A DNA stretch of 64,000 nucleotides from Thermovirga sp. (lineage in GTDB: Bacteria; Synergistota; Synergistia; Synergistales; Thermovirgaceae): positions 186,001 through 250,000 of the forward strand of contig NZ_JACDOB010000001.1 of the NCBI RefSeq assembly GCF_017656375.1, written 5' to 3'. The notes under the pieces are model-generated. The model was not told where the DNA came from and made no database searches. It saw only the letters and a program-made list of their open reading frames with translations. Below, one piece after another: positions 1 through 64,000 of the stretch (its first letter is position 1; each line of letters starts with the position of its first letter). Both the position numbers and the translations under genes were made by a program.

Positions 1-417
1 CTCTACTTGCTCTACCAACGCCAGGGCTACTTCATCAAGTATTGTTTCTTTGTTCTCTATTGGTTGTTCCAAAACACCAGGAAGCGTCAAAAGATGCTCC
101 AATTTTATTTCATGCCCTAAAGATAGATCTTCCGCTATTTGAACAAGATTTCTCACGTATTCTTCCAATACTATTCTATTAACCTTTGGGACCTTGTATT
201 GTTCAGACCAACGAACATCTAACCTTACCAGTATTTTCCCTCTACTAGATTTAGATTTAATTATTGAGTTAAGTTGAGGTTCTAATCTAGCCAACTCTTT
301 AGGTAAACGAATGGAAATTTCGCTATATCTATGATTCACGCTTGAAATCTCAACTACAACCGTGCCCCATTCATAATCTTTCTCGGATCTTCCAAAACCT
401 GTCATACTTCGAAACAA
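1..417 (-). CDS. yicC: YicC/YloC family protein, N-terminal part (runs off the window start)
   Basis: The 139 codons visible start with the family's typical N-terminus MFRSMTGFGR; members usually begin M-I-R-S-M-T-G-F-G. I chose a TTG start at 417 because an AGGGGAG ribosome-binding site lies 6 nt upstream and it restores the conserved residues before the internal ATG at 405. The sequence SVNHRYSEISIRLP also matches the conserved N-terminal domain. The C-terminal half lies outside the window. YicC proteins are conserved in bacteria and are reported as endoribonuclease-related; a precise role here is not deducible. It lies 73 nt beyond plsC on the same strand. Confidence 0.85.
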   Translation of the reverse strand, partial: MFRSMTGFGRSEKDYEWGTVVVEISSVNHRYSEISIRLPKELARLEPQLNSIIKSKSSRGKILVRLDVRWSEQYKVPKVNRIVLEEYVRNLVQIAEDLSLGHEIKLEHLLTLPGVLEQPIENKETILDEVALALVEQVE

Positions 418-490
418 GAATATCTCCCCTTCCAGCTAAAAGCCACACACTCACGTTTCCCCTAATATTTGCTATTTACATACATTACAC

Positions 491-1141
491 TCAGTAGTTT
501 TCTACTTCTTCTCTCAGCGCTGAAAGCCTTTTTGCAACTTCTTCTGTAATCAGCCTTCTTAATTCCTTAGAAGAAGATGATTTTCCCTTGAAATCTTTGG
601 GGTCCAAGGCTTCCCCAAAATCAACTATAATTTTATAAGGCTTGAAAACCTTTGCATACTTAGGTAAAGCTTTAAAGGTTCCCTCGACCCATACCGGAAC
701 AATCGCTGCTCCAGTTTTGGCCGACAGCATAGCTACACCTTCTTCCAAAGGTTGCAGCTTCCCATCTGAGGATCTGCTCCCTTCTGGAAAAACTAACACA
801 CTCTCCCCAGCCTCAAGAATAGATATTAATTGTTTTAATGCAGAAGCTGCCCCCTGAACGTCTTCTCTTTTGGCTGGGATAGCACCTAGCCATTTAATCA
901 AAGTCCCCAATAAGGGAATTTTAAACAAACTAGATTTTGCTAGATATCTAAGCCTTCTGGGATAAGCACATCCTATAATTATTGGATCCAAGTTACTACA
1001 ATGATTAGCAGCTATTATAACTGGCCCATCATTCTTAAGAGCCCGCTTTAACCCCATCACAGCCATCCTGTTATAAAAGGTAAAAATTATTCTACATAAA
1101 ATCCATGCTGACCAATATAAAAACTTATCGCTAAGACTCAT
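491..1141 (-). CDS. plsC: 1-acyl-sn-glycerol-3-phosphate acyltransferase (PlsC family)
   Basis: A 216-residue membrane-associated acyltransferase expected to convert lysophosphatidic acid to phosphatidic acid in phospholipid synthesis. The NHxxxxD catalytic motif is visible as NHCSNLD (His47, Asp52), and the substrate-binding motif FPEGSRS lies at residues 118-124. A hydrophobic N-terminal segment (about residues 8-23) would anchor it. The ATG start overlaps the end of cmk by 11 nt, with GAGG 9 nt upstream inside cmk, so translation is probably coupled. cmk-plsC adjacency is common in bacteria. The length is normal for the family. Confidence 0.93.
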   Translation of the reverse strand: MSLSDKFLYWSAWILCRIIFTFYNRMAVMGLKRALKNDGPVIIAANHCSNLDPIIIGCAYPRRLRYLAKSSLFKIPLLGTLIKWLGAIPAKREDVQGAASALKQLISILEAGESVLVFPEGSRSSDGKLQPLEEGVAMLSAKTGAAIVPVWVEGTFKALPKYAKVFKPYKIIVDFGEALDPKDFKGKSSSSKELRRLITEEVAKRLSALREEVENY

Positions 1142-1832
1142 TTGTTCTTTCCTCTGTGCGTAATAATTTTTCTGCTAGCCCTACCACTTTCTCCGCTATT
1201 TGATCTGCCGAAAAGCCAGTGCTATCTATCACAAATGCTCCATCAGGCACCCTGAGAGGGCAATTTTCCCTCTTAGTATCTTCTTCGTCCCTTTTTTTAA
1301 GCTGAGCTTCCACTTCCGCCAATGAAAGATCCCTTCCATTGGCCCTCAAATCTTTCCAGCGCCTTTTGGCCCTTTCTTTAAGCTCCGCCACAAGGTATAT
1401 TTTCAAAACCGCATTCGGGAAAACTACCGTTCCCATGTCTCTACCATCAGCAACAATGTTGCCTAATGTGCCAATTTTCCTTTGAATTTCCAGGAGTTTC
1501 CTTCTCACTGCGCCCAACTTTGCATATGCTGAAACTGTTGTTTCAATCTCAACTGTCCTTATTTCTGCTGAGACATCTCGGTCACCCAAGTATATTCTTT
1601 CATTATCAAAGAAGATTTCTACGTTTGATAATGCTTCTCTCATCTCTTCTGATTCAACAGGGGGAATTTTTCTTCCAATCAAGTATAGGGCTATTGCACG
1701 GTACAAGGCCCCTGTATCCAAATATTCATATCCTAAAATATTGGCAACTTTCTTTGCTACCGTACTTTTACCTGCTCCAGCAGGCCCATCAATAGTTATA
1801 ATCGTAAATGCTCCATTTTTTTCATTACACAT
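1131..1832 (-). CDS. cmk: cytidylate (CMP/dCMP) kinase
   Basis: A 233-residue cytosolic kinase phosphorylating CMP and dCMP with ATP in pyrimidine nucleotide salvage. The P-loop GPAGAGKS is at residues 16-23, and the family motifs YLDTGALYRA and the DGRDMGTVVFP stretch are present, as is the arginine-rich lid region. Length is typical (about 220-230). It sits in a minus-strand run of housekeeping genes: the pseudouridine synthase gene ends (at 1851) 18 nt before it, and plsC overlaps its 3' end. Confidence 0.95.
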   Translation of the reverse strand: MCNEKNGAFTIITIDGPAGAGKSTVAKKVANILGYEYLDTGALYRAIALYLIGRKIPPVESEEMREALSNVEIFFDNERIYLGDRDVSAEIRTVEIETTVSAYAKLGAVRRKLLEIQRKIGTLGNIVADGRDMGTVVFPNAVLKIYLVAELKERAKRRWKDLRANGRDLSLAEVEAQLKKRDEEDTKRENCPLRVPDGAFVIDSTGFSADQIAEKVVGLAEKLLRTEERTNES

Positions 1833-1850
1833 ATTTCCCTTTCTATCCTC

Positions 1851-2588
1851 CTATACGTATCCCCCTGATTTTATAAGCAGTAAGAGGCTTCTTAATGAAA
1901 CTTCTTTAAATGCTCCACATGGAAGGTCCTTTAGAACCATTTCCCCTATGGATCTCCTAACCAATCTTACCACCCTAAGATCAGCATGTTGGGCTATAAC
2001 TCTAATTTCTCTTTTTCTGCCTTCTCCTAAAACGATTTTAACCCACTGCCCATTAGGAGGTCTTCTCATTATAGCAACTTCTTTAGGATACACATGAACA
2101 CCATCCACAACAGTACCTTTTTTTAATCTCGTAAGTTCCGAATTACTCAGCGGCTTATTCATTAAAACTTCGTATGTTTTAGTTATTCCGCTACTGGGAT
2201 GAGTTATATTGAAAGCAAAATCTCCGTCATTTGTTAAAATAATTAACCCCTCGGACATCTTATCGAGCCTTCCAACAGGGAAAAGCCCTAGTCCTTTATA
2301 TTTCTCAGGCAACAAAGAAAAAATTGTAGTGTTATGTTTATCTTTTACAGCACACACGCATCCTTTTGGCTTATGGAAAACCAGATAGACAAGTTTTAAC
2401 GGTTTTATTCCCCTACCATCAACTTCAACGTGATCATCTATTCCCACTCTAATATAGAAAGATCCGGCCAACTTCCCGTTAACCTTCACACGGCCAGACT
2501 TTATAAGGTCTTCCACACTTCTCCTAGAACCTAATCCGCAAAGGGCAAGATAACGATTCAGACGCAACTTTTCCATTTCTTCATTCAT
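1851..2588 (-). CDS. rluB: RluB/RsuA-type rRNA pseudouridine synthase
   Basis: A 245-residue protein with an N-terminal S4 RNA-binding domain (LRLNRYLALCGLGSRRS onward) and a pseudouridine synthase catalytic domain containing GRLDKMSEGLIILTNDG, where the Asp of GRLD is the catalytic residue. It isomerises a uridine in rRNA, probably 23S by resemblance to RluB; RsuA-type 16S specificity cannot be excluded. A longer frame extends to 2654, but the extra residues resemble no S4 domain. The ATG at 2588 overlaps scpB by 8 nt; an ATG at 2576 is an alternative. The scpA-scpB-rluB order is common in Firmicutes and related phyla. Confidence 0.9.
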   Translation of the reverse strand: MNEEMEKLRLNRYLALCGLGSRRSVEDLIKSGRVKVNGKLAGSFYIRVGIDDHVEVDGRGIKPLKLVYLVFHKPKGCVCAVKDKHNTTIFSLLPEKYKGLGLFPVGRLDKMSEGLIILTNDGDFAFNITHPSSGITKTYEVLMNKPLSNSELTRLKKGTVVDGVHVYPKEVAIMRRPPNGQWVKIVLGEGRKREIRVIAQHADLRVVRLVRRSIGEMVLKDLPCGAFKEVSLRSLLLLIKSGGYV

Positions 2589-3153
2589 GCCTCTCGATCT
2601 CAGCAGCCTTACTTTCATTATCCTCACTGGAATACATCTCCTGAATTTCCTCAAGGGTTGGTAGATCAGATATAGCGTTTAGGCCAAATATTTCTAAAAA
2701 TTTATCAGTAGTCCTATACAAAAGAGGAGTGCCGGTGCCCTTCTTCCTCCCCGCTACTCTTATCAATCCATTTGTAAGTAGTGTTTCTAAAACTTTGTCA
2801 CATCTTACCCCTCTTATCTCCTCTATCTCTGATCTCGTAACAGGCTGACTGAAGGCTACCACAGCCAAAGTTTCCAAAGCTGCTTTACTTAACTTTGGGC
2901 GATTAGCAACTTCCTTATCAAAAAGGGTTTCTACTACTTCAGATAAATCTGGTGCCGTTACTATCTGCCATCCTCCTGACAAGCGGCGAATCCTCAAACC
3001 ATGAAATTTTTCATAATGATCCGAAAGCTCTAAAAGGGATTCTCTGATCACTTTAAGAGATACACCTATAACTTCAGACAACCTTTCCTCTGAAAGAGGC
3101 TCTTGAGACACAAACAACAAGGCCTCAATTGATTGAGCCACCAGCGAAAGCAC
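2581..3153 (-). CDS. scpB: segregation and condensation protein ScpB
   Basis: A 190-residue winged-helix protein, the second non-SMC subunit of the SMC-ScpA-ScpB condensin that organises and segregates the chromosome. The hallmark N-terminus IEALLFVSQEPLSEERL and the second winged-helix stretch KAALETLAVVAFSQPVTRSEIEEIRG are clear. Start is GTG at 3153 with GGAGG 7 nt upstream. It overlaps the end of scpA by 29 nt, which implies translational coupling, and overlaps the downstream pseudouridine synthase by 8 nt. Confidence 0.93.
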   Translation of the reverse strand: MLSLVAQSIEALLFVSQEPLSEERLSEVIGVSLKVIRESLLELSDHYEKFHGLRIRRLSGGWQIVTAPDLSEVVETLFDKEVANRPKLSKAALETLAVVAFSQPVTRSEIEEIRGVRCDKVLETLLTNGLIRVAGRKKGTGTPLLYRTTDKFLEIFGLNAISDLPTLEEIQEMYSSEDNESKAAEIERHE

Positions 3154-3916
3154 TAGGCTCCCTCCATACTATCAAAGTATCAAAGTATCTATTTTGCGCA
3201 ATTTTTATTAATCCCAACCTACACATCTCTAATAAAGCCAATAACGTAATTATTATTTCCGTTCTGTCTTTAGCCCCAGTTAGCAATTCGCCAAGCTCAG
3301 ATTTGTGTTTAATCTCGAGAACCTCCTTCAATTGCTCTATCTTTCTTTCTACCTGAACCTCCTCCGGCACCGTTTCAAAAACCGTATTCCCAGATTTATC
3401 AGCGTTCCGAACTTTCAGGTATTGCATTTCTTTTTTCTTTAGATAAAGCTTGAGCCACAGCAGAGAAAGGTTATAAAGGTCCCCTACTACATATACAGCA
3501 GAACCATCCTCCAAAGGCCTTTCTACGAGCCTACTATAACATTTATCAGCAGCATCCTTAAGGTCCTTCAAGTAATAAGCCGCAAATCTATACGGCTTAT
3601 ATTGTCTCAAAACATCTTCCAATTCAAAATTTTCTATGCTTTCTTGGCATTCTACACACTGGTCTTGGCTTGATTTATCAGGGAATAAGGCCTTTATTTT
3701 CATAAGAAGTATCTTGGAAACAAGTGCAAAAATCTCTGCAACCTTCCCCAAAGGCACATCTTTAGTTTCCATAAGGTATCTAGAATAAATATCAACCAAA
3801 TCGCTCACTCTAATAGAAGAAACCTGTATTTCTTTGTTTTCAACAAGGTTACAAAGAAGATCAAGGGGACCTGCAAAGTCCCCTATTTCCACTTGTAAAA
3901 TATCCCTATTGAACAA
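3125..3916 (-). CDS. scpA: segregation and condensation protein ScpA
   Basis: A 263-residue kleisin-type subunit bridging SMC and ScpB. The conserved opening FAGPLDLLCNLVENKEIQVSSIRVSDLV-type sequence (about residues 14-40) identifies the family, and the C-terminal helical and winged-helix segment (ITLLALLEMCRLGLIKIAQN) binds the SMC head. The start is a TTG at 3916 with GAGG about 9 nt upstream. trpS ends 21 nt before this gene, so the two may be co-transcribed. A CVEC motif near residue 90 is unremarkable. Confidence 0.92.
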   Translation of the reverse strand: MFNRDILQVEIGDFAGPLDLLCNLVENKEIQVSSIRVSDLVDIYSRYLMETKDVPLGKVAEIFALVSKILLMKIKALFPDKSSQDQCVECQESIENFELEDVLRQYKPYRFAAYYLKDLKDAADKCYSRLVERPLEDGSAVYVVGDLYNLSLLWLKLYLKKKEMQYLKVRNADKSGNTVFETVPEEVQVERKIEQLKEVLEIKHKSELGELLTGAKDRTEIIITLLALLEMCRLGLIKIAQNRYFDTLIVWREPSAFAGGSIN

Positions 3917-3937
3917 ATCAATCCACCTCTGCCATTT

Positions 3938-4930
3938 TTAGCGATCAACAAAGCCTATTGCTTCTACAACTTCGCTCATCGTCTTAGCTGCCACTTCTCT
4001 TGCTAATTTAGCTCCTTCTCGTAATATATCCGTTACCTCGTCGCCGTGCTTTTCGTAATAGGTCCGTCGTTTTTGGATTGGCTCAAGCAAACTCATGACG
4101 TGACCGTACAAGGATCTTTTGCACTCTATACACCCTATACCAGCAGTTCTGCAACCTTCAGCCAAGTTTTCCCTCTCCGTATCGTCTTTATTAAAAACTT
4201 TATGCAGATCCCATACTGGACATTTCTCAGGATCACCGGGATCTTTACGTCTTTCTCTCGCCGGATCAGTCATCATAGTCCTGAGCTTCTCCCATATGAC
4301 TTCAGGAGTGTCAGCTATATCTATGGAATTACCATAGGATTTGCTCATTTTCCGCCCATCCGTTCCAGGCACTTTAGGAGTCTCCGTGAATAAACCTTCC
4401 GGCTCAGGGAAAATATCTCCGTAAAAATTGTTAAATCTTCTTGCTATTTCTCTCGTAAGTTCCAAATGAGCAGTCTGATCCTCTCCCACAGGTACCGCTT
4501 CACCCTTATACAATAAAATGTCTGATGCCATTAACACTGGATAGCCCAAGAAAGCATATGTGCTTAGATCTTTGTTTTTAATGTTAAGGATCTGGTCTTT
4601 ATAAGTAGGATTTCTTTCTAACCACCCCAAAGGAGTAACCATTGAGAGGGCCAAATGTAATTCTGTGTGATATGGAACATGGGATTGAATGAATATTGTA
4701 GCCTTATTCGGGTCCAATCCTGCAGCAAGCCAATCAAGAAAGACTTCCTTGCAATTAGACTTTATTTTAGAGCTATCCGCGTAATCTGACATCAATGCAT
4801 GCCAATCAACTATACAGTAAAAACATTCATTATCATCTTGTAATCTCACCCAATTGGTTAAAGCTCCCGCCAGATGACCTAGGTGCAACCTGCCTGTAGG
4901 TCGCATGCCGCTAAATATTCTTTTCCCCAT
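3938..4930 (-). CDS. trpS: tryptophanyl-tRNA synthetase
   Basis: A 330-residue class I synthetase that charges tRNA-Trp. The HIGH-type motif appears as HLGHL at residues 16-20 and the KMSKS loop is intact (about residue 195) in GRKMSKSYGNS. The ATG at 4930 is preferred over an in-frame GTG at 4939 because GAGG lies 8 nt upstream of it. Length is normal. The 45-nt gap upstream holds no T-box or leader peptide, so no tryptophan-responsive leader is visible. Confidence 0.96.
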   Translation of the reverse strand: MGKRIFSGMRPTGRLHLGHLAGALTNWVRLQDDNECFYCIVDWHALMSDYADSSKIKSNCKEVFLDWLAAGLDPNKATIFIQSHVPYHTELHLALSMVTPLGWLERNPTYKDQILNIKNKDLSTYAFLGYPVLMASDILLYKGEAVPVGEDQTAHLELTREIARRFNNFYGDIFPEPEGLFTETPKVPGTDGRKMSKSYGNSIDIADTPEVIWEKLRTMMTDPARERRKDPGDPEKCPVWDLHKVFNKDDTERENLAEGCRTAGIGCIECKRSLYGHVMSLLEPIQKRRTYYEKHGDEVTDILREGAKLAREVAAKTMSEVVEAIGFVDR

Positions 4931-4975
4931 GGTTTTCACCTCTTATTATTGAGATTGAGCGTTATTATTAGTATA

Positions 4976-5779
4976 TTAGCGCTTATATATTATTTTCTCC
5001 TCTTTAAAAGCCCCTGTAACTAGCACAACATCTACACCAACATAGGCTTTTATTTTTTCCGCAAGTGCCTGCATAGTCAAGTCTTCCATTTGGGCATGGC
5101 TCAATTCTATTAAGGATAACCCTGCATCTAAAGCTTCCTGTATCTGGTGATGTTTTAATTCAGCCGTGACAAAAGCACTGGCTCCAGCCCTTAAAGCTTC
5201 CTGCCACAAGTCGCCCCCCGCACCTTCGCACACTGCTACAGTGCTTATATTAGGGCAATCACCATAATATTTTACCCAAGAAAAGCTGCCTCTTGCTTTT
5301 ATTTCTTCTGCCAACGCCTCTGTATTTACTGGAAACTTTAATTTGCCTATAACTCCATCCCAGGATGGAGAAGGCAAATTGGGCCTCGGCAAAGAAATAG
5401 GTTCTAGCTCTACTAACCCAAGTTGCGAAGCTAGAAATTTATTCCCCCCATTGGGGGAAGTGTCCCAATTGGTATGGGCAGCTATAACATTAATGCCAAA
5501 CTGTATTGCTTTCTCTATAAGCTTACCTGTGTAAGAAGAAAAATCTATCTTTTTGATCGGGTGGAAAACAGGGGGGTGGTGGGTTACAATACAATTGCAT
5601 CCTTCTTGCACCGCTTTTTCCACACTTTTTATGCCAAGATCCAAGGACACCGCTATTTTTCTTACTTCCCGATCTCTAGATCCAATAATTAGACCACAAT
5701 TATCCCATTCATAAGCATAACAAAAAGGCGAAAAGGAATCGATAGCTTTCAATATCTTCTCTATCGTTACTGTACTCAT
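4976..5779 (-). CDS. Nif3-like dinuclear metal centre protein (YqfO/YbgI family)
   Basis: A 267-residue protein of the Nif3/YbgI family, whose members form toroidal oligomers with a two-metal site. Metal-binding signatures are visible: THHPPVFHP (His pair), AAHTNWD and a C-terminal ELSHAQMED. Members have been annotated as GTP cyclohydrolase I type 2, but that activity is not established for the family, so no enzyme name is given. Start is the ATG at 5779 with AGGAGG 9 nt upstream; an in-frame GTG at 5809 lies inside a hairpin and is unlikely. A tRNA-Met gene lies upstream. Confidence 0.85.
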   Translation of the reverse strand: MSTVTIEKILKAIDSFSPFCYAYEWDNCGLIIGSRDREVRKIAVSLDLGIKSVEKAVQEGCNCIVTHHPPVFHPIKKIDFSSYTGKLIEKAIQFGINVIAAHTNWDTSPNGGNKFLASQLGLVELEPISLPRPNLPSPSWDGVIGKLKFPVNTEALAEEIKARGSFSWVKYYGDCPNISTVAVCEGAGGDLWQEALRAGASAFVTAELKHHQIQEALDAGLSLIELSHAQMEDLTMQALAEKIKAYVGVDVVLVTGAFKEEKIIYKR

Positions 5780-5798
5780 TCTCCGTCTCCTCCTAATA

Positions 5799-5827
5799 AC
5801 TAAAGCCACCCTGTGGGTGGCTTTAGT
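5799..5827 (-). terminator. 13-bp hairpin between tRNA-Met and the Nif3-like gene
   Basis: ACTAAAGCCACCC (5799-5811) and GGGTGGCTTTAGT (5815-5827) form a perfect 13-bp stem with a 3-nt loop. On the minus strand it follows tRNA-Met by 12 nt and is followed by TTATTA, not a long T run, and then directly by the ribosome-binding site of the Nif3-like gene. It is probably a terminator or 3' processing structure for the tRNA, and possibly attenuates read-through into the next gene. Confidence 0.55.
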
Positions 5828-5839
5828 AGTTCTCTATAG

Positions 5840-5915
5840 TGGTGGGCCCACCTGGACTCGAACCAGGAACCTTCCGGTTATGAGCCGGTGGCTCTGCCAA
5901 TTGAGCTATGGGCCC
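5840..5915 (-). tRNA. tRNA-Met (anticodon CAU)
   Basis: A complete 76-nt cloverleaf on the minus strand: 7-bp acceptor GGGCCCA/TGGGCCC, D arm AGCTCAATTGGCAGAGC, anticodon loop CTCATAA (anticodon CAU), T arm with GTTCGAGTC, discriminator A and an encoded CCA end. The acceptor lacks the unpaired first base of initiator tRNA, so it is elongator Met or the lysidine-modified Ile2 tRNA, which shares the CAU anticodon. I favour Met but cannot separate them without a TilS-identity analysis. Confidence 0.9.
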
Positions 5916-5927
5916 TCCTCAGCTATG

Positions 5928-6110
5928 TTATTCAGTAACCTCTATGCAACTAACCGGACAACTATCAGCCGCTTCCTGCGCGCACTCCGCACCTTCCGGC
6001 CTTATAACTCTGGCTTTTCCTGCATCTTCGTTTAGCTCGAAGACTTCGGGGCATATCTGAGCGCAAACCCCGCACCCTATACACTCTTCCTGGTTTAGGT
6101 TAACTTTCAC
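5928..6110 (-). CDS. [4Fe-4S] ferredoxin
   Basis: A 60-residue soluble electron carrier. The cluster ligands are CIGCGVCAQICP plus a distal SCPVSC. Three cysteines of the first motif and one of the last bind a single [4Fe-4S] cluster, as in Thermotoga-type ferredoxins; the remaining two could form a disulfide. I chose the GTG at 6110 because a near-perfect AGGAGGTGA ribosome-binding site is 8 nt upstream, which removes 19 unrelated residues of the longer frame. It lies between purR and tRNA-Met, 61 nt after purR, so it may be the last gene of the ispE-purR unit. Confidence 0.9.
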   Translation of the reverse strand: MKVNLNQEECIGCGVCAQICPEVFELNEDAGKARVIRPEGAECAQEAADSCPVSCIEVTE

Positions 6111-6171
6111 GGAGTTGGTCACCTCCTCCCGAGGGGCAATTCTAACGCACGTTAGGCTTTTAGTCAAACCC

Positions 6172-6975
6172 CTACAGAGATTTTTCTACAGAAATTTTTA
6201 CGGTTCCGTCTTTTTCCTTATTCATCCTCAAAAGAGCTCTATAATCATCAACAGCTTTTTCCATCGGTTCCGCTGAAACCATAAAAACTCCAACTCCCAC
6301 AGGAGTAGCTCCAAACTCCTTTGCCACAGCCATCATCCCAGAAACTGTACTACCACCCCGCATGAAATCATCTATTATCAGCACACGACTACCCCTGGGC
6401 AGGTTACGGGTTCCCATAAACATAGTTCTTATTTCTCCTCTAGCTGCCTGATAGTGCACGGAAACTGCTGGACCATCACTGGCTCTATTTCTGAATCGGC
6501 AAACAGCTAATGGAAGACCAAGATGAAAAGCTGTAAAAATGGCAAGAGGAATGCCTTTTACTTCAGAAGTCATCACTATATCCGCACCAGCTACGGAAAA
6601 ATCGGAAGCCAAAATATATCCTAACCGAGAGGCATATTGAGGATTAAAAAGAATATCACTATAGTAAACCAAAGATCCAGGAAGCAGCCTGTTTTGATCT
6701 TCCAAAAGAACTGCTATTTCCTCTAGCCACATTTTTCTTATGTCTTCCCGCAAGAAAGGCTTCAGAAAAGCTCCGCCACCTCTGCCTTTACTGACATTTA
6801 TCCTGCCTATGCCTTCCTTTGCTAGAGAACTATCTATAATGCAAATGTCATCGCTTATCACGGTCTTTGAGACCCCAAATTGTTTGGCCATCTCTGTCAA
6901 CGATACAGATTCGCTCGGAGAAAATAGGAAACCTCTTACCATCCCTATCAATCTCTCTATTCGTTCTGTTTTCAT
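6172..6975 (-). CDS. purR: purine operon repressor PurR (Bacillus type)
   Basis: A 267-residue regulator with an N-terminal winged helix (SLTEMAKQFGVSKTVISDD, about residues 25-45) and a C-terminal phosphoribosyltransferase-like domain. The PRPP-binding signature is visible as VLIIDDFMRGGST. In Bacillus subtilis this family represses pur genes and is released by PRPP. I chose the ATG at 6975 with GGAG 8 nt upstream over the GTG at 6984. It abuts ispE: the ispE stop overlaps this region by a few bases, so the two are co-transcribed. Its likely target, the pur operon, is 9 kb away on the other strand. Confidence 0.93.
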   Translation of the reverse strand: MKTERIERLIGMVRGFLFSPSESVSLTEMAKQFGVSKTVISDDICIIDSSLAKEGIGRINVSKGRGGGAFLKPFLREDIRKMWLEEIAVLLEDQNRLLPGSLVYYSDILFNPQYASRLGYILASDFSVAGADIVMTSEVKGIPLAIFTAFHLGLPLAVCRFRNRASDGPAVSVHYQAARGEIRTMFMGTRNLPRGSRVLIIDDFMRGGSTVSGMMAVAKEFGATPVGVGVFMVSAEPMEKAVDDYRALLRMNKEKDGTVKISVEKSL

Positions 6976-6980
6976 TCGCC

Positions 6981-7841
6981 TCACTCCATTACTATTATCG
7001 ATTGAATTTCTTCAACATTATTTAATGCTTCTGCAGATAAATATGCCGCAGAAGGCTCTTCAAATAAAGCAAAACAACTGCTTCCACTCCCGCTTATTCC
7101 CCAAGCATTTGCTCCAGTTTTCTTAAAATGCTCGAAGAAAAATTGATAAGATGGGTATTTATTAATCAAAACATAGCTGAAGTCATTTGGCAAAAAACCT
7201 ACCTTCTCCCCAGAATTCAAAGCTTTTACCAAATCTAACGCCTCCTGACATGCCTTATCCTCCTCGTTCTTCCCAGGTATACCTAGTTTGTCCACAAGCT
7301 CAAAAGCTTTTTTTGTGAAGGACATCCACTTAGGGATAAGTATCAATTTGCTAAAATGACTTTGAAGCTTGACATCCCCTACAATTACCCTTTCTCCTAT
7401 GCCACCGACAATAGCACAATTATATCTACTTGAAAGGAAAGGCACATCTGCTCCAATGGATGCTTTATCTTCGACCTTAACTTTTCTACCGGATATACCC
7501 TCAATCCAAGATATAAGAGCTGCAGCATTTCCGCTTCCTGCTCCTAGCCCACCCCCTGGAGGGGCTGTCTTCCAAAGTACTATATCCAATTTAGGTATAT
7601 TCCACCCCTTACTCCTAAATTCCTGCAAGACTTTTATGAGAATATTTTCTCCTTCAATTCTCCTTGCCCCTAAAACCTTTATTTGATCACAATCGCCACT
7701 ATCCAGTTTTTGTCTAATAGTCAACTTCTCCCAACATGGCAACTTGAGAAAACAACTACATAAATCATGATAACCATTTGGCTGTTTACCTAAAATCCTA
7801 AGGGTCAAATTCAACTTAGCAGGACTGAAGATAGTAACCAC
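6981..7841 (-). CDS. ispE: 4-diphosphocytidyl-2-C-methyl-D-erythritol kinase
   Basis: A 286-residue GHMP kinase of the MEP isoprenoid pathway. The opening SPAKLNLTLRILGKQPNGYH and the ATP-binding glycine-rich motif PGGGLGAGSGNAA (residues 95-107) are diagnostic, and the C-terminal GISGSGSSCFALF motif is intact. The start is GTG at 7841 with GGAGG 7 nt upstream. A strong terminator ends only a few bases before that ribosome-binding site, so ispE-purR either uses read-through from veg or a promoter overlapping the hairpin. Confidence 0.95.
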   Translation of the reverse strand: MVTIFSPAKLNLTLRILGKQPNGYHDLCSCFLKLPCWEKLTIRQKLDSGDCDQIKVLGARRIEGENILIKVLQEFRSKGWNIPKLDIVLWKTAPPGGGLGAGSGNAAALISWIEGISGRKVKVEDKASIGADVPFLSSRYNCAIVGGIGERVIVGDVKLQSHFSKLILIPKWMSFTKKAFELVDKLGIPGKNEEDKACQEALDLVKALNSGEKVGFLPNDFSYVLINKYPSYQFFFEHFKKTGANAWGISGSGSSCFALFEEPSAAYLSAEALNNVEEIQSIIVME

Positions 7842-7852
7842 ACGAGCACCTC

Positions 7853-7881
7853 CAAAAGAAAACCCCGGCTAGAAGCCGGGG
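7853..7881 (-). terminator. rho-independent terminator after veg, abutting the ispE ribosome-binding site
   Basis: On the minus strand CCCCGGCT-TCT-AGCCGGGG (7863-7881) is followed by TTTTCTTTT, a classic intrinsic terminator. It lies 22 nt past the veg stop codon. The T tract runs straight into the GGAGG of ispE, leaving no room for a separate promoter downstream. Confidence 0.85.
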
Positions 7882-7902
7882 CAGACTGGAAAGCACAAAC
7901 AT

Positions 7903-8154
7903 TTAAAACTGCATCAACTGTTCTTTCTCTGGTAATATTTCTAATTCCACTTCTTTAGTAAGCAGTTCAGCGTAACTGAAAGATACAGTACTATGCTGTG
8001 ATTCTACATACAAAGTAAAAACATGAGGATATGTTTCAGTTATTACTCCCAACTTCTCCTCTGTTTTCCGTCTTCCCTTTAGAGCTTTGTAGCGCACCTT
8101 GTGCCCTTTGTACAACTTAACCCTATTCCTTATAGCCGAAAGACTGGGGCTCAT
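7903..8154 (-). CDS. veg: Veg family protein
   Basis: An 83-residue protein of the Veg family (DUF1021), small basic proteins best known from Bacillus, where Veg stimulates biofilm formation. The core IRNRVKLYKGHKVRYKALKGRRK is conserved. The ATG at 8154 has GGAG 8 nt upstream; a longer frame to 8196 is unlikely because it would run back to the promoter region. Position upstream of ispE and purR repeats the Bacillus order. A good promoter and a terminator bracket the gene. Confidence 0.85.
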   Translation of the reverse strand: MSPSLSAIRNRVKLYKGHKVRYKALKGRRKTEEKLGVITETYPHVFTLYVESQHSTVSFSYAELLTKEVELEILPEKEQLMQF

Positions 8155-8186
8155 ATTAGTCACTCCACATAACAGCAATTTGTAAC

Positions 8187-8215
8187 ATTTTATCATATTA
8201 TTCGTTAAATTGCAA
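8187..8215 (-). promoter_or_regulatory. sigma-70-type promoter of veg
   Basis: On the minus strand TTGCAA (8215-8210), a 17-nt spacer, and TAAAAT (8192-8187). The predicted start is about 25 nt upstream of the veg ATG, with the ribosome-binding site in between. Confidence 0.7.
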
Positions 8216-8243
8216 CCATTTGGAGCATTTTTGAATTAACTTA

Positions 8244-10181
8244 TCATAAAGATCTTTTCTTTAATATTCTTTTATCTTGAACCCTCCTTGTTACCCCCAA
8301 AGAGTCCAAAAGTTCCAGCAAGGGTAGTATATATTTTCTACTGCTACCAGTAGAATTTCTCACCGATGCTACCGTAATTTCCCCATCCAAACTCCCTAAA
8401 AGACCTATTACTTCTTGTAATGTGTTTATATCGATTACGTATCCACCTGAAGCGATAAATATATTTTTGTTATCTTTCAGCATTTTTAAAGCTCTGTCAA
8501 TTTGATTGTCATTGAAGGATTTCTTAATTTCGTCTATGGTCGCCATATTTACGCCACGCTTTTTGCAAAATTCTAATATTTTAGTTCCCAATTCGTTTAT
8601 CTCGCCTTCTTTTATAGGTGTAAAATCAACCAGACTTACTTTCCCAGACGCCTCTTTTAAAACTCCTTCTTTTATGAGCCTATCCGTAATCCTTCTTGCA
8701 GCCTTCAATGAAATTACTGGAATTACCCTTTGAAAAAGCCGCTCATACGACAAGCCACTGCTTTCCGGTTCTTGCTCATGATAAGCTCCTAGTTCTTCTA
8801 TTACTTTGCTTTTTAAATTTTCATAAACGTGGATGTCTATAACTTCCACATCCTGGGCATCCAAAAACACCAACTTCCTTTGCTTTTCCAGCTTCTTTAT
8901 TAAATCTTTAAGATAGTCGTATTTTTGCTGCAACTTTATTGATAAATTTCTTATAGTCTCCCATCTGTCTTTTTTCAAATGAAGTAAAAGCAACTCGGAA
9001 GGGGATTTACAGGAGTCCATTTCCCATAGGAACTGTTTATACTCAAATCTCCCCTTTTTACCTCTTGGTTTTTCTCCATAAGGGAACAAAACTCTACCTC
9101 CACCTATAGTTCGAAGGGGACTATAAAAACGTATGATGAAAGGTTGACCCGATGTTGCTACAACGTCTTCTTCTGTTAACAACTGTGCATAACATCTTTC
9201 GCCAGGCATAAGGTCGGTTCTATCCAAAAAAGAAACCCTCGCAATCACATCGGATGTCCCCGTATGTAATCTAACTCTCTGCCAATGCTTCAATGGGTAC
9301 TTGTTTGAAGGCAAAAGGTCTAAACTTACGTCCAGACAGCGGGTCGGTTTGAATAATTTCCCCTCACACAATACATCCCCGCGACTCAAATCATCAACAG
9401 GCACACCAGAGAGGCCAATGGCCACCCTTTGTCCTGCCATGGCCACAGCAACTGATCTTTCATGAACCTGTATAGACTTTACATAAACTTCCCTACCCAG
9501 AGGCAGCACTTCCAATTCTGTCTCTTTATTTACTTTACCTCTGTAAGCAGTACCAGTTACAACGGTTCCAACACCTCTTATCTGAAAAGCCCTATCTATA
9601 GGCAAGAAAAATGCTCCTTCTGGATTTTTTTGCTCTACTCTATCAACCAACTCTTGAATTTCCTTTAATAAAACATCAAGGCCTTTTCCTGCAACAGCAG
9701 AAACACATAAGATGGTTTTACCATCCAAAAAAGTTCCCTTTATTTCTTCTTTTATCTCTTCCAATGCCAATTCTAGAAGATCTTCATCCACTAGATCTGC
9801 TTTAGTTACAACAACTATACCTTCTTTAATACCTAGAAGTTGCAATATCTCCAGGTGCTCTTTAGTTTGAGCCTTAACTCCCTCATCTGCTGCCACCACA
9901 AAAATGACAGCGTCAATTCCGGCTGCTCCAGCAACCATTTGCCTTATAAATTTTTCATGGCCAGGAACATCTACTACGCTTACTGTCCTTCCATCAGGTA
10001 AAACAAGAGGGGCAAAACCAAGCTCTATGGTTATACCTCGCTTTTTCTCCTCAGTTAACCTATCGCAATCCACACCTGTAAGAGCTTTTATAAGGGTGGT
10101 TTTACCATGATCAATGTGCCCTGCTGTACCAAGAATGATAGGATACTCCGAAATTTCTTTTTTTCCATCAGGACAAATCAT
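8244..10181 (-). CDS. selB: selenocysteine-specific elongation factor SelB
   Basis: A 645-residue GTPase that delivers Sec-tRNA to UGA codons flagged by a SECIS hairpin. GTPase motifs: GHIDHGKT (residues 21-28), RGITIELGF (48-56), DVPGH (71-75) and TKAD (about 146). The long C-terminal region holds the winged-helix repeats that bind SECIS RNA. The ATG at 10181 has GGAGG 6 nt upstream and overlaps selA by 14 nt, so selAB is one unit. A client gene, grdB with an in-frame UGA, is in the same window at 61.7-63.0 kb. Confidence 0.97.
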   Translation of the reverse strand: MICPDGKKEISEYPIILGTAGHIDHGKTTLIKALTGVDCDRLTEEKKRGITIELGFAPLVLPDGRTVSVVDVPGHEKFIRQMVAGAAGIDAVIFVVAADEGVKAQTKEHLEILQLLGIKEGIVVVTKADLVDEDLLELALEEIKEEIKGTFLDGKTILCVSAVAGKGLDVLLKEIQELVDRVEQKNPEGAFFLPIDRAFQIRGVGTVVTGTAYRGKVNKETELEVLPLGREVYVKSIQVHERSVAVAMAGQRVAIGLSGVPVDDLSRGDVLCEGKLFKPTRCLDVSLDLLPSNKYPLKHWQRVRLHTGTSDVIARVSFLDRTDLMPGERCYAQLLTEEDVVATSGQPFIIRFYSPLRTIGGGRVLFPYGEKPRGKKGRFEYKQFLWEMDSCKSPSELLLLHLKKDRWETIRNLSIKLQQKYDYLKDLIKKLEKQRKLVFLDAQDVEVIDIHVYENLKSKVIEELGAYHEQEPESSGLSYERLFQRVIPVISLKAARRITDRLIKEGVLKEASGKVSLVDFTPIKEGEINELGTKILEFCKKRGVNMATIDEIKKSFNDNQIDRALKMLKDNKNIFIASGGYVIDINTLQEVIGLLGSLDGEITVASVRNSTGSSRKYILPLLELLDSLGVTRRVQDKRILKKRSL

Positions 10182-11568
10182 GGGCTACCTCCTTCAAACA
10201 ACTGACTAAAGTCACTTCTTCTCCATCCAAAATTGTACGAACATGGAAAAAAATAAAACCTTCTAATGCTGTAGCTATAATGGGCGGCTTGCAGTTGCGC
10301 AGCCGTTCAAGAAGATCGCTATCTTTTATTTTGCCACACCTAACCCTAAGAGCATAACCTGACAATTTTTCTGCTGGGTAAGCTCCACCACCTACAACGT
10401 CTTCTATTTCCACTACTTGCGGTTCATAAAACTCGCCTGTCGCCCTTCGTAACATCCGCTTCAATTTAAAAGCCTTTTTCTTCAAGGTTTCAGCATCCAT
10501 TGTCAACATCGAGATTGTAGGGATCTTATAAGATCTTCCCTCTATATACATTCTCAAAGTGGCTTCCAAGGCAGCTAAGGTCATCTTATCTATTCTTAGA
10601 GCCCTGTGGAGAGGGTGTTTTTTAATTTTATCTATTAGTGGCCTCCTCCCCACAATACAACCTGCCTGTGGACCTCCCAATAATTTATCACCCGAAAAGG
10701 TTACAACATCCACTTGGGACCGAACGCAGTCCGCCACAGTTGGTTCACCCTTTAACCCGGAAATACTGAGATCCAGCAAGACGCCACTGCCCAAATCTTC
10801 CATAAAGACAAGGTTCTTTTCTTTCGCAAGCTCAGCAAGCTCCTCTCTAGAGGGGGTACTTTGAAAACCCACTATTCTAAAATTAGAAGGATGGACTTTA
10901 AGAAGCATCTTCGTCCTTTCCGTTATGGCTTCTCTATAATCTCTGGTTTTAGTTTTATTCGTAGTGCCCACTTCAATCATCTCTACGCCGGACTGAGCCA
11001 TAATCTCAGGAATTCTAAATGAACCCCCAATTTCCACCAGCTCTCCTCTTGATATGATAGCTTGCCCGCCTTGGGCTAAAGCTGAAAGACAAAGTAAAAC
11101 TGCTCCGGCATTATTGTTTACAACCACTGCCCCATCTGCTCCAGTCAACTGGCATAACAACCATTCTACATGCTCCAGTCTTTGTCCTCTTTCTCCTTTT
11201 TCCAGGTTATATTCAAGATTACTATAACCACGAGCAATTTCAGAAACAGCTTGTATCGCTTCTTCCGCAAGGCAAGATCTACCCAAATTTGTGTGTACTA
11301 CAACTCCTGTAGCGTTTATTGCTTTCCTTAAACTTGGATTTTTATACCTATCGAGCCGTTTTATTACCTCTTTCTCAAGTTCCGAAATATCCAAACATTT
11401 TTTCATTCCTTTTAAGATATCACTGCGGTATTCACCTACAACATCGGCAAAAACAGACTTCACAGAACTCCTACCCAACTTCTCTTCATACTGGTTAACC
11501 CATGGCCTTGCAAGCAACTTGTCCATTGGAGGTATTTCTCTAAGCAGTTTGGCTATCTCTGGTTTCAT
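10168..11568 (-). CDS. selA: L-seryl-tRNA(Sec) selenium transferase SelA
   Basis: A 466-residue PLP enzyme converting Ser-tRNA(Sec) to Sec-tRNA(Sec) with selenophosphate. The PLP-binding lysine is Lys295 in FSGDKLLGGPQAG; INATGVVVHTNLGRS (about residues 84-98) is the family signature. Full bacterial length. The ATG follows GGAGG closely. selD and the tRNA-Sec gene are not in the window. The divergent neighbour yedF is a selenium-associated protein, supporting a selenium cluster. Confidence 0.97.
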   Translation of the reverse strand: MKPEIAKLLREIPPMDKLLARPWVNQYEEKLGRSSVKSVFADVVGEYRSDILKGMKKCLDISELEKEVIKRLDRYKNPSLRKAINATGVVVHTNLGRSCLAEEAIQAVSEIARGYSNLEYNLEKGERGQRLEHVEWLLCQLTGADGAVVVNNNAGAVLLCLSALAQGGQAIISRGELVEIGGSFRIPEIMAQSGVEMIEVGTTNKTKTRDYREAITERTKMLLKVHPSNFRIVGFQSTPSREELAELAKEKNLVFMEDLGSGVLLDLSISGLKGEPTVADCVRSQVDVVTFSGDKLLGGPQAGCIVGRRPLIDKIKKHPLHRALRIDKMTLAALEATLRMYIEGRSYKIPTISMLTMDAETLKKKAFKLKRMLRRATGEFYEPQVVEIEDVVGGGAYPAEKLSGYALRVRCGKIKDSDLLERLRNCKPPIIATALEGFIFFHVRTILDGEEVTLVSCLKEVAHDLS

Positions 11569-11709
11569 GCCTTCATCCTCCTAACAAAATCTCGGGCTCT
11601 ATTTCTTCCATTTTCTCTACTTCGTAGTCTTAGAACCTATAAACCTATAATATAATAACTTACCTAAATATCTGTTTTATTATAAACTTTCTACAAAGGA
11701 GGTAATCAA

Positions 11710-12318
11710 ATGCATATAATAGATGCGCGAAATAAACCCTGTCCTAAACCGGTTATGATGGCCCAAAAAGCGATAAAACTTGGCTATGACTCAATTCAAG
11801 TAATTCTCAACAGTGAAGTTTCAGCAACAAACGTAAAGCGGTTCATGGAAAAGCAAGGTTACAAGTTTTCAGAGGAAAAGGCAGAAAACGGGGATATAGT
11901 GTTGACATGCACCAAACCTGATTCAACAAAACAAAAAGTTACCCCAGAAGGAGTCCCCACCAGAGATTCTTCCATTACTAAAGATATGGCCCTCTTAATA
12001 ACCACATCCCATCTCGGTAAAAACGACGACGAACTAGGTGAAGTTTTAATGAAGGGATTTTTAAGTACCATTGCAGACATGGAGCAAACACCAAAAGTAG
12101 TAGCCCTGATGAACGAAGGAGTTCTGTTGGCCCTTCCGGAATCCAGCACTTCAGAGAGCCTATCACAACTTGAAGAAAAAGGTTGTCATATCCTTGTCTG
12201 CGGTACATGCACAAATCATTTCGGGGTTACAGAAAAAATCAAACTTGGCACTATTTCAAACATGTTTGAAATAACGGAGCATATCCTAGAAACACATAAA
12301 ACCATCACTATATCGTAG
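11710..12318 (+). CDS. yedF: selenium metabolism protein YedF (TusA + DsrE-like domains)
   Basis: A 202-residue two-domain protein. The N-terminal TusA/SirA-like domain carries DARNKPCPKPVM with the conserved Cys11; the C-terminal part is DsrE-like, with a CGTC motif (LVCGTCTNHFG) near the end. This fused form is found beside selenium genes and is annotated as a selenium metabolism protein; its biochemical role is not settled, but persulfide or selenide handling is plausible from the TusA fold. It is divergent from selA with a very good AAAGGAGG ribosome-binding site. The 140-nt divergent gap is AT-rich with several TATAAT-like boxes, none with a clear -35. Confidence 0.9.
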   Translation: MHIIDARNKPCPKPVMMAQKAIKLGYDSIQVILNSEVSATNVKRFMEKQGYKFSEEKAENGDIVLTCTKPDSTKQKVTPEGVPTRDSSITKDMALLITTSHLGKNDDELGEVLMKGFLSTIADMEQTPKVVALMNEGVLLALPESSTSESLSQLEEKGCHILVCGTCTNHFGVTEKIKLGTISNMFEITEHILETHKTITIS

Positions 12319-12357
12319 ATCCATAGCTTTTCGTTTTCTTACCAAGTAACCGATAAG

Positions 12358-13488
12358 TTACAGAATGAGTTCTTGCCAAATGGCATTTCCCACTCTCATA
12401 CCTTGCCGCGTAAGCGTCAGTTTACGCGGCATTCTCTTTATTAGATGCTTTGGGATATTTTCAAGTCTAGAAAAGACCTCTTTGGCGTTTTTCTCCCCAA
12501 ACATCTCTTCTAGCTCCATCACATCGATGCCCCATCTGGTTCTCAATCCCAGCATGGTCACCTCCAAAGCAGCAGAAAGATCTGATAATCTTTCTGACCA
12601 CTGTTTTACACTTCGTCCTTCTTTAAGTCTTGACACATACATCTTAAGGGAGGACACATTTTTATATCTGCGTCCACTGACAAATCCCCAAGCTCCGGGA
12701 CCTATACCAATGCAATTTCTCCTATACCAATAGCCTAAATTATGTTTACATTCCAAACCGCTTCGCGCAAAGCTTGCTATTTCATATTGCTCAAAACCTT
12801 TTTTCTCCAGGTAATACTGAGCCCACCTATAAAAAGGATAACCCTGAGGGATATTCTTCGGCGGCACATCACCCCAGGGCGTACCTTCTTCCAGAGTGAG
12901 TTCGTAACAGGATATATGATGCACCCCACTTTTTACCGCAGTTTGCAAGTTCTTATGCCACTTCCTGAGGGTTTGTCCTGGCAAACCAAACAGAAGATCG
13001 CAGCTAACATAAAAGTCCCTCTCAAGAGCAAGCTCTATAGCCCTTGTCGCATCAACCTCGCTATGGGGGCGAGCCAGTATAGTAAGATCTCCTTTATCGA
13101 AACTTTGACAACCTATACTAATCCTGGTTATCCTCCACCCCTTCCAAAAATTTAACAGCTCCTTGTTTATAGATCCAGGATTAGCCTCAACTGTAGCCTC
13201 CTCCAAAAGAGCTAAATTGAAATTTTGATCCAAAATATCTTTAAGCCTTTCCCATTCATGAACAGACAATATGGAAGGGGTTCCTCCACCAATGTAAAGA
13301 GTTCTTATAGGGTATTGGCAGAGTCTGCTTTTAGACCATTTTAAAGCTTCTACTTCAAGAGCATCAAGGTACTCCCTAACAACGTCGCGATTTTTTATCG
13401 GGACGCTATAAAAAGCGCAATAAGGACATTTCCTTACACAAAAGGGAACATGCAAATACAAAGAGACTCCTTCAGAGAAAAGCCTCAA
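12358..13488 (-). CDS. hemW: HemW-type radical SAM protein (heme chaperone)
   Basis: A 376-residue radical SAM protein. The cluster motif is CVRKCPYC (Cys17, 21, 24) followed by AF. HemW proteins have Phe after the third Cys, whereas true oxygen-independent coproporphyrinogen oxidase HemN has a fourth Cys, so this is HemW rather than HemN. GGGTPS and the SIGCQS region are present. HemW is thought to insert heme into respiratory proteins. The TTG start at 13488 overlaps the lepA stop by 4 nt. The lepA-hemW order is widespread. Confidence 0.9.
12405..12430 (+). terminator. possible terminator hairpin for yedF inside the hemW 3' end
   Basis: GCCGCGTAA (12405-12413) and TTACGCGGC (12422-12430) form a perfect 9-bp stem with an 8-nt loop. 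It lies within the last hemW codons, 87 nt past the yedF stop. On the plus strand it is followed by ATTCTCTTTATT. It could stop convergent yedF transcription; the T tract is interrupted, so this is tentative. Confidence 0.35.
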
Positions 13489-15302
13489 TTTTGTTTCTCT
13501 TCCTCCGTCTTCAAGAACGCAAGGAAGGCTTCTTGCGGAACAGATATCTTCCCAATTTGCTTCATCTTCTTTTTACCTTCCTTCTGTTTCTCTAAAAGTT
13601 TTCTCTTTCTCGTAACATCTCCTCCATAACATTTAGCCAATACATCCTTACGGAGAGGCTTTATGTTCATCCTAACTATAACTCTTTTGCCTATTGCTGC
13701 CTGTATGGGCACCTCAAAAAGCTGCCTTGGAATGATTTCCTTCAGTTTTCTAACCGCCGCGTGCCCTCTATGATAAGCTTCATCTTTATGGCAAATAAAG
13801 GAAAATGCATCAACAACATCCCCACCTATAAGGATGTCCACTTTAACAAGATCTGAAGCTTTGTAACCTACGTGTTCGTAATCTATGGAGGCAAAACCTC
13901 TAGTCAGAGACTTTATCTTGTCGTGAAAGTCTATGATAAACTCCGCTAAAGGCAGCTCATATACAAGCCTAACTCTTTCAGGTGTTATATAATCCATACT
14001 CACGTAGTTACCCCTCTTATCTTGACATAACTGCATAACTTTCCCCACAAACTCGTTAGGAACAAATATAGTTACTTTGATGTAAGGCTCCCTTATCTCT
14101 TCTATGTCTCCCATTTCTGGGAAATCTGAAGGTTTATGAGTGACCACAAGGGTACCATCTTTTTTTAGAACCTGATAAACCACGTTGGGCAACGTCGCAA
14201 CTAAATCTATACCAAACTCTCTGCTTAGCCGTTCCTTTGCTATATCCATATGGAGAAGCCCCAAAAAGCCACATCTGAACCCAAAACCCAAAGCCACAGA
14301 GGTTTCAGGCTCGAAAACAATAGCAGAATCATTCAACTGTAACTTCTCTAAAGCATCTCTTAGATTAGGGTAATCATCTCTTTCCATGGGATAAAAACCA
14401 CAATATACTACCGACTTAACGTTCTGATATCCAGGAAGAGGTTTTTCCGCAGGCCTTTCAGTAGTAGTAACTGTGTCTCCCACCCTCGCCTCAGATACAG
14501 ATTTTATATTAGCTATTAGGTATCCAACAGCACCGGGACCAAGTTGATCTACCGGCGACATATCTGGACGAAATATTCCAAGTTCCTCGACTTGGTAATT
14601 CCTCCCTGTGGCCATGAAAGTTATGTTCTGCCCCTTTCTTATAACCCCATCAACAACTCGGATAGAACATATTACTCCTCTGTAGTTATTGTAGATAGAA
14701 TCAAATATAAGAGCTCTAAGAGGTGCTTCCGGATCCCCTTTGGGGCTGGGTATTTTTTCCAGAATAGCACTTAGTACTTCTTTTATTCCTTTACCTTCTT
14801 TGGCACTAACCATACATGCATCACTTGCGTCAATGCCTACAATATCTTCTATTTCCTTCTTTACTTCTTCGGGCCTTGCTGATGGTAAATCTATTTTGTT
14901 GATCACAGGGATAATTTCAAGCCCTTGCTCTACCGCCATATATGCATTCGCTACAGTCTGAGCTTCAACCCCTTGAGCTGCATCTACTACCAATAAAGCT
15001 CCTTCACACGCAGCAAGAGAACGAGACACTTCATAAGTAAAATCCACGTGTCCTGGAGTATCAATTAGATTTAATATGTATTCTTGACTTTCATCAGCCT
15101 TGTACTTCATCTGCACCGGAACTAACTTTATAGTTATTCCTCTTTCTCTTTCCAACTCCAGAGTATCCAAGACTTGTTCACGCATATTTCTAGCATCTAT
15201 AGTCATGGTAGTTTCTAAAAGCCTATCGGCAAGAGTAGATTTACCATGATCCACATGGGCAATTATGCAAAAGTTCCGAATTTTCTCCATTTTCCACTCC
15301 AT
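13485..15302 (-). CDS. lepA: elongation factor 4 (LepA)
   Basis: A 605-residue ribosomal GTPase that back-translocates stalled elongation complexes or aids initiation and assembly. AHVDHGKST (about residues 15-23), DTPGHVDF and NKIDLP motifs are intact, and the LepA-specific C-terminal domain ([23 protein letters not shown]-type) is present. I chose the ATG at 15302 with GAGAGG 7-8 nt upstream; the longer frame to 15392 adds an unrelated Cys/Phe-rich tail. An internal ATG at 15290 is an alternative. Confidence 0.96.
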
Positions 15303-15360
15303 ACGCACACCTCTCAATTTCTTTCGCTTAAAAAAGACAAAACGACAACAACAGACATAT

Positions 15361-15389
15361 ATTATATACTTCCCCAACACCACAAACAA
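15361..15389 (-). promoter_or_regulatory. candidate promoter of lepA-hemW
   Basis: On the minus strand TTGTTT (15389-15384), a 17-nt spacer and a consensus TATAAT (15366-15361). The start would lie about 50 nt upstream of the lepA ATG. The rest of the 282-nt lepA-purC gap is AT-rich and shows no gene. Confidence 0.55.
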
Positions 15390-15518
15390 CAAATCTCATC
15401 TTTTAAAACTCTTGAGTCCACAAAATTCTACCCAAATACAACTTTCCGCCCAAATAACAACCCATCAAGTTTGCATTTATAATAATTTGATATAAATATT
15501 TATAGTTAATGTACGTGG

Positions 15519-15547
15519 TTGACAATAATACCAATAAGTTGAATAAT
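15519..15547 (+). promoter_or_regulatory. sigma-70-type promoter of the purine operon
   Basis: A consensus TTGACA (15519-15524), 17-nt spacer and AATAAT (15542-15547). The predicted start is near 15554, giving a 30-nt leader with a GGGGGG ribosome-binding site before purC, too short for a riboswitch. A perfect 14-bp palindrome TATAAATATTTATA lies at 15491-15504, just upstream of the -35. No sequence resembling the Bacillus PurBox (CCGAAC core) is visible. Confidence 0.75.
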
Positions 15548-15584
15548 GTTAGGTAGAGTTTTAGATATGAGGGGGGCTTATCTA

Positions 15585-16304
15585 ATGACACAAAGGGAAC
15601 CTATTTACGAAGGCAAGGCTAAAAAACTTTTTGAGACGGAAGACCCAGATATCCTTTTGCTGGAATATAAAGACACATTAACGGCCTTTAACGCCCTAAA
15701 AAAAGCAACAATGGAGGGAAAGGGTACCTTAAATAACAAAATAAGTTCTTTCATCTTGCAATATCTTTCTTCCAAGGGCGTTCCTAACCATTTTGTAAAA
15801 GTAATTGATGATTCAAGTCAACTGGTCAAAAAAGTTGAAATAATCCCTCTTGAGGTTGTGGTGAGAAATATAACCACTGGTTCAATTTGTAAACGCCTAG
15901 GAGTTCCTGAAGGCATTAATCTTATTCCTCCTTTGGTGGAATTTTATCTCAAAAACGACGACCTTGGTGACCCAATAGTCACAAAGGAGCAAGCTATAGC
16001 CTTCGGCTGGGCCGCAAAAGAAGAAATAGAAAAAATAAAGGACTTGGCTTTGAGGGTCAACACGTTGTTACAAGAACTATTTACGCCTCTAGGAATAACG
16101 TTAGTAGACTTCAAGCTTGAATTTGGTAAAACTAAAGATGGAGAAATTATACTGGCTGATGAAATATCACCAGATACATGTAGGTTTTGGGATAGTTCAA
16201 GCGGAGATCGCCTTGATAAAGATCGCTTTAGAAAAGACCTAGGCAACGTTCTTGAGGCATATCAAGAAATATGGAAACGGCTTTCTTGTAAGGGGGAGAG
16301 ATAA
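15585..16304 (+). CDS. purC: SAICAR synthetase
   Basis: A 239-residue enzyme joining CAIR and aspartate with ATP to form SAICAR. EPIYEGKAKKLFETED at the N-terminus, VVVRNITTGS (about residue 86) and DEISPDTCRFWD near the C-terminus are family signatures. The ATG at 15585 is chosen over one at 15546, which would place the start inside the promoter region and add residues the family lacks. First gene of the pur operon; its stop overlaps purS as TAATG. Confidence 0.97.
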   Translation: MTQREPIYEGKAKKLFETEDPDILLLEYKDTLTAFNALKKATMEGKGTLNNKISSFILQYLSSKGVPNHFVKVIDDSSQLVKKVEIIPLEVVVRNITTGSICKRLGVPEGINLIPPLVEFYLKNDDLGDPIVTKEQAIAFGWAAKEEIEKIKDLALRVNTLLQELFTPLGITLVDFKLEFGKTKDGEIILADEISPDTCRFWDSSSGDRLDKDRFRKDLGNVLEAYQEIWKRLSCKGER

Positions 16305-16558
16305 TGTTATACCATATAAAAGTGCTAGTGTTCTTAAAAGACGGGGTTTTGGACACTCAAGGAAAAGCAGTCCTTGGCTCCTTACACAGAATGAACTACA
16401 CAGATTTAAAAGACATACGAATAGGCAAATACCTCCAGCTTTGGGTAGAGGCTTCTGACGAAGATACGGCCAGAAATAGAGTCAAGGCAATGTGTTCCGA
16501 TCTTCTAGTAAACAACTTAATCGAAGACTATACAATAGAGGTAGATGAGTTATCATGA
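16304..16558 (+). CDS. purS: FGAM synthase subunit PurS
   Basis: An 84-residue subunit that links PurL and PurQ in three-component FGAM synthase. The pattern KVLVFLKDGVLDTQGKAV, then an acidic C-terminus (YTIEVDEL), is typical. Overlaps purC by one base and purQ by 4 nt. Its presence agrees with the short 716-residue PurL encoded downstream. Confidence 0.95.
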   Translation: MLYHIKVLVFLKDGVLDTQGKAVLGSLHRMNYTDLKDIRIGKYLQLWVEASDEDTARNRVKAMCSDLLVNNLIEDYTIEVDELS

Positions 16559-17262
16559 AAGCCTGTGTAGTGGTATTCCCCGGAAGCAACTGCGATAGAG
16601 ATGTTATTCACTCTTTATCTACGAGAGTAAAAGCTAACGTCTCGGCCTTGTGGTATGAAGAACATAAATTGCCTCAAGATACAGACCTTGTCGTTCTACC
16701 AGGAGGATTTTCATACGGAGATTATCTTCGTTGTGGGGCCATGGCTGCTACAGCGCCTATCCTTAACGCAATAAAAGGTTACGCGGAGGGCGGAGGGCTT
16801 GTGTTAGGCATATGCAACGGATTCCAAATCCTCACAGAAGCAAGGCTATTGCCAGGAGCCCTGCTTGCCAATAAGAACCTAAAATTTATATGCCGTCAGT
16901 GCGCCGTCCGAGCGGAGAGAACAGACACTCCCTTTACATCAAATTTGCAAACTGGGCAGGTATTAAAAATGCCAATAGCCCACCACGAGGGACTGTACTT
17001 CCTTCCGCCAAACGATTTAAAACAGATACTTGCCAACAAACAGGTGGTGTTCCGCTATTGCAACAACGATGGCACGATTGATGATAAAAGCAACCCCAAT
17101 GGATCAGTAGATAATATTGCGGGAGTGATAAACAAAGGTGGAAATGTTCTAGGGTTAATGCCCCATCCGGAGCGCGCCTCTGAAAAAATTTTAGGCTCGG
17201 AAGATGGCGGCCTTATATGGGACTCAATAGCCTCATGGCTGAAAAAAGGGGGGCGCTGTTAA
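16555..17262 (+). CDS. purQ: FGAM synthase glutaminase subunit PurQ
   Basis: A 235-residue class I glutamine amidotransferase that supplies ammonia to PurL. FPGSNCDRD at the start, the nucleophile elbow GICNGFQIL, and the His/Glu pair in MPHPERASE are present. Starts in an ATGA overlap with purS and stops at the base before the purL ATG. Confidence 0.97.
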   Translation: MKACVVVFPGSNCDRDVIHSLSTRVKANVSALWYEEHKLPQDTDLVVLPGGFSYGDYLRCGAMAATAPILNAIKGYAEGGGLVLGICNGFQILTEARLLPGALLANKNLKFICRQCAVRAERTDTPFTSNLQTGQVLKMPIAHHEGLYFLPPNDLKQILANKQVVFRYCNNDGTIDDKSNPNGSVDNIAGVINKGGNVLGLMPHPERASEKILGSEDGGLIWDSIASWLKKGGRC

Positions 17263-19413
17263 ATGAATTACAAAGCGGTAGGCTTAAGGGAGGAAGAATA
17301 CCAAGCAATAAAAGAACTATTGGGAAGAGAACCCAATGAATCAGAGCTTAGAATACTTGGTGTCATGTGGTCAGAACACTGCAGCTATAAATCCACTCGC
17401 CCACTCCTAAAGATGTTCAATTCGGAAGGCAAATATGTCATTCAAGGTCCAGGAGAAAATGCAGGGATAGTAGACATAGGTGACGGCTGGGCTGCGGCCT
17501 TTAAGGTAGAAAGCCACAATCACCCCTCCGCTGTAGAGCCATATCAAGGTGCTGCCACGGGAGTAGGTGGAATCATAAGAGACATATTGGCAGTAGGCGC
17601 TTGGCCTACTGCTTGCCTCGACGGTCTATTTTTTGGAAAAACTCCTAGAAATAGCACCTTATCTCTCATGGACGGAATTGTCTCAGGTATAGGAGGTTAC
17701 GGCAATGCCGTGGGAGTTCCGACAGTTGGAGGGAAGACCTTCTTCGACGATAGCTACGAAGGGAACCCCCTGGTTAATGCCATGTGTGTGGGAATAGTAT
17801 CCCAAGAGAAAATTATCACATCTAAAACTGCCAAAGCCGGCCAACTAGCTGTTCTTATAGGCTCTCGTACAGGTCGTGATGGAATTGCAGGGGCAGCATT
17901 CGCCTCTGCGGAACTAGCAGAAGACACCAAATCCAGCAAACCTCAGGTTCAAATTGGAGACCCCTTTGTAGAAAAGCTGCTAATAGAGTGTTGCCATGAG
18001 CTTTTAAGAGAAAAGCTCATAGCTTCTATGCAGGACATGGGAGCCGCAGGAATAACATCATCAGCCAGCGAAATAGCTGCAAAAAGCGGAACTGGCATAT
18101 ATATATACGCAGATAAAGTACCGACAAGGGACGAAAACATGACTCCATGGGAAATAGCTCTGTCAGAATCCCAAGAAAGAATGTTAGTCATCATTGAGCC
18201 CGAAAATTATGAAAGAGTCGAAAAATGTGCTCAGAAGTGGCTATTAGAGTGTGCGCCCATAGGTGAAGTAACCGACGATGGAAGATTCAAAATAATAAAT
18301 AACGGCAAGACAGTAGTAGATCTACCTGCTGAAATGGTAGGTGGCGGTTGTCCTGAGATACATTGGCCTTCCCAAAAACCCGCATACCTGGAAAGCATCG
18401 AAACTGAAAGGGCTTATACATTACCCCAAGATGCTTTTAGGGATATTTGCTTGTCAATAATATCTGACCCAAACGTAAAAGATAAATCCTGGATATATGA
18501 ACAATACGATCACACGGTGCAAATAAATACAGTAGTAGGCCCAGGAAACCCTGTAAGCGTTATAAGGGTAAAAGAAAATAATAAATTTTTAGCTTTGACC
18601 ATGGACTGTGCTCCTTGGAGCTGCTGGCTAGACCCTTACAATGGAGGCGCCGAAAGCTTTCTTAAAGCCGCACGGCCGCTCTGGGCTTGTGGGGCGGAAA
18701 TTTTAGGAATGACCGATTGCCTTAACTATCCTTCTCCTGAATCACCAGAAAACTACTGGATACTTACAGAGACAGTAAGAGGATTGGCACAAACAGCTAA
18801 AGATATGGATTGTCCCGTTGTCTCTGGTAACGTAAGCTTATATAACGAGTCGCCAGGAAAGAAAATACTACCTTCTCCATTGGTAGGTTTAGTTGGACTC
18901 CTTGAAACCATGGAAGAGTTCTTGCCATCAGGGGAATTAGAAGAAGGTGATGTGCTATTTCTAGTAGGTCCTAAAAAGGGCTTTTTGGCAGGAAGTCTTT
19001 TCCAGCGCCTTCTAGACAAATCAATACAAGGCAAACCAGCCCAATATACTCCTACAGCTGAAATATCTTTTAAAGAAAGAGCCCTTCGCACCGCTAAAGA
19101 TAAGTGTTGTTCTTCTGTAAGAGTTATAGGAAGCGGCGGCTTGGTCACAGCCATTGCCAAGGAATGTGTCTTTGCACAAAAAGGCGCATCTATAAATCTA
19201 AAGTCCGAACATCTGGTACCTGAGGTCCTGTTCGGCGAAGGAGGACCAAGGGCAATATATTCTGTTAAACCAGATAAAATAGCTATTTTCGAACATATAT
19301 GGCAAGATTTCGGCCTGCTGAAGATAGGAACAGTCCAGAAGGAAAAGACGTTGGAATTTTTGGGTCTCTCTAGCTTTTCATTACTGGAAATAACTAGCTG
19401 CTGGAGAAGGTGA
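17263..19413 (+). CDS. purL: FGAM synthase, small-type synthetase subunit PurL
   Basis: A 716-residue ATP-dependent synthetase converting FGAR to FGAM. It is the small PurL that works with PurS and PurQ; the fused large form is about 1,300 residues. MWSEHCSYKSTRP, FKVESHNHPSAVEP and GGKTFF signatures are seen. It follows purQ with no gap and precedes purF by 7 nt. Confidence 0.97.
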   Translation: MNYKAVGLREEEYQAIKELLGREPNESELRILGVMWSEHCSYKSTRPLLKMFNSEGKYVIQGPGENAGIVDIGDGWAAAFKVESHNHPSAVEPYQGAATGVGGIIRDILAVGAWPTACLDGLFFGKTPRNSTLSLMDGIVSGIGGYGNAVGVPTVGGKTFFDDSYEGNPLVNAMCVGIVSQEKIITSKTAKAGQLAVLIGSRTGRDGIAGAAFASAELAEDTKSSKPQVQIGDPFVEKLLIECCHELLREKLIASMQDMGAAGITSSASEIAAKSGTGIYIYADKVPTRDENMTPWEIALSESQERMLVIIEPENYERVEKCAQKWLLECAPIGEVTDDGRFKIINNGKTVVDLPAEMVGGGCPEIHWPSQKPAYLESIETERAYTLPQDAFRDICLSIISDPNVKDKSWIYEQYDHTVQINTVVGPGNPVSVIRVKENNKFLALTMDCAPWSCWLDPYNGGAESFLKAARPLWACGAEILGMTDCLNYPSPESPENYWILTETVRGLAQTAKDMDCPVVSGNVSLYNESPGKKILPSPLVGLVGLLETMEEFLPSGELEEGDVLFLVGPKKGFLAGSLFQRLLDKSIQGKPAQYTPTAEISFKERALRTAKDKCCSSVRVIGSGGLVTAIAKECVFAQKGASINLKSEHLVPEVLFGEGGPRAIYSVKPDKIAIFEHIWQDFGLLKIGTVQKEKTLEFLGLSSFSLLEITSCWRR

Positions 19414-19420
19414 TACAAAG

Positions 19421-20803
19421 ATGTGCGGAGTATTTGGAGCTTTCTCAAAAAACGGACAATCAGTGCTTGAAGATGTGTATTTAGGTCTGTACGCATTGCA
19501 ACACAGAGGACAAGAATCTGCCGGTATTGCCTGGGTCACCAAAAATGCAGGATTATATGGCCTTAGAGTTTCTAAAGGTATGGGCCTAGTGCATCTAGCT
19601 TTGGACCAAAAAGAACTCGCTTCTTCCTACTCAAACTGCGCAATTGGGCACACCAGATATTCTACAGCTGGTGGGTCCTTCCTCTCTAACGCCCAACCAA
19701 TAACAGCTAATTACTCTAGAGGCTCTGTAGCAATAGCCCATAATGGGAATATCACAAATGCTACAGGCATAAGAAGATATCTAGAAAATAGAGGTGCAAT
19801 TTTTCAATCTACAAGTGACACTGAAACCATATTACACCTAATGGCCCATCAATCTCACAAACCTCCTCTTGATGCTCTCATTAGCGCCTTAAGAACTCTC
19901 AGGGGAGCCTATAGTTTAGCTGTAATAATAAACAACCGTCTAGTCGCCGCAAGAGATCCTTGGGGGTTCAGACCTCTTCTTTTGGGCAAAAGGGGAGAAA
20001 CTACTTACGTAGCTTCTGAGAGCTGCGCACTCGATATAGTAGGAGCTACACTAATAAGAGATATAAAACCCGGAGAAGTCTTAGTGATAGACTCAGAGGG
20101 AGAAAAGAGTTTATTAATACCTAAAGAAACGGATCGTAAATTCATTTGTGCGTTCGAATATGTATATTTTGCAAGGCCAGACAGTTTTCTTGACGGCAAG
20201 TCTGTATACGATGTAAGGAAAAAACTTGGACACAAGCTAGCTCAAAAAGCTCCTTGTCCCCAGGCTGACATTGTGACAGGCATGCCCGACAGCGGAACGA
20301 TATCAGCTATGGGATATGCCGAAGAATCGGGTTTGCTTTACGAAAAAGCCATCGTAAGAAACAGATACGTTGGAAGAACTTTTATAGAACCAACACAAAG
20401 GGTAAGGAAACTCGGCGTCAAGATAAAACTCAACCCCATAGGAGAAATCTTGAAAGGGAAAAAAGTTGTAATTGTCGATGACTCCATAGTCAGAGGAACC
20501 ACTGTCCAACGCGTCATAGCAATGGTAAGAGAAAGTGGGGCAAAGGAAGTCCACATAAGAATAGCCTCTCCTCCAGTAAAGTTCCCCTGCTATTATGGAA
20601 TAGACACTCCAACTTCTGAAGAACTAGCGGCAGCGAAAATGAATGTAGAAGGATTATGTAAGGACATAGGAGCTGATTCGCTGAGCTATCTATCAATAGA
20701 GGACATGTTGGAAGCTATTGGATTACCACCCAACAACGTCTGCACTGCTTGCTTCAGTGGAAATTACTTGAATGGAGGCAAAGAAGATGAATTGGACTTA
20801 TAA
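19421..20803 (+). CDS. purF: amidophosphoribosyltransferase
   Basis: A 460-residue enzyme for the committed step, making phosphoribosylamine from PRPP and glutamine. MCGVFGAF exposes Cys2 as the N-terminal nucleophile with no propeptide before it. The PRPP motif is VVIVDDSIVRGTT. CTACFSG near the C-terminus belongs to the Bacillus-type enzyme, which carries an Fe-S cluster; cysteines for it are visible (CAFEYVYFAR, FPCYYGID, CTAC). Its stop lies inside the first purM codons. Confidence 0.97.
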   Translation: MCGVFGAFSKNGQSVLEDVYLGLYALQHRGQESAGIAWVTKNAGLYGLRVSKGMGLVHLALDQKELASSYSNCAIGHTRYSTAGGSFLSNAQPITANYSRGSVAIAHNGNITNATGIRRYLENRGAIFQSTSDTETILHLMAHQSHKPPLDALISALRTLRGAYSLAVIINNRLVAARDPWGFRPLLLGKRGETTYVASESCALDIVGATLIRDIKPGEVLVIDSEGEKSLLIPKETDRKFICAFEYVYFARPDSFLDGKSVYDVRKKLGHKLAQKAPCPQADIVTGMPDSGTISAMGYAEESGLLYEKAIVRNRYVGRTFIEPTQRVRKLGVKIKLNPIGEILKGKKVVIVDDSIVRGTTVQRVIAMVRESGAKEVHIRIASPPVKFPCYYGIDTPTSEELAAAKMNVEGLCKDIGADSLSYLSIEDMLEAIGLPPNNVCTACFSGNYLNGGKEDELDL

Positions 20804-21773
20804 AAAAGCAGGGGTGGACCTTAAAAAAGCCCAAGACTGGGTTAGCGTTATAAAAAAAATCACCACTAAACATAAAAACCTGAACACAGTGGGCGGTGTG
20901 GGAGGCTTTGCTGGGCTTTACAAATTAGACGAAGAAAACATAATAGCCGCCTGCACGGACGGGGTAGGAACCAAGGTAGAGATAGCAAGAGCTATGAACA
21001 AATATGACACCATAGGTCAAGATTTGGTAGCCATGAACGTAAATGACTTGGTAACATGCGGTGCTAGGCCCCTTTTTTTCCTTGATTACATTGCTTGCTC
21101 AAAACTCGATATTTCAGTATTTGAACCCATAGTACAAAGCATAGCAGATGCTTGTTATCAATCTGGCTGCGTACTTCTAGGCGGCGAAACCGCTGAAATG
21201 CCAGACGTGTACGATTATGGCAAGTATGACTTGGCAGGCTTTGCAGTAGGCATTGCGAAAGCAAATGAACTCATCACAGGACAAAATATTCAAAAAGGTG
21301 ACGTAGTGCTTGGGCTTAAAAGCTCAGGCCTCCATAGTAATGGCTATTCACTGGCACGAAAAATCTTGTTGGGAGAAGGCCCTCTGGAGTTAAACAAACC
21401 TCTGCCTATTTTAGGGGAAAAACTCGGTGATTGCCTTCTAACTCCAACCAGGTTATATGTCAAGCAAGCTTTAAAGGCTGCACAAACGGGCCTGATTAAG
21501 GGCATGGCTCATATAACAGGAGGAGGCTTAATGGAAAATATTGAAAGAGTCATTCCCCCATCCAGAACTCTTTTCCTTGATTTCGATTCCTGGGAGCGTC
21601 CCCAAATTTTCAAACTGATATCGTCAAAAGGAGTTTCAGAAGAAGAGATGAGGAAAGTGTTCAATTTAGGAATTGGATTCGTTTTCATCGTATCACCTTC
21701 TGATGTCTCAGCTATAAAAGAAATCATGAAAAATGAAAACGAGACCGTTTACGAGATTGGGGAGATACGTTAA
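20787..21773 (+). CDS. purM: AIR synthetase
   Basis: A 328-residue ATP-dependent cyclase converting FGAM to AIR. TDGVGTKVEIA, GGETAEMPDVY and GLHSNGYSLAR are conserved. I chose the ATG at 20787 because GGAGG lies 8 nt upstream; this overlaps purF by 17 nt. The stop overlaps purN as TAATG. Confidence 0.96.
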   Translation: MNWTYKKAGVDLKKAQDWVSVIKKITTKHKNLNTVGGVGGFAGLYKLDEENIIAACTDGVGTKVEIARAMNKYDTIGQDLVAMNVNDLVTCGARPLFFLDYIACSKLDISVFEPIVQSIADACYQSGCVLLGGETAEMPDVYDYGKYDLAGFAVGIAKANELITGQNIQKGDVVLGLKSSGLHSNGYSLARKILLGEGPLELNKPLPILGEKLGDCLLTPTRLYVKQALKAAQTGLIKGMAHITGGGLMENIERVIPPSRTLFLDFDSWERPQIFKLISSKGVSEEEMRKVFNLGIGFVFIVSPSDVSAIKEIMKNENETVYEIGEIR

Positions 21774-22360
21774 TGACCTCCGTAGCAGTGCTGATATCCG
21801 GAAGGGGAACCAACATGGAGACGATAGTCAAAAACTGTAAATTAGGTAAGCTCCCCGCCAATGTAGCTTTTGTTGGAAGCAGCAAGAAAGATGCAGAAGG
21901 CCTTGTGAAAGCAAAAAATTTGGGTATTCCCACTATAGTGCTACCCTACGATGAAGGGAAAGACACGGCGGAAGAGAAATTGCTAGAAGAGCTTAAAAAG
22001 AACCAAGTAGAATGGGTTGTACTAGCTGGATTCATGAAAATACTATCTCCTAAGGTAGTGAGAAGCTATATGAATAGAATTGTGAATATACACCCATCCT
22101 TGCTCCCTTCCTTCCCGGGAGTTAATGCAATAAAACAGGCATTCGAATATGGCGTAAAGGTAACCGGCGTCACGGTTCACCTAGTGGACGAAAAAGTCGA
22201 CCATGGACCTATATTAGCCCAGATGCCTGTAAGGATTTCTCCTTACGACACCATCGAGACCTTGGAGAAGAAGGTACATCGGATAGAACATTACCTATAT
22301 TCCGAGGTCCTCAAGGAGTTATTTACAAGAGAACTTAACAAGACAAGGAGGGGAATATAA
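21773..22360 (+). CDS. purN: GAR transformylase, folate dependent
   Basis: A 195-residue 10-formyl-THF-dependent enzyme formylating GAR. ISGRGTNM at the start, the NIHPSLLPSFPG catalytic stretch (Asn-His), and the Asp of VDEKVDHGPI are intact. The overlaps on both sides are TAATG junctions, so the purM-purN-purH translation is coupled. Confidence 0.96.
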   Translation: MTSVAVLISGRGTNMETIVKNCKLGKLPANVAFVGSSKKDAEGLVKAKNLGIPTIVLPYDEGKDTAEEKLLEELKKNQVEWVVLAGFMKILSPKVVRSYMNRIVNIHPSLLPSFPGVNAIKQAFEYGVKVTGVTVHLVDEKVDHGPILAQMPVRISPYDTIETLEKKVHRIEHYLYSEVLKELFTRELNKTRRGI

Positions 22361-23889
22361 TGCCCAGAAAACGAGCCCTCATTTCTGTCTATGATAAAGA
22401 GGGGATTGTAGAATTTGCTAAGAGGTTGGTGGAGTTTGGATATGAATTGGTATCCAGCTCTGGTACAGCAAAACATTTAACCTCCGCTGGATTAGAAGTG
22501 AAAGAAGTTGCAGATCTAACAGGATATCCCCATTTATTAGGCGGAAGAGTAAAAACTCTTCACCCATCGATTATAGGAGGAATACTAGCGAGGAGACATT
22601 TTCAAGAGGATATAAGCGATGTAGAAAAATTTAACATACCTCTGATCGACATGGTAGTGTGTAACCTCTACCCCTTTGAAAAAGCATATGAAGGTGGCTC
22701 AGACCTTGAAGGCTTGCTTGAAAACATAGATATCGGGGGAGTTACGCTAATAAGATCCGCCGCTAAGAATTATCACCAGATAGTTTGTGTAGTTGATAAA
22801 AACGATTACAATAAGATCATTGAAGAGATCAACGACGAGGGAAACGTCACGCTAAAAACTCGAGGCGAATTAGCATTAAAAGCCTTTTCCTACACTTCTT
22901 GGTACGATACAGCCATTTATAGAGGTTTAGCCGTTCATATACCTTCAACGGACGAAGAAATTCCAGATAAAATGCCTCTATCCCTTAGAAAATCCATGCC
23001 TCTTCGTTATGGAGAAAACCCCCATCAACAGGCAGGACTATATACCGCACCTCTAGCAGAAAAATCTTGGGTCCAGCTGTCAGGAAAACCATTGTCATAT
23101 AACAATATCCTTGATATGGATTGTGCTTTCAGAGGAATATCCATATTTCAACAAGATTGTGCATGCATAATAATAAAACACACCACCCCATGCGGAATTG
23201 CCGTAGGCGAGACGCCACTTCAAGCATACGAGAAGGCGCTAGCCTGTGATCCTGTCTCAGCTTTTGGAGGAATTATAGGTTTTTCAAGAAAATTGGACAT
23301 AGAGACAGCCAAAAAACTTTCAGAAAAATTTGTTGAAGTGGTCGTAGCTCCCGAGTTTGAAGAAAAAGCTGCTGGATATATAAGGGAAAAAAGAAAAAAT
23401 ACTAGGCTCATACAATGGAAGGGACAGCGTTTTATGCCCCTCCAACTTACAGGAACCTGGAGCGGCATTCTTATACAAGAAGACAAGCTTCCACCCCTTC
23501 CTGATCTAAACAACGGCGAATGGGTAGGAAAGCCAAGGCCAGACCTATGGGATGACATAATTACTGCATGGAAATCTGCCTATCTATGTAAAAGCAATGC
23601 TATAGCTATAGTAAAAAACCACGCTACCGTAGGATTAGCTTCTGGCTTCACTAGCCGCGTCGACGCAGTCAAGTGGGCTATTGGCCAGGCCCAAGAAAAG
23701 GCAAAGGGAGCAGTTTTGGCCTCCGATGCATTTTTCCCATTCCCAGACTCTATAGAATATGCCAAGGAATCTGGCATTGAGGCAATAATACAGCCGGGAG
23801 GCTCCGTAAATGACGCAAAAGTCAAAGAAGCTGCAATAGAAGCAGGTATAAGCATGTTTTTATGCGGCTGGAGAACTTTTCGCCATTAA
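22360..23889 (+). CDS. purH: bifunctional AICAR transformylase / IMP cyclohydrolase
   Basis: A 509-residue two-domain enzyme for the last two steps to IMP. The N-terminal MGS-like cyclohydrolase domain contains SVYDKEGIVEFA and GGRVKTLHP; the C-terminal transformylase has RYGENPHQQA, KHTTPCGIA and DAFFPFPD. Length is normal. A 31-nt gap separates it from purD, the largest gap in the operon. Confidence 0.97.
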   Translation: MPRKRALISVYDKEGIVEFAKRLVEFGYELVSSSGTAKHLTSAGLEVKEVADLTGYPHLLGGRVKTLHPSIIGGILARRHFQEDISDVEKFNIPLIDMVVCNLYPFEKAYEGGSDLEGLLENIDIGGVTLIRSAAKNYHQIVCVVDKNDYNKIIEEINDEGNVTLKTRGELALKAFSYTSWYDTAIYRGLAVHIPSTDEEIPDKMPLSLRKSMPLRYGENPHQQAGLYTAPLAEKSWVQLSGKPLSYNNILDMDCAFRGISIFQQDCACIIIKHTTPCGIAVGETPLQAYEKALACDPVSAFGGIIGFSRKLDIETAKKLSEKFVEVVVAPEFEEKAAGYIREKRKNTRLIQWKGQRFMPLQLTGTWSGILIQEDKLPPLPDLNNGEWVGKPRPDLWDDIITAWKSAYLCKSNAIAIVKNHATVGLASGFTSRVDAVKWAIGQAQEKAKGAVLASDAFFPFPDSIEYAKESGIEAIIQPGGSVNDAKVKEAAIEAGISMFLCGWRTFRH

Positions 23890-23920
23890 TTGTTAGGATA
23901 GAAAAAGGGAGGGAAATCAA

Positions 23921-25204
23921 ATGAAAATACTTACTCTCGGCGGAGGTGGAAGGGAACACGCCATTGTGTGGGCTCTTTCCAAATCCCATATGGTAGATGA
24001 AATTCATTGCATGCCCGGCAATGGCGGAATTCAAGACCTAGCTATTCTTCATGAAGGAGACCACACAAACCCTGACGAAGTTCTGAGTTTATCTAAACGT
24101 ATAAACCCAGACTTGGTTGTCATAGGACCTGAAGCTCCCTTGGTAAATGGCGTTGCAGATGTACTAAGACAGGAAGGCTACTCTGTTTTTGGCCCCAATA
24201 AAGCAGGGGCACGCCTTGAAGGAAGCAAAGCCTTTGCCAAGACATTCATGAAGAGAAACAACATTCCTACTGCTTCCTTTGACGTTTGTACCCAACTCCC
24301 CGAAGCAATGGAAGCCCTGAAAAAAAGGACTGCTCCATATGTAGTAAAAGCCGATGGATTGGCAGCAGGGAAAGGTGCTTTTGTACTTCAAGACCTAAAA
24401 GAGGCTCAGGAGATATGCGAAGCCCTCTTAAACAAAAATTATCTCAAAGAAGCTGGCAAAACTATTGTTGTTGAAGATTTCTTGCCTGGTCGGGAACTCA
24501 CGGTATTAGTCATCACTGATGGTTCAGATTACATAATGCTGCCACCTAGCCAAGACCATAAAAGAGCGTGGGATAACGACAAGGGTCCCAATACTGGAGG
24601 TATGGGCGCTTACGCGCCTGTCCCTTGGGTCGATAAAAAAATGACCTCACAAATAGAGAAAACTATAGTAAAACCAACTATAGATGGCCTCAAAAAAGAA
24701 AATATCCCATTTAAGGGTGTGTTATATTGCGGCCTCATGATTGATGAAAAACAAGAATGCCGTGTCTTAGAATATAACGTGCGCATGGGAGACCCAGAAA
24801 CTCAAGTTGTCTTGCCAATTTTTGAAGGAGATCTGGCGGAAACAATGTTAGCTTGCAGCAAGGGAAGCCTTAAAGATATTAAAGTTCCACTAGTTCAAAA
24901 AGCTGCCGTTGGCGTGGTAATTGCTTCGGGAGGTTATCCCTCTGCCTATAAAACCGGCTTTGAAATCCACGGAATAGAGAGACTATCAAATGTTGATGAT
25001 ATAATCATCTTCCACGCTGGAACAAAAAAAGTAAGTAATAAATACTATACGACAGGTGGAAGGGTTCTTACCGTGGTAGGTATAGGGGGAAATATAGAAG
25101 AAGCAAGAAAAAAAGTTTATAAAAACATAGAAGTTATTTCTTTTGAAGGGCATTTTTACAGAAAAGACATAGCTGCTAGATTGGAGGGACCAAACAATGC
25201 ATAA
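23921..25204 (+). CDS. purD: GAR synthetase
   Basis: A 427-residue ATP-grasp ligase joining phosphoribosylamine and glycine. LTLGGGGREHAI at the N-terminus, VVKADGLAAGKGAFV and NVRMGDPETQV are diagnostic. It has a GGGAGG ribosome-binding site and overlaps purE by 8 nt. Confidence 0.97.
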   Translation: MKILTLGGGGREHAIVWALSKSHMVDEIHCMPGNGGIQDLAILHEGDHTNPDEVLSLSKRINPDLVVIGPEAPLVNGVADVLRQEGYSVFGPNKAGARLEGSKAFAKTFMKRNNIPTASFDVCTQLPEAMEALKKRTAPYVVKADGLAAGKGAFVLQDLKEAQEICEALLNKNYLKEAGKTIVVEDFLPGRELTVLVITDGSDYIMLPPSQDHKRAWDNDKGPNTGGMGAYAPVPWVDKKMTSQIEKTIVKPTIDGLKKENIPFKGVLYCGLMIDEKQECRVLEYNVRMGDPETQVVLPIFEGDLAETMLACSKGSLKDIKVPLVQKAAVGVVIASGGYPSAYKTGFEIHGIERLSNVDDIIIFHAGTKKVSNKYYTTGGRVLTVVGIGGNIEEARKKVYKNIEVISFEGHFYRKDIAARLEGPNNA

Positions 25205-25715
25205 GCCATTAGTGGGAATAGTTATGGGCTCTGCTTCCGACATTGAGATAGGTCGTAAAATATACGAAGAACTTAAATTCTTCAATGTCCCTTGCGAGAT
25301 TACAGTAGCTTCAGCCCACCGAACACCGGAAGACGCTGCCAATTATGCTTCGAAAGCCCATTCAAGAGGCTTGAAGGTAATAATAGCTGTAGCAGGATTA
25401 TCTGCAGCTTTGCCCGGAGTAATTGCCGCTCATACCAATCTTCCTGTAATTGGAGTACCTGTAGCCGCTGGAACTTTAGGCGGAATAGACGCACTTCTAG
25501 CAATTGCACAAATGCCCCCAGGAGTTCCAAGCACCTCCGTAGGAATCAACGGTGCTAAAAATGCGGCCCTCATGGCCATTAGAATTCTGGCTCTGGAAGA
25601 CGAAAATTTAAGAAAGGCTCTCTCAGAATACAGAAAAAAGAACGAAGAAAAAGTAAGAGACTCAAGAAATAAACTGATCGACGTCCCCACTGCTCCTCCA
25701 GAGGCTTTCTTTTAA
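25197..25715 (+). CDS. purE: PurE, phosphoribosylaminoimidazole carboxylase catalytic subunit / mutase
   Basis: A 172-residue PurE. MGSASDIEIG, SAHRTPED and the mobile loop around AGLSAALPG identify the family. PurE either isomerises N5-CAIR made by PurK or uses CO2 directly. No purK is in this otherwise complete operon, so either purK lies elsewhere or this enzyme acts alone; the sequence does not decide it. purB and purA are also absent here. Confidence 0.93.
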   Translation: MHKPLVGIVMGSASDIEIGRKIYEELKFFNVPCEITVASAHRTPEDAANYASKAHSRGLKVIIAVAGLSAALPGVIAAHTNLPVIGVPVAAGTLGGIDALLAIAQMPPGVPSTSVGINGAKNAALMAIRILALEDENLRKALSEYRKKNEEKVRDSRNKLIDVPTAPPEAFF

Positions 25716-25728
25716 AGAAGTGAGTAAA

Positions 25729-26667
25729 ATGAAAAAACAGTTATTTAACAGCTGGTCTAAAGTTTTAAAAGAACGTTGGGGCAAACGAGTTCATAAGATA
25801 TCTCTTGATATAGGGGCTAGCTGCCCCCACAGGGAAAACCTCAGGACTGGAGGTTGTATTTTTTGCGACTTCCTTGGAGGTGGCAGTGGCGCTTCTCTGC
25901 GTGGAGAAACGCTGAAAGAACAAATCGAAAAAGGCTTTCAAGTTCTAACAAGAAGGTATAAGACGGATATGGCTATCCTATACTTTCAAAGCTACTCTTC
26001 CACCAATTTACCTCTAAATCAGCTGGAAGAAAAAATTTTGTATGCCATTGAAGTAGGAACAAGTTTAGGAAAAGTAAAGGGGCTTTCCGTTGGAGCTAGA
26101 CCAGATCAGGTTCCTGAAAAATTCCTAGATTTTTTAGCTAGCTTGGCAAGCCCTGATATGGAAATATGGCTTGAGCTGGGGATTCAGACAATTGACCCAG
26201 CCGGCCTTAAATGGTTGAACAGAGGCCATGACTTCGATGCTATAGAAAGAGCCCTTGGCCTAATTAAACAATATGAACAAATATCACTGTGTGCCCACCT
26301 TATAGCAGGCATACCAGGAGAAGGCTCAAAGCAGCTGGCTATTTCAGGCAAATGGCTTTGCGAAAATGGTGCAAGGGGACTTAAATTCCACCCTCTTCAC
26401 GTCCTTAAAAACACACCGCTTGAAAGCTTATACCTCAAGAAAGAATACGAACCGTTATCGATGGAAGAATATATAAAGAGAGTGGCAGAAGCTTTAAGGT
26501 ATATAAGTCCTGACACAATAATCCAACGTCTGACTGCCGACGCATCTTTACCCAGACTCGTAGCACCAGAATGGGTTTCAAAAAAAATGCTGGTAATAGA
26601 AAAGCTAAAGGAATATATGGAGCGGCAAAACATTGTGCAGGGGGATTTATGGGGTAAATCCCCCTAG
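25729..26667 (+). CDS. YhcC-like radical SAM protein (TIGR01212 type)
   Basis: A 312-residue radical SAM protein. The cluster cysteines are spaced as in YhcC: CPHRENLRTGGCIFC, with a long loop before the CxxC pair. ELGIQTIDPAGLKWLNRGHD and HLIAGIPGE are further family landmarks. Substrate unknown; related proteins have been linked to tRNA modification by homology only. I prefer the ATG at 25729 to a GTG at 25720. It follows purE by 13 nt and is probably the last gene of the pur transcript, since its final codons form a terminator. Confidence 0.85.
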   Translation: MKKQLFNSWSKVLKERWGKRVHKISLDIGASCPHRENLRTGGCIFCDFLGGGSGASLRGETLKEQIEKGFQVLTRRYKTDMAILYFQSYSSTNLPLNQLEEKILYAIEVGTSLGKVKGLSVGARPDQVPEKFLDFLASLASPDMEIWLELGIQTIDPAGLKWLNRGHDFDAIERALGLIKQYEQISLCAHLIAGIPGEGSKQLAISGKWLCENGARGLKFHPLHVLKNTPLESLYLKKEYEPLSMEEYIKRVAEALRYISPDTIIQRLTADASLPRLVAPEWVSKKMLVIEKLKEYMERQNIVQGDLWGKSP

Positions 26668-26670
26668 CAC
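26635..26670 (+). terminator. terminator of the pur operon, overlapping the end of the radical SAM gene
   Basis: GTGC-A-GGGGGATTTA (26635-26649) pairs with TAAATCCCCC-TA-GCAC (26655-26670) around a TGGGG loop: 10 bp plus a 4-bp base. The arm encodes the last residues and the TAG stop of the upstream gene. AGATATTTTATTT follows. Confidence 0.7.
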
Positions 26671-26681
26671 AGATATTTTAT

Positions 26682-26891
26682 TTAATTTCTCCTCTTGGTC
26701 CCCAAATATCCGAGAAAAAGCAGTATGGGGACGAATACGAATTTGGATGGGCCTTCTATAACGTTCCTTAAGGAGTCCACGGAAAGTAGCATTTTGAAGC
26801 CTACCGCTAAAGATACACCTATTAATAGGACCATACTCCAAAAAGATCTGTTATTTAAGTTATTTTTCCGTGGATTTTGTTCTTCCTTCAA
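26682..26891 (-). CDS. small two-helix membrane protein, unknown function
   Basis: A 69-residue frame with two hydrophobic segments (about residues 16-37, SFWSMVLLIGVSLAVGFKML, and 50-64, KFVFVPILLFLGYLG), a polar N-terminus and a basic KRRN tail. It starts with TTG at 26891, preceded by AAGGGGGAAGG at suitable spacing. It occupies the gap between the convergent pur operon and the threonine dehydratase-like gene, 32 nt after the latter. I do not recognise a family. Support is the ribosome-binding site, membrane-like composition and operon placement. Confidence 0.6.
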   Translation of the reverse strand: MKEEQNPRKNNLNNRSFWSMVLLIGVSLAVGFKMLLSVDSLRNVIEGPSKFVFVPILLFLGYLGTKRRN

Positions 26892-26923
26892 TATCCTTCC
26901 CCCTTATGAAGAACCAAAACAGT

Positions 26924-27907
26924 TTACGCTGAATGCTTATTTAAAATCTTAACAAGAGTTTTTTCGTCAATGTTGCCCCCCGAAACAAACACGCCAACCT
27001 TTTTCCCTTCAGGCTTTATTTTACCAGACATAAGTGCAGCCACACCTGTAGCTCCAGCACCCTCTATTACCTGGTGGTGCTTCCTATGGACTAAAGCAAT
27101 GGCCTTTTCTAGTTCTTCTTCGGAAACCTGTATGACACCAGCGAGCACTCCTCTTAAATGTTCGTAAAGAATTTGGGAAGCTGCTCCCGACAAAGCATCG
27201 GCTAAAGTGTCCTCTTCTTCAACAGGCTCCACTCTTCCTACCTCCCAAGCCCTGGTCCATGATGGATTTGCCTCAGCATGCACACCCCAAATTTCTATCC
27301 CAGGGCGCAACGCCTTTGCGGCTAAAGAGATGCCAGTTATAAGTCCCCCTCCACTAATAGGAACCAACAATATATCCAAATCTGGGCAATCTTCTAAAAA
27401 CTCCATACCAGCGGTGCCCTGGCCACTAATTACATGCCTGTCCTCATAGCCTGATACGTACACTAATCCTTCTTCACTGCTTATTCTTTTAGCTTCAGCT
27501 TCAGCTTCATCATAGAGTTTTCCTATCACTCTTAAATCTACCCACTCACCACCACGCCTCTTGATGGCTTCTTTTTTCGTCTCAGGGCAATTGCCAGGGA
27601 CACAAATTACAGCCCTCACTCCCATCATTTTTGCCGCAGTGGCCACACCTTGGGCGTGGTTGCCTGAAGAAGAAGTTATAACACCCCTTTTTCTTTCTTC
27701 AGGAGAAAGGGAAAACATTTTATTCAGGGCTCCTCTTATCTTGAATGAACCACATAATTGCATATTTTCCCACTTGATAATTACTTCACCGCCGGCAATA
27801 TCACTCAGGTATGGAGAAACTTCTGCAGGAGTCCATCTCACTCTATTTTTTAGGAAATTTTTCGCAAATAATACATCTGTTATCGTAGGAACTATATTAT
27901 TACCCAT
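26924..27907 (-). CDS. threonine/serine dehydratase-like PLP enzyme
   Basis: A 327-residue fold-type II PLP enzyme. The Schiff-base lysine is Lys56 in GSFKIRGA, the phosphate-binding glycine loop is PISGGGLITG, and SSGNHAQGVA binds substrate carboxylate. There is no C-terminal ACT regulatory domain, so it resembles catabolic threonine ammonia-lyase (TdcB) or serine racemase more than biosynthetic IlvA. I chose the ATG at 27907 with GGAGG 8 nt upstream. It follows the ornithine cyclodeaminase-like gene by 17 nt; the pair suggests amino-acid catabolism. Confidence 0.88.
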   Translation of the reverse strand: MGNNIVPTITDVLFAKNFLKNRVRWTPAEVSPYLSDIAGGEVIIKWENMQLCGSFKIRGALNKMFSLSPEERKRGVITSSSGNHAQGVATAAKMMGVRAVICVPGNCPETKKEAIKRRGGEWVDLRVIGKLYDEAEAEAKRISSEEGLVYVSGYEDRHVISGQGTAGMEFLEDCPDLDILLVPISGGGLITGISLAAKALRPGIEIWGVHAEANPSWTRAWEVGRVEPVEEEDTLADALSGAASQILYEHLRGVLAGVIQVSEEELEKAIALVHRKHHQVIEGAGATGVAALMSGKIKPEGKKVGVFVSGGNIDEKTLVKILNKHSA

Positions 27908-27924
27908 CTTCAAATCCTCCTCTA

Positions 27925-28920
27925 TTACATCTGGACCAATATTCCTATACCTTGCTCCTCCGCTCTTTTCAGGGCCAGCTGGGCGGTAATTATGTCCTGC
28001 AGAGCCATTCCAGTGGAATCGAAAACTGTTATCTGGTCATCAGAAGTTCTGCCTTGGGCAATCCCCTCAAGGATATCTCCTATTTCTAGAATATCCTCAG
28101 GTTTTATGATCCCTTCTCTGCATGCCGTCTGGCATTCTCCCTGTCTTACAACTTGTTCTCTTGAATCCCCGACAACTAAAGCCTTTGACAAAATCTGTGC
28201 ATCTAATTCCTGTTTACCTGGAAAATCAGCCCCAATGGCATTTATATGGGTACCAGGTTTGACATAATCCTCCTTTATCAATGGCTTGTGAGAAGGGGTA
28301 CATGTCACAATGATATCCGAATCTAATGCAGCATCTTTCAAGTTTTGTAAAGTTGCGACGTAAAAATCGATATTTGGGTACTTCGCGCCCATTTCTGTAA
28401 TATACGCCTCCACATTTGATGGCGTCCTGCCAAAGACTCTTATCACCTTAATTGCAGGCATAACACTAAGCAGTCCCTCAACCTGGGCCCGCCCTTGAGC
28501 TCCAGTCCCTACGATAAGTACCTTTTCCGAATCTGGCCTTGCAAGGGCCCTAGCGCCTACCGCTCCTGCGGCTCCAGTCCTAACATTTGTTATGGTCATA
28601 CCATCTACCAAACCCAAGGGTTGTCCTGTCTCTACAGACATCACTATTACCAGGCCGGCTAAAGCAGGTATTCCTCTCACTTGCGGATTATCCGCCGAAT
28701 ATCCCACCACTTTTAACCCATAAATTCCTGCGCCTTCAAGATGACCTGACTTAATATCCATTTCTTTCTTCTCGGGTTCGAATTCGTGGGCTATTATCGG
28801 GAAAACTCCTGCTTCTTTTCTCGAAAACAGCCTGTAAGCCTTTTCTACAGCCTCTATAGCGTCACCCATCGTTATAATCCGCGAAAGGTCGCTTCTGTTT
28901 ACGATCCGCATAGTGTACAT
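27925..28920 (-). CDS. ornithine cyclodeaminase / mu-crystallin family protein
   Basis: A 331-residue NAD(P)-dependent protein. The Rossmann motif is VGTGAQGRAQVEGLL, preceded by the family's GLVDGMTITNVRTGAAGAVGA substrate-site region. The family includes ornithine cyclodeaminase, alanine dehydrogenase, ketimine reductase and dehydrogenases of N-(carboxyalkyl) amino acids; residue evidence is not enough to choose. Pairing with a PLP dehydratase suggests shared amino-acid substrates, possibly an imine or keto-acid intermediate. ATG start with GGAG 8 nt upstream. Confidence 0.87.
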   Translation of the reverse strand: MYTMRIVNRSDLSRIITMGDAIEAVEKAYRLFSRKEAGVFPIIAHEFEPEKKEMDIKSGHLEGAGIYGLKVVGYSADNPQVRGIPALAGLVIVMSVETGQPLGLVDGMTITNVRTGAAGAVGARALARPDSEKVLIVGTGAQGRAQVEGLLSVMPAIKVIRVFGRTPSNVEAYITEMGAKYPNIDFYVATLQNLKDAALDSDIIVTCTPSHKPLIKEDYVKPGTHINAIGADFPGKQELDAQILSKALVVGDSREQVVRQGECQTACREGIIKPEDILEIGDILEGIAQGRTSDDQITVFDSTGMALQDIITAQLALKRAEEQGIGILVQM

Positions 28921-28976
28921 CTTTCCCGCTCCTTTCTCCTATGTCAATTCCCCTAATGGGTTCAAGAAAGTTTTAA

Positions 28977-30218
28977 CTAAAAGTAGTGGGTATAAGTGAT
29001 TCCCACTATATGAGTTTGGCCATTGTGCAAATCACTTTCACGAATTTCATCACCTTCCCTGGCCTCTATATGCCTGTCATCAATAATAAGGTACGTATAT
29101 GAAAAATCTATGGCCCAGTCATTTTTAGTATACCCAAATCCTAAAGACAACAAATGCCTATCATCTGCCGGCAATTGATAATCTATGGTATCGTCCGGTA
29201 TAGGAGATTCGTCGTACACGTACCCAAACCTCCACGTCCAGTTCGGTGACGTTATCCACTCTATCCCCATGTTGTACCTCCATGTATCCTTATAATTTTT
29301 CATGGAAGTAGTTTTGTTTGAAGTTGGGTCAAAGGGATTGAGAGGGTCATCGTAGTTTATTCCCAACTTGTCATAGGAACTCCAGTTAGTCCTTACCGCT
29401 CCTACCTCAACAGTAGTATTTTCCCCAGTTTGTATGCAAATTCCCCCAAAGAACATCTCTGGAAGGACGATTTTTGCATTGGCTCCTGTGTCAGGGAAAA
29501 AACCTGCTGGAGTGCCTTGAGGCCTTATAAATGTAGCTTGCCCCTTTATTTTTTGTTCTACCTCACTTCTGTAGGCAAGGCCCCACCGGATCTTCTCCGA
29601 AGCTTTCTGCCAGATAGCGACGTTCCATCCGTAGGCAGTGCCATCACCCTTAAGTTTGGCATCTATATCCCCCACCCCAGGAAACAGCTTTTTCTTTTTA
29701 GATTCATACTCGAACCACATGGCCTCTATCCCTAAAGCCAGGGAAGTATTTTCTCCTATTTTCCAGACGTAGTTGGGGTTTACGCTAATACTTTTTATTG
29801 CTGCGTAGTAACTGTTGTATTTCCCTTCCCAATCAGGTTGAAATTCCGTACCCAAGCCAAACCTGGAGAACACGCCCAAGCCAAACCAGGCTTTATCATT
29901 AAGCTGTTTCGTATAGTAAAAATGAGGGGGGATCCACACATTTTCCTCTGAAGCAAATCTTCCATCTGCAAAGTCCATATCCACCTTGGGCAATATAAAA
30001 GAAGAGCCTAACTGAATGGCAGAACCTTTGATCTGGACTATACCCGCTGGATTGAAAGCAATGGCTGAAGGGTCATCTGCTCTACCAATTATGGCCCCTC
30101 CAAGGGCGTTGCCTCTGGCTCCGAACTCATAAAGGGCAAACCCTGCGGCAAAACTTTTAGTTGAAATGCCCCCTATCAGAATAGCGTACAGAACTAAGCA
30201 CAACAAAGCTTTTTTCAT
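28977..30218 (-). CDS. FadL/OmpP1/TodX-family outer-membrane protein
   Basis: A 413-residue beta-barrel protein. A signal peptide (KKALLCLVLYAILIGGIS...SFA, about residues 2-25) precedes AGFALYEFGARGNALGGA, the family's N-terminal hatch with the conserved NPAG in DDPSAIAFNPAGI. The C-terminus ends in alternating strands with a terminal aromatic (THYF), as expected for Bam-dependent insertion. FadL homologues import long-chain fatty acids or other hydrophobic compounds. This gene is direct evidence for an outer membrane. AGGAGG lies 6 nt upstream of the chosen ATG (30218); 30221 is also possible. Confidence 0.92.
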   Translation of the reverse strand: MKKALLCLVLYAILIGGISTKSFAAGFALYEFGARGNALGGAIIGRADDPSAIAFNPAGIVQIKGSAIQLGSSFILPKVDMDFADGRFASEENVWIPPHFYYTKQLNDKAWFGLGVFSRFGLGTEFQPDWEGKYNSYYAAIKSISVNPNYVWKIGENTSLALGIEAMWFEYESKKKKLFPGVGDIDAKLKGDGTAYGWNVAIWQKASEKIRWGLAYRSEVEQKIKGQATFIRPQGTPAGFFPDTGANAKIVLPEMFFGGICIQTGENTTVEVGAVRTNWSSYDKLGINYDDPLNPFDPTSNKTTSMKNYKDTWRYNMGIEWITSPNWTWRFGYVYDESPIPDDTIDYQLPADDRHLLSLGFGYTKNDWAIDFSYTYLIIDDRHIEAREGDEIRESDLHNGQTHIVGITYTHYF

Positions 30219-30323
30219 CATTACCCTCCTACTCTTATTCAAATCCTATCTATCACAACTGCAATCTCAACAGCAACGGAGTCATTATATCCCAAGGCAA
30301 GGACCAATAAAAATTGAAAAACA

Positions 30324-30366
30324 GAAGGGGAACGACTATAGGGTGGTTTTTTAGAAGTTCCCCTTC
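30324..30366 (-). terminator. terminator after the homoserine dehydrogenase gene
   Basis: A perfect 10-bp stem GAAGGGGAAC/GTTCCCCTTC (arms 30357-30366 and 30324-30333) with a 23-nt loop, followed on the minus strand by TGTTTTTCAATTTTT. It lies 36 nt past the hom stop and upstream of the porin gene. Confidence 0.65.
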
Positions 30367-30401
30367 ATATATCTCATATCAATACTTGGATGTGTAAGCA
30401 T

Positions 30402-31430
30402 TTAGATAGTTTTTCTATGGATAGTCAACAAATCGTCAATAACTCCGTAAGCAGTATCATAGAGATCGGGGGCCTCCTGGGTTACTATTATGGGTCCCAT
30501 AAGATCAGTTTTCAGGCGAATGACAGCGCCCTCCCCTTTGACAGAAGCGAAAAAGTGCCCTTCATCAACTTCAACAGGCTCCACAGTGGTTATAACCTGA
30601 GTTCCTACCTTTTTTGCACTGCAAATAAGTTTTAAACATTTCTTCTTTTGTCGTACTACCTTTATATATTCGCAAGTTATATCCCTTATCCCTTTTCTTT
30701 TGACTTCCTTGGGATTTATTTCGGCATCCATAATGGCATTGGCAAGAACACATATCTTTGCTGCTGCATCCCAGCCATCAATATCGTTAGAAGGGTCTGC
30801 TTCTGCAAATCCCATTTTTTGAGCTTCTCTTACGGCTTCCTCAAGGCTTATGCCTTCTTCCATCCGCGTCAAAATGTAATTAGTAGTAGAGTTCAGGATC
30901 CCATCTATTTCCTCTACCTGACACCCCTTAAGGCAGTTTCTGGCCATGTTGAAGACTGGCGCTCCATCCATGACAGCACTCTCGAAAAGAAACTTAACTC
31001 CTTTTTCGTCAGCAATTTTTTTAAGCTCATGGTACGCAAAAGCTACTGGACCTTTATTGGCAGACACAGCGTGTTTCGATCGTTGCAAGGCAGTCTTTAT
31101 GTGAGATAGAGCTGGTTCTCCTCCAGTGTCAATGGACAAAGTGGAAAGTTCCACCAAAACATCGTAATCTAACACTTCTGCCGCTTCTTTTGCGCTCATG
31201 CCGCAATACCCCTTCATTTCAGGCAAAAATCTACCATGTTGCTCTATGGCATCTAAAGCACAAGCTAAATCAAGACCTCCATCATCCACTATACTCCCTC
31301 TTGTCCTGGTAAATATCCCTACTACTTTTAAATCCAGGTCTTGTAACCCCGGGAAGCGCTGTCGCTCTACCGATAATATTCTTGCAATCGTCCTTCCGAC
31401 ATTCCCAAAGCCTATTAAAATAGCTTTCAT
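30402..31430 (-). CDS. hom: homoserine dehydrogenase (no ACT domain)
   Basis: A 342-residue NAD(P)-dependent oxidoreductase reducing aspartate semialdehyde to homoserine. The N-terminal Rossmann motif is LIGFGNVGR, with SANKGPVAFAY, GILNSTTNYILTRM and EADPSNDIDGWDAAAK as catalytic-domain landmarks. The C-terminal ACT domain of feedback-regulated enzymes is missing, so the length is at the short end. It follows the cysteine desulfurase-like gene by 17 nt and is likely co-transcribed. No threonine or methionine genes are adjacent; a catabolic use is possible. Confidence 0.9.
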   Translation of the reverse strand: MKAILIGFGNVGRTIARILSVERQRFPGLQDLDLKVVGIFTRTRGSIVDDGGLDLACALDAIEQHGRFLPEMKGYCGMSAKEAAEVLDYDVLVELSTLSIDTGGEPALSHIKTALQRSKHAVSANKGPVAFAYHELKKIADEKGVKFLFESAVMDGAPVFNMARNCLKGCQVEEIDGILNSTTNYILTRMEEGISLEEAVREAQKMGFAEADPSNDIDGWDAAAKICVLANAIMDAEINPKEVKRKGIRDITCEYIKVVRQKKKCLKLICSAKKVGTQVITTVEPVEVDEGHFFASVKGEGAVIRLKTDLMGPIIVTQEAPDLYDTAYGVIDDLLTIHRKTI

Positions 31431-31447
31431 TTTTTCACTTCGCTTCC

Positions 31448-32692
31448 TTATTTCACTTTCGATGCAATTTCAGACACGGCCTGTAAAAGCCTTTGAACTT
31501 CTTCTTCGGTGTTGTAAAGGGAAACACCTACGCGAGTTACTCCTCCCTTTTCTAAAAGTCCCAGAACCTCTATGGGTCTTATGCCGTAGAAATGCCCGTC
31601 CCATGCACATATGCCTTTTTCGTTTAGAAGAGAACAAACCTCAATAGGATCCATTCCTTCCAAAGTAAAGGAAATCGTAGGAGCCCTTCTTGGCACATCA
31701 AAACTTGGGCCTACAATCTGCACACCAGGGATTTTAGATAATCCATCATATATCATCTTACCCAGATAGTGTTCGTACTCTGCCAATCTGGTCATAGCTG
31801 AGATGATTTGTTCTCGCATACTCTGTCCGCTGCCAAAACTTGCTATGTATTCCACGGCAGCTTTAATTCCAGCTATAGCTGCATGATTGAGAGTACCAGT
31901 TTCAATACAGTAGGGGGCACTCTGTTCTTGGGTCCGCAGGGAATAAGTTGGCAGCATTTCCAACAATCCTTCCTTACTGTAAAGAATACCCATATGGGGT
32001 CCATAAAATTTATAAGAAGAACAAAGTAGGAAATCTACACCCAAAGCGCTTACATCTATTGGAAAATGAGGTGCATAATGTACTGCATCTACTAAAAGCC
32101 ACGCGCCTACCTTGTAGGTCATCTTGCGTACTTTTTCCACGTCATTAACTGTTCCTGTCGTGTTGGCAGAAAACCCCATAGCGACTAGGCGGGTTTTCTC
32201 GTTTAATTTTTTTTCGAGGTCATCATAATCAAGGGTGGCGTCTTCTTTTATCTTGACTTCTCTGACTACTATTCCCTGTTCCCGAAGGGCCAACCAAGGT
32301 CCTCTATTGGCCTCGTGATCCAATTGAGTTATGAGAATTTCATCTCCGGGTTGCAAGAATTTCCCAATAGCCCTGCTGAGCATATAGTTTAACGTCGTCA
32401 TATTATGCCCAAAGGAAATGTTCTTCCCACTTTTTGCACCCAAAAATACGGCCACAGTCTCCCTTGTTTCCTCTATCATCCTATCAGATTCATTTGTAGT
32501 TATGAAAAACCCATGAGTGTTGGAGTTGCAAGTCTTGTAGTACCATGAAACTGCATCAATAACCTGCGTCGGCACTTGCGTTCCCCCAGGCCCATCAAAA
32601 TATGCCAATGGATATCCATTATGGGTTCGCTCCAATGAAGGAAAATCCTCCCTGTGCTTAACAAAATCCTCATACTTGCTCAAGTCTACCAT
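31448..32692 (-). CDS. cysteine desulfurase-like aminotransferase class V protein (TIGR01976 type)
   Basis: A 414-residue PLP enzyme. The PLP lysine lies in LLCSSYKFYGPHMGILY, with DAVHYAPHFPIDV as the cofactor-binding stretch. The opening FPSLERTHNGYPLAYFDGPGGTQVPTQV is typical of the TIGR01976 cysteine desulfurase-like group rather than IscS/NifS housekeeping enzymes, and no IscU partner is adjacent. The true reaction in this subgroup is uncertain. The ATG at 32692 has AGGAGG 8 nt upstream; the longer frame to 32773 is unlikely. Confidence 0.85.
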   Translation of the reverse strand: MVDLSKYEDFVKHREDFPSLERTHNGYPLAYFDGPGGTQVPTQVIDAVSWYYKTCNSNTHGFFITTNESDRMIEETRETVAVFLGAKSGKNISFGHNMTTLNYMLSRAIGKFLQPGDEILITQLDHEANRGPWLALREQGIVVREVKIKEDATLDYDDLEKKLNEKTRLVAMGFSANTTGTVNDVEKVRKMTYKVGAWLLVDAVHYAPHFPIDVSALGVDFLLCSSYKFYGPHMGILYSKEGLLEMLPTYSLRTQEQSAPYCIETGTLNHAAIAGIKAAVEYIASFGSGQSMREQIISAMTRLAEYEHYLGKMIYDGLSKIPGVQIVGPSFDVPRRAPTISFTLEGMDPIEVCSLLNEKGICAWDGHFYGIRPIEVLGLLEKGGVTRVGVSLYNTEEEVQRLLQAVSEIASKVK

Positions 32693-32828
32693 GTTTCGTC
32701 CCTCCTGTTCTTTTGTTATATTTACAATATATCCTAAATAGATTTGGCAACCTGCTATGATATGATACCACAAATTGAATACATCCTTAAGCCAATAAAT
32801 TTTGTATATTTGGGAGGTTTAGTTAAAT

Positions 32829-33428
32829 ATGATAGAGGAGAACATATCCAAACTTTTAGATTTTTTATTTTTAGTTGACAGGGCAAAAACAGTAGAACGG
32901 GCAGGCTATCTACATGATTTAAGCAGGAATGAGACTGACGGCGAACATATGTGGCATGCTGCTTTATGGGCCATGATGATTCATAAAGCTACAAAAGCTA
33001 ATTGGGATCTATGCCGAGTGTTATGCATGCTCTTAATACATGACTTGGTAGAAATATATGCAGGGGACACATATGCCTACGATGAAGAAGGCAAAAACGA
33101 TCAAGCAGAAAGAGAGCAAGCTGCCGCTTCAAAATTATTCTCTATGTTACCTGATGATTTGCACGAGTGGATATCAGAGCTTTGGATGGAATTTACTGAA
33201 GAGAAAACACCAGAAGCCCTCTATGCAAACGCCATTGATAGGCTTCAGGGATTCGCTCAAAACTGCATTTCTGAAGGCCAGGCCTGGAAGGAAAACAAAA
33301 TAACAAAAGAAAGGACATACCCCAGGACTAGCCTTCCAAGAAACATTGATAGCTACGTGGCAAAGATAACGGAAAAACTATATGAGATGGCCGATACTAA
33401 AAACCTATGGTACAGGGACAGCCCTTAA
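32829..33428 (+). CDS. HD-domain phosphohydrolase (YfbR/HDDC2-like)
   Basis: A 199-residue metal-dependent phosphohydrolase. Key residues: ETDGEHMWHA (His40), the doublet LIHDLVE (His71-Asp72) and a downstream Asp in NAIDRLQG. This arrangement is typical of the HD_3 family, whose members include 5'-deoxynucleotidases. A nucleotide-monophosphate substrate is inferred from homology. It has GGGAGG upstream of the ATG and stands alone, divergent from the cysteine desulfurase-like gene and convergent with the alcohol dehydrogenase gene (5-nt gap, no terminator seen). Confidence 0.85.
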   Translation: MIEENISKLLDFLFLVDRAKTVERAGYLHDLSRNETDGEHMWHAALWAMMIHKATKANWDLCRVLCMLLIHDLVEIYAGDTYAYDEEGKNDQAEREQAAASKLFSMLPDDLHEWISELWMEFTEEKTPEALYANAIDRLQGFAQNCISEGQAWKENKITKERTYPRTSLPRNIDSYVAKITEKLYEMADTKNLWYRDSP

Positions 33429-33433
33429 AATTT

Positions 33434-34594
33434 TTACTGGCTCATTAATTTTTTTAGTACCGTCAAATAATCTTTCTCACTCATTGGTCTTGGGTTACTG
33501 GAATTGCTCCCGTTTCTGAAAGAATTTTTAGCTATTTCTTCTAAATCTTCCATTTTCACACCTAGTGAAGCGAAAGAAGGTAACCCTATATCTTTTGCCA
33601 TCCTTTTGACCTCCGCTGTAGCCATTTGAGCACCCTCCTCTTTCGTAGAAAAACTCAGCCCCATAGACTTGGCTATTTCGCTGTACTTCTCTACACAATA
33701 GGGGAGATTGTATTCCATGATTTCAGATAACACGACAGAATTGCACAATCCATGAGGAGCATCGTATTTGCCACCTAACGCCTCAGCTATACAGTGTACA
33801 GATGCTACGTCTGAATGACTAAAAGAGATGCCAGCTAATATGCTACCAGCAAGCATATTGGCTCTGGCCCCCAAATCTTCTCCGCACTCTACTGCTCTTC
33901 GTATATTTTTTGATATCAAGCTCACCGCATACAAACCACATGCTTCCGCTATAGGCTCAGCGAGCAAAGAAGTGTATCCTTCTATGGCATGAGTAAGAGC
34001 ATCCATCCCTGTAGCTGCCGTAAGCATAGGAGGCAAAGTCACTGTAAGTTCTGGATCCGCCAAAGCAACCTTTGGAGCTATTCCTTCCGCCCTTATGCTA
34101 AATTTAAATTTTTCACTACTATCTGTGATTACAGAGCTAAACGTTACCTCGCTACCTGTTCCTGCGGTAGTAGGAACAGCAATCAGTGGAATCGGCAAAG
34201 TGGCAAAATTATTTCGCCCCTCATAGTCCCTTATTTTGCCTCCCAAGGTCATAAGAATTGAGATTGCCTTAGCACAATCAATGGGGCTTCCTCCTCCAAC
34301 AGCTATAAGAAGATCAGCACCAAAATCTTTCGCTAATTTCGCACCTTCTTCCACATTTTTATCCTTTGGGTTAGCCTCAACTTCAGAAAAAACAATATAA
34401 TCAGGAATAACCGCTTTCAACAAATCTTCAACTACAGGCAAAATTCCTGCTTTTACTATTCCTGGATCTGTAACTATAAAAGGATGCTTAGCACCAACTT
34501 CTTTTAATATGTCTGGAAGTTTTTTTATTTTTCCAGCGCCAAACTCTATTCTAGTTGGCAAAATAAAACTAAAATCATACATCCGACTATTCAT
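33434..34594 (-). CDS. iron-containing (group III) alcohol dehydrogenase
   Basis: A 386-residue NAD(P)-dependent dehydrogenase. The nucleotide-binding GGGSPIDCAKA and the metal-ligand signatures DALTHAIEGYTS and HCIAEALGGKYDAPHGLCNSV (Asp and His ligands) are intact. The family reduces aldehydes and keto compounds. It is 36 nt after the 2-hydroxyacid dehydrogenase gene and probably in one unit with the PLP enzyme gene before it; reduction of keto acids or aldehydes from amino acids would be a fitting role. Confidence 0.92.
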   Translation of the reverse strand: MNSRMYDFSFILPTRIEFGAGKIKKLPDILKEVGAKHPFIVTDPGIVKAGILPVVEDLLKAVIPDYIVFSEVEANPKDKNVEEGAKLAKDFGADLLIAVGGGSPIDCAKAISILMTLGGKIRDYEGRNNFATLPIPLIAVPTTAGTGSEVTFSSVITDSSEKFKFSIRAEGIAPKVALADPELTVTLPPMLTAATGMDALTHAIEGYTSLLAEPIAEACGLYAVSLISKNIRRAVECGEDLGARANMLAGSILAGISFSHSDVASVHCIAEALGGKYDAPHGLCNSVVLSEIMEYNLPYCVEKYSEIAKSMGLSFSTKEEGAQMATAEVKRMAKDIGLPSFASLGVKMEDLEEIAKNSFRNGSNSSNPRPMSEKDYLTVLKKLMSQ

Positions 34595-34630
34595 TGCAAC
34601 TTAACTCCTCTCTCCTTGGATAAACTAAGC

Positions 34631-35620
34631 CTAATTCCATGAATAATCTTCTGGATTTACAATATTTCTGGGTTTCTCCCCCATGAGAAAACGCTTCACA
34701 TTTTCTGCTGCTCTTTCTGCGGCCAGTGGGTAAATCTCGGGAACCAAATTGGAGTTATGCGGAGAGCCCAAGAAATTGTCAAAGTCAAAGAAAGGATAAT
34801 CAACCTTGAATTCTCCATGAGTGAAAGGCTCTATCCACCAAGCATCGATACCAACTTTGAAATCCGGGTGTGATTTCATGTGCTCATAAAGAGCCTTTTC
34901 TTGAATAATATCCCCTCTGGCAGGATTAATTAATATGGCATTGGGTTTCATCATACTCAACTCTTTTTCGCTTATTAATCCCTTAGTATGTCTTGTAAGC
35001 GGCACCGCTATGATCACTACATCTGATTCAGACAACACCTTATTCATATCTTTGAGGGAACCTATAAAATCTATGTCGTCTTCTGTTTTGCCTGAGGTGT
35101 TTATAGCCATTATTTTCATCCCTAAAGCCCTCAGCAGCTTGGCTGTAGCCTTAGATATCCCGCCATAACCTATAAAACCAGCGGTTTTACCATAAAACCA
35201 CGTGTTATATTCATCCCTATAAAAATCCCCTGCGGCCATCTTTTTGTGGCACTTCAGCAAGTTCTTCCCAAGGGCAAGCATCATACCTAAGATATGCTCC
35301 GCCATAGGCTCAGCCCACGCTCCAGCATTAGAGCACAAAGTTACAGTTTTAGGAATAATTGAGAAAGGAACTGCATCGACACCAGCAAGCAAGGTCTGTA
35401 TCAGAACACCTTCTCTAAGATATTTAAATTCTTCCTTTTTAAGCTCATTATGAACCATGAAGGAAACCAGTACATCAGCGTTTTCAATTATTCTTTTCCT
35501 ATCCGCTTTATCACACTCCTTCAAGTACGTTAATTTCGTAATACCGCCTAAAACCCTTTCAATAACTTCTTTCCATTCCGGTTCCGGGGAAAAGGTCACA
35601 AGAACATTCTTTTTTTTCAT
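34631..35620 (-). CDS. D-isomer-specific 2-hydroxyacid dehydrogenase
   Basis: A 329-residue NAD-dependent enzyme. The Rossmann motif appears as GFIGYGGISKATAKLLRALGM; the catalytic Arg is in NPARGDIIQ and the His in GSPHNSN. The substrate may be a 2-keto acid formed by the adjacent PLP enzyme. ATG start with AGGTGAG upstream; the gap to the PLP enzyme gene is 43 nt. Confidence 0.9.
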   Translation of the reverse strand: MKKKNVLVTFSPEPEWKEVIERVLGGITKLTYLKECDKADRKRIIENADVLVSFMVHNELKKEEFKYLREGVLIQTLLAGVDAVPFSIIPKTVTLCSNAGAWAEPMAEHILGMMLALGKNLLKCHKKMAAGDFYRDEYNTWFYGKTAGFIGYGGISKATAKLLRALGMKIMAINTSGKTEDDIDFIGSLKDMNKVLSESDVVIIAVPLTRHTKGLISEKELSMMKPNAILINPARGDIIQEKALYEHMKSHPDFKVGIDAWWIEPFTHGEFKVDYPFFDFDNFLGSPHNSNLVPEIYPLAAERAAENVKRFLMGEKPRNIVNPEDYSWN

Positions 35621-35663
35621 GCTTTACTCACCTCGTACTTGTATATATTGGATATCTTGGAAA

Positions 35664-36851
35664 TTAAGATAATTGTGCCAACGCATTACTTATATCTTGC
35701 CATATTACTTCTAATGGCTCTATTCCCACCGAAAGCCTGATCAATGTGTTTGATATTCCCTTGGACAACCTTACATTTTCTGGAACAGACCTATGGGAAG
35801 TCTTAGCAGGAATTGACAAGATAGTTGAAACTGAAGCCAAACTCGGAACAATTTCTATCACTTCCAAACTTTCAACAAATAACCGCAAATCAGATTCCTT
35901 TCCTAAAATTTCGAAACTTAGCATCCCCCCAAAACCATTATTAAGTATTTTCCGAGCTATACCATAGGTACTCTGCTTTTCCAGCCCAGGATAGTAAACT
36001 TTCGCCACTTTCGGGTGACCATCCAAAAGTCTAGCTAGCGCCATAGCATTCTCCGAATGAATCTTCATTCTTGCATCAAGAGTGCGACATCCCCTCAAAG
36101 TTAACCACGCATCGAAGGGGCTCATGCACCCACCCACTATTGTTCTTACCTTCAATAATTTTTCTATAAAGGAACTACTGCCTGCAACCATTCCTCCTGT
36201 AACATCACTATGGCCATTAATGTATTTCGTAAGGCTATTTATAACCACATCTGCACCAAGGCAAGCAGGCTTACATAACGCAGGGGAGGCAAAGGTATTA
36301 TCTACAAATAGGAGAATATCATTTTTTTTTGCTAAATCTGATAAGTATGGTATATCCGCAACTTCCATTAAAGGATTTGCTATGGTCTCACAATATATAA
36401 TCCTAGTATTAGGTTTTATGGCTTTTTTTACCATCTCAATATTAAAAATATTCACAAAATCAACTTCTACATTCCAAAAACGCAAAATCTCGCTGAAAAA
36501 TCCATAGCTCCCGCCGTAAATTACATCACTTACAACCACATGATCCCCAGGAGAAAGGACAGAAAACAAAGCATGAGATATAGCCGCCATCCCTGAGGAG
36601 AACACTAGGGCCCTTTGTGCTCCTTCCAAGTCGGCTAAAATATCCTCAAGCAGCTTGTTAGTCGGGTTTTCTATCCTTGAATAAATAAATCCGGGGGTTG
36701 TACCATCGAAAACATGGTCCATGTCTTCCAATTTCTCAAATGAAAAAACTGAGGTCGCATAAATTGGCGGAACTTCCGGTCTTGAAACTCCACAGCGTTC
36801 ATGGGGTTTACTCCCACAAAGCTGGCCAAGATTTTTTTTAAACTCCCTCAC
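35664..36851 (-). CDS. Cys/Met metabolism PLP enzyme (gamma-synthase / gamma-lyase family)
   Basis: A 395-residue fold-type I PLP enzyme. The Schiff-base lysine lies in NSLTKYINGHSDVTGG, and YSRIENPTN and FSSGMAAI are family motifs. It could be cystathionine gamma-synthase, cystathionine gamma-lyase, methionine gamma-lyase or an O-acylhomoserine sulfhydrylase; sequence alone does not separate them. In this setting (dehydrogenases downstream) a lyase producing a 2-keto acid fits well. I chose a GTG at 36851 with GGGGGG 6 nt upstream instead of the frame start at 36899. A TGGTATACT extended -10 lies just upstream. Confidence 0.88.
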   Translation of the reverse strand: MREFKKNLGQLCGSKPHERCGVSRPEVPPIYATSVFSFEKLEDMDHVFDGTTPGFIYSRIENPTNKLLEDILADLEGAQRALVFSSGMAAISHALFSVLSPGDHVVVSDVIYGGSYGFFSEILRFWNVEVDFVNIFNIEMVKKAIKPNTRIIYCETIANPLMEVADIPYLSDLAKKNDILLFVDNTFASPALCKPACLGADVVINSLTKYINGHSDVTGGMVAGSSSFIEKLLKVRTIVGGCMSPFDAWLTLRGCRTLDARMKIHSENAMALARLLDGHPKVAKVYYPGLEKQSTYGIARKILNNGFGGMLSFEILGKESDLRLFVESLEVIEIVPSLASVSTILSIPAKTSHRSVPENVRLSKGISNTLIRLSVGIEPLEVIWQDISNALAQLS

Positions 36852-36964
36852 CTTTATCCCCCCCTTTGCAATCAAAAAATACATAACAAAGTATACCATT
36901 TAAAACGACGCACGATAGCTTGCATTTCAAAAACAAAAAACGGTAAAAGTAAAATTTAAAGTTT

Positions 36965-37447
36965 TCAGAAGTGAAAATAAGATACAAGCCAAGGATAATA
37001 CTGTTCTAAAGCTGTTGGAACAAGACAATACACCATGTAACTTCCCATAGCTATAGAGGATTGAATCATCACCGTTATATCTTTTCTAGGCTCCTTGTGG
37101 GCCAAATACCCCAGAGCGCTTAAACACGCCAAAAAAGCCGCTATATGAACCCCCCATCCTTGAGTTAGCCCTCTCTCATTAATGACCCTCAAAGCACGCA
37201 AAACACAGTAGGCACCCCAACCTGCCTGGATGTAGGTTTCACCAAGGAAAAACACTATTTTCAACGGATACCATATAACCTTTTGTGCTTTCTCTGGAAA
37301 AACTCCCTCCATCTCTTTACTTTCATCACCGTTAATCTGTTTGGTAAAGACACGAGTCATAAACAATACTGGCATTCGCACAAGATAAGTGTACAGAACC
37401 CCAAAGGATATAGCGGCAGCCATCATTGAAATAAAGAAAAGAACCAT
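36965..37447 (-). CDS. hypothetical membrane protein, about four helices
   Basis: A 160-residue protein with hydrophobic stretches near residues 2-24, 56-76, 99-116 and 128-150, and a charged cytosolic-type loop (about 36-50, QINGDESKEMEGVFPEK). The gene has AGGGGGG before its ATG. It lies 34 nt after the AlaX-like gene, so the two may be co-transcribed. No family recognised. Confidence 0.7.
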   Translation of the reverse strand: MVLFFISMMAAAISFGVLYTYLVRMPVLFMTRVFTKQINGDESKEMEGVFPEKAQKVIWYPLKIVFFLGETYIQAGWGAYCVLRALRVINERGLTQGWGVHIAAFLACLSALGYLAHKEPRKDITVMIQSSIAMGSYMVYCLVPTALEQYYPWLVSYFHF

Positions 37448-37481
37448 TAGCTTCCCCCCTGTGAAAAATCTCCTGCCAAAG

Positions 37482-38663
37482 CTATCTTTTCAGACAATAT
37501 TCTTTCAAAGAGTCTTTCCATGTCTCAAAAGATAAGCACTTAGTAATCCCCTGCACCCAACTTTCCGCTCCACCACCTTTGGTTTCTAAAACCGGATTGG
37601 ACTTCAAAAAATCTTTTACATTTATCTTACAGAAATCTCCTCTAGCCATTATAAACCGTGCAACGTTTTTAGATGGATTTTTGAAAATACACAAAACCAC
37701 AGAATTAGGGTGTTCTAGCACTGTTTTCTTTACGTTAGGCACACATACATCAATCAACACTTCCTCCATAAAAACATAATGAAAGTCAATATCACCAAAA
37801 GTTTCTTTCTCCCACGGGATATTAATGTATTTTCTCGCTTTATCTATTACATTCAATAAATCTTTTTTGTCATCCTGCAACGAAAGATAAACTGCCTCTA
37901 GCTTGTCGAGAGGGCATCCTATTCTTCTAATCAGTTTTCTGGCAGTTCTCGCATAATTTTGAAGATACCTTTCACTATGCACTGTAAAAGAAACGCTCCA
38001 GTTGGGAGGCGAGCCGTTAAAACCTGTGACTAGAATCTTGCCTATCTCCGAGGTGCGCTTAACGTGAGAGCCTGAACAAGCGATAAGATCAAACCCTGGG
38101 ATAACCACAACTCTGACTGTAGCGTCTTTTATTCTTGAAAGATTGATTTTTAGGTCATCCATTTTTTCTGCTTTTTCTTTGGGAACGCTCTCAATATATA
38201 CAGGCAAATCTCTTCTTATTATCTCGTTTGCCTTCTCTTCTGCCTCAAAAAGGTTTTCCCAATCTAACTCACCGTTATAGGACAAATAAATAGTGCTTTC
38301 TTCCTCTGCTATGTTCACCTTATTTACACTCAATCCGTCAAATCCTGTCTCCAGGATCTTGGATAAGACATGTTCTCCAGTGTGCATTCGAGATAAAATC
38401 TTATGCCTTTCCTGGTCCACTTGAATTTTGACCCTCATACCAATGCTGGGAGTCCCCTTGATTAAACGTACATCAAGAAATGTTTTTCCTTCTATCGCTA
38501 GACAATCTCTAACTTCGCATATCAAACCTTCACCTTCCAGCATTCCACTATCACCCGGCTGGCCTCCTCCAGATGGGCGAAACGGTGAATAACTCAAGGA
38601 AAGAAGACACCTTTTCCCTTTTAGATCCCTTATTTCTACAATCTCCGCCATATTATTATTCAT
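37482..38663 (-). CDS. AlaX-type alanyl-tRNA editing protein with C-terminal DHHA1-like domain
   Basis: A 393-residue protein related to the editing part of AlaRS. The GG-rich FRPSGGGQPGDSG motif of the N-terminal barrel, the metal site HTGEH, and the second half ACSGSHVKRTSEIG (Cys and His) are all present, indicating hydrolysis of Ser- or Gly-mischarged tRNA-Ala. The C-terminal third (GGGAESWVQGI) resembles DHHA1, making it the long AlaX-L form. There is no aminoacylation domain. The ATG at 38663 has AAAGGGG 7 nt upstream. Confidence 0.85.
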   Translation of the reverse strand: MNNNMAEIVEIRDLKGKRCLLSLSYSPFRPSGGGQPGDSGMLEGEGLICEVRDCLAIEGKTFLDVRLIKGTPSIGMRVKIQVDQERHKILSRMHTGEHVLSKILETGFDGLSVNKVNIAEEESTIYLSYNGELDWENLFEAEEKANEIIRRDLPVYIESVPKEKAEKMDDLKINLSRIKDATVRVVVIPGFDLIACSGSHVKRTSEIGKILVTGFNGSPPNWSVSFTVHSERYLQNYARTARKLIRRIGCPLDKLEAVYLSLQDDKKDLLNVIDKARKYINIPWEKETFGDIDFHYVFMEEVLIDVCVPNVKKTVLEHPNSVVLCIFKNPSKNVARFIMARGDFCKINVKDFLKSNPVLETKGGGAESWVQGITKCLSFETWKDSLKEYCLKR

Positions 38664-38777
38664 ATCTAAAACCCCTTTACAAAACATAAGCTCTTACCGC
38701 TACTATTTTAGTTTAGCTCTTTTCTAACCTAACATAAATGGTAAACTTTACAAAAAAACTTTAGGAGGTGTGATATT

Positions 38778-39053
38778 TTGCCACAAAAGGCTGCTCATGT
38801 TCATATTTCAGGACGAGTTCAGGGGATAGGATTTCGGTGGCAAACCAGACTTCGCGCCAAGGAGTTAAAAATTGAAGGATGGATTCGAAATAACCCAGAC
38901 GGAACCGTAGAGGCGTTCATTCAAGGAAATGAGGAGGCCATCATACACATGATCCAATGGTTTAAAGATGGCCCCCCAGGAGCAAAGGTCGAAGCTCTTG
39001 ATCTGTCATGGCAAAAGCCGAATCCAAAAATCAAGGGCTTCAATATCTTCTAA
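38778..39053 (+). CDS. acyP: acylphosphatase
   Basis: A 91-residue enzyme hydrolysing carboxyl-phosphate bonds. The signature VQGIGFRWQTRLRA contains the phosphate-binding Arg, and GWIRNNPDGTVEAFIQG the catalytic Asn. TTG start at 38778 with AGGAGG 9 nt upstream. It is alone on the plus strand, convergent with argG, 11 nt apart. Confidence 0.92.
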   Translation: MPQKAAHVHISGRVQGIGFRWQTRLRAKELKIEGWIRNNPDGTVEAFIQGNEEAIIHMIQWFKDGPPGAKVEALDLSWQKPNPKIKGFNIF

Positions 39054-39064
39054 GCTAAAACTAT

Positions 39065-40306
39065 TTAATTACTGCCACCTCCTACAACCTTGAGGAAAGC
39101 TGCCTTATCCGATTTTTCCTTATGGACACTTTTCCATGTTACAGCCGGCAGCCCCCATATGGTTATAAACCCTTTAGCTGCCTCATGATCAAATGCGTCC
39201 TTTTCGGAGTAAGAAGCTAAATCTTCTTGATAAAGGGATTCTTTAGCCTTAGTTCCAACCACTACCGCATTTCCCTTATATAGGCGCACGCGGGCCATAC
39301 CGTTCACGTATTTCTGGATGCTATCAAAGAAAGCATCAAGTGCCTCCCTTAAAGGCGAAAACCAATAGCCAACATACGCCAATTCAGCATATTTTAGTGA
39401 CAAATCCATCTTGGACATTATCACTTCTTTGGGCAGTGTCATAGACTCAACAGCCTGGTGTGCTTGCAGCAAAACTACTGTAGCTGGACATTCATAAACC
39501 TCCCTGCTCTTAAAGCCTACCAGCCTGTCCTCAATCATGTCGATGCGACCTACGCCATGTTTCCCAGCTATCTCGTTCAATTTCAAAATTAAGCTTACAC
39601 CATCCATCTCTTGTCCGTTGAGCGCAACAGGAACTCCATTTTTAAAACCAATTTCAACATATTCTGGATCATCAGGGGCATCCCAAGGATCAACAGTCAT
39701 GGTAAAAGCATCGCTTGGTGGCTCAACCCATGGATCTTCAAGTGGCCCACATTCGATGGACCTCCCCCATAAATTGGAATCTATAGAATAAGGGCTTTCT
39801 TTAGTTATAGGTATTGGAATATTATTAGCCTTTGCATAATCTATTTCAGCATCCCTGGAGAAATGCCAGTCCCTTACTGGAGCTATTACTTCTAAATCCG
39901 GGTTGAGCGCCTTAGAGCACACCTCTATCCTTACCTGATCCTGACCCTTCCCAGTGCAGCCATGGGCTACTGCTACAGCGCCTTCTATCTCTGCAATCCA
40001 CGCCAGATATTTAGCGATGAGAGGTCGAGAAAGAGCCGAATTCAACGGATACTTACCTTCGTAAAGTGCATTGGCTTTTAAAGCAGGCCACACCATAGTC
40101 TCAACAAATTCTTTCTTTAAATCCATGACATATGCGTTTACCGCTCCAACCTTAAAGGCTTTATCTTTCACCTCTTCTAAATCTATGTTTTGGCCTACAT
40201 CTGCTGTAAAAGTCACCACATCGTACCCTTGATCCTGAAGCCATTTGATAGCAACCGATGTGTCAAGACCTCCACTATACGCAAGAACTACTTTCCCTTT
40301 ATACAT
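39065..40306 (-). CDS. argG: argininosuccinate synthase
   Basis: A 413-residue enzyme condensing citrulline and aspartate with ATP. The N-terminal PP-loop is VVLAYSGGLDTSVA; HGCTGKGQDQVR and YSIDSNLWGRSIE are diagnostic. I chose the ATG at 40306 with GGGAGG 7 nt upstream. No argH is adjacent. Expression is under a T-box riboswitch and an arginine-rich leader frame (40343-40713), so the gene should respond to uncharged tRNA-Arg. Confidence 0.97.
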   Translation of the reverse strand: MYKGKVVLAYSGGLDTSVAIKWLQDQGYDVVTFTADVGQNIDLEEVKDKAFKVGAVNAYVMDLKKEFVETMVWPALKANALYEGKYPLNSALSRPLIAKYLAWIAEIEGAVAVAHGCTGKGQDQVRIEVCSKALNPDLEVIAPVRDWHFSRDAEIDYAKANNIPIPITKESPYSIDSNLWGRSIECGPLEDPWVEPPSDAFTMTVDPWDAPDDPEYVEIGFKNGVPVALNGQEMDGVSLILKLNEIAGKHGVGRIDMIEDRLVGFKSREVYECPATVVLLQAHQAVESMTLPKEVIMSKMDLSLKYAELAYVGYWFSPLREALDAFFDSIQKYVNGMARVRLYKGNAVVVGTKAKESLYQEDLASYSEKDAFDHEAAKGFITIWGLPAVTWKSVHKEKSDKAAFLKVVGGGSN

Positions 40307-40342
40307 TCTTATTCCTCCCTTTGATAATTTATATTTGTCCAT

Positions 40343-40571
40343 AAAAAAAAGAGCCCGTCCCCTCAGGGACGAGCTCTTTTGCCCGCGGTACCACCCTTTT
40401 TGCCTTCTTGAGGCCCCTCACGGTCTCTTAAACCGTTTTGTCCCTACTTGGCCTAAGCCTTTCTTCGGGACCGGCTCCGGGGCTCTCTTCAGTTGGTTTC
40501 GCCAAGGAACGCTCTCAGCTTAAACATCCCCTCTCTGTTGACGAGCACCCAACCTACTCTTCCCCATCATC
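40343..40571 (-). promoter_or_regulatory. T-box riboswitch controlling argG
   Basis: On the minus strand the conserved T-box core GGGTGGTACCGCGG is at 40396-40383, followed by a terminator hairpin (GAGCTCGTCCC.../...GGGACGGGCTC, 40376-40351) and eight T's. Stem I starts near 40571: lower helix GGGG/CCCC (40565-40562 with 40482-40479), the AGTA of a loop-E motif opposite GAA (40490-40488), and an upper helix GGTTGG/CCAACT. AGAGAG and GCTG elements sit in the distal part. Using the usual placement (GAA, one base, codon, purine) the specifier reads AGA (40486-40484), arginine, which agrees with argG. The specifier assignment is inference; the T-box itself is certain. Confidence 0.93.
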
Positions 40572-40648
40572 ACCGCATATTCCGGCATAGATGTACGAGA
40601 GTACAGGCGTCTTATTCGTCTAGCTCGTCTTATTCGGTTCTGCCACAT
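40520..40648 (-). CDS. arginine-rich leader peptide upstream of and overlapping the argG T-box
   Basis: A 42-codon frame starting ATG at 40648 with GAGGAG 8 nt upstream, about 30 nt after the predicted transcription start. Eleven codons are arginine: 5 CGA, 7 AGA, 8 CGA, 10 AGA, 11 CGA, 13 AGA, 14 CGC, 18 CGT, 32 AGG, 36 CGT, 39 AGA. The peptide begins MWQNRIRRARRIRRLYSR. Its TAA stop (40522-40520) is inside stem I of the T-box. The arrangement recalls amino-acid attenuator leaders. A structural direct repeat CGAATAAGACG, twice, underlies part of the arginine run, so chance cannot be fully excluded. Confidence 0.65.
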   Translation of the reverse strand: MWQNRIRRARRIRRLYSRTSMPEYAVMMGKSRLGARQQRGDV

Positions 40649-40684
40649 AACCAGCGCTCCTCTTTGATCTCTAAGATTGCGAAC

Positions 40685-40713
40685 ATTATACTGTGGGGTT
40701 TTACAAAAGTCAA
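40685..40713 (-). promoter_or_regulatory. promoter of the argG leader
   Basis: On the minus strand TTGACT (40713-40708), a 17-nt spacer and consensus TATAAT (40690-40685). It lies just downstream of the surE stop, and the transcript would begin near 40678. This gives argG its own transcript with a leader of about 370 nt. Confidence 0.85.
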
Positions 40714-40747
40714 CAAAACACCCCGAAATTTTTATTCAAAAAAATCT

Positions 40748-41536
40748 TCAAAATTGTATCTTTATTTCCTCTAGCCCTGCTCTTTTTAACTTCTCTATAG
40801 AGGGGTAATGAGTTAAATCCATATGAATAGGAGTCATTGACACAAATCCCTCTTTTACTGCCTCTACATCTGCCCCTTCTTCAAGCTTATCCTCAACTCG
40901 GCCTGAAATCCAATAATACATATTTCCTTTGGGATCTTTGAGTTTGGTAACCTTCTCCTCATACATTCTTATGCCCTTTTTGGTTACTCTGAACCCCTTT
41001 ATTGCCTTAATTGGTAAATTGGGAACGTTAACATTAAGTAGTAAGCTATTGTAAAATCCCAAATTACAAAATTTGTTTAATATAGCTATCACCGCTTTGG
41101 CAGCAGTCTCATATAAGTGGCCCATCTCAGTCGTTTCACAACACAAAGACACAGCAATAGCTGGCTTTCCCAAGAAATGGGCTTCCATAGCTGCCGACAC
41201 CGTACCAGAATATGTAAGATCGTCTCCCAAATTAGGGCCTCTATTTATACCTGAAATAACCGCATCGGCTTCAGGTATAATCTCCTCAATGCCTAACACC
41301 ACACAATCTGAAGGCGTGCCATCACAAGCCCAAACTTTTACTTCACCAGGGTAAACCCCACTTTCAACATTCCAAAGTCTTAAAGGTTTAAATAGCGTAA
41401 TGGCGTGCCCAATGCTGCTTCGCTCCCTATCGGGAGCCACTACCCACACTTTATGCCCTTCTGATGCAAGATTACTCGCTAGAGTTATTAAGCCAGGGGC
41501 AAAAACTCCATCATCGTTTGTCAGTAATAGTTTCAT
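40748..41536 (-). CDS. surE: 5'/3'-nucleotidase SurE
   Basis: A 262-residue metal-dependent nucleotidase. LLLTNDDGVFAPG carries the Asp-Asp metal ligands; VVAPDRERSSIGHAIT and SGINRGPNLGDDLTYSGTVSAA complete the site. The ATG at 41536 has GGAG 8 nt upstream, so nine residues of a longer frame are dropped. It follows the M50 protease gene by 29 nt. Confidence 0.95.
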   Translation of the reverse strand: MKLLLTNDDGVFAPGLITLASNLASEGHKVWVVAPDRERSSIGHAITLFKPLRLWNVESGVYPGEVKVWACDGTPSDCVVLGIEEIIPEADAVISGINRGPNLGDDLTYSGTVSAAMEAHFLGKPAIAVSLCCETTEMGHLYETAAKAVIAILNKFCNLGFYNSLLLNVNVPNLPIKAIKGFRVTKKGIRMYEEKVTKLKDPKGNMYYWISGRVEDKLEEGADVEAVKEGFVSMTPIHMDLTHYPSIEKLKRAGLEEIKIQF

Positions 41537-41565
41537 ATTCTCATCTCCGCACTTCTCTGCCAATT

Positions 41566-42171
41566 TTAAAATATAATTCTCAACATTATGCTAACCAAGG
41601 GGCTCATTATGGCCTGGATTACCCCACTTACCACCAAAACTATGAGGATCAGAAAACTGTATCGCTCTAGCCAAAAATATTTACTTAACCACCTGGGTGG
41701 CAAGACCAAATACAAAAGCTTCGAACCATCAAGAGGGGGTATCGGAATTAAATTAAAAACTCCAAGCCCGAGATTTATTACAGCTAGTAATACAATGAAC
41801 CTACCTAAAGCTGGATATAAAATCAACATCTTGCCGGGAATAACTCTAGCCAACAAGCCACAAAAAGAAGCAGTCAGGAAATTCCCTGCTACCCCAGCTA
41901 TGGAGACCAAAGCTATATCTCTTTTAGGGTTTTTAAAATACCTTGTATCTATAGGCACCGGTTTAGCCCAGCCAAATCTAAAAAACAACAGCATCAGCGC
42001 TCCAATAGGGTCTAAATGTGCTAATGGATTAAGGGTCAACCTCCCCGCCCTCATAGCGGTAGGGTCACCTAACTTAAACGCCACATAACCGTGGCAAAAT
42101 TCATGAAAAGTGATGGCCCATAATACTGCGGGAATACTCAAAATAAGATCTCCTAGTGCTGGAAAATGCAT
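41566..42171 (-). CDS. site-2 protease (M50) family membrane protein
   Basis: A 201-residue integral membrane protein with four to five hydrophobic segments. The zinc motif HEFCH (HExxH) is in the first segment and the second catalytic motif is NLIPIPPLDGSKLL (NPxPxLDG type). GRLTLNPLAHLDPIG is typical of the small YwhC/Rv-type S2P-like group. No substrate can be assigned; no sigma/anti-sigma pair is nearby. Confidence 0.88.
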   Translation of the reverse strand: MHFPALGDLILSIPAVLWAITFHEFCHGYVAFKLGDPTAMRAGRLTLNPLAHLDPIGALMLLFFRFGWAKPVPIDTRYFKNPKRDIALVSIAGVAGNFLTASFCGLLARVIPGKMLILYPALGRFIVLLAVINLGLGVFNLIPIPPLDGSKLLYLVLPPRWLSKYFWLERYSFLILIVLVVSGVIQAIMSPLVSIMLRIIF

Positions 42172-42186
42172 GATAACTTTACACCC

Positions 42187-44808
42187 CTACTTTCTATCTT
42201 TCTTAGGAAAATTTTTTAATACCCATTCTATCTCTTCTTCTCTAGTCTCTACCAAACCGTCAAGTCTCGCATTCCGCAAGGCCTTCAAGATATAACCAAT
42301 CATAGGTCCTTCTTTGTATCCCATATCTAACATATCTCGCCCAATGAGCATGGGCTCTATCTTTCTAAGCCTTGTAAGATACAATAAAATTCGCCGCCTC
42401 ACTCGCCACCTGTTGGTAGCAGCTGCCCAATATAAAGCCACAGCTGGATGTATTTTAGATAAATATTCGTATATCCTTGAGTTAGGTTTCTCTCCCCTAC
42501 CACCTAATATGTGCTCCGCAGACCCCATCTCATCTATACTCTCAACAACTATAGATCTTTCTTTATCTGAAACATGGAGCCTATCCAAAACAGAAAGCAT
42601 TCCTTCTCTATGAGATTCAGAAACTAATGCGCTCAAATAGGGCAACCACTCAGTTTCCGTCATGTCAGGCAAATCCCTGCTAAGCCGTCGCCTGAAAAAG
42701 CTTATCCTTCTCATTATCTTTATGGTTTCCTTACCAGGATTTAAGCCGGGAAACAAAGTCCGCCACAAACCTAGTTGTGCGCATCTTTTAACCATTTTGT
42801 AGGGAGAGCCTTCTTTAAAAATTAATTCTAGTTCGCTTCGGAGCCTTACCCCTGAAAGGAGCGACACCAAACCACCTTTTATACAATTGATCATTAGCCT
42901 ATACGTGTTTTCTTCTATGTCAAATTCTAAACGCTGCTCAAGCCTGATCCCCCTAATCACCCTGGTTGGGTCTTCTACAAAACTCAGATTATGTAGCACT
43001 CTCAAAACTTTTTTCTTCAAGTCCTGTCTTCCACCAAAATAATCTACTAAGGTGCCCCAAGTAGACCTGTTTATAGAAACAGCCATAGCATTAACAGTAT
43101 AGTCCCTTCTGTAAAGATCGTGTTTCAACGAGTCACTTGATACCGAAGGCTGAGCTACTGGATATTCATAAAACTCTCTTCTAGCTGTAGCCACATCAAC
43201 TTTTTTCCCACTGGGGAATACTATCGTGCCTGTTCTAAATTTCTTGTGGGTAGCTACACGGCAACCATCTTTTTCCCAAGATCTAATAAACTCAAGAGCA
43301 TCTCCCTCTACCACAATATCTAAATCTTCATTTTCCCTCCCCAGCAATAAATCCCTAACAAAGCCCCCAACTATAAATGCCTTAAGCCCCATTTCCTCGG
43401 CTCGCCGTCCCAGTTTTGCAAGAAGTCCTAGAACCCATGGTTTTAGCCTTCGGGCCATTATATCGGATACATTTTCAGTCCAAGGCATTTCTTCCGCAAG
43501 AGGACGCTTTTCACTAGGCAGCGATCTAGGATAAAGAGCTCTTAAAATGTCTGTCCTTGTCACTATACCCACTAGCACATCATTTTCTAGAACAGGCAGT
43601 CGCCCAATATTGCGCATCACCATAATTCTATGGGCTTCAGCTACTGAAACTGCAGGAGATATAGATACTGGCCTTTCTGTCATAAAATCTTTTACTGGTG
43701 CTTTCCCAAGTCCATGTATCGTCGCCTTATCTAAATCTTTCCTTGTTATTATCCCCTTCAGTTTGCCATTATCTGCCACCGGTAAGGCAGCATGGCCATA
43801 GCGAATCATAACTTTATACGCGTCTTCTATCAAAATCAAGGGATCTACTGCCATGACAGGACTGGTCATTATATCGCCTATGGTAACACTTGGCTCTATT
43901 GCCCTTTCCAACATTTTCTCCAAGTCATTGATAATCTTTTCAGGATTGCCTTCCGCCAAGGTTAGCGAAGCCGCTTGAGGATGCCCTCCACCGCCTAGAG
44001 GCGCTAGAAATCTAGCAACATCCATAACTTCCTCTCTACTCCTTGCGACTACATAGACGTGTTTTCCCATTTTGACTGCAGCTATAGCAACGTCCGCCTC
44101 GAAATAATCTCTAAGTCTATGAACAAAAAGAGATAAGCCTTCAACATATTGCTCAAAAGTCAAAGTAGAAAGGACAACCCTTGCCCCATTTATTAGCTTC
44201 TCTCTGGCATTTTCTATTAACTTGTCCTGTATTCGCCGTTCCACAGGGTCTAGTGAAAGCTCTATATAAAACGGTATAGAAGTCAAGTCCGCTCCCATTT
44301 CTTTAAGAGCTATAACCGCTTGAATATCCCTACTAGTAGTAGATCCAAAAGTTAGTGCTCCGGTATCCTCATATATACCCATCGCAAACAGGGTAGCTTC
44401 GTGTGGCGAAATAGAGATTTTCTCAGAAAGGAGCCTCTCCACCATCAAAGTAGTAGCTGCCCCCAACGGCTCTATCAACGAAAAATCAGATGGTATATCG
44501 TCAATAACAGGAGGATGGTGGTCATAAACATGAACTGTAATTCCTGGCTTCTCTAGAAGTTTAGCGAATTGGCCTATACGATTAGGGGATCTGGCGTCTA
44601 CGACCACCAAAGAGGTAATGGAGTCAAACTCCACTTGCCTAGGTGTGAGAACCTCCCATCGCCCGGCGTTTTTCATCAAGAATTCTCTTACGTTTCTGCC
44701 TGCTGAGCCAGAGAAACAAAGGACTCCACCACCATATAACTTACTTGCTGCCACCATACTAGCCAAGGAGTCAAAATCCGCTCCTATATGTGTAGTTATA
44801 ACCCTCAA
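42187..44808 (-). CDS. DHH/DHHA1-CBS-CBS-tRNA nucleotidyltransferase fusion
   Basis: An 873-residue multidomain protein. Order: DHH phosphoesterase (THIGADFDSLAS near the start, YDHHPPVIDD at about 97), DHHA1 with GGGGHPQAAS (about 272), two CBS repeats (about 310-430), then a class II nucleotidyltransferase head GGFVRDLLLGRENEDLDIVVEG (about 478-500) with RNA-binding domains including RRDYTVNAMA. Such fusions are known CCA-adding or A-adding enzymes in several phyla. CBS pairs suggest adenine-nucleotide sensing. TTG start at 44808 with GGAGG 10 nt upstream, overlapping the coaE-cutA stop by 4 nt. Confidence 0.88.
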   Translation of the reverse strand: MRVITTHIGADFDSLASMVAASKLYGGGVLCFSGSAGRNVREFLMKNAGRWEVLTPRQVEFDSITSLVVVDARSPNRIGQFAKLLEKPGITVHVYDHHPPVIDDIPSDFSLIEPLGAATTLMVERLLSEKISISPHEATLFAMGIYEDTGALTFGSTTSRDIQAVIALKEMGADLTSIPFYIELSLDPVERRIQDKLIENAREKLINGARVVLSTLTFEQYVEGLSLFVHRLRDYFEADVAIAAVKMGKHVYVVARSREEVMDVARFLAPLGGGGHPQAASLTLAEGNPEKIINDLEKMLERAIEPSVTIGDIMTSPVMAVDPLILIEDAYKVMIRYGHAALPVADNGKLKGIITRKDLDKATIHGLGKAPVKDFMTERPVSISPAVSVAEAHRIMVMRNIGRLPVLENDVLVGIVTRTDILRALYPRSLPSEKRPLAEEMPWTENVSDIMARRLKPWVLGLLAKLGRRAEEMGLKAFIVGGFVRDLLLGRENEDLDIVVEGDALEFIRSWEKDGCRVATHKKFRTGTIVFPSGKKVDVATARREFYEYPVAQPSVSSDSLKHDLYRRDYTVNAMAVSINRSTWGTLVDYFGGRQDLKKKVLRVLHNLSFVEDPTRVIRGIRLEQRLEFDIEENTYRLMINCIKGGLVSLLSGVRLRSELELIFKEGSPYKMVKRCAQLGLWRTLFPGLNPGKETIKIMRRISFFRRRLSRDLPDMTETEWLPYLSALVSESHREGMLSVLDRLHVSDKERSIVVESIDEMGSAEHILGGRGEKPNSRIYEYLSKIHPAVALYWAAATNRWRVRRRILLYLTRLRKIEPMLIGRDMLDMGYKEGPMIGYILKALRNARLDGLVETREEEIEWVLKNFPKKDRK

Positions 44809-45695
44809 CTATCACATTCCTCCAATATCCACTTTCTTACTTCAAGTGATGCTTTTTTCATCCTTTGTGCCGTAATAACTGGAAGGTCATAGCTATGAGC
44901 TTCTCTTACAACCCTTTCTATTTGAGGGAATAGATTCTCAACACTTTTGAAAATAACCAGATATTCCTGATCGCTTTCAAGGTTGCCAAGCCAAAGATAT
45001 CGTGAGTCAACGCCAACAATGTTGGTACAGGCGACAAGACGCTTCTCTAGCAAAAATCTGGCTATACGCTCTGCCTCATCGAAAGATCCGCAGGTAAAAA
45101 ATCCCTCTATACAACATGATATCCTCTTCAAAAAATCTAAAAGCCTACAAACTTCTCCTCTCAACTCATTTAATCCCTTATCATTCATTATTACCCAATC
45201 TGCAGCTTTACGTTTAGTTTCTTGGGGAATCAACCATCTCTCACGCCTGAAAAGTTCATATTCATTCCACCCTCTACTTTTGTTTCTGTTTACTCTCTGA
45301 GCTAATGGAGAACTTACATAAACAGTAAAATCTACCCACCATGGGACACCGTTCTCAAATAAAAGAGGGATCTCCGCCACAATTAAACCCTCACTAAACA
45401 AAACTTTTGCTTCCATCTGTGCTCTGACCCTAGGATGGATTAAACCGCACAACCATCTATATTCCTTCTCATCCTCAAAAACGATATCTGATATCTTCCC
45501 AGGAAGAGGGGGCCCTTCATCGGAAAAAATGACATCTCCCCATCTATCTTTAACAGCCTTCAGGATACTCTCATCTTTCCAAATCTCAGAAACTATCTTA
45601 TCTGCATTTATAATTGAAGCCCCAAATTCGGATAACATAGAGGCTACAGTTGACTTACCAGCCCCAACGTCGCCTGTCAAACCCACCACGAACAT
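44805..45695 (-). CDS. coaE: dephospho-CoA kinase fused to a CutA1-like domain
   Basis: A 296-residue fusion. Residues 1-190 are dephospho-CoA kinase (P-loop GLTGDVGAGKST, then ADKIVSEIW, IPLLFENG, a lid and a NDKGLNEL end), the last step of CoA synthesis. From about 192 the sequence becomes CutA1: FFTCGSFDEAERIARFL, VACTNIVGVDSRYLWLG, EYLVIFKSVE and HSYDLPVITA. CutA1 is a trimeric protein of uncertain function, linked to copper tolerance. A normal CoaE ends near 200 residues. The 5' end overlaps uvrD by 41 nt. No stop codon or frameshift separates the domains. Confidence 0.88.
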   Translation of the reverse strand: MFVVGLTGDVGAGKSTVASMLSEFGASIINADKIVSEIWKDESILKAVKDRWGDVIFSDEGPPLPGKISDIVFEDEKEYRWLCGLIHPRVRAQMEAKVLFSEGLIVAEIPLLFENGVPWWVDFTVYVSSPLAQRVNRNKSRGWNEYELFRRERWLIPQETKRKAADWVIMNDKGLNELRGEVCRLLDFLKRISCCIEGFFTCGSFDEAERIARFLLEKRLVACTNIVGVDSRYLWLGNLESDQEYLVIFKSVENLFPQIERVVREAHSYDLPVITAQRMKKASLEVRKWILEECDS

Positions 45696-47634
45696 CAGGG
45701 TAGACCTCCTCTCCCTGGTCCTTCGTCTCCTTCAGATTATCTGGGATCTCCCACAAAAACCTAGAAAATCCATTTCTTGAAACTGTACCAAAAAGAACTC
45801 GGCTTCTGGCCGCTGTCAGGTATAGTTTCTCCTCTGCTCTGGTCATTCCTACATAGCAAAGCCTTCTCTCTTCTTCCAACAGATCTCTCACATCAACACA
45901 CTTATAATGAGGGAATATAGATTCCTCCATGCCTACTAAAAACACCACAGGAAATTCCAACCCCTTACCGGCATGCAAACTCAACATATTCACTTTATCT
46001 GGACTCGCTTCTTTTGAAACGTCCATATCCGTCAGGAGAGTTATTCCTGCCAACATAGATTCCAAACCTTCACTGGTATCAGCTACAGATACAAGTTCGT
46101 ATATGTTCTCTATCCTCTCCTGTCTTTTTTCATGCGTTTCTCCCTCAAATGTTTTTTCGTACCCCATTTCCTTCAAAATATAATTTATAATGCTAGGGAT
46201 ATCATCTTTAATACGCCACAAATGCAACATATCCTTAGCAAACGACTTAACCCCTTGAGAAGCTTTTCCACCAAGATTTGCTCCACTCCTGCTTAAATCT
46301 TCCCACAACATCTCTGGCTCCATATACCCTATGCTGTTAACATAAGAGAGCAATTTTTCCATACTTTTGGGACCTAATCCTCTAGTGGGCACATTACCCA
46401 CTCTTCGTAAGGAAACAGCATCTAGGGGATTAACTATAAGACGCATATAAGCCAAAACATCTTTTACTTCCTTTCGCTCATAAAAAGCAGTCCCTTTCAA
46501 AATGTTGTAAGGCACTCCATTCCTCAAAAAATGTTCTTCATAAAGTCGGCTCATGGCATTTACTCTGTAGAGCACAGCCATCTCGTTCCATCTATAGCCT
46601 TGAGATCTCAGTCTCAAAATTTCTTCCGTCACAAAGGCAGCCTCTTCGTGCTCGTTACGAGCCAAGAAAACCAAGACAGGATCCCCTTCTTCCCTGTCAG
46701 TCCAAAGGGCCTTATCGGGTCTTTGTAAATTATTTCTAATAACCGCATTTGCGGCCTCTAAGATGGTTTTCGTAGATCTATAGTTTCTTTGAAGCATGAA
46801 CACTTTAGAACCCGGAAAGTCCTTTTCAAAGTTCAATATCATCCTCATATCAGCCCCACGCCAACCGTAAATGGACTGATCTGGATCTCCAACTACCATA
46901 ATTTTGCTTTCTTTGCCCTTTAGGGCTTTTAGCATTAGGTATTGAAGCTTGTTAACATCTTGATATTCATCGACCAATATCCAAGAATAACGGCTTTGTT
47001 CCCTTACCTTGAGGTCTTTATCCTTATATAGCAACTTCAACGGCAATACCAGAAGATCATCAAAATCAATAGCTCCCTGATTGCTTAGGTGCTCTTCATA
47101 TTTTTCCATAATTACATCTAAAGGGCTTGCTAGCTTCCTATAATCGTAATATGGTGGCACAATATCGGTCTTACTCTTTGATATTTCTTCCATAACCCAA
47201 CTAGGTTCAAACTTTTTAGGGTCCAAATTAGCTTCTTTTATGATGGACTTGAGTAATGATTTAGAATCTTGCCTGTCAAAGATTGTTTTCGCTTTTCTTC
47301 CTAATAATTCCTCAGCTCTTTTGGCGTTTCGCATAAGAAAGCGCAAACCGAAAGAGTGAAATGTAGAAACCTCAAGAGACGATCCCATATCCCCGATAAG
47401 AGTTTGCACCCTTTGCCTCATCTCTCTTGCCGCTTTATTGGTGAAAGTGACTGCTAAAATTCTAGATGGATGTATGCCTTTTTCAGCTACCAGATACGCA
47501 AATTTGTGGGCTAAAACCCTGGTCTTGCCGCTACCAGCCCCCGCAAGTATTAACATAGAGCCATCTGTGTAACTAACTGCTTCAGCTTGTTCTTTGTTCA
47601 AAGATTTGAGGAGATCTGAAACTGCCATTTTCAT
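45655..47634 (-). CDS. pcrA: UvrD/PcrA-type superfamily 1 DNA helicase
   Basis: A 659-residue 3'-5' helicase. LNKEQAEAV (Q motif), GAGSGKTRVL (Walker A), VDEYQDVNKLQ (Walker B), GDPDQSIYGWRGAD and a C-terminal VNMLSLHAGKGLEFPVVF motif are all present. PcrA-like helicases act in repair and removal of recombinases. A little shorter than typical PcrA (about 720), lacking the extended C-terminal tail. I chose the ATG at 47634, which overlaps the hypB stop as ATGA. Confidence 0.93.
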   Translation of the reverse strand: MKMAVSDLLKSLNKEQAEAVSYTDGSMLILAGAGSGKTRVLAHKFAYLVAEKGIHPSRILAVTFTNKAAREMRQRVQTLIGDMGSSLEVSTFHSFGLRFLMRNAKRAEELLGRKAKTIFDRQDSKSLLKSIIKEANLDPKKFEPSWVMEEISKSKTDIVPPYYDYRKLASPLDVIMEKYEEHLSNQGAIDFDDLLVLPLKLLYKDKDLKVREQSRYSWILVDEYQDVNKLQYLMLKALKGKESKIMVVGDPDQSIYGWRGADMRMILNFEKDFPGSKVFMLQRNYRSTKTILEAANAVIRNNLQRPDKALWTDREEGDPVLVFLARNEHEEAAFVTEEILRLRSQGYRWNEMAVLYRVNAMSRLYEEHFLRNGVPYNILKGTAFYERKEVKDVLAYMRLIVNPLDAVSLRRVGNVPTRGLGPKSMEKLLSYVNSIGYMEPEMLWEDLSRSGANLGGKASQGVKSFAKDMLHLWRIKDDIPSIINYILKEMGYEKTFEGETHEKRQERIENIYELVSVADTSEGLESMLAGITLLTDMDVSKEASPDKVNMLSLHAGKGLEFPVVFLVGMEESIFPHYKCVDVRDLLEEERRLCYVGMTRAEEKLYLTAARSRVLFGTVSRNGFSRFLWEIPDNLKETKDQGEEVYPDVRGGFDRRRWGW

Positions 47635-48287
47635 CTTCTCTTTTCCACCAACCATTTTTCTAAAATTTCAAACCATGCATCCATACCTTTCCCCACCGGA
47701 GACGCAACTTCTAGCTGAGCAGCATGAGGATTCAGTTTTTTTACATCCCCCCAAAAAAGCTCCTTATCAAAATTAAAATGTTCTAAAAAGTCTACCTTAG
47801 TCAAAAGAACTACTCCAGCTCTGAAAAACAAATGGGGGTACTTAAGAGGCTTATCTGGTCCTTCTGGTACGCTGCACACTGCAACCTTGTAATCCTCTCC
47901 AAGATCAAACTCTGCTGGACACACGAGGTTGCCAACATTTTCTACGAAAATAATATCCAATTCTTCCATAGGCAGATCTTGGAGGGCTTTCCACACTAAA
48001 TGAGCTTCCAAGTGGCAACCCCCTTGGGTATTAATCTGAATAACCGGCGTACCTGTTTTAGATATCCTTTCCGCATCCCTTGAAGTCGCCACATCCCCTT
48101 CTATTACAGCAGCCTTGAAAGGTAATGATTTTAAGGTCGCTTCAAGCAAAGTTGTCTTCCCCGCTCCTGGGGAACCTATTATATTCAGCATCAATATACC
48201 TTTATCTTTAAACATTTCGCGTATCTTGAATGCATATTGTTCATCTGCAGCAAAAACAGATTTTCTTACGCTAACTTTCCGTGACAT
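47631..48287 (-). CDS. hypB: hydrogenase nickel insertion GTPase HypB
   Basis: A 218-residue metallochaperone GTPase. GSPGAGKTTLL (Walker A), the metal-binding GGCHLEA (Cys-His) at the dimer interface, and TKVDFLEHF are conserved. The N-terminal His-rich nickel-storage tract of some HypB proteins is absent. ATG with GGAGG 6 nt upstream; overlaps hypA by 17 nt. Nickel clients (hydrogenase subunits, other hyp genes) are not in the window. Confidence 0.95.
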   Translation of the reverse strand: MSRKVSVRKSVFAADEQYAFKIREMFKDKGILMLNIIGSPGAGKTTLLEATLKSLPFKAAVIEGDVATSRDAERISKTGTPVIQINTQGGCHLEAHLVWKALQDLPMEELDIIFVENVGNLVCPAEFDLGEDYKVAVCSVPEGPDKPLKYPHLFFRAGVVLLTKVDFLEHFNFDKELFWGDVKKLNPHAAQLEVASPVGKGMDAWFEILEKWLVEKRR

Positions 48288-48639
48288 CAGTATCCTCCAC
48301 CTCCAACGATTCTATTTCTAACTCCATACCACTTAAAAGCTCCACATCAATACTTCCACACTTCTCACAAAGACCACCGTTTGTTGCTCTTTCTTCATCC
48401 CACTCGTTACCACAAGCCTTACATCTCCATTTTATAGGAACGATATCCAATTCTAACTTCGCCCCATCCAGGAAAGTACCTTCCGTAGACACTTCAAAAG
48501 CAAAAGTCATGACTTCTGGAATAACTTGCCTCATGGCTCCCACTTTCAGGTTAACTTTTAAAACCTTTCCCCACTTGTTCAATTCATTTTGCTTTTCAAG
48601 CTCCTCAATTAAAGCTTCTATCAGAGATAACTCATGCAT
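48271..48639 (-). CDS. hypA: hydrogenase nickel insertion protein HypA
   Basis: A 122-residue protein delivering nickel to [NiFe]-hydrogenase with HypB. The N-terminus MHELSLIEAL carries the nickel-binding Met-His, and the zinc site has CKACG and CEKCG pairs. Normal length. It lies 23 nt downstream of the molybdopterin oxidoreductase gene and may share its transcript. Confidence 0.95.
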   Translation of the reverse strand: MHELSLIEALIEELEKQNELNKWGKVLKVNLKVGAMRQVIPEVMTFAFEVSTEGTFLDGAKLELDIVPIKWRCKACGNEWDEERATNGGLCEKCGSIDVELLSGMELEIESLEVEDTDVTES

Positions 48640-48662
48640 TGGCCTATCCCTTCCTATTTAGT

Positions 48663-50549
48663 TTATAACTTGTTCAAGTCAACGAAGCTTTCGTGAAAAG
48701 GAACCCCATAGCCTGGGGACACCTTTGGCTCTGTAAGCTCGTTTACCCAAGGATGCCCTTGAACCATGATACAGTACCCCGAATCCATCGTTTTGTCGAT
48801 TCTACAAATCCCTTTAAGTGTAATTCCTCTCCCCGAAAGTATAATCAAATCGCCATCATTTATGCTTCTTTTAGCTGCTTCCTTATCTGAAACAAAAACT
48901 TCTGGTGTGTCAGGATTTTCAACCCCAAAGGTTTGCCCATTTATAAACTGTGATGAATGCACCGATATAAATCTTAAAGATTCAAAGTTATGGCTATCTC
49001 TTAACGTCATGGGGAAATCATCCGGAAGTAGAATTTCTACCCTATTGTTCTCACACCAAGAATCTTGTTCTTTAAGTGCATAAATTCCTTTAGAAACCTG
49101 TTTCACTAGCGGAGAATTTTTTAACAATTGGTCCATCTTGTTCCTTGCTTCTTCAAGGTCTATATTTAACCCCAATTCTTGCGCCAAAAGAGTAAAAATG
49201 GTCGTCTCTGGAAGAGCTTGTCCTGGAGGATCTAAGGCCTTTTCACTTCTCAACAGATATCCATGCCACCATGATCCCAGCCAATCTGGACCTTCTTCTA
49301 AGAAACAAGCAGCTGGCAATACCAGATCGCAAAGTAAAGCTGTTTCAGACATTTCTATGTCCAAACACACTTTGAAAGGTATCTCTGCCATGGCCCTCTT
49401 GAATTTTTCTATGCCAGGGGCTTGCTTCGCTGGGTTACAACAAGTAAAAAGCGCCGTTTTTATTTTTGGACGATAACCAGAAATATTGAGAACCCAATCG
49501 CCTACAGGCACTCTCCTCTGCATTGCCGGTGAACCTATTAATTCCATTGGGAACATCCAATCCTCATTTTTGCCAAAGACCACTCCAGAGCCCTTTAAAT
49601 CAAAAGCACCCAGAAGTAAAGATAGTGCTACCAACAGGTGAAAGGTTTCCGCCCCCGATTCATATCTTTGTGGACCATATCCTGCATAAATAGCGATTGG
49701 TCTATGTACCATAAGCCACGAGTAAATGGATTCAAACGATGATTCATCTAAACCAGTACGTGCTAACAAGTTTTGTCTATCCAACCTTGCCAATGCATTC
49801 TCGAAACTCTCAACGTTTTTCGCTCTTTTGCGCCAATAAGGCCAACCATCACTACGTTCTAACAACGTTTTACATAACAGCAAAGCAAGCACCCCGTCAC
49901 TTCCAGGCCTTATGCGCCACCATTTATCCGCAAAATCAGTTGTGGGAGTTCGTCTTATCTCCAACGCCCCTATTTCTACACCTTCGCTAGCTTTAAAATT
50001 TCTTAAAATTGGCAATATATGAGGATGAGTTTCAACAACATTACGTCCCCACAAGAGAATTCCTTTGGCATATTTTAAATTTTCCGGCTTATACACAGGA
50101 GTAAAACCAAAAGCTCTTTTAAGACCCGCACCTCCTGCAGAACCACACAGGGAACCTTTAGGCTCCGTATATCCCCCCAGCTCCACAAACACTTTTTTAA
50201 ATAATTTTTTTGAATAAAACAAAGAACCAGCGCTTTGATATATGAAGTTTGAAAGAGGCCCTTCACTTGAAAGAGCATCATGAATACGCAAAGCCCAAAG
50301 AGAAATAGCCTTTTCCCACGAAATTTCTCTCCAACTGGAGCCATCTTTCATCAGTGGCGAAGTTAACCTCTTAGGGGACCTTACTCGATACTCCCACCTT
50401 TTCCCTTTTTTACATATCCATCCTCCACCAATAAGGGAGAATTGGGGGTTGCCTTCCAATCTTATAGTATCATTCTCATACTTCCGGACTAGCATAGGGC
50501 AACTATCCGGACAGTCATGGGGACAACACGACACAAACACCTGATCCAT
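48663..50549 (-). CDS. molybdopterin (DMSO reductase superfamily) oxidoreductase, single subunit
   Basis: A 628-residue Mo/W-bis-MGD enzyme. A [4Fe-4S] site is built from Cys9, 13, 17 and 46 (CCPHDCPDSC then GGWICKKG). The metal ligand is probably the Cys of GSLCGSAGGAG. The C-terminal molybdopterin dinucleotide domain holds NPDTPEVFVSDKEAA. There is no Tat signal, so it appears cytoplasmic. No Fe-S electron-transfer or membrane subunit gene is adjacent. The substrate cannot be assigned; formate dehydrogenase, polysulfide-type or other functions are open. It is upstream of hypA-hypB. Confidence 0.85.
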   Translation of the reverse strand: MDQVFVSCCPHDCPDSCPMLVRKYENDTIRLEGNPQFSLIGGGWICKKGKRWEYRVRSPKRLTSPLMKDGSSWREISWEKAISLWALRIHDALSSEGPLSNFIYQSAGSLFYSKKLFKKVFVELGGYTEPKGSLCGSAGGAGLKRAFGFTPVYKPENLKYAKGILLWGRNVVETHPHILPILRNFKASEGVEIGALEIRRTPTTDFADKWWRIRPGSDGVLALLLCKTLLERSDGWPYWRKRAKNVESFENALARLDRQNLLARTGLDESSFESIYSWLMVHRPIAIYAGYGPQRYESGAETFHLLVALSLLLGAFDLKGSGVVFGKNEDWMFPMELIGSPAMQRRVPVGDWVLNISGYRPKIKTALFTCCNPAKQAPGIEKFKRAMAEIPFKVCLDIEMSETALLCDLVLPAACFLEEGPDWLGSWWHGYLLRSEKALDPPGQALPETTIFTLLAQELGLNIDLEEARNKMDQLLKNSPLVKQVSKGIYALKEQDSWCENNRVEILLPDDFPMTLRDSHNFESLRFISVHSSQFINGQTFGVENPDTPEVFVSDKEAAKRSINDGDLIILSGRGITLKGICRIDKTMDSGYCIMVQGHPWVNELTEPKVSPGYGVPFHESFVDLNKL

Positions 50550-50621
50550 CTAACCCACCTCACGCTTAAAGCTCCTCAAACACCCAATATACATGTCAAA
50601 TCCCAATCATGCAAAAATGCT

Positions 50622-50647
50622 TTATGGCGGGAAGACTCCCGCCATAA
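50622..50647 (-). terminator. terminator after hpf
   Basis: A perfect 11-bp stem TTATGGCGGGA/TCCCGCCATAA with a 4-nt loop, 46 nt past the hpf stop; GCATTTTTGC follows on the minus strand. Confidence 0.65.
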
Positions 50648-50693
50648 TATACAAAACTTAAATATCTCATAAATTCAATAAATAAGACTTCTA

Positions 50694-51242
50694 TTATTCT
50701 TCAGGAACTAATAGGCCAAACCCGCCATTTTTCCTCCTATATATTACGTTTACTCCACCATTTTCAGCGTTCTTAAAGACAAAGAAATTATGCCCCAACA
50801 AGTCCATTTGCATGGAAGCTTCTTTCACAGTCATGGGACGAAGAGGAAAACGTTTGACTTTTACTACATCTTCTAAGGTTTCCTCTGATTCCGTGGTCAT
50901 CTCATTGATAAACTCACTAATTTCAAAAGTTAATTCTTCATGAGATTTCATTCTCGCTTTGTCCTTGAGGAATTCTTTGTGCCTTTTTACTTGCCTTTCT
51001 ATGTTTTTAAGGCCCTTATCAAAGGCTTTTCTCACATCCTGGGCATACTCCTCACCCCTCATGATAACCCCATTCACGTCTGCAGTAATTTCAACCACAT
51101 ACATTCCTCTGGTGAAATTAACCTCAACCTGGACGTCCAAAATCCGGTCGAAAAACCTCTCCAGCTTTGAAAGTTTCTTTTCCATATACTCTTTCATCTC
51201 ATCTTGCAGTTCAACGTGTCTGGTAACAAAACGGACATCCAT
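50694..51242 (-). CDS. hpf: ribosome hibernation promoting factor, long form
   Basis: A 182-residue protein with the N-terminal S30AE domain (DVRFVTRHVELQDEMKEYMEKKLSKLERFF) and a C-terminal dimerisation domain (VKRFPLRPMTVKEASMQMDLLGHNFFVF). Long HPF makes 100S ribosome dimers in resting cells. GGAGG lies before the ATG. Its own promoter and terminator bracket it. Confidence 0.95.
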   Translation of the reverse strand: MDVRFVTRHVELQDEMKEYMEKKLSKLERFFDRILDVQVEVNFTRGMYVVEITADVNGVIMRGEEYAQDVRKAFDKGLKNIERQVKRHKEFLKDKARMKSHEELTFEISEFINEMTTESEETLEDVVKVKRFPLRPMTVKEASMQMDLLGHNFFVFKNAENGGVNVIYRRKNGGFGLLVPEE

Positions 51243-51278
51243 GAGATCGCCTCCATTCTCTTCACTATTTATGGTTTT

Positions 51279-51307
51279 ATTTTAGCACGATCCTTTATTA
51301 TTTTAAA
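51279..51307 (-). promoter_or_regulatory. candidate promoter of hpf
   Basis: Minus strand TTTAAA (51307-51302), 17-nt spacer ending in TGC, then TAAAAT (51284-51279): an extended -10 promoter with a poor -35, about 37 nt upstream of the start codon. Confidence 0.55.
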
Positions 51308-51334
51308 GCGCTCTAGCATTTGGTTTATTTACTA

Positions 51335-51363
51335 TTGTTAACTCCCGTTACTCGCCTTATAAT
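51335..51363 (+). promoter_or_regulatory. candidate promoter of the aspartate aminotransferase gene
   Basis: TTGTTA (51335-51340), 17-nt spacer and consensus TATAAT (51358-51363), about 60 nt upstream of the start codon. Confidence 0.6.
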
Positions 51364-51423
51364 TCAACTTGTTAATTTCGCTTCACATAATATCTTCCTA
51401 TTTTGACTGGAGGGGTTTTTGTA

Positions 51424-52614
51424 ATGAAACTTTCGCAGAGAGCTCTAAAAATGGAACCTTCTGCCACTCTTGCGGTAGTGGGAAAAGCTAAAAAACTGAA
51501 AGCAGAGGGCAAGCCTGTCATTTCCTTTGGTGCCGGCGAACCAGATTTCGATTCACCTCCTTCAGCTTTAGCTTACGCTAAAGAAGCCATGGATAAGGGT
51601 GAAACACACTATACAATAGCGACAGGAATACCTAAGCTGAAGGAGTTAGTAGTAAATTATTATAGCAACAGGTTTAACGTAACAGCAAAGCCAGAGCAGG
51701 TTATAGTTGGAGCAGGCGCAAAACCCCTCATATATGAGGCTTTAGCCTGCCTAGTAGATCCCCAGGATGAAGTTTTAGTTTTTTCCCCCGCATGGGTAAG
51801 CTATGTAGAGCAAATAAAGCTCTGTGGCGGAAAAGAAATCATAGTAGACACCTCAGATACTAATTTTATCCCCTCTATTGAAAAAGTAACAAATAGCATA
51901 ACGGATAAAACTGTCGGTATGATTTTAAATACCCCCAATAATCCTACAGGTGCAGTTTATGACGAAAAAACTATCAAAGAGTTGGCCAAGTTAGCCAAAG
52001 AGAAAGATATATGGATAATTTATGACGAAATTTACGAACGTTTAGTTTACAAGGATGCAAAACATCACTGCATCTTGAGCCTTGTTCCTGAAATTGAGGA
52101 TAGAACGATATTGATAAATGGTGTCAGCAAAGCTTTTGCCATGACCGGGTGGCGAATAGGTTATGCCATCGCCCCTACTTGGTTAGCCCCTAAAATGGGA
52201 GCTTTTCAGGGCCACCTAACCTCCAATCCTTGCTCTATAGCTCAATGGGCAGCAGTAGGCGCTCTAGAAAAAGCAGAGAAAGATGTTGAAAAAATGCATA
52301 AAGCCTTCAGTGAAAGAAGAAAACTTATAGTCAACATGCTCAGAGACATGCCTCATATTAGCTTTGACGCTCCAACTGGTGCCTTTTACGTTTTCGCTGA
52401 TATAAAAAAGACCCTAGGGAAAAAACATGAAGGCAACTTAATAGACAGTGACATCACATTCTGCACTCAATTACTAGAAAAAAAATATGTAGCAGCCGTT
52501 CCAGGAACGGCCTTCTTGGCCCCGGGTTACGTGCGTCTTGGATATGCTAATTCTGTTGAGGAAATTACTGAAGGAATGAACAGGCTTAAAAGTTTCCTAG
52601 AAGAGATAAACTAG
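51424..52614 (+). CDS. aspC: aspartate aminotransferase-like class I aminotransferase
   Basis: A 396-residue PLP aminotransferase. KPVISFGAGEPDFDSP, NTPNNPTGAVY, the Schiff-base lysine in NGVSKAFAMTGWRIGY and the C-terminal Arg of YVRLGYANS are intact. It resembles the Bacillus/Thermus-type (1-gamma) aspartate aminotransferase; broad specificity is possible. I chose the ATG at 51424 with GGAGGGG 8 nt upstream. It is monocistronic, bounded by a promoter and a strong terminator. Confidence 0.92.
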   Translation: MKLSQRALKMEPSATLAVVGKAKKLKAEGKPVISFGAGEPDFDSPPSALAYAKEAMDKGETHYTIATGIPKLKELVVNYYSNRFNVTAKPEQVIVGAGAKPLIYEALACLVDPQDEVLVFSPAWVSYVEQIKLCGGKEIIVDTSDTNFIPSIEKVTNSITDKTVGMILNTPNNPTGAVYDEKTIKELAKLAKEKDIWIIYDEIYERLVYKDAKHHCILSLVPEIEDRTILINGVSKAFAMTGWRIGYAIAPTWLAPKMGAFQGHLTSNPCSIAQWAAVGALEKAEKDVEKMHKAFSERRKLIVNMLRDMPHISFDAPTGAFYVFADIKKTLGKKHEGNLIDSDITFCTQLLEKKYVAAVPGTAFLAPGYVRLGYANSVEEITEGMNRLKSFLEEIN

Positions 52615-52627
52615 TTCGACTATTCAC

Positions 52628-52654
52628 GTAAGGGGGCGAATATCGCCCCCTTAC
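52628..52654. terminator. bidirectional terminator between aminotransferase and carbamate kinase genes
   Basis: A perfect 12-bp stem GTAAGGGGGCGA/TCGCCCCCTTAC with a 3-nt loop between two convergent genes. Confidence 0.7.
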
Positions 52655-52680
52655 TACTAGCCTCGTTTTATTCTATCAAA

Positions 52681-53625
52681 TCAGGCCGTTATTTGAGTTC
52701 CAGCCTCACCTTTAAGAGCTTGAAGTGCTTCATTTAGGCTTGCTATAATGGCTTTTTTGCCTCCATTTTTCACAAAACGCAAGGCTGCAGCTACCTTAGG
52801 CCCCATGCTTCCAGCTTTAAAATGCCCTTCTTCTTGATATTTGCTCAATTCATCTGCAGAAACATGCCCTAACCATGTCTCATCAGGCTTACCATAGTTT
52901 AATGCTACTTTAGGCACATCGGTAAGTATCATGAAGACATCTGCATTGACTTCCTGAGCAAGCCTTTCAGAAGCTAAATCTTTATCAATGACGGCTTCCA
53001 CACCTTTGTAAAGCCCTTCTGAATCTCTTACTACAGGAATACCACCACCACCAGAAGCTATAACAGTGTAGCCTCTTTCAACAAGGTCTTTTATAGGCTC
53101 AGCCTCAACTATGTGTAGAGGGTTGGGAGAAGGAACTACTCGCCGCCAGCCTCTTCCAGCATCATTGATCCACGTCTCTCCCTTCTCTTCCATTCTCTGC
53201 CGCGCAACTTCCTCCGAATAAAAGGGACCTACTGGTTTGGTAGGTTTCTTGAAAGCCTCATCATTAGGATCCACCTCAACCCTCGTGACGAAACACACAG
53301 GGCGATGATCTTCAATATTTCTCAGCTTAAGCAGATTATCTATAGCCTGAGAAAGCATATAGCCTATCAATCCCTGGCTTTCGGCTCCACACACATCCAT
53401 AGGCATGGGCGGAACTTGCTTAGATCCAAGCTCGTTTTGTATAAGTATTGCCCCTACCTGAGGACCATTGCCATGACTCACTACAACTTCATATCCTTTT
53501 TCTAGCATTTCTACTATTTGCCGTGCCGTAACCATAACGTTAGCCATTTGCTCTTCTGCTGTACCCTTTTGCCCTCTTTGAAGTATGGCGTTTCCTCCTA
53601 AAGCTACTACAACTCTTTGAACCAT
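52681..53625 (-). CDS. arcC: carbamate kinase
   Basis: A 314-residue amino-acid-kinase-fold enzyme making ATP from carbamoyl phosphate in fermentative arginine or purine breakdown. [19 protein letters not shown] and [10 protein letters not shown] are conserved. It has GGAGGGG upstream of the ATG and stands alone; no arcA or arcB is adjacent. Its presence fits amino-acid fermentation. Confidence 0.95.
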
Positions 53626-53771
53626 TATATTCCCCTCCGTTTAATATCATAAATTTCTTTCAATTTCTCCTAAAATATCATTCGCCACAATTACCATATT
53701 TATAGGGAGATTATATATCCTTCAAGAAAAAATTTGCAAGCCCTTCATAAACTTTCTAAACCTAAAAGTTC

Positions 53772-53820
53772 AAAACCCCGGGGGCAGATTTTCTAGATCT
53801 CATCTTCCCTCCGGGGTTTT
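53772..53820. terminator. terminator between frr and arcC
   Basis: AAAACCCCGG (53772-53781) pairs with CCGGGGTTTT (53811-53820) around a 29-nt loop. On the minus strand it follows frr, 30 nt past the stop. A and T runs flank both arms, so it could act both ways. Confidence 0.6.
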
Positions 53821-53850
53821 ATAGTTTAATTATTTTATTAGCAACTAATA

Positions 53851-54408
53851 TTACTTTTCTAATATTTCCTCTTCCTTTTCTTCAGCTATTGCATCTATCT
53901 TTTTAATAAAATCATCTGTTATTTTTTGTATGCGCTCCAAATAATCATGCATCTGATCTTCGCTTATCTCGCCACTTTTTTCTTTTTTCTTTACAGCATC
54001 ATTTGTATCTCTACGAAGGTTTCTAACCGCTATCCTGGCATCTTCCGCATATTTCTTGACAAGTTTGGTAAGTTCCTGTCGTCTCTCTCCGGTCAGTTCT
54101 GGGATGTTAAGCCTGATTACATCACCATCTACTTGGGGATTTATACCCAAGTGAGAAGCTTGAATGGCTTTCTCTATAGGTTTGACAGCCGTCTTATCCC
54201 AAGGAGCTATTAAAATTTGCCTTGGATCTGGTATGGATACTGTCGCCATTTGGGAAATTGGGACCATACTACCATAATATTCCACCTTAATATCCTCTAC
54301 CAGCGCAGGATGAGCCCTGCCAGTCCTTATACCTTGTAACTCCTTTTTTAGATGTTCTACTGCTTTTTCCATACGTTCCTTCATATCCTTAAATTCTTTT
54401 TCAGCCAT
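53851..54408 (-). CDS. frr: ribosome recycling factor
   Basis: A 185-residue factor that splits terminated ribosomes with EF-G. The two-domain pattern HLKKELQGIRTGRAHPALVEDI and KYAEDARIAVRNLRRDTND is conserved. The ATG at 54408 has GGAG 8 nt upstream, formed by the last pyrH codons. Last gene of rpsB-tsf-pyrH-frr. Confidence 0.97.
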   Translation of the reverse strand: MAEKEFKDMKERMEKAVEHLKKELQGIRTGRAHPALVEDIKVEYYGSMVPISQMATVSIPDPRQILIAPWDKTAVKPIEKAIQASHLGINPQVDGDVIRLNIPELTGERRQELTKLVKKYAEDARIAVRNLRRDTNDAVKKKEKSGEISEDQMHDYLERIQKITDDFIKKIDAIAEEKEEEILEK

Positions 54409-54413
54409 TTTAG

Positions 54414-55136
54414 TCACTCCTTTTTAGCATGGACAAGCGTTCCTATCTTTTCCCCCTCTAAGAGTATCTTGGCCAACGTATTTTCTTTTAGTATATTGGC
54501 TACAATTATAGGAATATTGTTTTCCATACAAAGAGAAAATGCTGCGGCATCCATTACCTTAAGTTGTCCCTTGAGAGCATCTTCATAAGTCAACTCTTTC
54601 AGTAACTTCGCATCGGCATTAAGCGCGGGATCCATATCATATATACCATCCACTTTAGTAACTTTCAATAGGCACTGTGCTCCAATTTCCGCAGCTCTTA
54701 AAGCGGCAGCTGTGTCAGTAGAAAAATAAGGGGATCCAGTGCCAGCAGCAAAAATAACAACCCTACCTTTTTCTAAATGCCTTAGAGCCTTTCTCCTGAT
54801 AAAAGGCTCCGCAACCTCTCTCATTTCAATAGCTGTTTGAACCCGGGTAGGCACTCCTAATTTTTCCAGTGCACTTTGCAATGCCAACGAGTTAATCACC
54901 GTTGCAAGCATTCCCATATAATCGCCCTGGGCTCTGTCAAGATCGAGTTTTTCTGCGTTTACCCCTCTAAAGATATTCCCTCCACCAACAACTATTGCTA
55001 TCTCAATGCCCGCTTTCGCTAATGCAGCTATATCCCTGCATATTCTTAAGACCACATCCATATCAAGGCCAAAACCTTTATTTCCTGCCAGAACCTCTCC
55101 AGAAAGTTTTACAAGAACGCGCTTATAGGACAGCAT
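54414..55136 (-). CDS. pyrH: UMP kinase
   Basis: A 240-residue bacterial UMP kinase of the amino-acid-kinase fold. [23 protein letters not shown] and the [11 protein letters not shown] segment are conserved. A terminator-like hairpin separates it from tsf, and an AGGAGG lies 12 nt upstream of the start, a slightly long spacing. Confidence 0.96.
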
Positions 55137-55172
55137 ATCTCATTTTCCCCTCCTGAAAAACGATACTAAAAA

Positions 55173-55192
55173 AGCGGGGATAATTCCCCGCT
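55173..55192 (-). terminator. terminator between tsf and pyrH
   Basis: AGCGGGGA-ATTA-TCCCCGCT followed by TTTTTTAG on the minus strand, 17 nt past the tsf stop. A strong intrinsic terminator inside a normally continuous operon; it should reduce pyrH-frr expression relative to rpsB-tsf. Confidence 0.8.
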
Positions 55193-55208
55193 TTTTATTT
55201 AAATTGAA

Positions 55209-55802
55209 TTACTCTCCTATTGAGAAACGGGCAAATCTTCTTACTACTATGTTCTCGCCAAGAATAGCTATTTTTTCAATTATTAGATCCTTGATTTTCT
55301 TTTCAGGATCCCTTATATATTTCTGCTCTAGAAGGCATGTTTCCTCATAGAATTTGGCAAGGCGCCCTTCAGCTATTTTCTCCACGATGTGCTCAGGTTT
55401 ACCCTCTTCCAAAGCTTGAGCTTTGTATATTTCCTTTTCCCTCTTCAAATCCTCAGCAGGGATATCGTCTACAGAAATATACAGGGGAGCAGCTGCTGCT
55501 ATATGCATGGCAATCTCCTTACCAAGCTCCTTAAACTCATCAGTTCTAGCGACAAAATCTGTCTCGCAGTTCAGCTCAATCAACGTACCTATTTTCCCGT
55601 TAGTATGAATATAACTAAAAACAACACCTTCTGAAGCAGTTCTACCAGCCTTCTTCGCTGCCTTAGCAAGCCCTTTTTCCCTAAGGTAATCTACTGCTTT
55701 ATCGATGTCTCCATCGCATTCTTGTAAAGCCTTTTTGCAATCTAAAACACCCGCTCCAGAGCGATGTCTAAGCTCTTTAACAGCATCCATATCAATAGCC
55801 AT
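55209..55802 (-). CDS. tsf: elongation factor Ts, short form
   Basis: A 197-residue nucleotide exchange factor for EF-Tu. The N-terminal UBA-like domain ([37 protein letters not shown]) and the TDFVAR motif are present. It has only one core subdomain, like the short EF-Ts of Thermotoga and Thermus, against about 280 residues in E. coli. It follows rpsB by 3 nt. Confidence 0.96.
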
Positions 55803-55805
55803 AAA

Positions 55806-56669
55806 TTAATCCTCCTTCCAACCTTTACGAACTTCTAGCTCTTTATCCAATAGTTTTTCTTCCACAACACCATAGTTCTCCTGCAGTTTTTCTCTTATGG
55901 TAATGGTATCTTCTCCAGAAGCGACAGAAACTTCATCTTCATCTTCCGCTTGCTGGTCACTCTCAACAACGTCTTCCACACCATCAACACCCTGCCTACC
56001 TTCAATAACTGCATTGGCCAAAGTCCCAACAATCAATCTAATGGCGCGTATAGCATCGTCGTTTCCTGGAATGGGGAAATCAATCAAATCAGGGTCACAG
56101 TTAGTATCAACTATGGCTACTATAGGAATATTTAGCTTCCTAGCTTCCATGACAGCTATATTTTCTCTTCTTGGATCAACAATCACCAATGCATCGGGCA
56201 GATCCTTCATATCTTTAATACCCAGAAGGAATTTTTCGAGCTTTGCTCTTTCTTTTTTCAAAGCTGCAAGCTCCTTCTTACTCATCCTTTCCAGCGATGT
56301 TTTCTCTTCCAGCTCCTGAAGCTCTACCATCCTATTGACTCTACGCCTTATTGTTGAAAAGTTGGTCAAAAGGCCTCCAAGCCATCTATGGTTGATATAA
56401 AACTGACCGCACCTCAGGGCTTCATCTCTTATGGTTTCCTGAGCCTGCTTCTTGGTACCTATAAAAAGCACTGAACCTCCGCCTTTAGAAACCTCTCGCA
56501 GAAAATCATAAGCTTTCTCCAAACCTTTAACTGTCTTCTGGAGATCCAAAATATAAACCCCGTTTCTTTCCGTAAAGATATAGGGTTTCATTTTTGGATT
56601 CCACCTGCGAGTTTGGTGGCCAAAATGGACACCACTCTCAAGCAACTGCTTCATAGAAACTACTGCCAC
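55806..56669 (-). CDS. rpsB: 30S ribosomal protein S2
   Basis: A 287-residue small-subunit protein. [32 protein letters not shown] and [15 protein letters not shown] are conserved. I chose a GTG at 56669 with AGGAGGG upstream; the longer frame to 56792 would overlap the promoter. An acidic extension of about 50 residues (from [12 protein letters not shown]) follows the conserved core, longer than in E. coli. Confidence 0.95.
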
Positions 56670-56782
56670 ATTAATCCCTCCTATTTTTGGTTTTGCCTCC
56701 ACACCCATCCTCTGAAGCCACAATCCCGATTTTAGGACACCAATGACCTCATCAAGGCGTGTGAGTATTAAGACCAAAGGGA

Positions 56783-56812
56783 AGTATAGCATAATTAGGC
56801 ATTGACCATCAA
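56783..56812 (-). promoter_or_regulatory. promoter of the rpsB operon
   Basis: Minus strand TTGATG (56812-56807), 18-nt spacer, TATACT (56788-56783). It predicts a 5' leader of about 105 nt before rpsB. The leader could hold an S2 autoregulatory structure; GCCT and AGGC at its ends can pair, but I could not define a convincing fold. A divergent TTGACC (56802-56807) facing the CsoR-family gene overlaps this -35. Confidence 0.6.
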
Positions 56813-56829
56813 CAATTTTATGTTTAGCA

Positions 56830-56842
56830 TATACCCCGTATA
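56830..56842. promoter_or_regulatory. palindrome upstream of the CsoR-family gene
   Basis: TATAC-CCC-GTATA, a perfect inverted repeat between the likely -10 and the AGGAGG of the regulator gene. Location and symmetry make it a candidate autoregulatory operator; it only partly resembles the ACCCC/GGGGT operators of the CsoR family. Confidence 0.4.
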
Positions 56843-56868
56843 ACTATTGAAGATATAGGAGGAAAGCC

Positions 56869-57201
56869 ATGTCGAAAAAATCACTGATAGAAAAACTAGA
56901 AAATATGCCTTCTGATCGAAAAGCCATGCTTAACCGTCTTAAAAGGGTTGAAGGTCAATTGCGAGGAATACAGCGAATGATAATAGAAGACAAACCTTGC
57001 CATGACATACTTCTACAACTTTCAGCTGCCCGTAAAGCAATGCAGAATGCATGTATCGCCATTTTAAAAAATTACATGAAAAGCTGCATAGAGGAGTCCA
57101 ACATCCCTAACCTCGAAGAAATGGAAAAGCTAATAGGAACCCTCATAGAAATAGCTCCGCCAGCATCTTGTACAAACGAAGAAGAATATAAAGAACAATA
57201 A
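56869..57201 (+). CDS. CsoR/RcnR/CstR-family repressor
   Basis: A 110-residue all-helical regulator (DUF156). LNRLKRVEGQLRGIQRMI is the family's DNA-binding helix. Sensing residues: Cys44 and Cys73 are conserved, but the position of the copper-binding His (four residues before the second Cys) is Tyr69. CsoR uses Cys-His-Cys, while the persulfide sensor CstR lacks the His, so a CstR-like or other role is more likely than copper sensing. An extra Cys62 is present. AGGAGG upstream. It is monocistronic and has no obvious target beside it. Confidence 0.88.
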   Translation: MSKKSLIEKLENMPSDRKAMLNRLKRVEGQLRGIQRMIIEDKPCHDILLQLSAARKAMQNACIAILKNYMKSCIEESNIPNLEEMEKLIGTLIEIAPPASCTNEEEYKEQ

Positions 57202-57241
57202 CTTTTTTGCAACTTGAAAGTACTTAAAGGTTCCAGCAACA

Positions 57242-57290
57242 TCCTCGGGATTAGGCTGATTAATTTGCTACAGGCCTATTCCCCGAGGAC
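57242..57290. terminator. long imperfect hairpin at the end of the CsoR-family and hypothetical genes
   Basis: TCCTCGGG-AT-TAGGC pairs with GCCTA-TTC-CCCGAGGA, enclosing 17-18 nt, between the convergent genes. It overlaps the last codons of the minus-strand gene. No T run on either side, so its role as a terminator is uncertain. Confidence 0.4.
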
Positions 57291-57766
57291 ATAATTATCG
57301 ACAATAAAACTCCAGGATCTATTCTCTTTGAAGATATAGAATCTACTGCATACATACCATCCAGGTACCACAAACGCCAACGCAATGACACTTTGCTTTC
57401 GTCAGCTGATGGCCAAATTGACCGGAAAAAAGATCTCCATCCCTCCCGGCCTTCCATCTCTGCAGCCATTAGAGCCCTATTCAAAGCACTCTTCTTTTCT
57501 AGATTAACTGGTAGCTTCATTCCTTCTGGCGGATCCTTTTCCTCAATCTTTAGTTTCCCCATCGGGAAGAACTCCACGCTACCCCCTGAAGCTTCAACAA
57601 CCGCCAACTTATGAATATATTGAGGACGTGATAGTAAACTCGTCTGGAATATTTCTAAAGGCACCAAGTAAATAGGTTGAAGGATCAGCTTACCTGAGAC
57701 AATTTCCGTATTGGAAGGTGTTACATATCCTTTAGGAGATTCCTTTTCTTTTGCTTTTTTAGCCAA
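57260..57766 (-). CDS. hypothetical protein
   Basis: A 168-residue soluble protein with a lysine-rich N-terminus (AKKAKEKESPKG), a middle part rich in hydrophobic/Pro residues (LILQPIYLVPLEIF) and a tryptophan-rich stretch WRSFFRSIWPSADESKVSLR. It starts with TTG at 57766 with GGAAGG about 10 nt upstream. There is no signal peptide or membrane helix. I do not recognise a family. It lies just downstream of the SRP RNA gene on the same strand. Confidence 0.65.
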   Translation of the reverse strand: MAKKAKEKESPKGYVTPSNTEIVSGKLILQPIYLVPLEIFQTSLLSRPQYIHKLAVVEASGGSVEFFPMGKLKIEEKDPPEGMKLPVNLEKKSALNRALMAAEMEGREGWRSFFRSIWPSADESKVSLRWRLWYLDGMYAVDSISSKRIDPGVLLSIIMSSGNRPVAN

Positions 57767-57784
57767 CTACCCTATACCTTCCTT

Positions 57785-57913
57785 TCGGTTTTTTCGTGGA
57801 GACCCAGTTTACTCGCATCACCCAAAAATATCCGCTTACCGTTGCTCCCTCCCGGGCCTGGCGGGGTTCGCGGCTTTTTGCCGTGCGAGGCTGGGTCTCC
57901 ACGAAAAAACCGA
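57785..57913 (-). ncRNA. ffs: signal recognition particle RNA (4.5S-like, small bacterial type)
   Basis: On the minus strand the universally conserved Ffh-binding domain appears as GCCAGGCCCGGGAGGGAGCA, matching the E. coli GTCAGGTCCGGAAGGAAGCA with a GNRA (GGGA) tetraloop. Flanking arms GCCTCGCA and TGCGAG extend the rod. The ends carry a perfect 23-bp inverted repeat (57785-57807 with 57891-57913); the mature RNA probably begins near GTGGAGACCCAG, so the exact ends are uncertain. It lies next to two tRNA-Ser genes. Confidence 0.87.
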
Positions 57914-57940
57914 ATGTTTGATTTTCAAATTCGAATAAAA

Positions 57941-58030
<90 letters not shown>

Positions 58031-58085
58031 GCGTTGTCTACGCACTGACACTATCTCCAATTTTTATTATAACATCTTTCACCTT

Positions 58086-58177
58086 GGCGGAGAGAGTGGG
58101 ATTTGAACCCACGAGACGGCTCATCACCGCCTAGACGATTTCGAGTCGCCCGCCTTCGACCACTCGGCCACCTCTCC
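58086..58177 (-). tRNA. tRNA-Ser (anticodon CGA)
   Basis: A 92-nt class II tRNA: acceptor GGAGAGG/TCTCTCC, anticodon loop CTCGAAA (CGA), a long variable arm, T loop GTTCAAATC, discriminator G and encoded CCA. Reads UCG. Its 5' part overlaps the 3' end of the tadA reading frame by 54 nt on the same strand. Confidence 0.95.
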
Positions 58178-58648
58178 ACCCCGTTGTAACCCTCTAGATC
58201 TTAACCTATCAAAAAAAACCTGTAGTATTTTAGCACATTCTTGCTCAAGAATTCCACCTGTCACTTCACAGTTATGATTAAGCCTGCCGTCCCTAGGGAT
58301 ATTATAGAGTGTTCCGCATGCCCCTCCCTTAGGATCAAAAGCCCCGAATACGACATGCTTTATTCTGGCCAAGACCAAAGCCCCAGCACACATAGGGCAT
58401 GGCTCCAAAGTGACAAATATTTTGCATCCTTCCAGCTTCCAAGTTCCAAGCCTCTGGGCTGCATCTCTTATAGCTAAAATCTCAGCATGGGCCGTAGGAT
58501 CTTGCCTTTGAACAGTTTGATTATATCCTTCACCTATAATTCTATCCTCTTTGACTACTACAGCCCCTACAGGTACTTCACCTTGCGCAGCACCTATCTT
58601 TGCTAGCCCAATCGCCCTGTTCATCATTTTTTCTAAAATATCATTCAA
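58124..58648 (-). CDS. tadA: tRNA-specific adenosine deaminase TadA
   Basis: A 174-residue zinc deaminase converting A34 to inosine in tRNA-Arg(ACG). The zinc site is intact: HAE (His54, Glu56) and PCPMCAG (Cys84, Cys87). The start is TTG at 58648 with GGAG 9 nt upstream. The frame has no stop before tRNA-Ser(CGA), and its last 17 codons are the tRNA's 5' half, giving the tail GEVAEWSKAGDSKSSRR. Conserved TadA ends near residue 155, so that tail is not family sequence. The product may have an extra tail, or be made from an unprocessed transcript only. Confidence 0.93.
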   Translation of the reverse strand: MNDILEKMMNRAIGLAKIGAAQGEVPVGAVVVKEDRIIGEGYNQTVQRQDPTAHAEILAIRDAAQRLGTWKLEGCKIFVTLEPCPMCAGALVLARIKHVVFGAFDPKGGACGTLYNIPRDGRLNHNCEVTGGILEQECAKILQVFFDRLRSRGLQRGGEVAEWSKAGDSKSSRR

Positions 58649-58751
58649 GGGGCAGATCTCCTCTCAAAGACGGACCGGGAGGAATTTTACCAGAATTATT
58701 TTTAATTGAGAAGGGGTAATTTGCGACGAATTTCAATCTTTATCCATTACG

Positions 58752-61175
58752 TTAACTCCGTCTCCTGTTTTTAAAACTAAGTACCAAAAACAAAAGAATG
58801 AGCCCAAAGCAAATTGCTACAACCACCCATAGAAGTAAAGGCACTTTTCCAAATATGCTTATAGACTTAGCTCCGTTCTCTGCTTTTTCGATAGGATTCT
58901 GAGTTTGAAGGCTCTTAGCCACGTATTCCCCATTCTCCTCTGAAACAATGGCAATTGCTCCACTTTTAAAATTCCACTCTCCAAATAAACCTTCTAAAAT
59001 GCTATTTGGCAATGTTTTTGCTTTTTCCCCAAAGAACAACACCATTAATGAGTCCTCGCCCTTAGCTCTTACCGCAACCAGTATAGGAAATTTATTATGC
59101 AAGCTAGCATAAGAAACGCTACCCATAGTCATTTCCCAGAACTTATGCAAATTGATATCTTTTCCCCTTAGTTCATCCATCTTTATCAAAACTATGCCTG
59201 AAACTCGTTCTTTTGGCATATCTTTTAATTGATTTTCTGTCAGAAAAAAATCAATTTGGAAATTAACCTTATTTTCTATAGCTTTTAAAATTGGAGTCAG
59301 TAAGTTTAAATCCTCAAAGGCAAACAAGGGAATGTCCCATACACCTATTTCTCTCCCCACCCATAGAAACGGCAGATCCTTCAAATACAACCTGCCATTA
59401 CCCAAACTCCTAAAATCTTCGACACAGAAGGAAAGTTCATCTATTACAACCCACATCACACTGGATGGAGGTCTTACAGCATTCCCAAAATGTGATTTCA
59501 TATGAAAACTAATAACCACATCCAAAGAATCATCAGATGAAATATCATAGTCCATAACAGGCACAAGAAGCTCAAGAGTATCTCCTATCCTTGATGCTTC
59601 CTTCAATTTTCTGCTCGTTCTTCCATGTCCCTTAATCTCTACCTGGACTTCGGTTTGATCCAAAGAAATAAAAGGAGATGTCCTTATTCTTAAGAGCATC
59701 TTCCCTTTTGCGATTTTCCCCATTGTATCCGGAAGTGAAGATGTAAAAGTTAATCTCTCATCAAGAGCATCTCTGATTACGACCTCTTTTTTAAGTAAAG
59801 GTATTTTTATTAAACAACTTTCTGTTCCTGAGCTTGCACCAAGATAATATTCCCTCAAATCCTTATCTTTTAATGACAAACTGCTAACCGCTGGTAGCTC
59901 TGCGGGGACATCCGAAAAAAGCAATTTGACAACTTTTCGCAATAAAAACTTATCCTTTGCGGTAATAAAGAAACGAACTCTACCAGCTTTATTTCTAAAA
60001 CATGACAGGAAAACATTCTTCTCTTTTTCTTCGTCCAGCATAAAGGCTTTTTTCAAATAATCTGGAAAATCCGATTCAAGCCCGAAAAAGATTATGTCCT
60101 CCTTCGAAAAGTCAGCACCATTATTTATTTGCTTAAAAATGGACGAAAGTGATTTGAATTTTATCCTCGTCTTGGAACGAACGGCTATATAAAGAGCAGT
60201 TTTGTATACGTCAAGAGGCTGGTTCTCTGGCATCACCAGCAGGATTTCATCTTTGAATTTTTCTTTTTCAGTTAGGAGTTCTCCCAAATCCGAAAGAGTT
60301 AAGGGACGTTCTGGATAAGACAAAATAGATAAGTTGCTAGTTTTAGAAATTTTCAACCATCCAGCAGAGCCATTTATAAAGCTTAATATTTCTAATTTAT
60401 TAATCCCCTTTTTTAACCTCTTTTTCTCAAGAGGGACCTTTAGTACTTTTTTAGGGCTCTTAGAATCATGGAGCATAAAACATTTTTCCGGATATCCATT
60501 AAGAAAAACAACAATATGAGAACGACTATCTTCTCTCACGCCTTCACAGCTTATATTAAGCTCCAGTATTGCTTCCTCCCCCCGGGCTAAGCTACTTTCC
60601 AGATCAAGGTCTATGATTTGGCGCGTCACTCCCGGTTTTATCAATAATTCTTCCTGAAATAGCAAAAATTTTTTTCCTAGCTTCCCATCGGACAAGATAT
60701 ATGGGCTCCTTCTCAATCCCAAACTTCCAAAAGGACTCCTTTTTCCAAAATAAAATGTTTGTAGAGGGTACGGTGGTTCCTGGCTATTAGGATAAAAATC
60801 CACCACTATACGGGGTGGATTATCTAATTCATACACATGTGCTCCCATGTTCTCTTCACCAAGGTCTATAAGTATTTTTGTAGTTGAATCACTAGATTTA
60901 ACACGATATGATGCCTTGATCCTGCTTCCCGGAAAATAACCAAAGTGAGGTATTGCTTTCTCAGGCGAATCTTCCACAATGAGAGTAAAGAACCTACCAT
61001 TATTGACATAGTTATAATCTGCTCTTTTGCTTAAATCCACTACTAATCTTAGTCCTTTGGGTTGAACTCCTGCTCTTATAGAAGATATCTTCGCTTCCGC
61101 CTTGAAAGGCAACAAACCTACTGATATGACAAACAGAAACACAAAAACCCCCAAACAAGTACACCTAAAGCGCAT
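58752..61175 (-). CDS. AMIN-domain and BcsB-like membrane-anchored protein
   Basis: An 807-residue secreted, C-terminally anchored protein. A signal peptide (residues 1-27, FVFLFVISVGLLPFKAEA) precedes an AMIN-type domain (about 30-130, LRLVVDLSKRADYNY and PRIVVDFYP), a cell-envelope-targeting fold. The rest resembles BcsB, the periplasmic cellulose-synthase partner: VVFLNGYPEKCFML, KKGINKLEIL, LVMPENQPLDVYKTAL, and a repeat of the pattern in the second half. One helix at about 778-800 precedes a KNRRRS tail. No glycosyltransferase or cellulose gene is adjacent. It follows grdX by 8 nt. BcsB assignment is by pattern, moderately sure. Confidence 0.7.
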   Translation of the reverse strand: MRFRCTCLGVFVFLFVISVGLLPFKAEAKISSIRAGVQPKGLRLVVDLSKRADYNYVNNGRFFTLIVEDSPEKAIPHFGYFPGSRIKASYRVKSSDSTTKILIDLGEENMGAHVYELDNPPRIVVDFYPNSQEPPYPLQTFYFGKRSPFGSLGLRRSPYILSDGKLGKKFLLFQEELLIKPGVTRQIIDLDLESSLARGEEAILELNISCEGVREDSRSHIVVFLNGYPEKCFMLHDSKSPKKVLKVPLEKKRLKKGINKLEILSFINGSAGWLKISKTSNLSILSYPERPLTLSDLGELLTEKEKFKDEILLVMPENQPLDVYKTALYIAVRSKTRIKFKSLSSIFKQINNGADFSKEDIIFFGLESDFPDYLKKAFMLDEEKEKNVFLSCFRNKAGRVRFFITAKDKFLLRKVVKLLFSDVPAELPAVSSLSLKDKDLREYYLGASSGTESCLIKIPLLKKEVVIRDALDERLTFTSSLPDTMGKIAKGKMLLRIRTSPFISLDQTEVQVEIKGHGRTSRKLKEASRIGDTLELLVPVMDYDISSDDSLDVVISFHMKSHFGNAVRPPSSVMWVVIDELSFCVEDFRSLGNGRLYLKDLPFLWVGREIGVWDIPLFAFEDLNLLTPILKAIENKVNFQIDFFLTENQLKDMPKERVSGIVLIKMDELRGKDINLHKFWEMTMGSVSYASLHNKFPILVAVRAKGEDSLMVLFFGEKAKTLPNSILEGLFGEWNFKSGAIAIVSEENGEYVAKSLQTQNPIEKAENGAKSISIFGKVPLLLWVVVAICFGLILLFLVLSFKNRRRS

Positions 61176-61183
61176 TTGCGTAA

Positions 61184-61552
61184 CTACCTACTTCCTAAAA
61201 GATTACTCAAAAAGTCAAAATCTAAAAAAGCGTAATCCTTCAAAACTTCAGGTTTTACTTCTTCCCACTTCTTTGCATAACCAAAAAGCTTGGTTGATGC
61301 ATTTTGAAGGAGCAGCAAATCTGACCCTTTCACTTCTTCGCTTTTCTTACTCTCAAGGACTAAAGTCCTGTAAGGGTTCTTGAATAAAGAAGCATTTGGT
61401 GGAAGCGGTGAACAAAAAAGAACATAACCGTTCATGACATACTCCATCGCTTTTTGAAGCACATTCAAAGGTGTTCCGTCCACTTTCAATGCTCTATCAG
61501 GATATCTTTCTATTACCATAGGGTTATTGGTAATCAATATCTTTTTTCTCAT
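61184..61552 (-). CDS. grdX: GrdX family protein
   Basis: A 122-residue small protein encoded with glycine reductase genes in Clostridia. ILITNNPMVIERYPD at the start, a central VMNGYVLFCSPLPPNASLFKNPYRTLVLE and a conserved C-terminal part match what I recall of GrdX. Its function is unknown. GGAG lies 8 nt before the ATG. It is downstream of grdB, separated by a hairpin, and followed by the BcsB-like gene. Confidence 0.75.
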   Translation of the reverse strand: MRKKILITNNPMVIERYPDRALKVDGTPLNVLQKAMEYVMNGYVLFCSPLPPNASLFKNPYRTLVLESKKSEEVKGSDLLLLQNASTKLFGYAKKWEEVKPEVLKDYAFLDFDFLSNLLGSR

Positions 61553-61614
61553 TGTCTATACTCCATTCTGCTAGGAAAAGTAAATATCAACACCAATTAT
61601 ACATCTATAACACT

Positions 61615-61656
61615 AGGGAAGGGATAGCCAACAATATAAAAGGCCTACCCTCCCCT
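61615..61656 (-). terminator. imperfect hairpin between grdB and grdX
   Basis: AGGGGAGGGTAGGCC (minus 61656-61642) can pair with GGCTATCCCTTCCCT (61629-61615) with two mismatches and a 12-nt loop. AGTGTTATAG follows, without a T run. Possibly a terminator or mRNA-stabilising 3' end of grdEB. Confidence 0.45.
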
Positions 61657-61696
61657 ATATCAGCTACATATTGCTAGGTTAATAAATCTATTTATC

Positions 61697-63007
61697 CTAT
61701 TTATTGAAAATAGTTTGTTCTTTTATCTCAGTCTGTATAGCTTTAAGAGCCCTTTCTAAAACTTCCCTTCTTATTGCCTTGTCAACTTCATCCCCTTTGT
61801 CGGGAGCTCCTACAGGGTGAGGAATTGCAATACCTGGGACTATTCTGTTGGCTCCAACTGTCAGCATTATAGGAACAATTGTGGCTATCTGTACTACCGG
61901 AATATCAGCTGAGGCTTCAATTTCTCTTGTCATCGATGCTCCGCACCGAGTACAAGTTCCTCAGGTAGAAGTTAGAATTACAGCGTCAACTCCTGCTTTC
62001 TTAAGATCCTCTCCTATCTCCTTACCAAATCTCTCAGCATTGGCAACAGAAGTCCCTGTACCCGTCGTCGTGTATACATAATCGTACAACTTACCAAAAA
62101 CTCCCTCTTTTTCCAGTTGACGCATAACGTCCACCGGTAACACAACATCAGGATCCTTGTTTGCCCAAACCCTGTCATAACCTCCATGGATAGATTCGAA
62201 TATTTCTGGGCTAAGGTCGTCTATGCCCGAAATATCGTACTTCCCATAACTCTCCGCCGAAGATACTCTTATACGATCTGGATTTCCTTTCGGCACTACT
62301 CCACCAGATGAAACAAGTGCTATGGTTGCATTTTTGATATCCTTCACTGGCTTTGCAGGAGTTATCTTCTTAAAGGTAGGCATCTCATATTCTGTTTTAA
62401 ACAGCTCTCCTTTTAGCTTTTTCAAGAGCATGTCTACAGCACGTTTTGCCCCATTTTCTTCGTAGAAAAAGTTTTTTCTTATTCCTCTGTGGAAATATCC
62501 CTCTTCTTCGGCTGGCCTTAGCTTTTGGCCCTTTAACAATTTTAAGCTCAACGTTGTGATATTTTGCAGAGCATCCTTCATGCCTCTTGCACTATCTGCA
62601 GTTTTCACTATAAAGGTTTTGTTTGAGTACAATTCAACCCCTGGATTCTCATAATACATCCCTGTAACGGTAGGAATCCCTAATATTTCACCAGCTGTAA
62701 CACATATATCTCCACACGCTACCCCATACCGCCCTGCATTAAAGGCTGGGCCTGCTATCAATAAATCTGGAGAAAACCCCTTTATAAGCTCCAAACACCT
62801 TTCCCTTGCTATTTCTATATTTTCTCCATAATAGCTATCTCCACAAACAACTGTACCCACAACTTCGGCTTCATCTCCTAGCAAGAAGTTTATTTGCATT
62901 GCTGGCCCCAGGGGCTCTCTTTTGGCGAAGGGTTCCTGATGCGCTGCCTCTTCTCCACCCATACCAGCAAAAAATTGATTTATATAACACACTACTTTGT
63001 AGGCCAC
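61697..63007 (-). CDS. grdB: glycine/sarcosine/betaine reductase selenoprotein B subunit (in-frame UGA = Sec349)
   Basis: A 436-residue selenoprotein, the substrate-activating component (protein B) of a Stickland amino-acid reductase. A TGA at 61963-61961 interrupts the frame in the context LTST-U-GTCTRCGA, the known selenocysteine site, and homologous sequence continues for 87 codons to a TAA. MTREIEASADIPVVQIATIVP follows the site. I chose the GTG at 63007 with GGAGG 8 nt upstream. It lies 15 nt after grdE. Sequence does not tell whether glycine, sarcosine or betaine is the substrate (GrdB, GrdF or GrdH). SelA and SelB are in the window. Confidence 0.93.
61926..61963 (-). promoter_or_regulatory. 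SECIS element of grdB
   Basis: Directly after the UGA codon (61963-61961), CTTGT (61956-61952) pairs with ACAAG (61930-61926), with an inner CTC-GGTGCG-GAG hairpin (about 61950-61939) as apical stem-loop. Position and a GG/GU loop agree with bacterial SECIS hairpins bound by SelB. Confidence 0.6.
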
Positions 63008-63022
63008 TACATCCACCTCCCC

Positions 63023-64000
63023 TTATACCCAACGGGCCCCTATGCGGCCAAACCCCAATTCACTAGTTGAGCCTATAATTGCCTGCAGCTCCACAAACAT
63101 CGATCCATCTTCTCTGAGACTTTCTTCAGCACCACCAGAAAGGTTTGCTATCGCCTCTGGATAACCTATAACCTTATTCATCGGTGGAAGCTCCACCATT
63201 TCATTCACATTGCCAGTGGATACAAAAGCATCCATTTCAGGGGTCGCATCTGCCAAGCCTTGACTCTTTCCATCAACCCCTGCTGCCTCATCAGAGATAA
63301 TCACTGTTTTTATGCCCGACTTCTCACATATTTTCGCATTCATGCACAAATCTGTATCAGGGTTACCGTAGCCTTCTTCAGATATAACGGCCCCATCTGC
63401 ACCTAGCAATTTTGCCAGCTTAGCATTAAACCACGCCGCACGTTCTTTTCCAGACAATCTGGTATCTTCAAGAGTAGGAATCACGCCAAGGAAGTTTAGT
63501 TCCTTACCGTGCCTTCTATAAAGCTCTTCCACTATTGGATCATTCTGGTGATGATATGTAGTGTTCTTATCACATGCGGACACACAATTTCCAGAGACCA
63601 TGGCTCCATCGAATTTCTCATTTGGGTGTATCAAAGTAGGTACAATATGTTTCATATCCGCACCGTAAAGATACGTGTCATGCAGCAAGCCCTGTGTTAT
63701 GGACATACAAAAATAAACTATCTTCGGAAGGTGTGGATACTTGGCGTTCTCTTCGTCTAGGCTGCCCTTTTCGTAAACTTTCGTTCTATCAGGCTTAGCA
63801 TCTCTACATTTATCGGCCAGATAGTAAGCTAACTTCAATCCTGCAATCCTTAAAGCTTCCTCATATTCATGTTTCTCCAGCCCATCTTTAGGTTTTACAA
63901 CCAAAACTACATTGCTTGTACGAGAAAAGGGGTTGTATTCAGCTCCTGGCCCTGACATGTCTATCAAGCCTTCCTGGAAAGCAACTATTGGGCCACATGT
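63023..64000 (-). CDS. grdE: glycine reductase protein B precursor subunit GrdE, C-terminal part (continues beyond the window)
   Basis: The last 325 residues of GrdE, in frame to the window edge (upstream CGPIVAFQEGLIDMSGPG is already GrdE sequence). GrdE is a proprotein cleaved at a cysteine to give a pyruvoyl-bearing subunit; the site is visible in VSGNCVSACDKNTTYHH. GrdE partners GrdB to bind the substrate amine as a Schiff base. The paralogues GrdG and GrdI (sarcosine, betaine) look similar, so substrate is open. The N-terminus and any upstream grdA, grdC or grdD are outside the window. Confidence 0.93.
   Translation of the reverse strand, partial: TCGPIVAFQEGLIDMSGPGAEYNPFSRTSNVVLVVKPKDGLEKHEYEEALRIAGLKLAYYLADKCRDAKPDRTKVYEKGSLDEENAKYPHLPKIVYFCMSITQGLLHDTYLYGADMKHIVPTLIHPNEKFDGAMVSGNCVSACDKNTTYHHQNDPIVEELYRRHGKELNFLGVIPTLEDTRLSGKERAAWFNAKLAKLLGADGAVISEEGYGNPDTDLCMNAKICEKSGIKTVIISDEAAGVDGKSQGLADATPEMDAFVSTGNVNEMVELPPMNKVIGYPEAIANLSGGAEESLREDGSMFVELQAIIGSTSELGFGRIGARWV

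Follow-up and report, generated by a model that had tools for sequence, protein, structure and literature searches.

A candidate translated arginine leader gating the T-box upstream of argG in Thermovirga and other Synergistota

We analyzed a stretch of 64,000 nt from Thermovirga sp., here called the window, in which the argG transcript appears to begin with a short Arg-rich leader frame that runs into an Arg-specifier T-box. We propose, with a probability of roughly 60%, that the two form a hybrid attenuator, in which the translated leader gates the T-box through an RNA switch that we call anti-stem I. At the level of sequence, comparison of homologous loci established a conserved frame, a distinctive codon choice, an Arg-specifier T-box, and a co-evolved complementarity between the leader and stem I of the T-box.

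The leader and T-box upstream of argG

All the features of the locus lie on the minus strand. A sigma-70-like promoter, read directly from the sequence (TTGACT-17-TATAAT, 40685..40713; TTGACT at 40713-40708 and TATAAT at 40690-40685), precedes a Shine-Dalgarno sequence, GAGGAG (40657..40662), located 8 nt 5' of the leader ATG at 40648. The leader ORF, MWQNRIRRARRIRRLYSRTSMPEYAVMMGKSRLGARQQRGDV (40520..40648), has 42 codons, 11 of them for Arg and 8 of these within the first 18, and the codons that we consider regulatory are codons 5-14 (40607..40636), which contain an AGA- and CGA-rich core, RRxRRxR. The ORF overlaps the 5' half of T-box stem I, in which its stop codon is found, about 140 nt before the terminator hairpin. 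The T-box (RF00230, 40362..40579) matched the covariance model over its full length (positions 1-219) with an E value of 4.7e-21 and 92.5 bits, half a bit under the curated Rfam cut-off of 93 bits. In the covariance-model alignment, stem I extends over 40479..40565, its base being formed by GGGG (40565-40562) with CCCC (40482-40479). Its specifier loop, ...CUGAAG-AGA-G-CCCC, reads AGA (Arg) at 40484..40486 by alignment to RF00230, a codon that agrees with argG as the regulated gene, and relatives carry AGA or CGC at the same place. The T-box sequence AGGGUGGUACCGCGG (40383..40397), read directly and supported by the covariance model, provides an antiterminator bulge UGGU, which is UGGC in several relatives and conforms to UGGN; it is followed by an intrinsic terminator, GAGCTCGTCCC/GGGACGGGCTC with a T tract (40343..40376, read directly), and by argG itself (argininosuccinate synthase, 39065..40306). 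An earlier sequence-only reading had described the promoter, the GAGGAG, the 42-codon frame with its 11 Arg codons, and the AGA-specifier T-box, all of which were confirmed. Tested for membership, the element came out as a T-box, with putative tRNA-Arg binding and antitermination, combined with a leader-peptide attenuator of predicted function.

The genome has tRNA-Arg genes with the anticodons UCU, UCG, CCU, CCG, and ACG, so that AGA is decoded by tRNA-Arg(UCU) and CGA by a tRNA of its own; the inosine tRNA that had been proposed for CGA is not needed, given the UCG anticodon. All five have G as discriminator, and the fourth pair between the UGGU bulge and tRNA-Arg(UCU) would thus be a G-U wobble. 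A tRNA-Sec gene was also predicted in the genome (G000:C3:48240). The genome contains only one other T-box (G000:C15:13676-13903), ahead of a threonine synthase-like gene and without a leader ORF. Just 5' of the -35 box, at 40727-40741 on the minus strand, we observed the ARG-box-like sequence TTGAATAAAAATTTC; we rejected it as an ARG box since a search of the window's genome found no ArgR family protein (PF01316).

With the ArgG of the window as a query, we fetched 80 Synergistota argG loci as named records, and a T-box search over 151 relatives added further T-boxes. The leader frame was present at 24 of the 80 loci (25 leaders with that of the window), every time together with a T-box; 7 loci carried a T-box without a leader, 48 had neither, and one was too short to be judged. 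Of 183 genomes of the order that were scanned with a DNA pattern, 19 contained the motif, one of them a congener, and the entries nearest to the window include a Thermovirgaceae genome. Both deep branches of an ArgG tree contain leader-bearing loci, and three changes account for the distribution of the leader, which fits an old origin with later losses. We found no Arg-rich frame at about a dozen parseable T-boxes ahead of genes other than argG (threonine synthase and others), a small number because the automatic parser missed many loci. Upstream of argG at three loci (L019, L025, L027), the promoter is followed by little beyond a terminator-like hairpin, apparently a remnant of a lost T-box, and at another (L022), the T-box carries a degenerate T-box sequence.

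Predicted pairing between the leader RNA and stem I

We folded leaders together with stem I, and the leader paired with the 5' strand of stem I at all 23 loci tested, with a mean of 44 expected pairs versus 14 for shuffled leaders. The base helix of stem I was lost in folds with a free leader, whereas it formed in nearly all loci once the leader was removed. In terms of interaction energy, and with p-values that are optimistic because the loci are related, leaders paired with their own stem I at -15.0 kcal/mol, compared with -10.6 kcal/mol when they were swapped between clades (p = 2.6e-4) and -10.0 kcal/mol when synonymous codons were permuted, keeping both the peptide and the codons (p = 9e-6), while in 14 T-boxes without a leader, where the pairing was absent, its mean z was +0.36, versus -3.1 in 12 leader-bearing loci (p = 8e-5, Mann-Whitney test). 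Random synonymous codons gave -6.3 kcal/mol and shuffles -5.5 kcal/mol.

In the window, the outer helix of this anti-stem I would join GACGAGC of the leader (40623..40629) with GCUCGUC (40546-40540), and inner helices, seen in the predicted fold and in the consensus folds of subgroups, would join 40590..40608 with the stem I 5' strand at 40568-40547. The pairing sequences differ from locus to locus, being AAGACC:GGUUUU and CUUCCC:GGGGAAG in L016 and CGAAUC:GAUUCG in L069. RNAalifold applied to all 17 leaders together mainly showed the outer helix, because the inner pairing differs between clades, whereas subgroups folded well: the consensus folds of three of them each contain a leader-stem I hairpin, with few strictly compensatory pairs (1/28, 2/21, and 1/32, respectively). 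We also considered the helix GACGAGC:GCUCGUC as the whole switch and rejected it, as the best helix scored 19.0 for own and 18.7 for cross pairings and showed no covariation. When the coding part alone was compared, the leader of the window was no better than swapped ones. The leader-stem I pairing was not significant at L073 and L082. At L077 and L081, and partly at L073, the complement of the stem I 5' strand is provided by the Shine-Dalgarno and start region of the leader, and not by its Arg codons; at L077 and L081, T-box folding and initiation on the leader may be in competition. From folding, leader RNA and stem I are predicted to be mutually exclusive, with complementarity and coevolution that are strong in most clades and weak in L073 and L082.

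A model ribosome was placed along the leader of the window. The base helix of stem I did not form while the A site was at codon 11 or earlier, reached 2.5 bp at codon 13 and then 4.2-4.6 bp, out of 4.7 bp, between codons 15 and 23, and was lost again from codon 25, where the ribosome lies inside stem I. The mean of 20 loci had the same shape and was weaker, with about 1.3 of the 4.4 pairs of the base helix regained under a stalled ribosome; hardly any were regained when the ribosome stood at the first Arg codons.

We infer ribosome stalling, an order of events, and a polarity as follows. The argG transcript would start with the translated leader, its Arg codons, mostly AGA and CGA, preceding the Arg T-box, and base-pairing of the leader RNA to the stem I 5' strand, together with the part that builds the specifier loop, would preclude stem I. 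Stem I would be off by default, both when the leader is unoccupied and when it is translated at full speed. With plentiful arginine, ribosomes would traverse the leader, enter the 5' portion of stem I, and then release; either the ribosome or the re-formed pairing with the leader would block stem I, and the terminator would form. With scarce arginine, a ribosome would stall on the later Arg codons and cover the leader strand, so that the freed stem I could be bound by uncharged tRNA-Arg(UCU), at the specifier and the antiterminator, and argG would be transcribed. Arginine shortage would then probably be sensed twice, by the stalled ribosome and by the uncharged tRNA. That both inputs act in the same direction had already been suggested by the sequence-only reading and is supported here, the predicted RNA switch being added as their coupling. 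We put the odds at slightly better than even that the element works as a two-key sensor and is the ancestral form of argG control in Synergistota. In such a sensor, the T-box could fold and test the charging of one Arg isoacceptor only after the stalling of a ribosome that reports on several of them, and codons sensitive to starvation would be confined to the leader and avoided in the enzyme.

A simpler version of this mechanism, to which we give a chance of somewhat less than one in five in view of the energies above, would have the leader translated and stalled on its Arg codons, with the coupling due only to the ribosome entering stem I and the complementarity functionless. Indeed, at 24 of the 25 loci the frame runs into stem I, which ribosomes would enter and break according to the earlier proposal, and Arg codons (GACGA) facing the conserved CUCGUC explain part of the complementarity; the best single helix shows no covariation (19.0 for own and 18.7 for cross pairings). 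However, permuting synonymous codons without changing the peptide costs a third of the interaction energy, and leaders swapped between clades do worse. Moreover, the leader frames of L016 and L163 end at the 5' edge of the T-box, so run-through of stem I is not universal and cannot be the full story, although a ribosome terminating at this edge would still cover the start of stem I; the earlier proposal is also incomplete in that the leader RNA itself is predicted to pair with stem I. In L009, L012, L013, and L014, the leader frame spans nearly all of stem I, ending in a UAG that shares nucleotides with the AGA specifier (AAGUAGAA).

Conservation and codon choice of the leader frame

An alignment of homologous argG leaders had been named beforehand as the test for an Arg-rich leader that is translated and joined to an Arg T-box, and its outcome is favorable: the frame, the ribosome binding site, and the run of Arg codons recur at the 24 other Synergistota leaders, with synonymous changes. 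More specifically, start codons vary among ATG, GTG, and TTG in the 25 leaders, with an SD-like sequence 5' of the start in relatives, and in 24 of them the leader frame meets no stop before the AG bulge of stem I, compared with 4 and 3 of the 25 for the two other frames. Arg codons are kept through exchanges of AGA for CGA or CGG and of CGA for CGC, CGT, or AGA, with a pN/pS of 0.42 in the core RRxRRxR and 0.74 over all 15 compared codons. Similarity of the frames (BLOSUM 1.23) exceeds that of column-permuted alignments (0.24 +/- 0.19) and was reached by 0 of 300 permutations. Arg is the sole strongly conserved residue of the leader, as expected if codons and not the peptide matter, and its distance to the T-box is nearly fixed. 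These comparisons indicate that the leader frame is not due to chance and that it is conserved as an Arg-rich short ORF.

Selection is limited to the N-terminal Arg run. The last three Arg codons of the window (..ARQQRGD), to which weight had been given before, fall in the T-box consensus sequence CUCGUCRACAGAGAGG, which is read in another frame in other species; the C-terminal part of the leader switches frame between lineages, for instance between L008 and L005.

The Arg codons of the leaders are AGA (41), CGA (45), CGC (10), CGT (7), CGG (5), and AGG (0), so that AGA and CGA make up 86 of 108 (80%). In argG of the window and 19 related loci, they make up 13 of 259 Arg codons (5%), versus 370 of 1580 (23%) in the neighboring genes of the same loci (Fisher p = 5e-14). 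The argG of the window, nearly free of AGA and CGA, has AGA at 0 of its 11 Arg codons, and expression level was rejected as the cause of this bias because, in the same genome, AGA accounts for 73 of the 242 Arg codons of the ribosomal protein operon. The scarcity of AGA and CGA in argG is a possible sign of selection for translation under arginine starvation, as a gene that avoids the codons of its leader would be translatable while arginine is short. Selective charging of isoacceptors would be expected to give such a pattern, with sensitive codons in the attenuator and insensitive ones in the enzyme; the theory and its experimental verification for Arg tRNAs have been summarized (PMC1183508). 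AGA-specifier leaders are rich in AGA and CGC-specifier leaders in CGA; we set this joint switching aside as evidence, since it is confounded with phylogeny and genomic codon usage.

These data also bear on whether the T-box alone regulates argG, the leader being translated for transcript protection or coupling and its Arg bias being sequence shared with the T-box, an explanation that we regard as improbable. The T-box does suffice in some lineages, as 7 argG T-boxes lack the leader; T-boxes kept without the frame had been named as the finding that would speak against a functional leader. In most of these loci, however, the leader segment is missing altogether and the promoter immediately precedes the T-box, a whole module having been lost rather than a frame having decayed. 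One of the leaderless loci (L018) has a strong intrinsic terminator hairpin (CCATAGTTCA...TGAACTATGG, then T7) between promoter and T-box, a putative upstream attenuator of a different kind. Against the T-box acting alone also stand the conservation of Arg as the only residue, and as the sensed amino acid, at a nearly fixed distance from the T-box and through synonymous switches, and a codon bias in the leader that is the reverse of that of argG.

Basic peptides can slow ribosomes, and the Arg clusters are conserved, so one could imagine the opposite logic, in which a basic nascent peptide arrests the ribosome at high arginine, like the fungal arginine attenuator peptide. We hold this to be quite unlikely, because the residues around the Arg run are not conserved, unlike those of known arrest peptides, and the choice of AGA and CGA points to codon reading and not to peptide chemistry. 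Finally, a chance, untranslated frame within the RNA element is hardly credible considering the Shine-Dalgarno sequence, the exchange of ATG, GTG, and TTG starts, and the frame-specific conservation.

Relation to known attenuators

The leader-gated T-box that we favor shares its stem I, AGA specifier, T-box sequence, and antiterminator/terminator with transcription-attenuating T-box leaders (RF00230). Unlike in other T-box leaders, an Arg-rich ORF precedes and overlaps it, and the RNA of this ORF is predicted to be able to sequester the 5' strand of stem I. With the trp, his, thr, and leu attenuators of Escherichia coli, it shares a short ORF that follows an SD and holds regulatory codons of the amino acid to be sensed, with a biased choice among them; in those leader-peptide attenuators, the ORF overlaps mutually exclusive RNA structures and particular codons are favored (PMC1183508). 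The difference is that the stalled ribosome would here free a second sensor, which needs uncharged tRNA, and not a plain antiterminator. T-boxes and leader-peptide attenuators are taught as alternative sensors of one signal, and at argG they are interleaved, such that the RNA encoding the peptide would be the switch that allows or prevents the action of the riboswitch. If the proposal is true, a directly tRNA-binding RNA can be placed under the control of translation, and the sensing of several Arg isoacceptors is combined with the sensing of one.

In Bacillus subtilis, rtpLP sits downstream of the T-box terminator and controls the translation of rtpA. The argG locus resembles it in that a T-box and a leader peptide, both tied to the same amino acid, would influence a single transcript in concert. 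Its layout did not match the rtpA type: the argG leader starts upstream of stem I, extends into it, and would control the T-box itself. The combination of T-box and leader peptide at rtpLP-rtpA (anti-TRAP) goes back to Chen and Yanofsky (2003, 2004), as cited in PMC11255114. A search of open-access full texts found no description of a leader-gated T-box, the closest tandem of this kind being that of rtpA. What appears to be new here is the complementarity of the leader RNA to the 5' strand of T-box stem I, which would add an explicit switch to the two-input idea. An Arg-sensing leader peptide is also described in Staphylococcus aureus, where rbfL, a short ORF with AGA/AGG codons, senses arginine by pausing (PMC13009471); unlike the argG leader, rbfL controls translation by covering the next ribosome binding site and works without a T-box.
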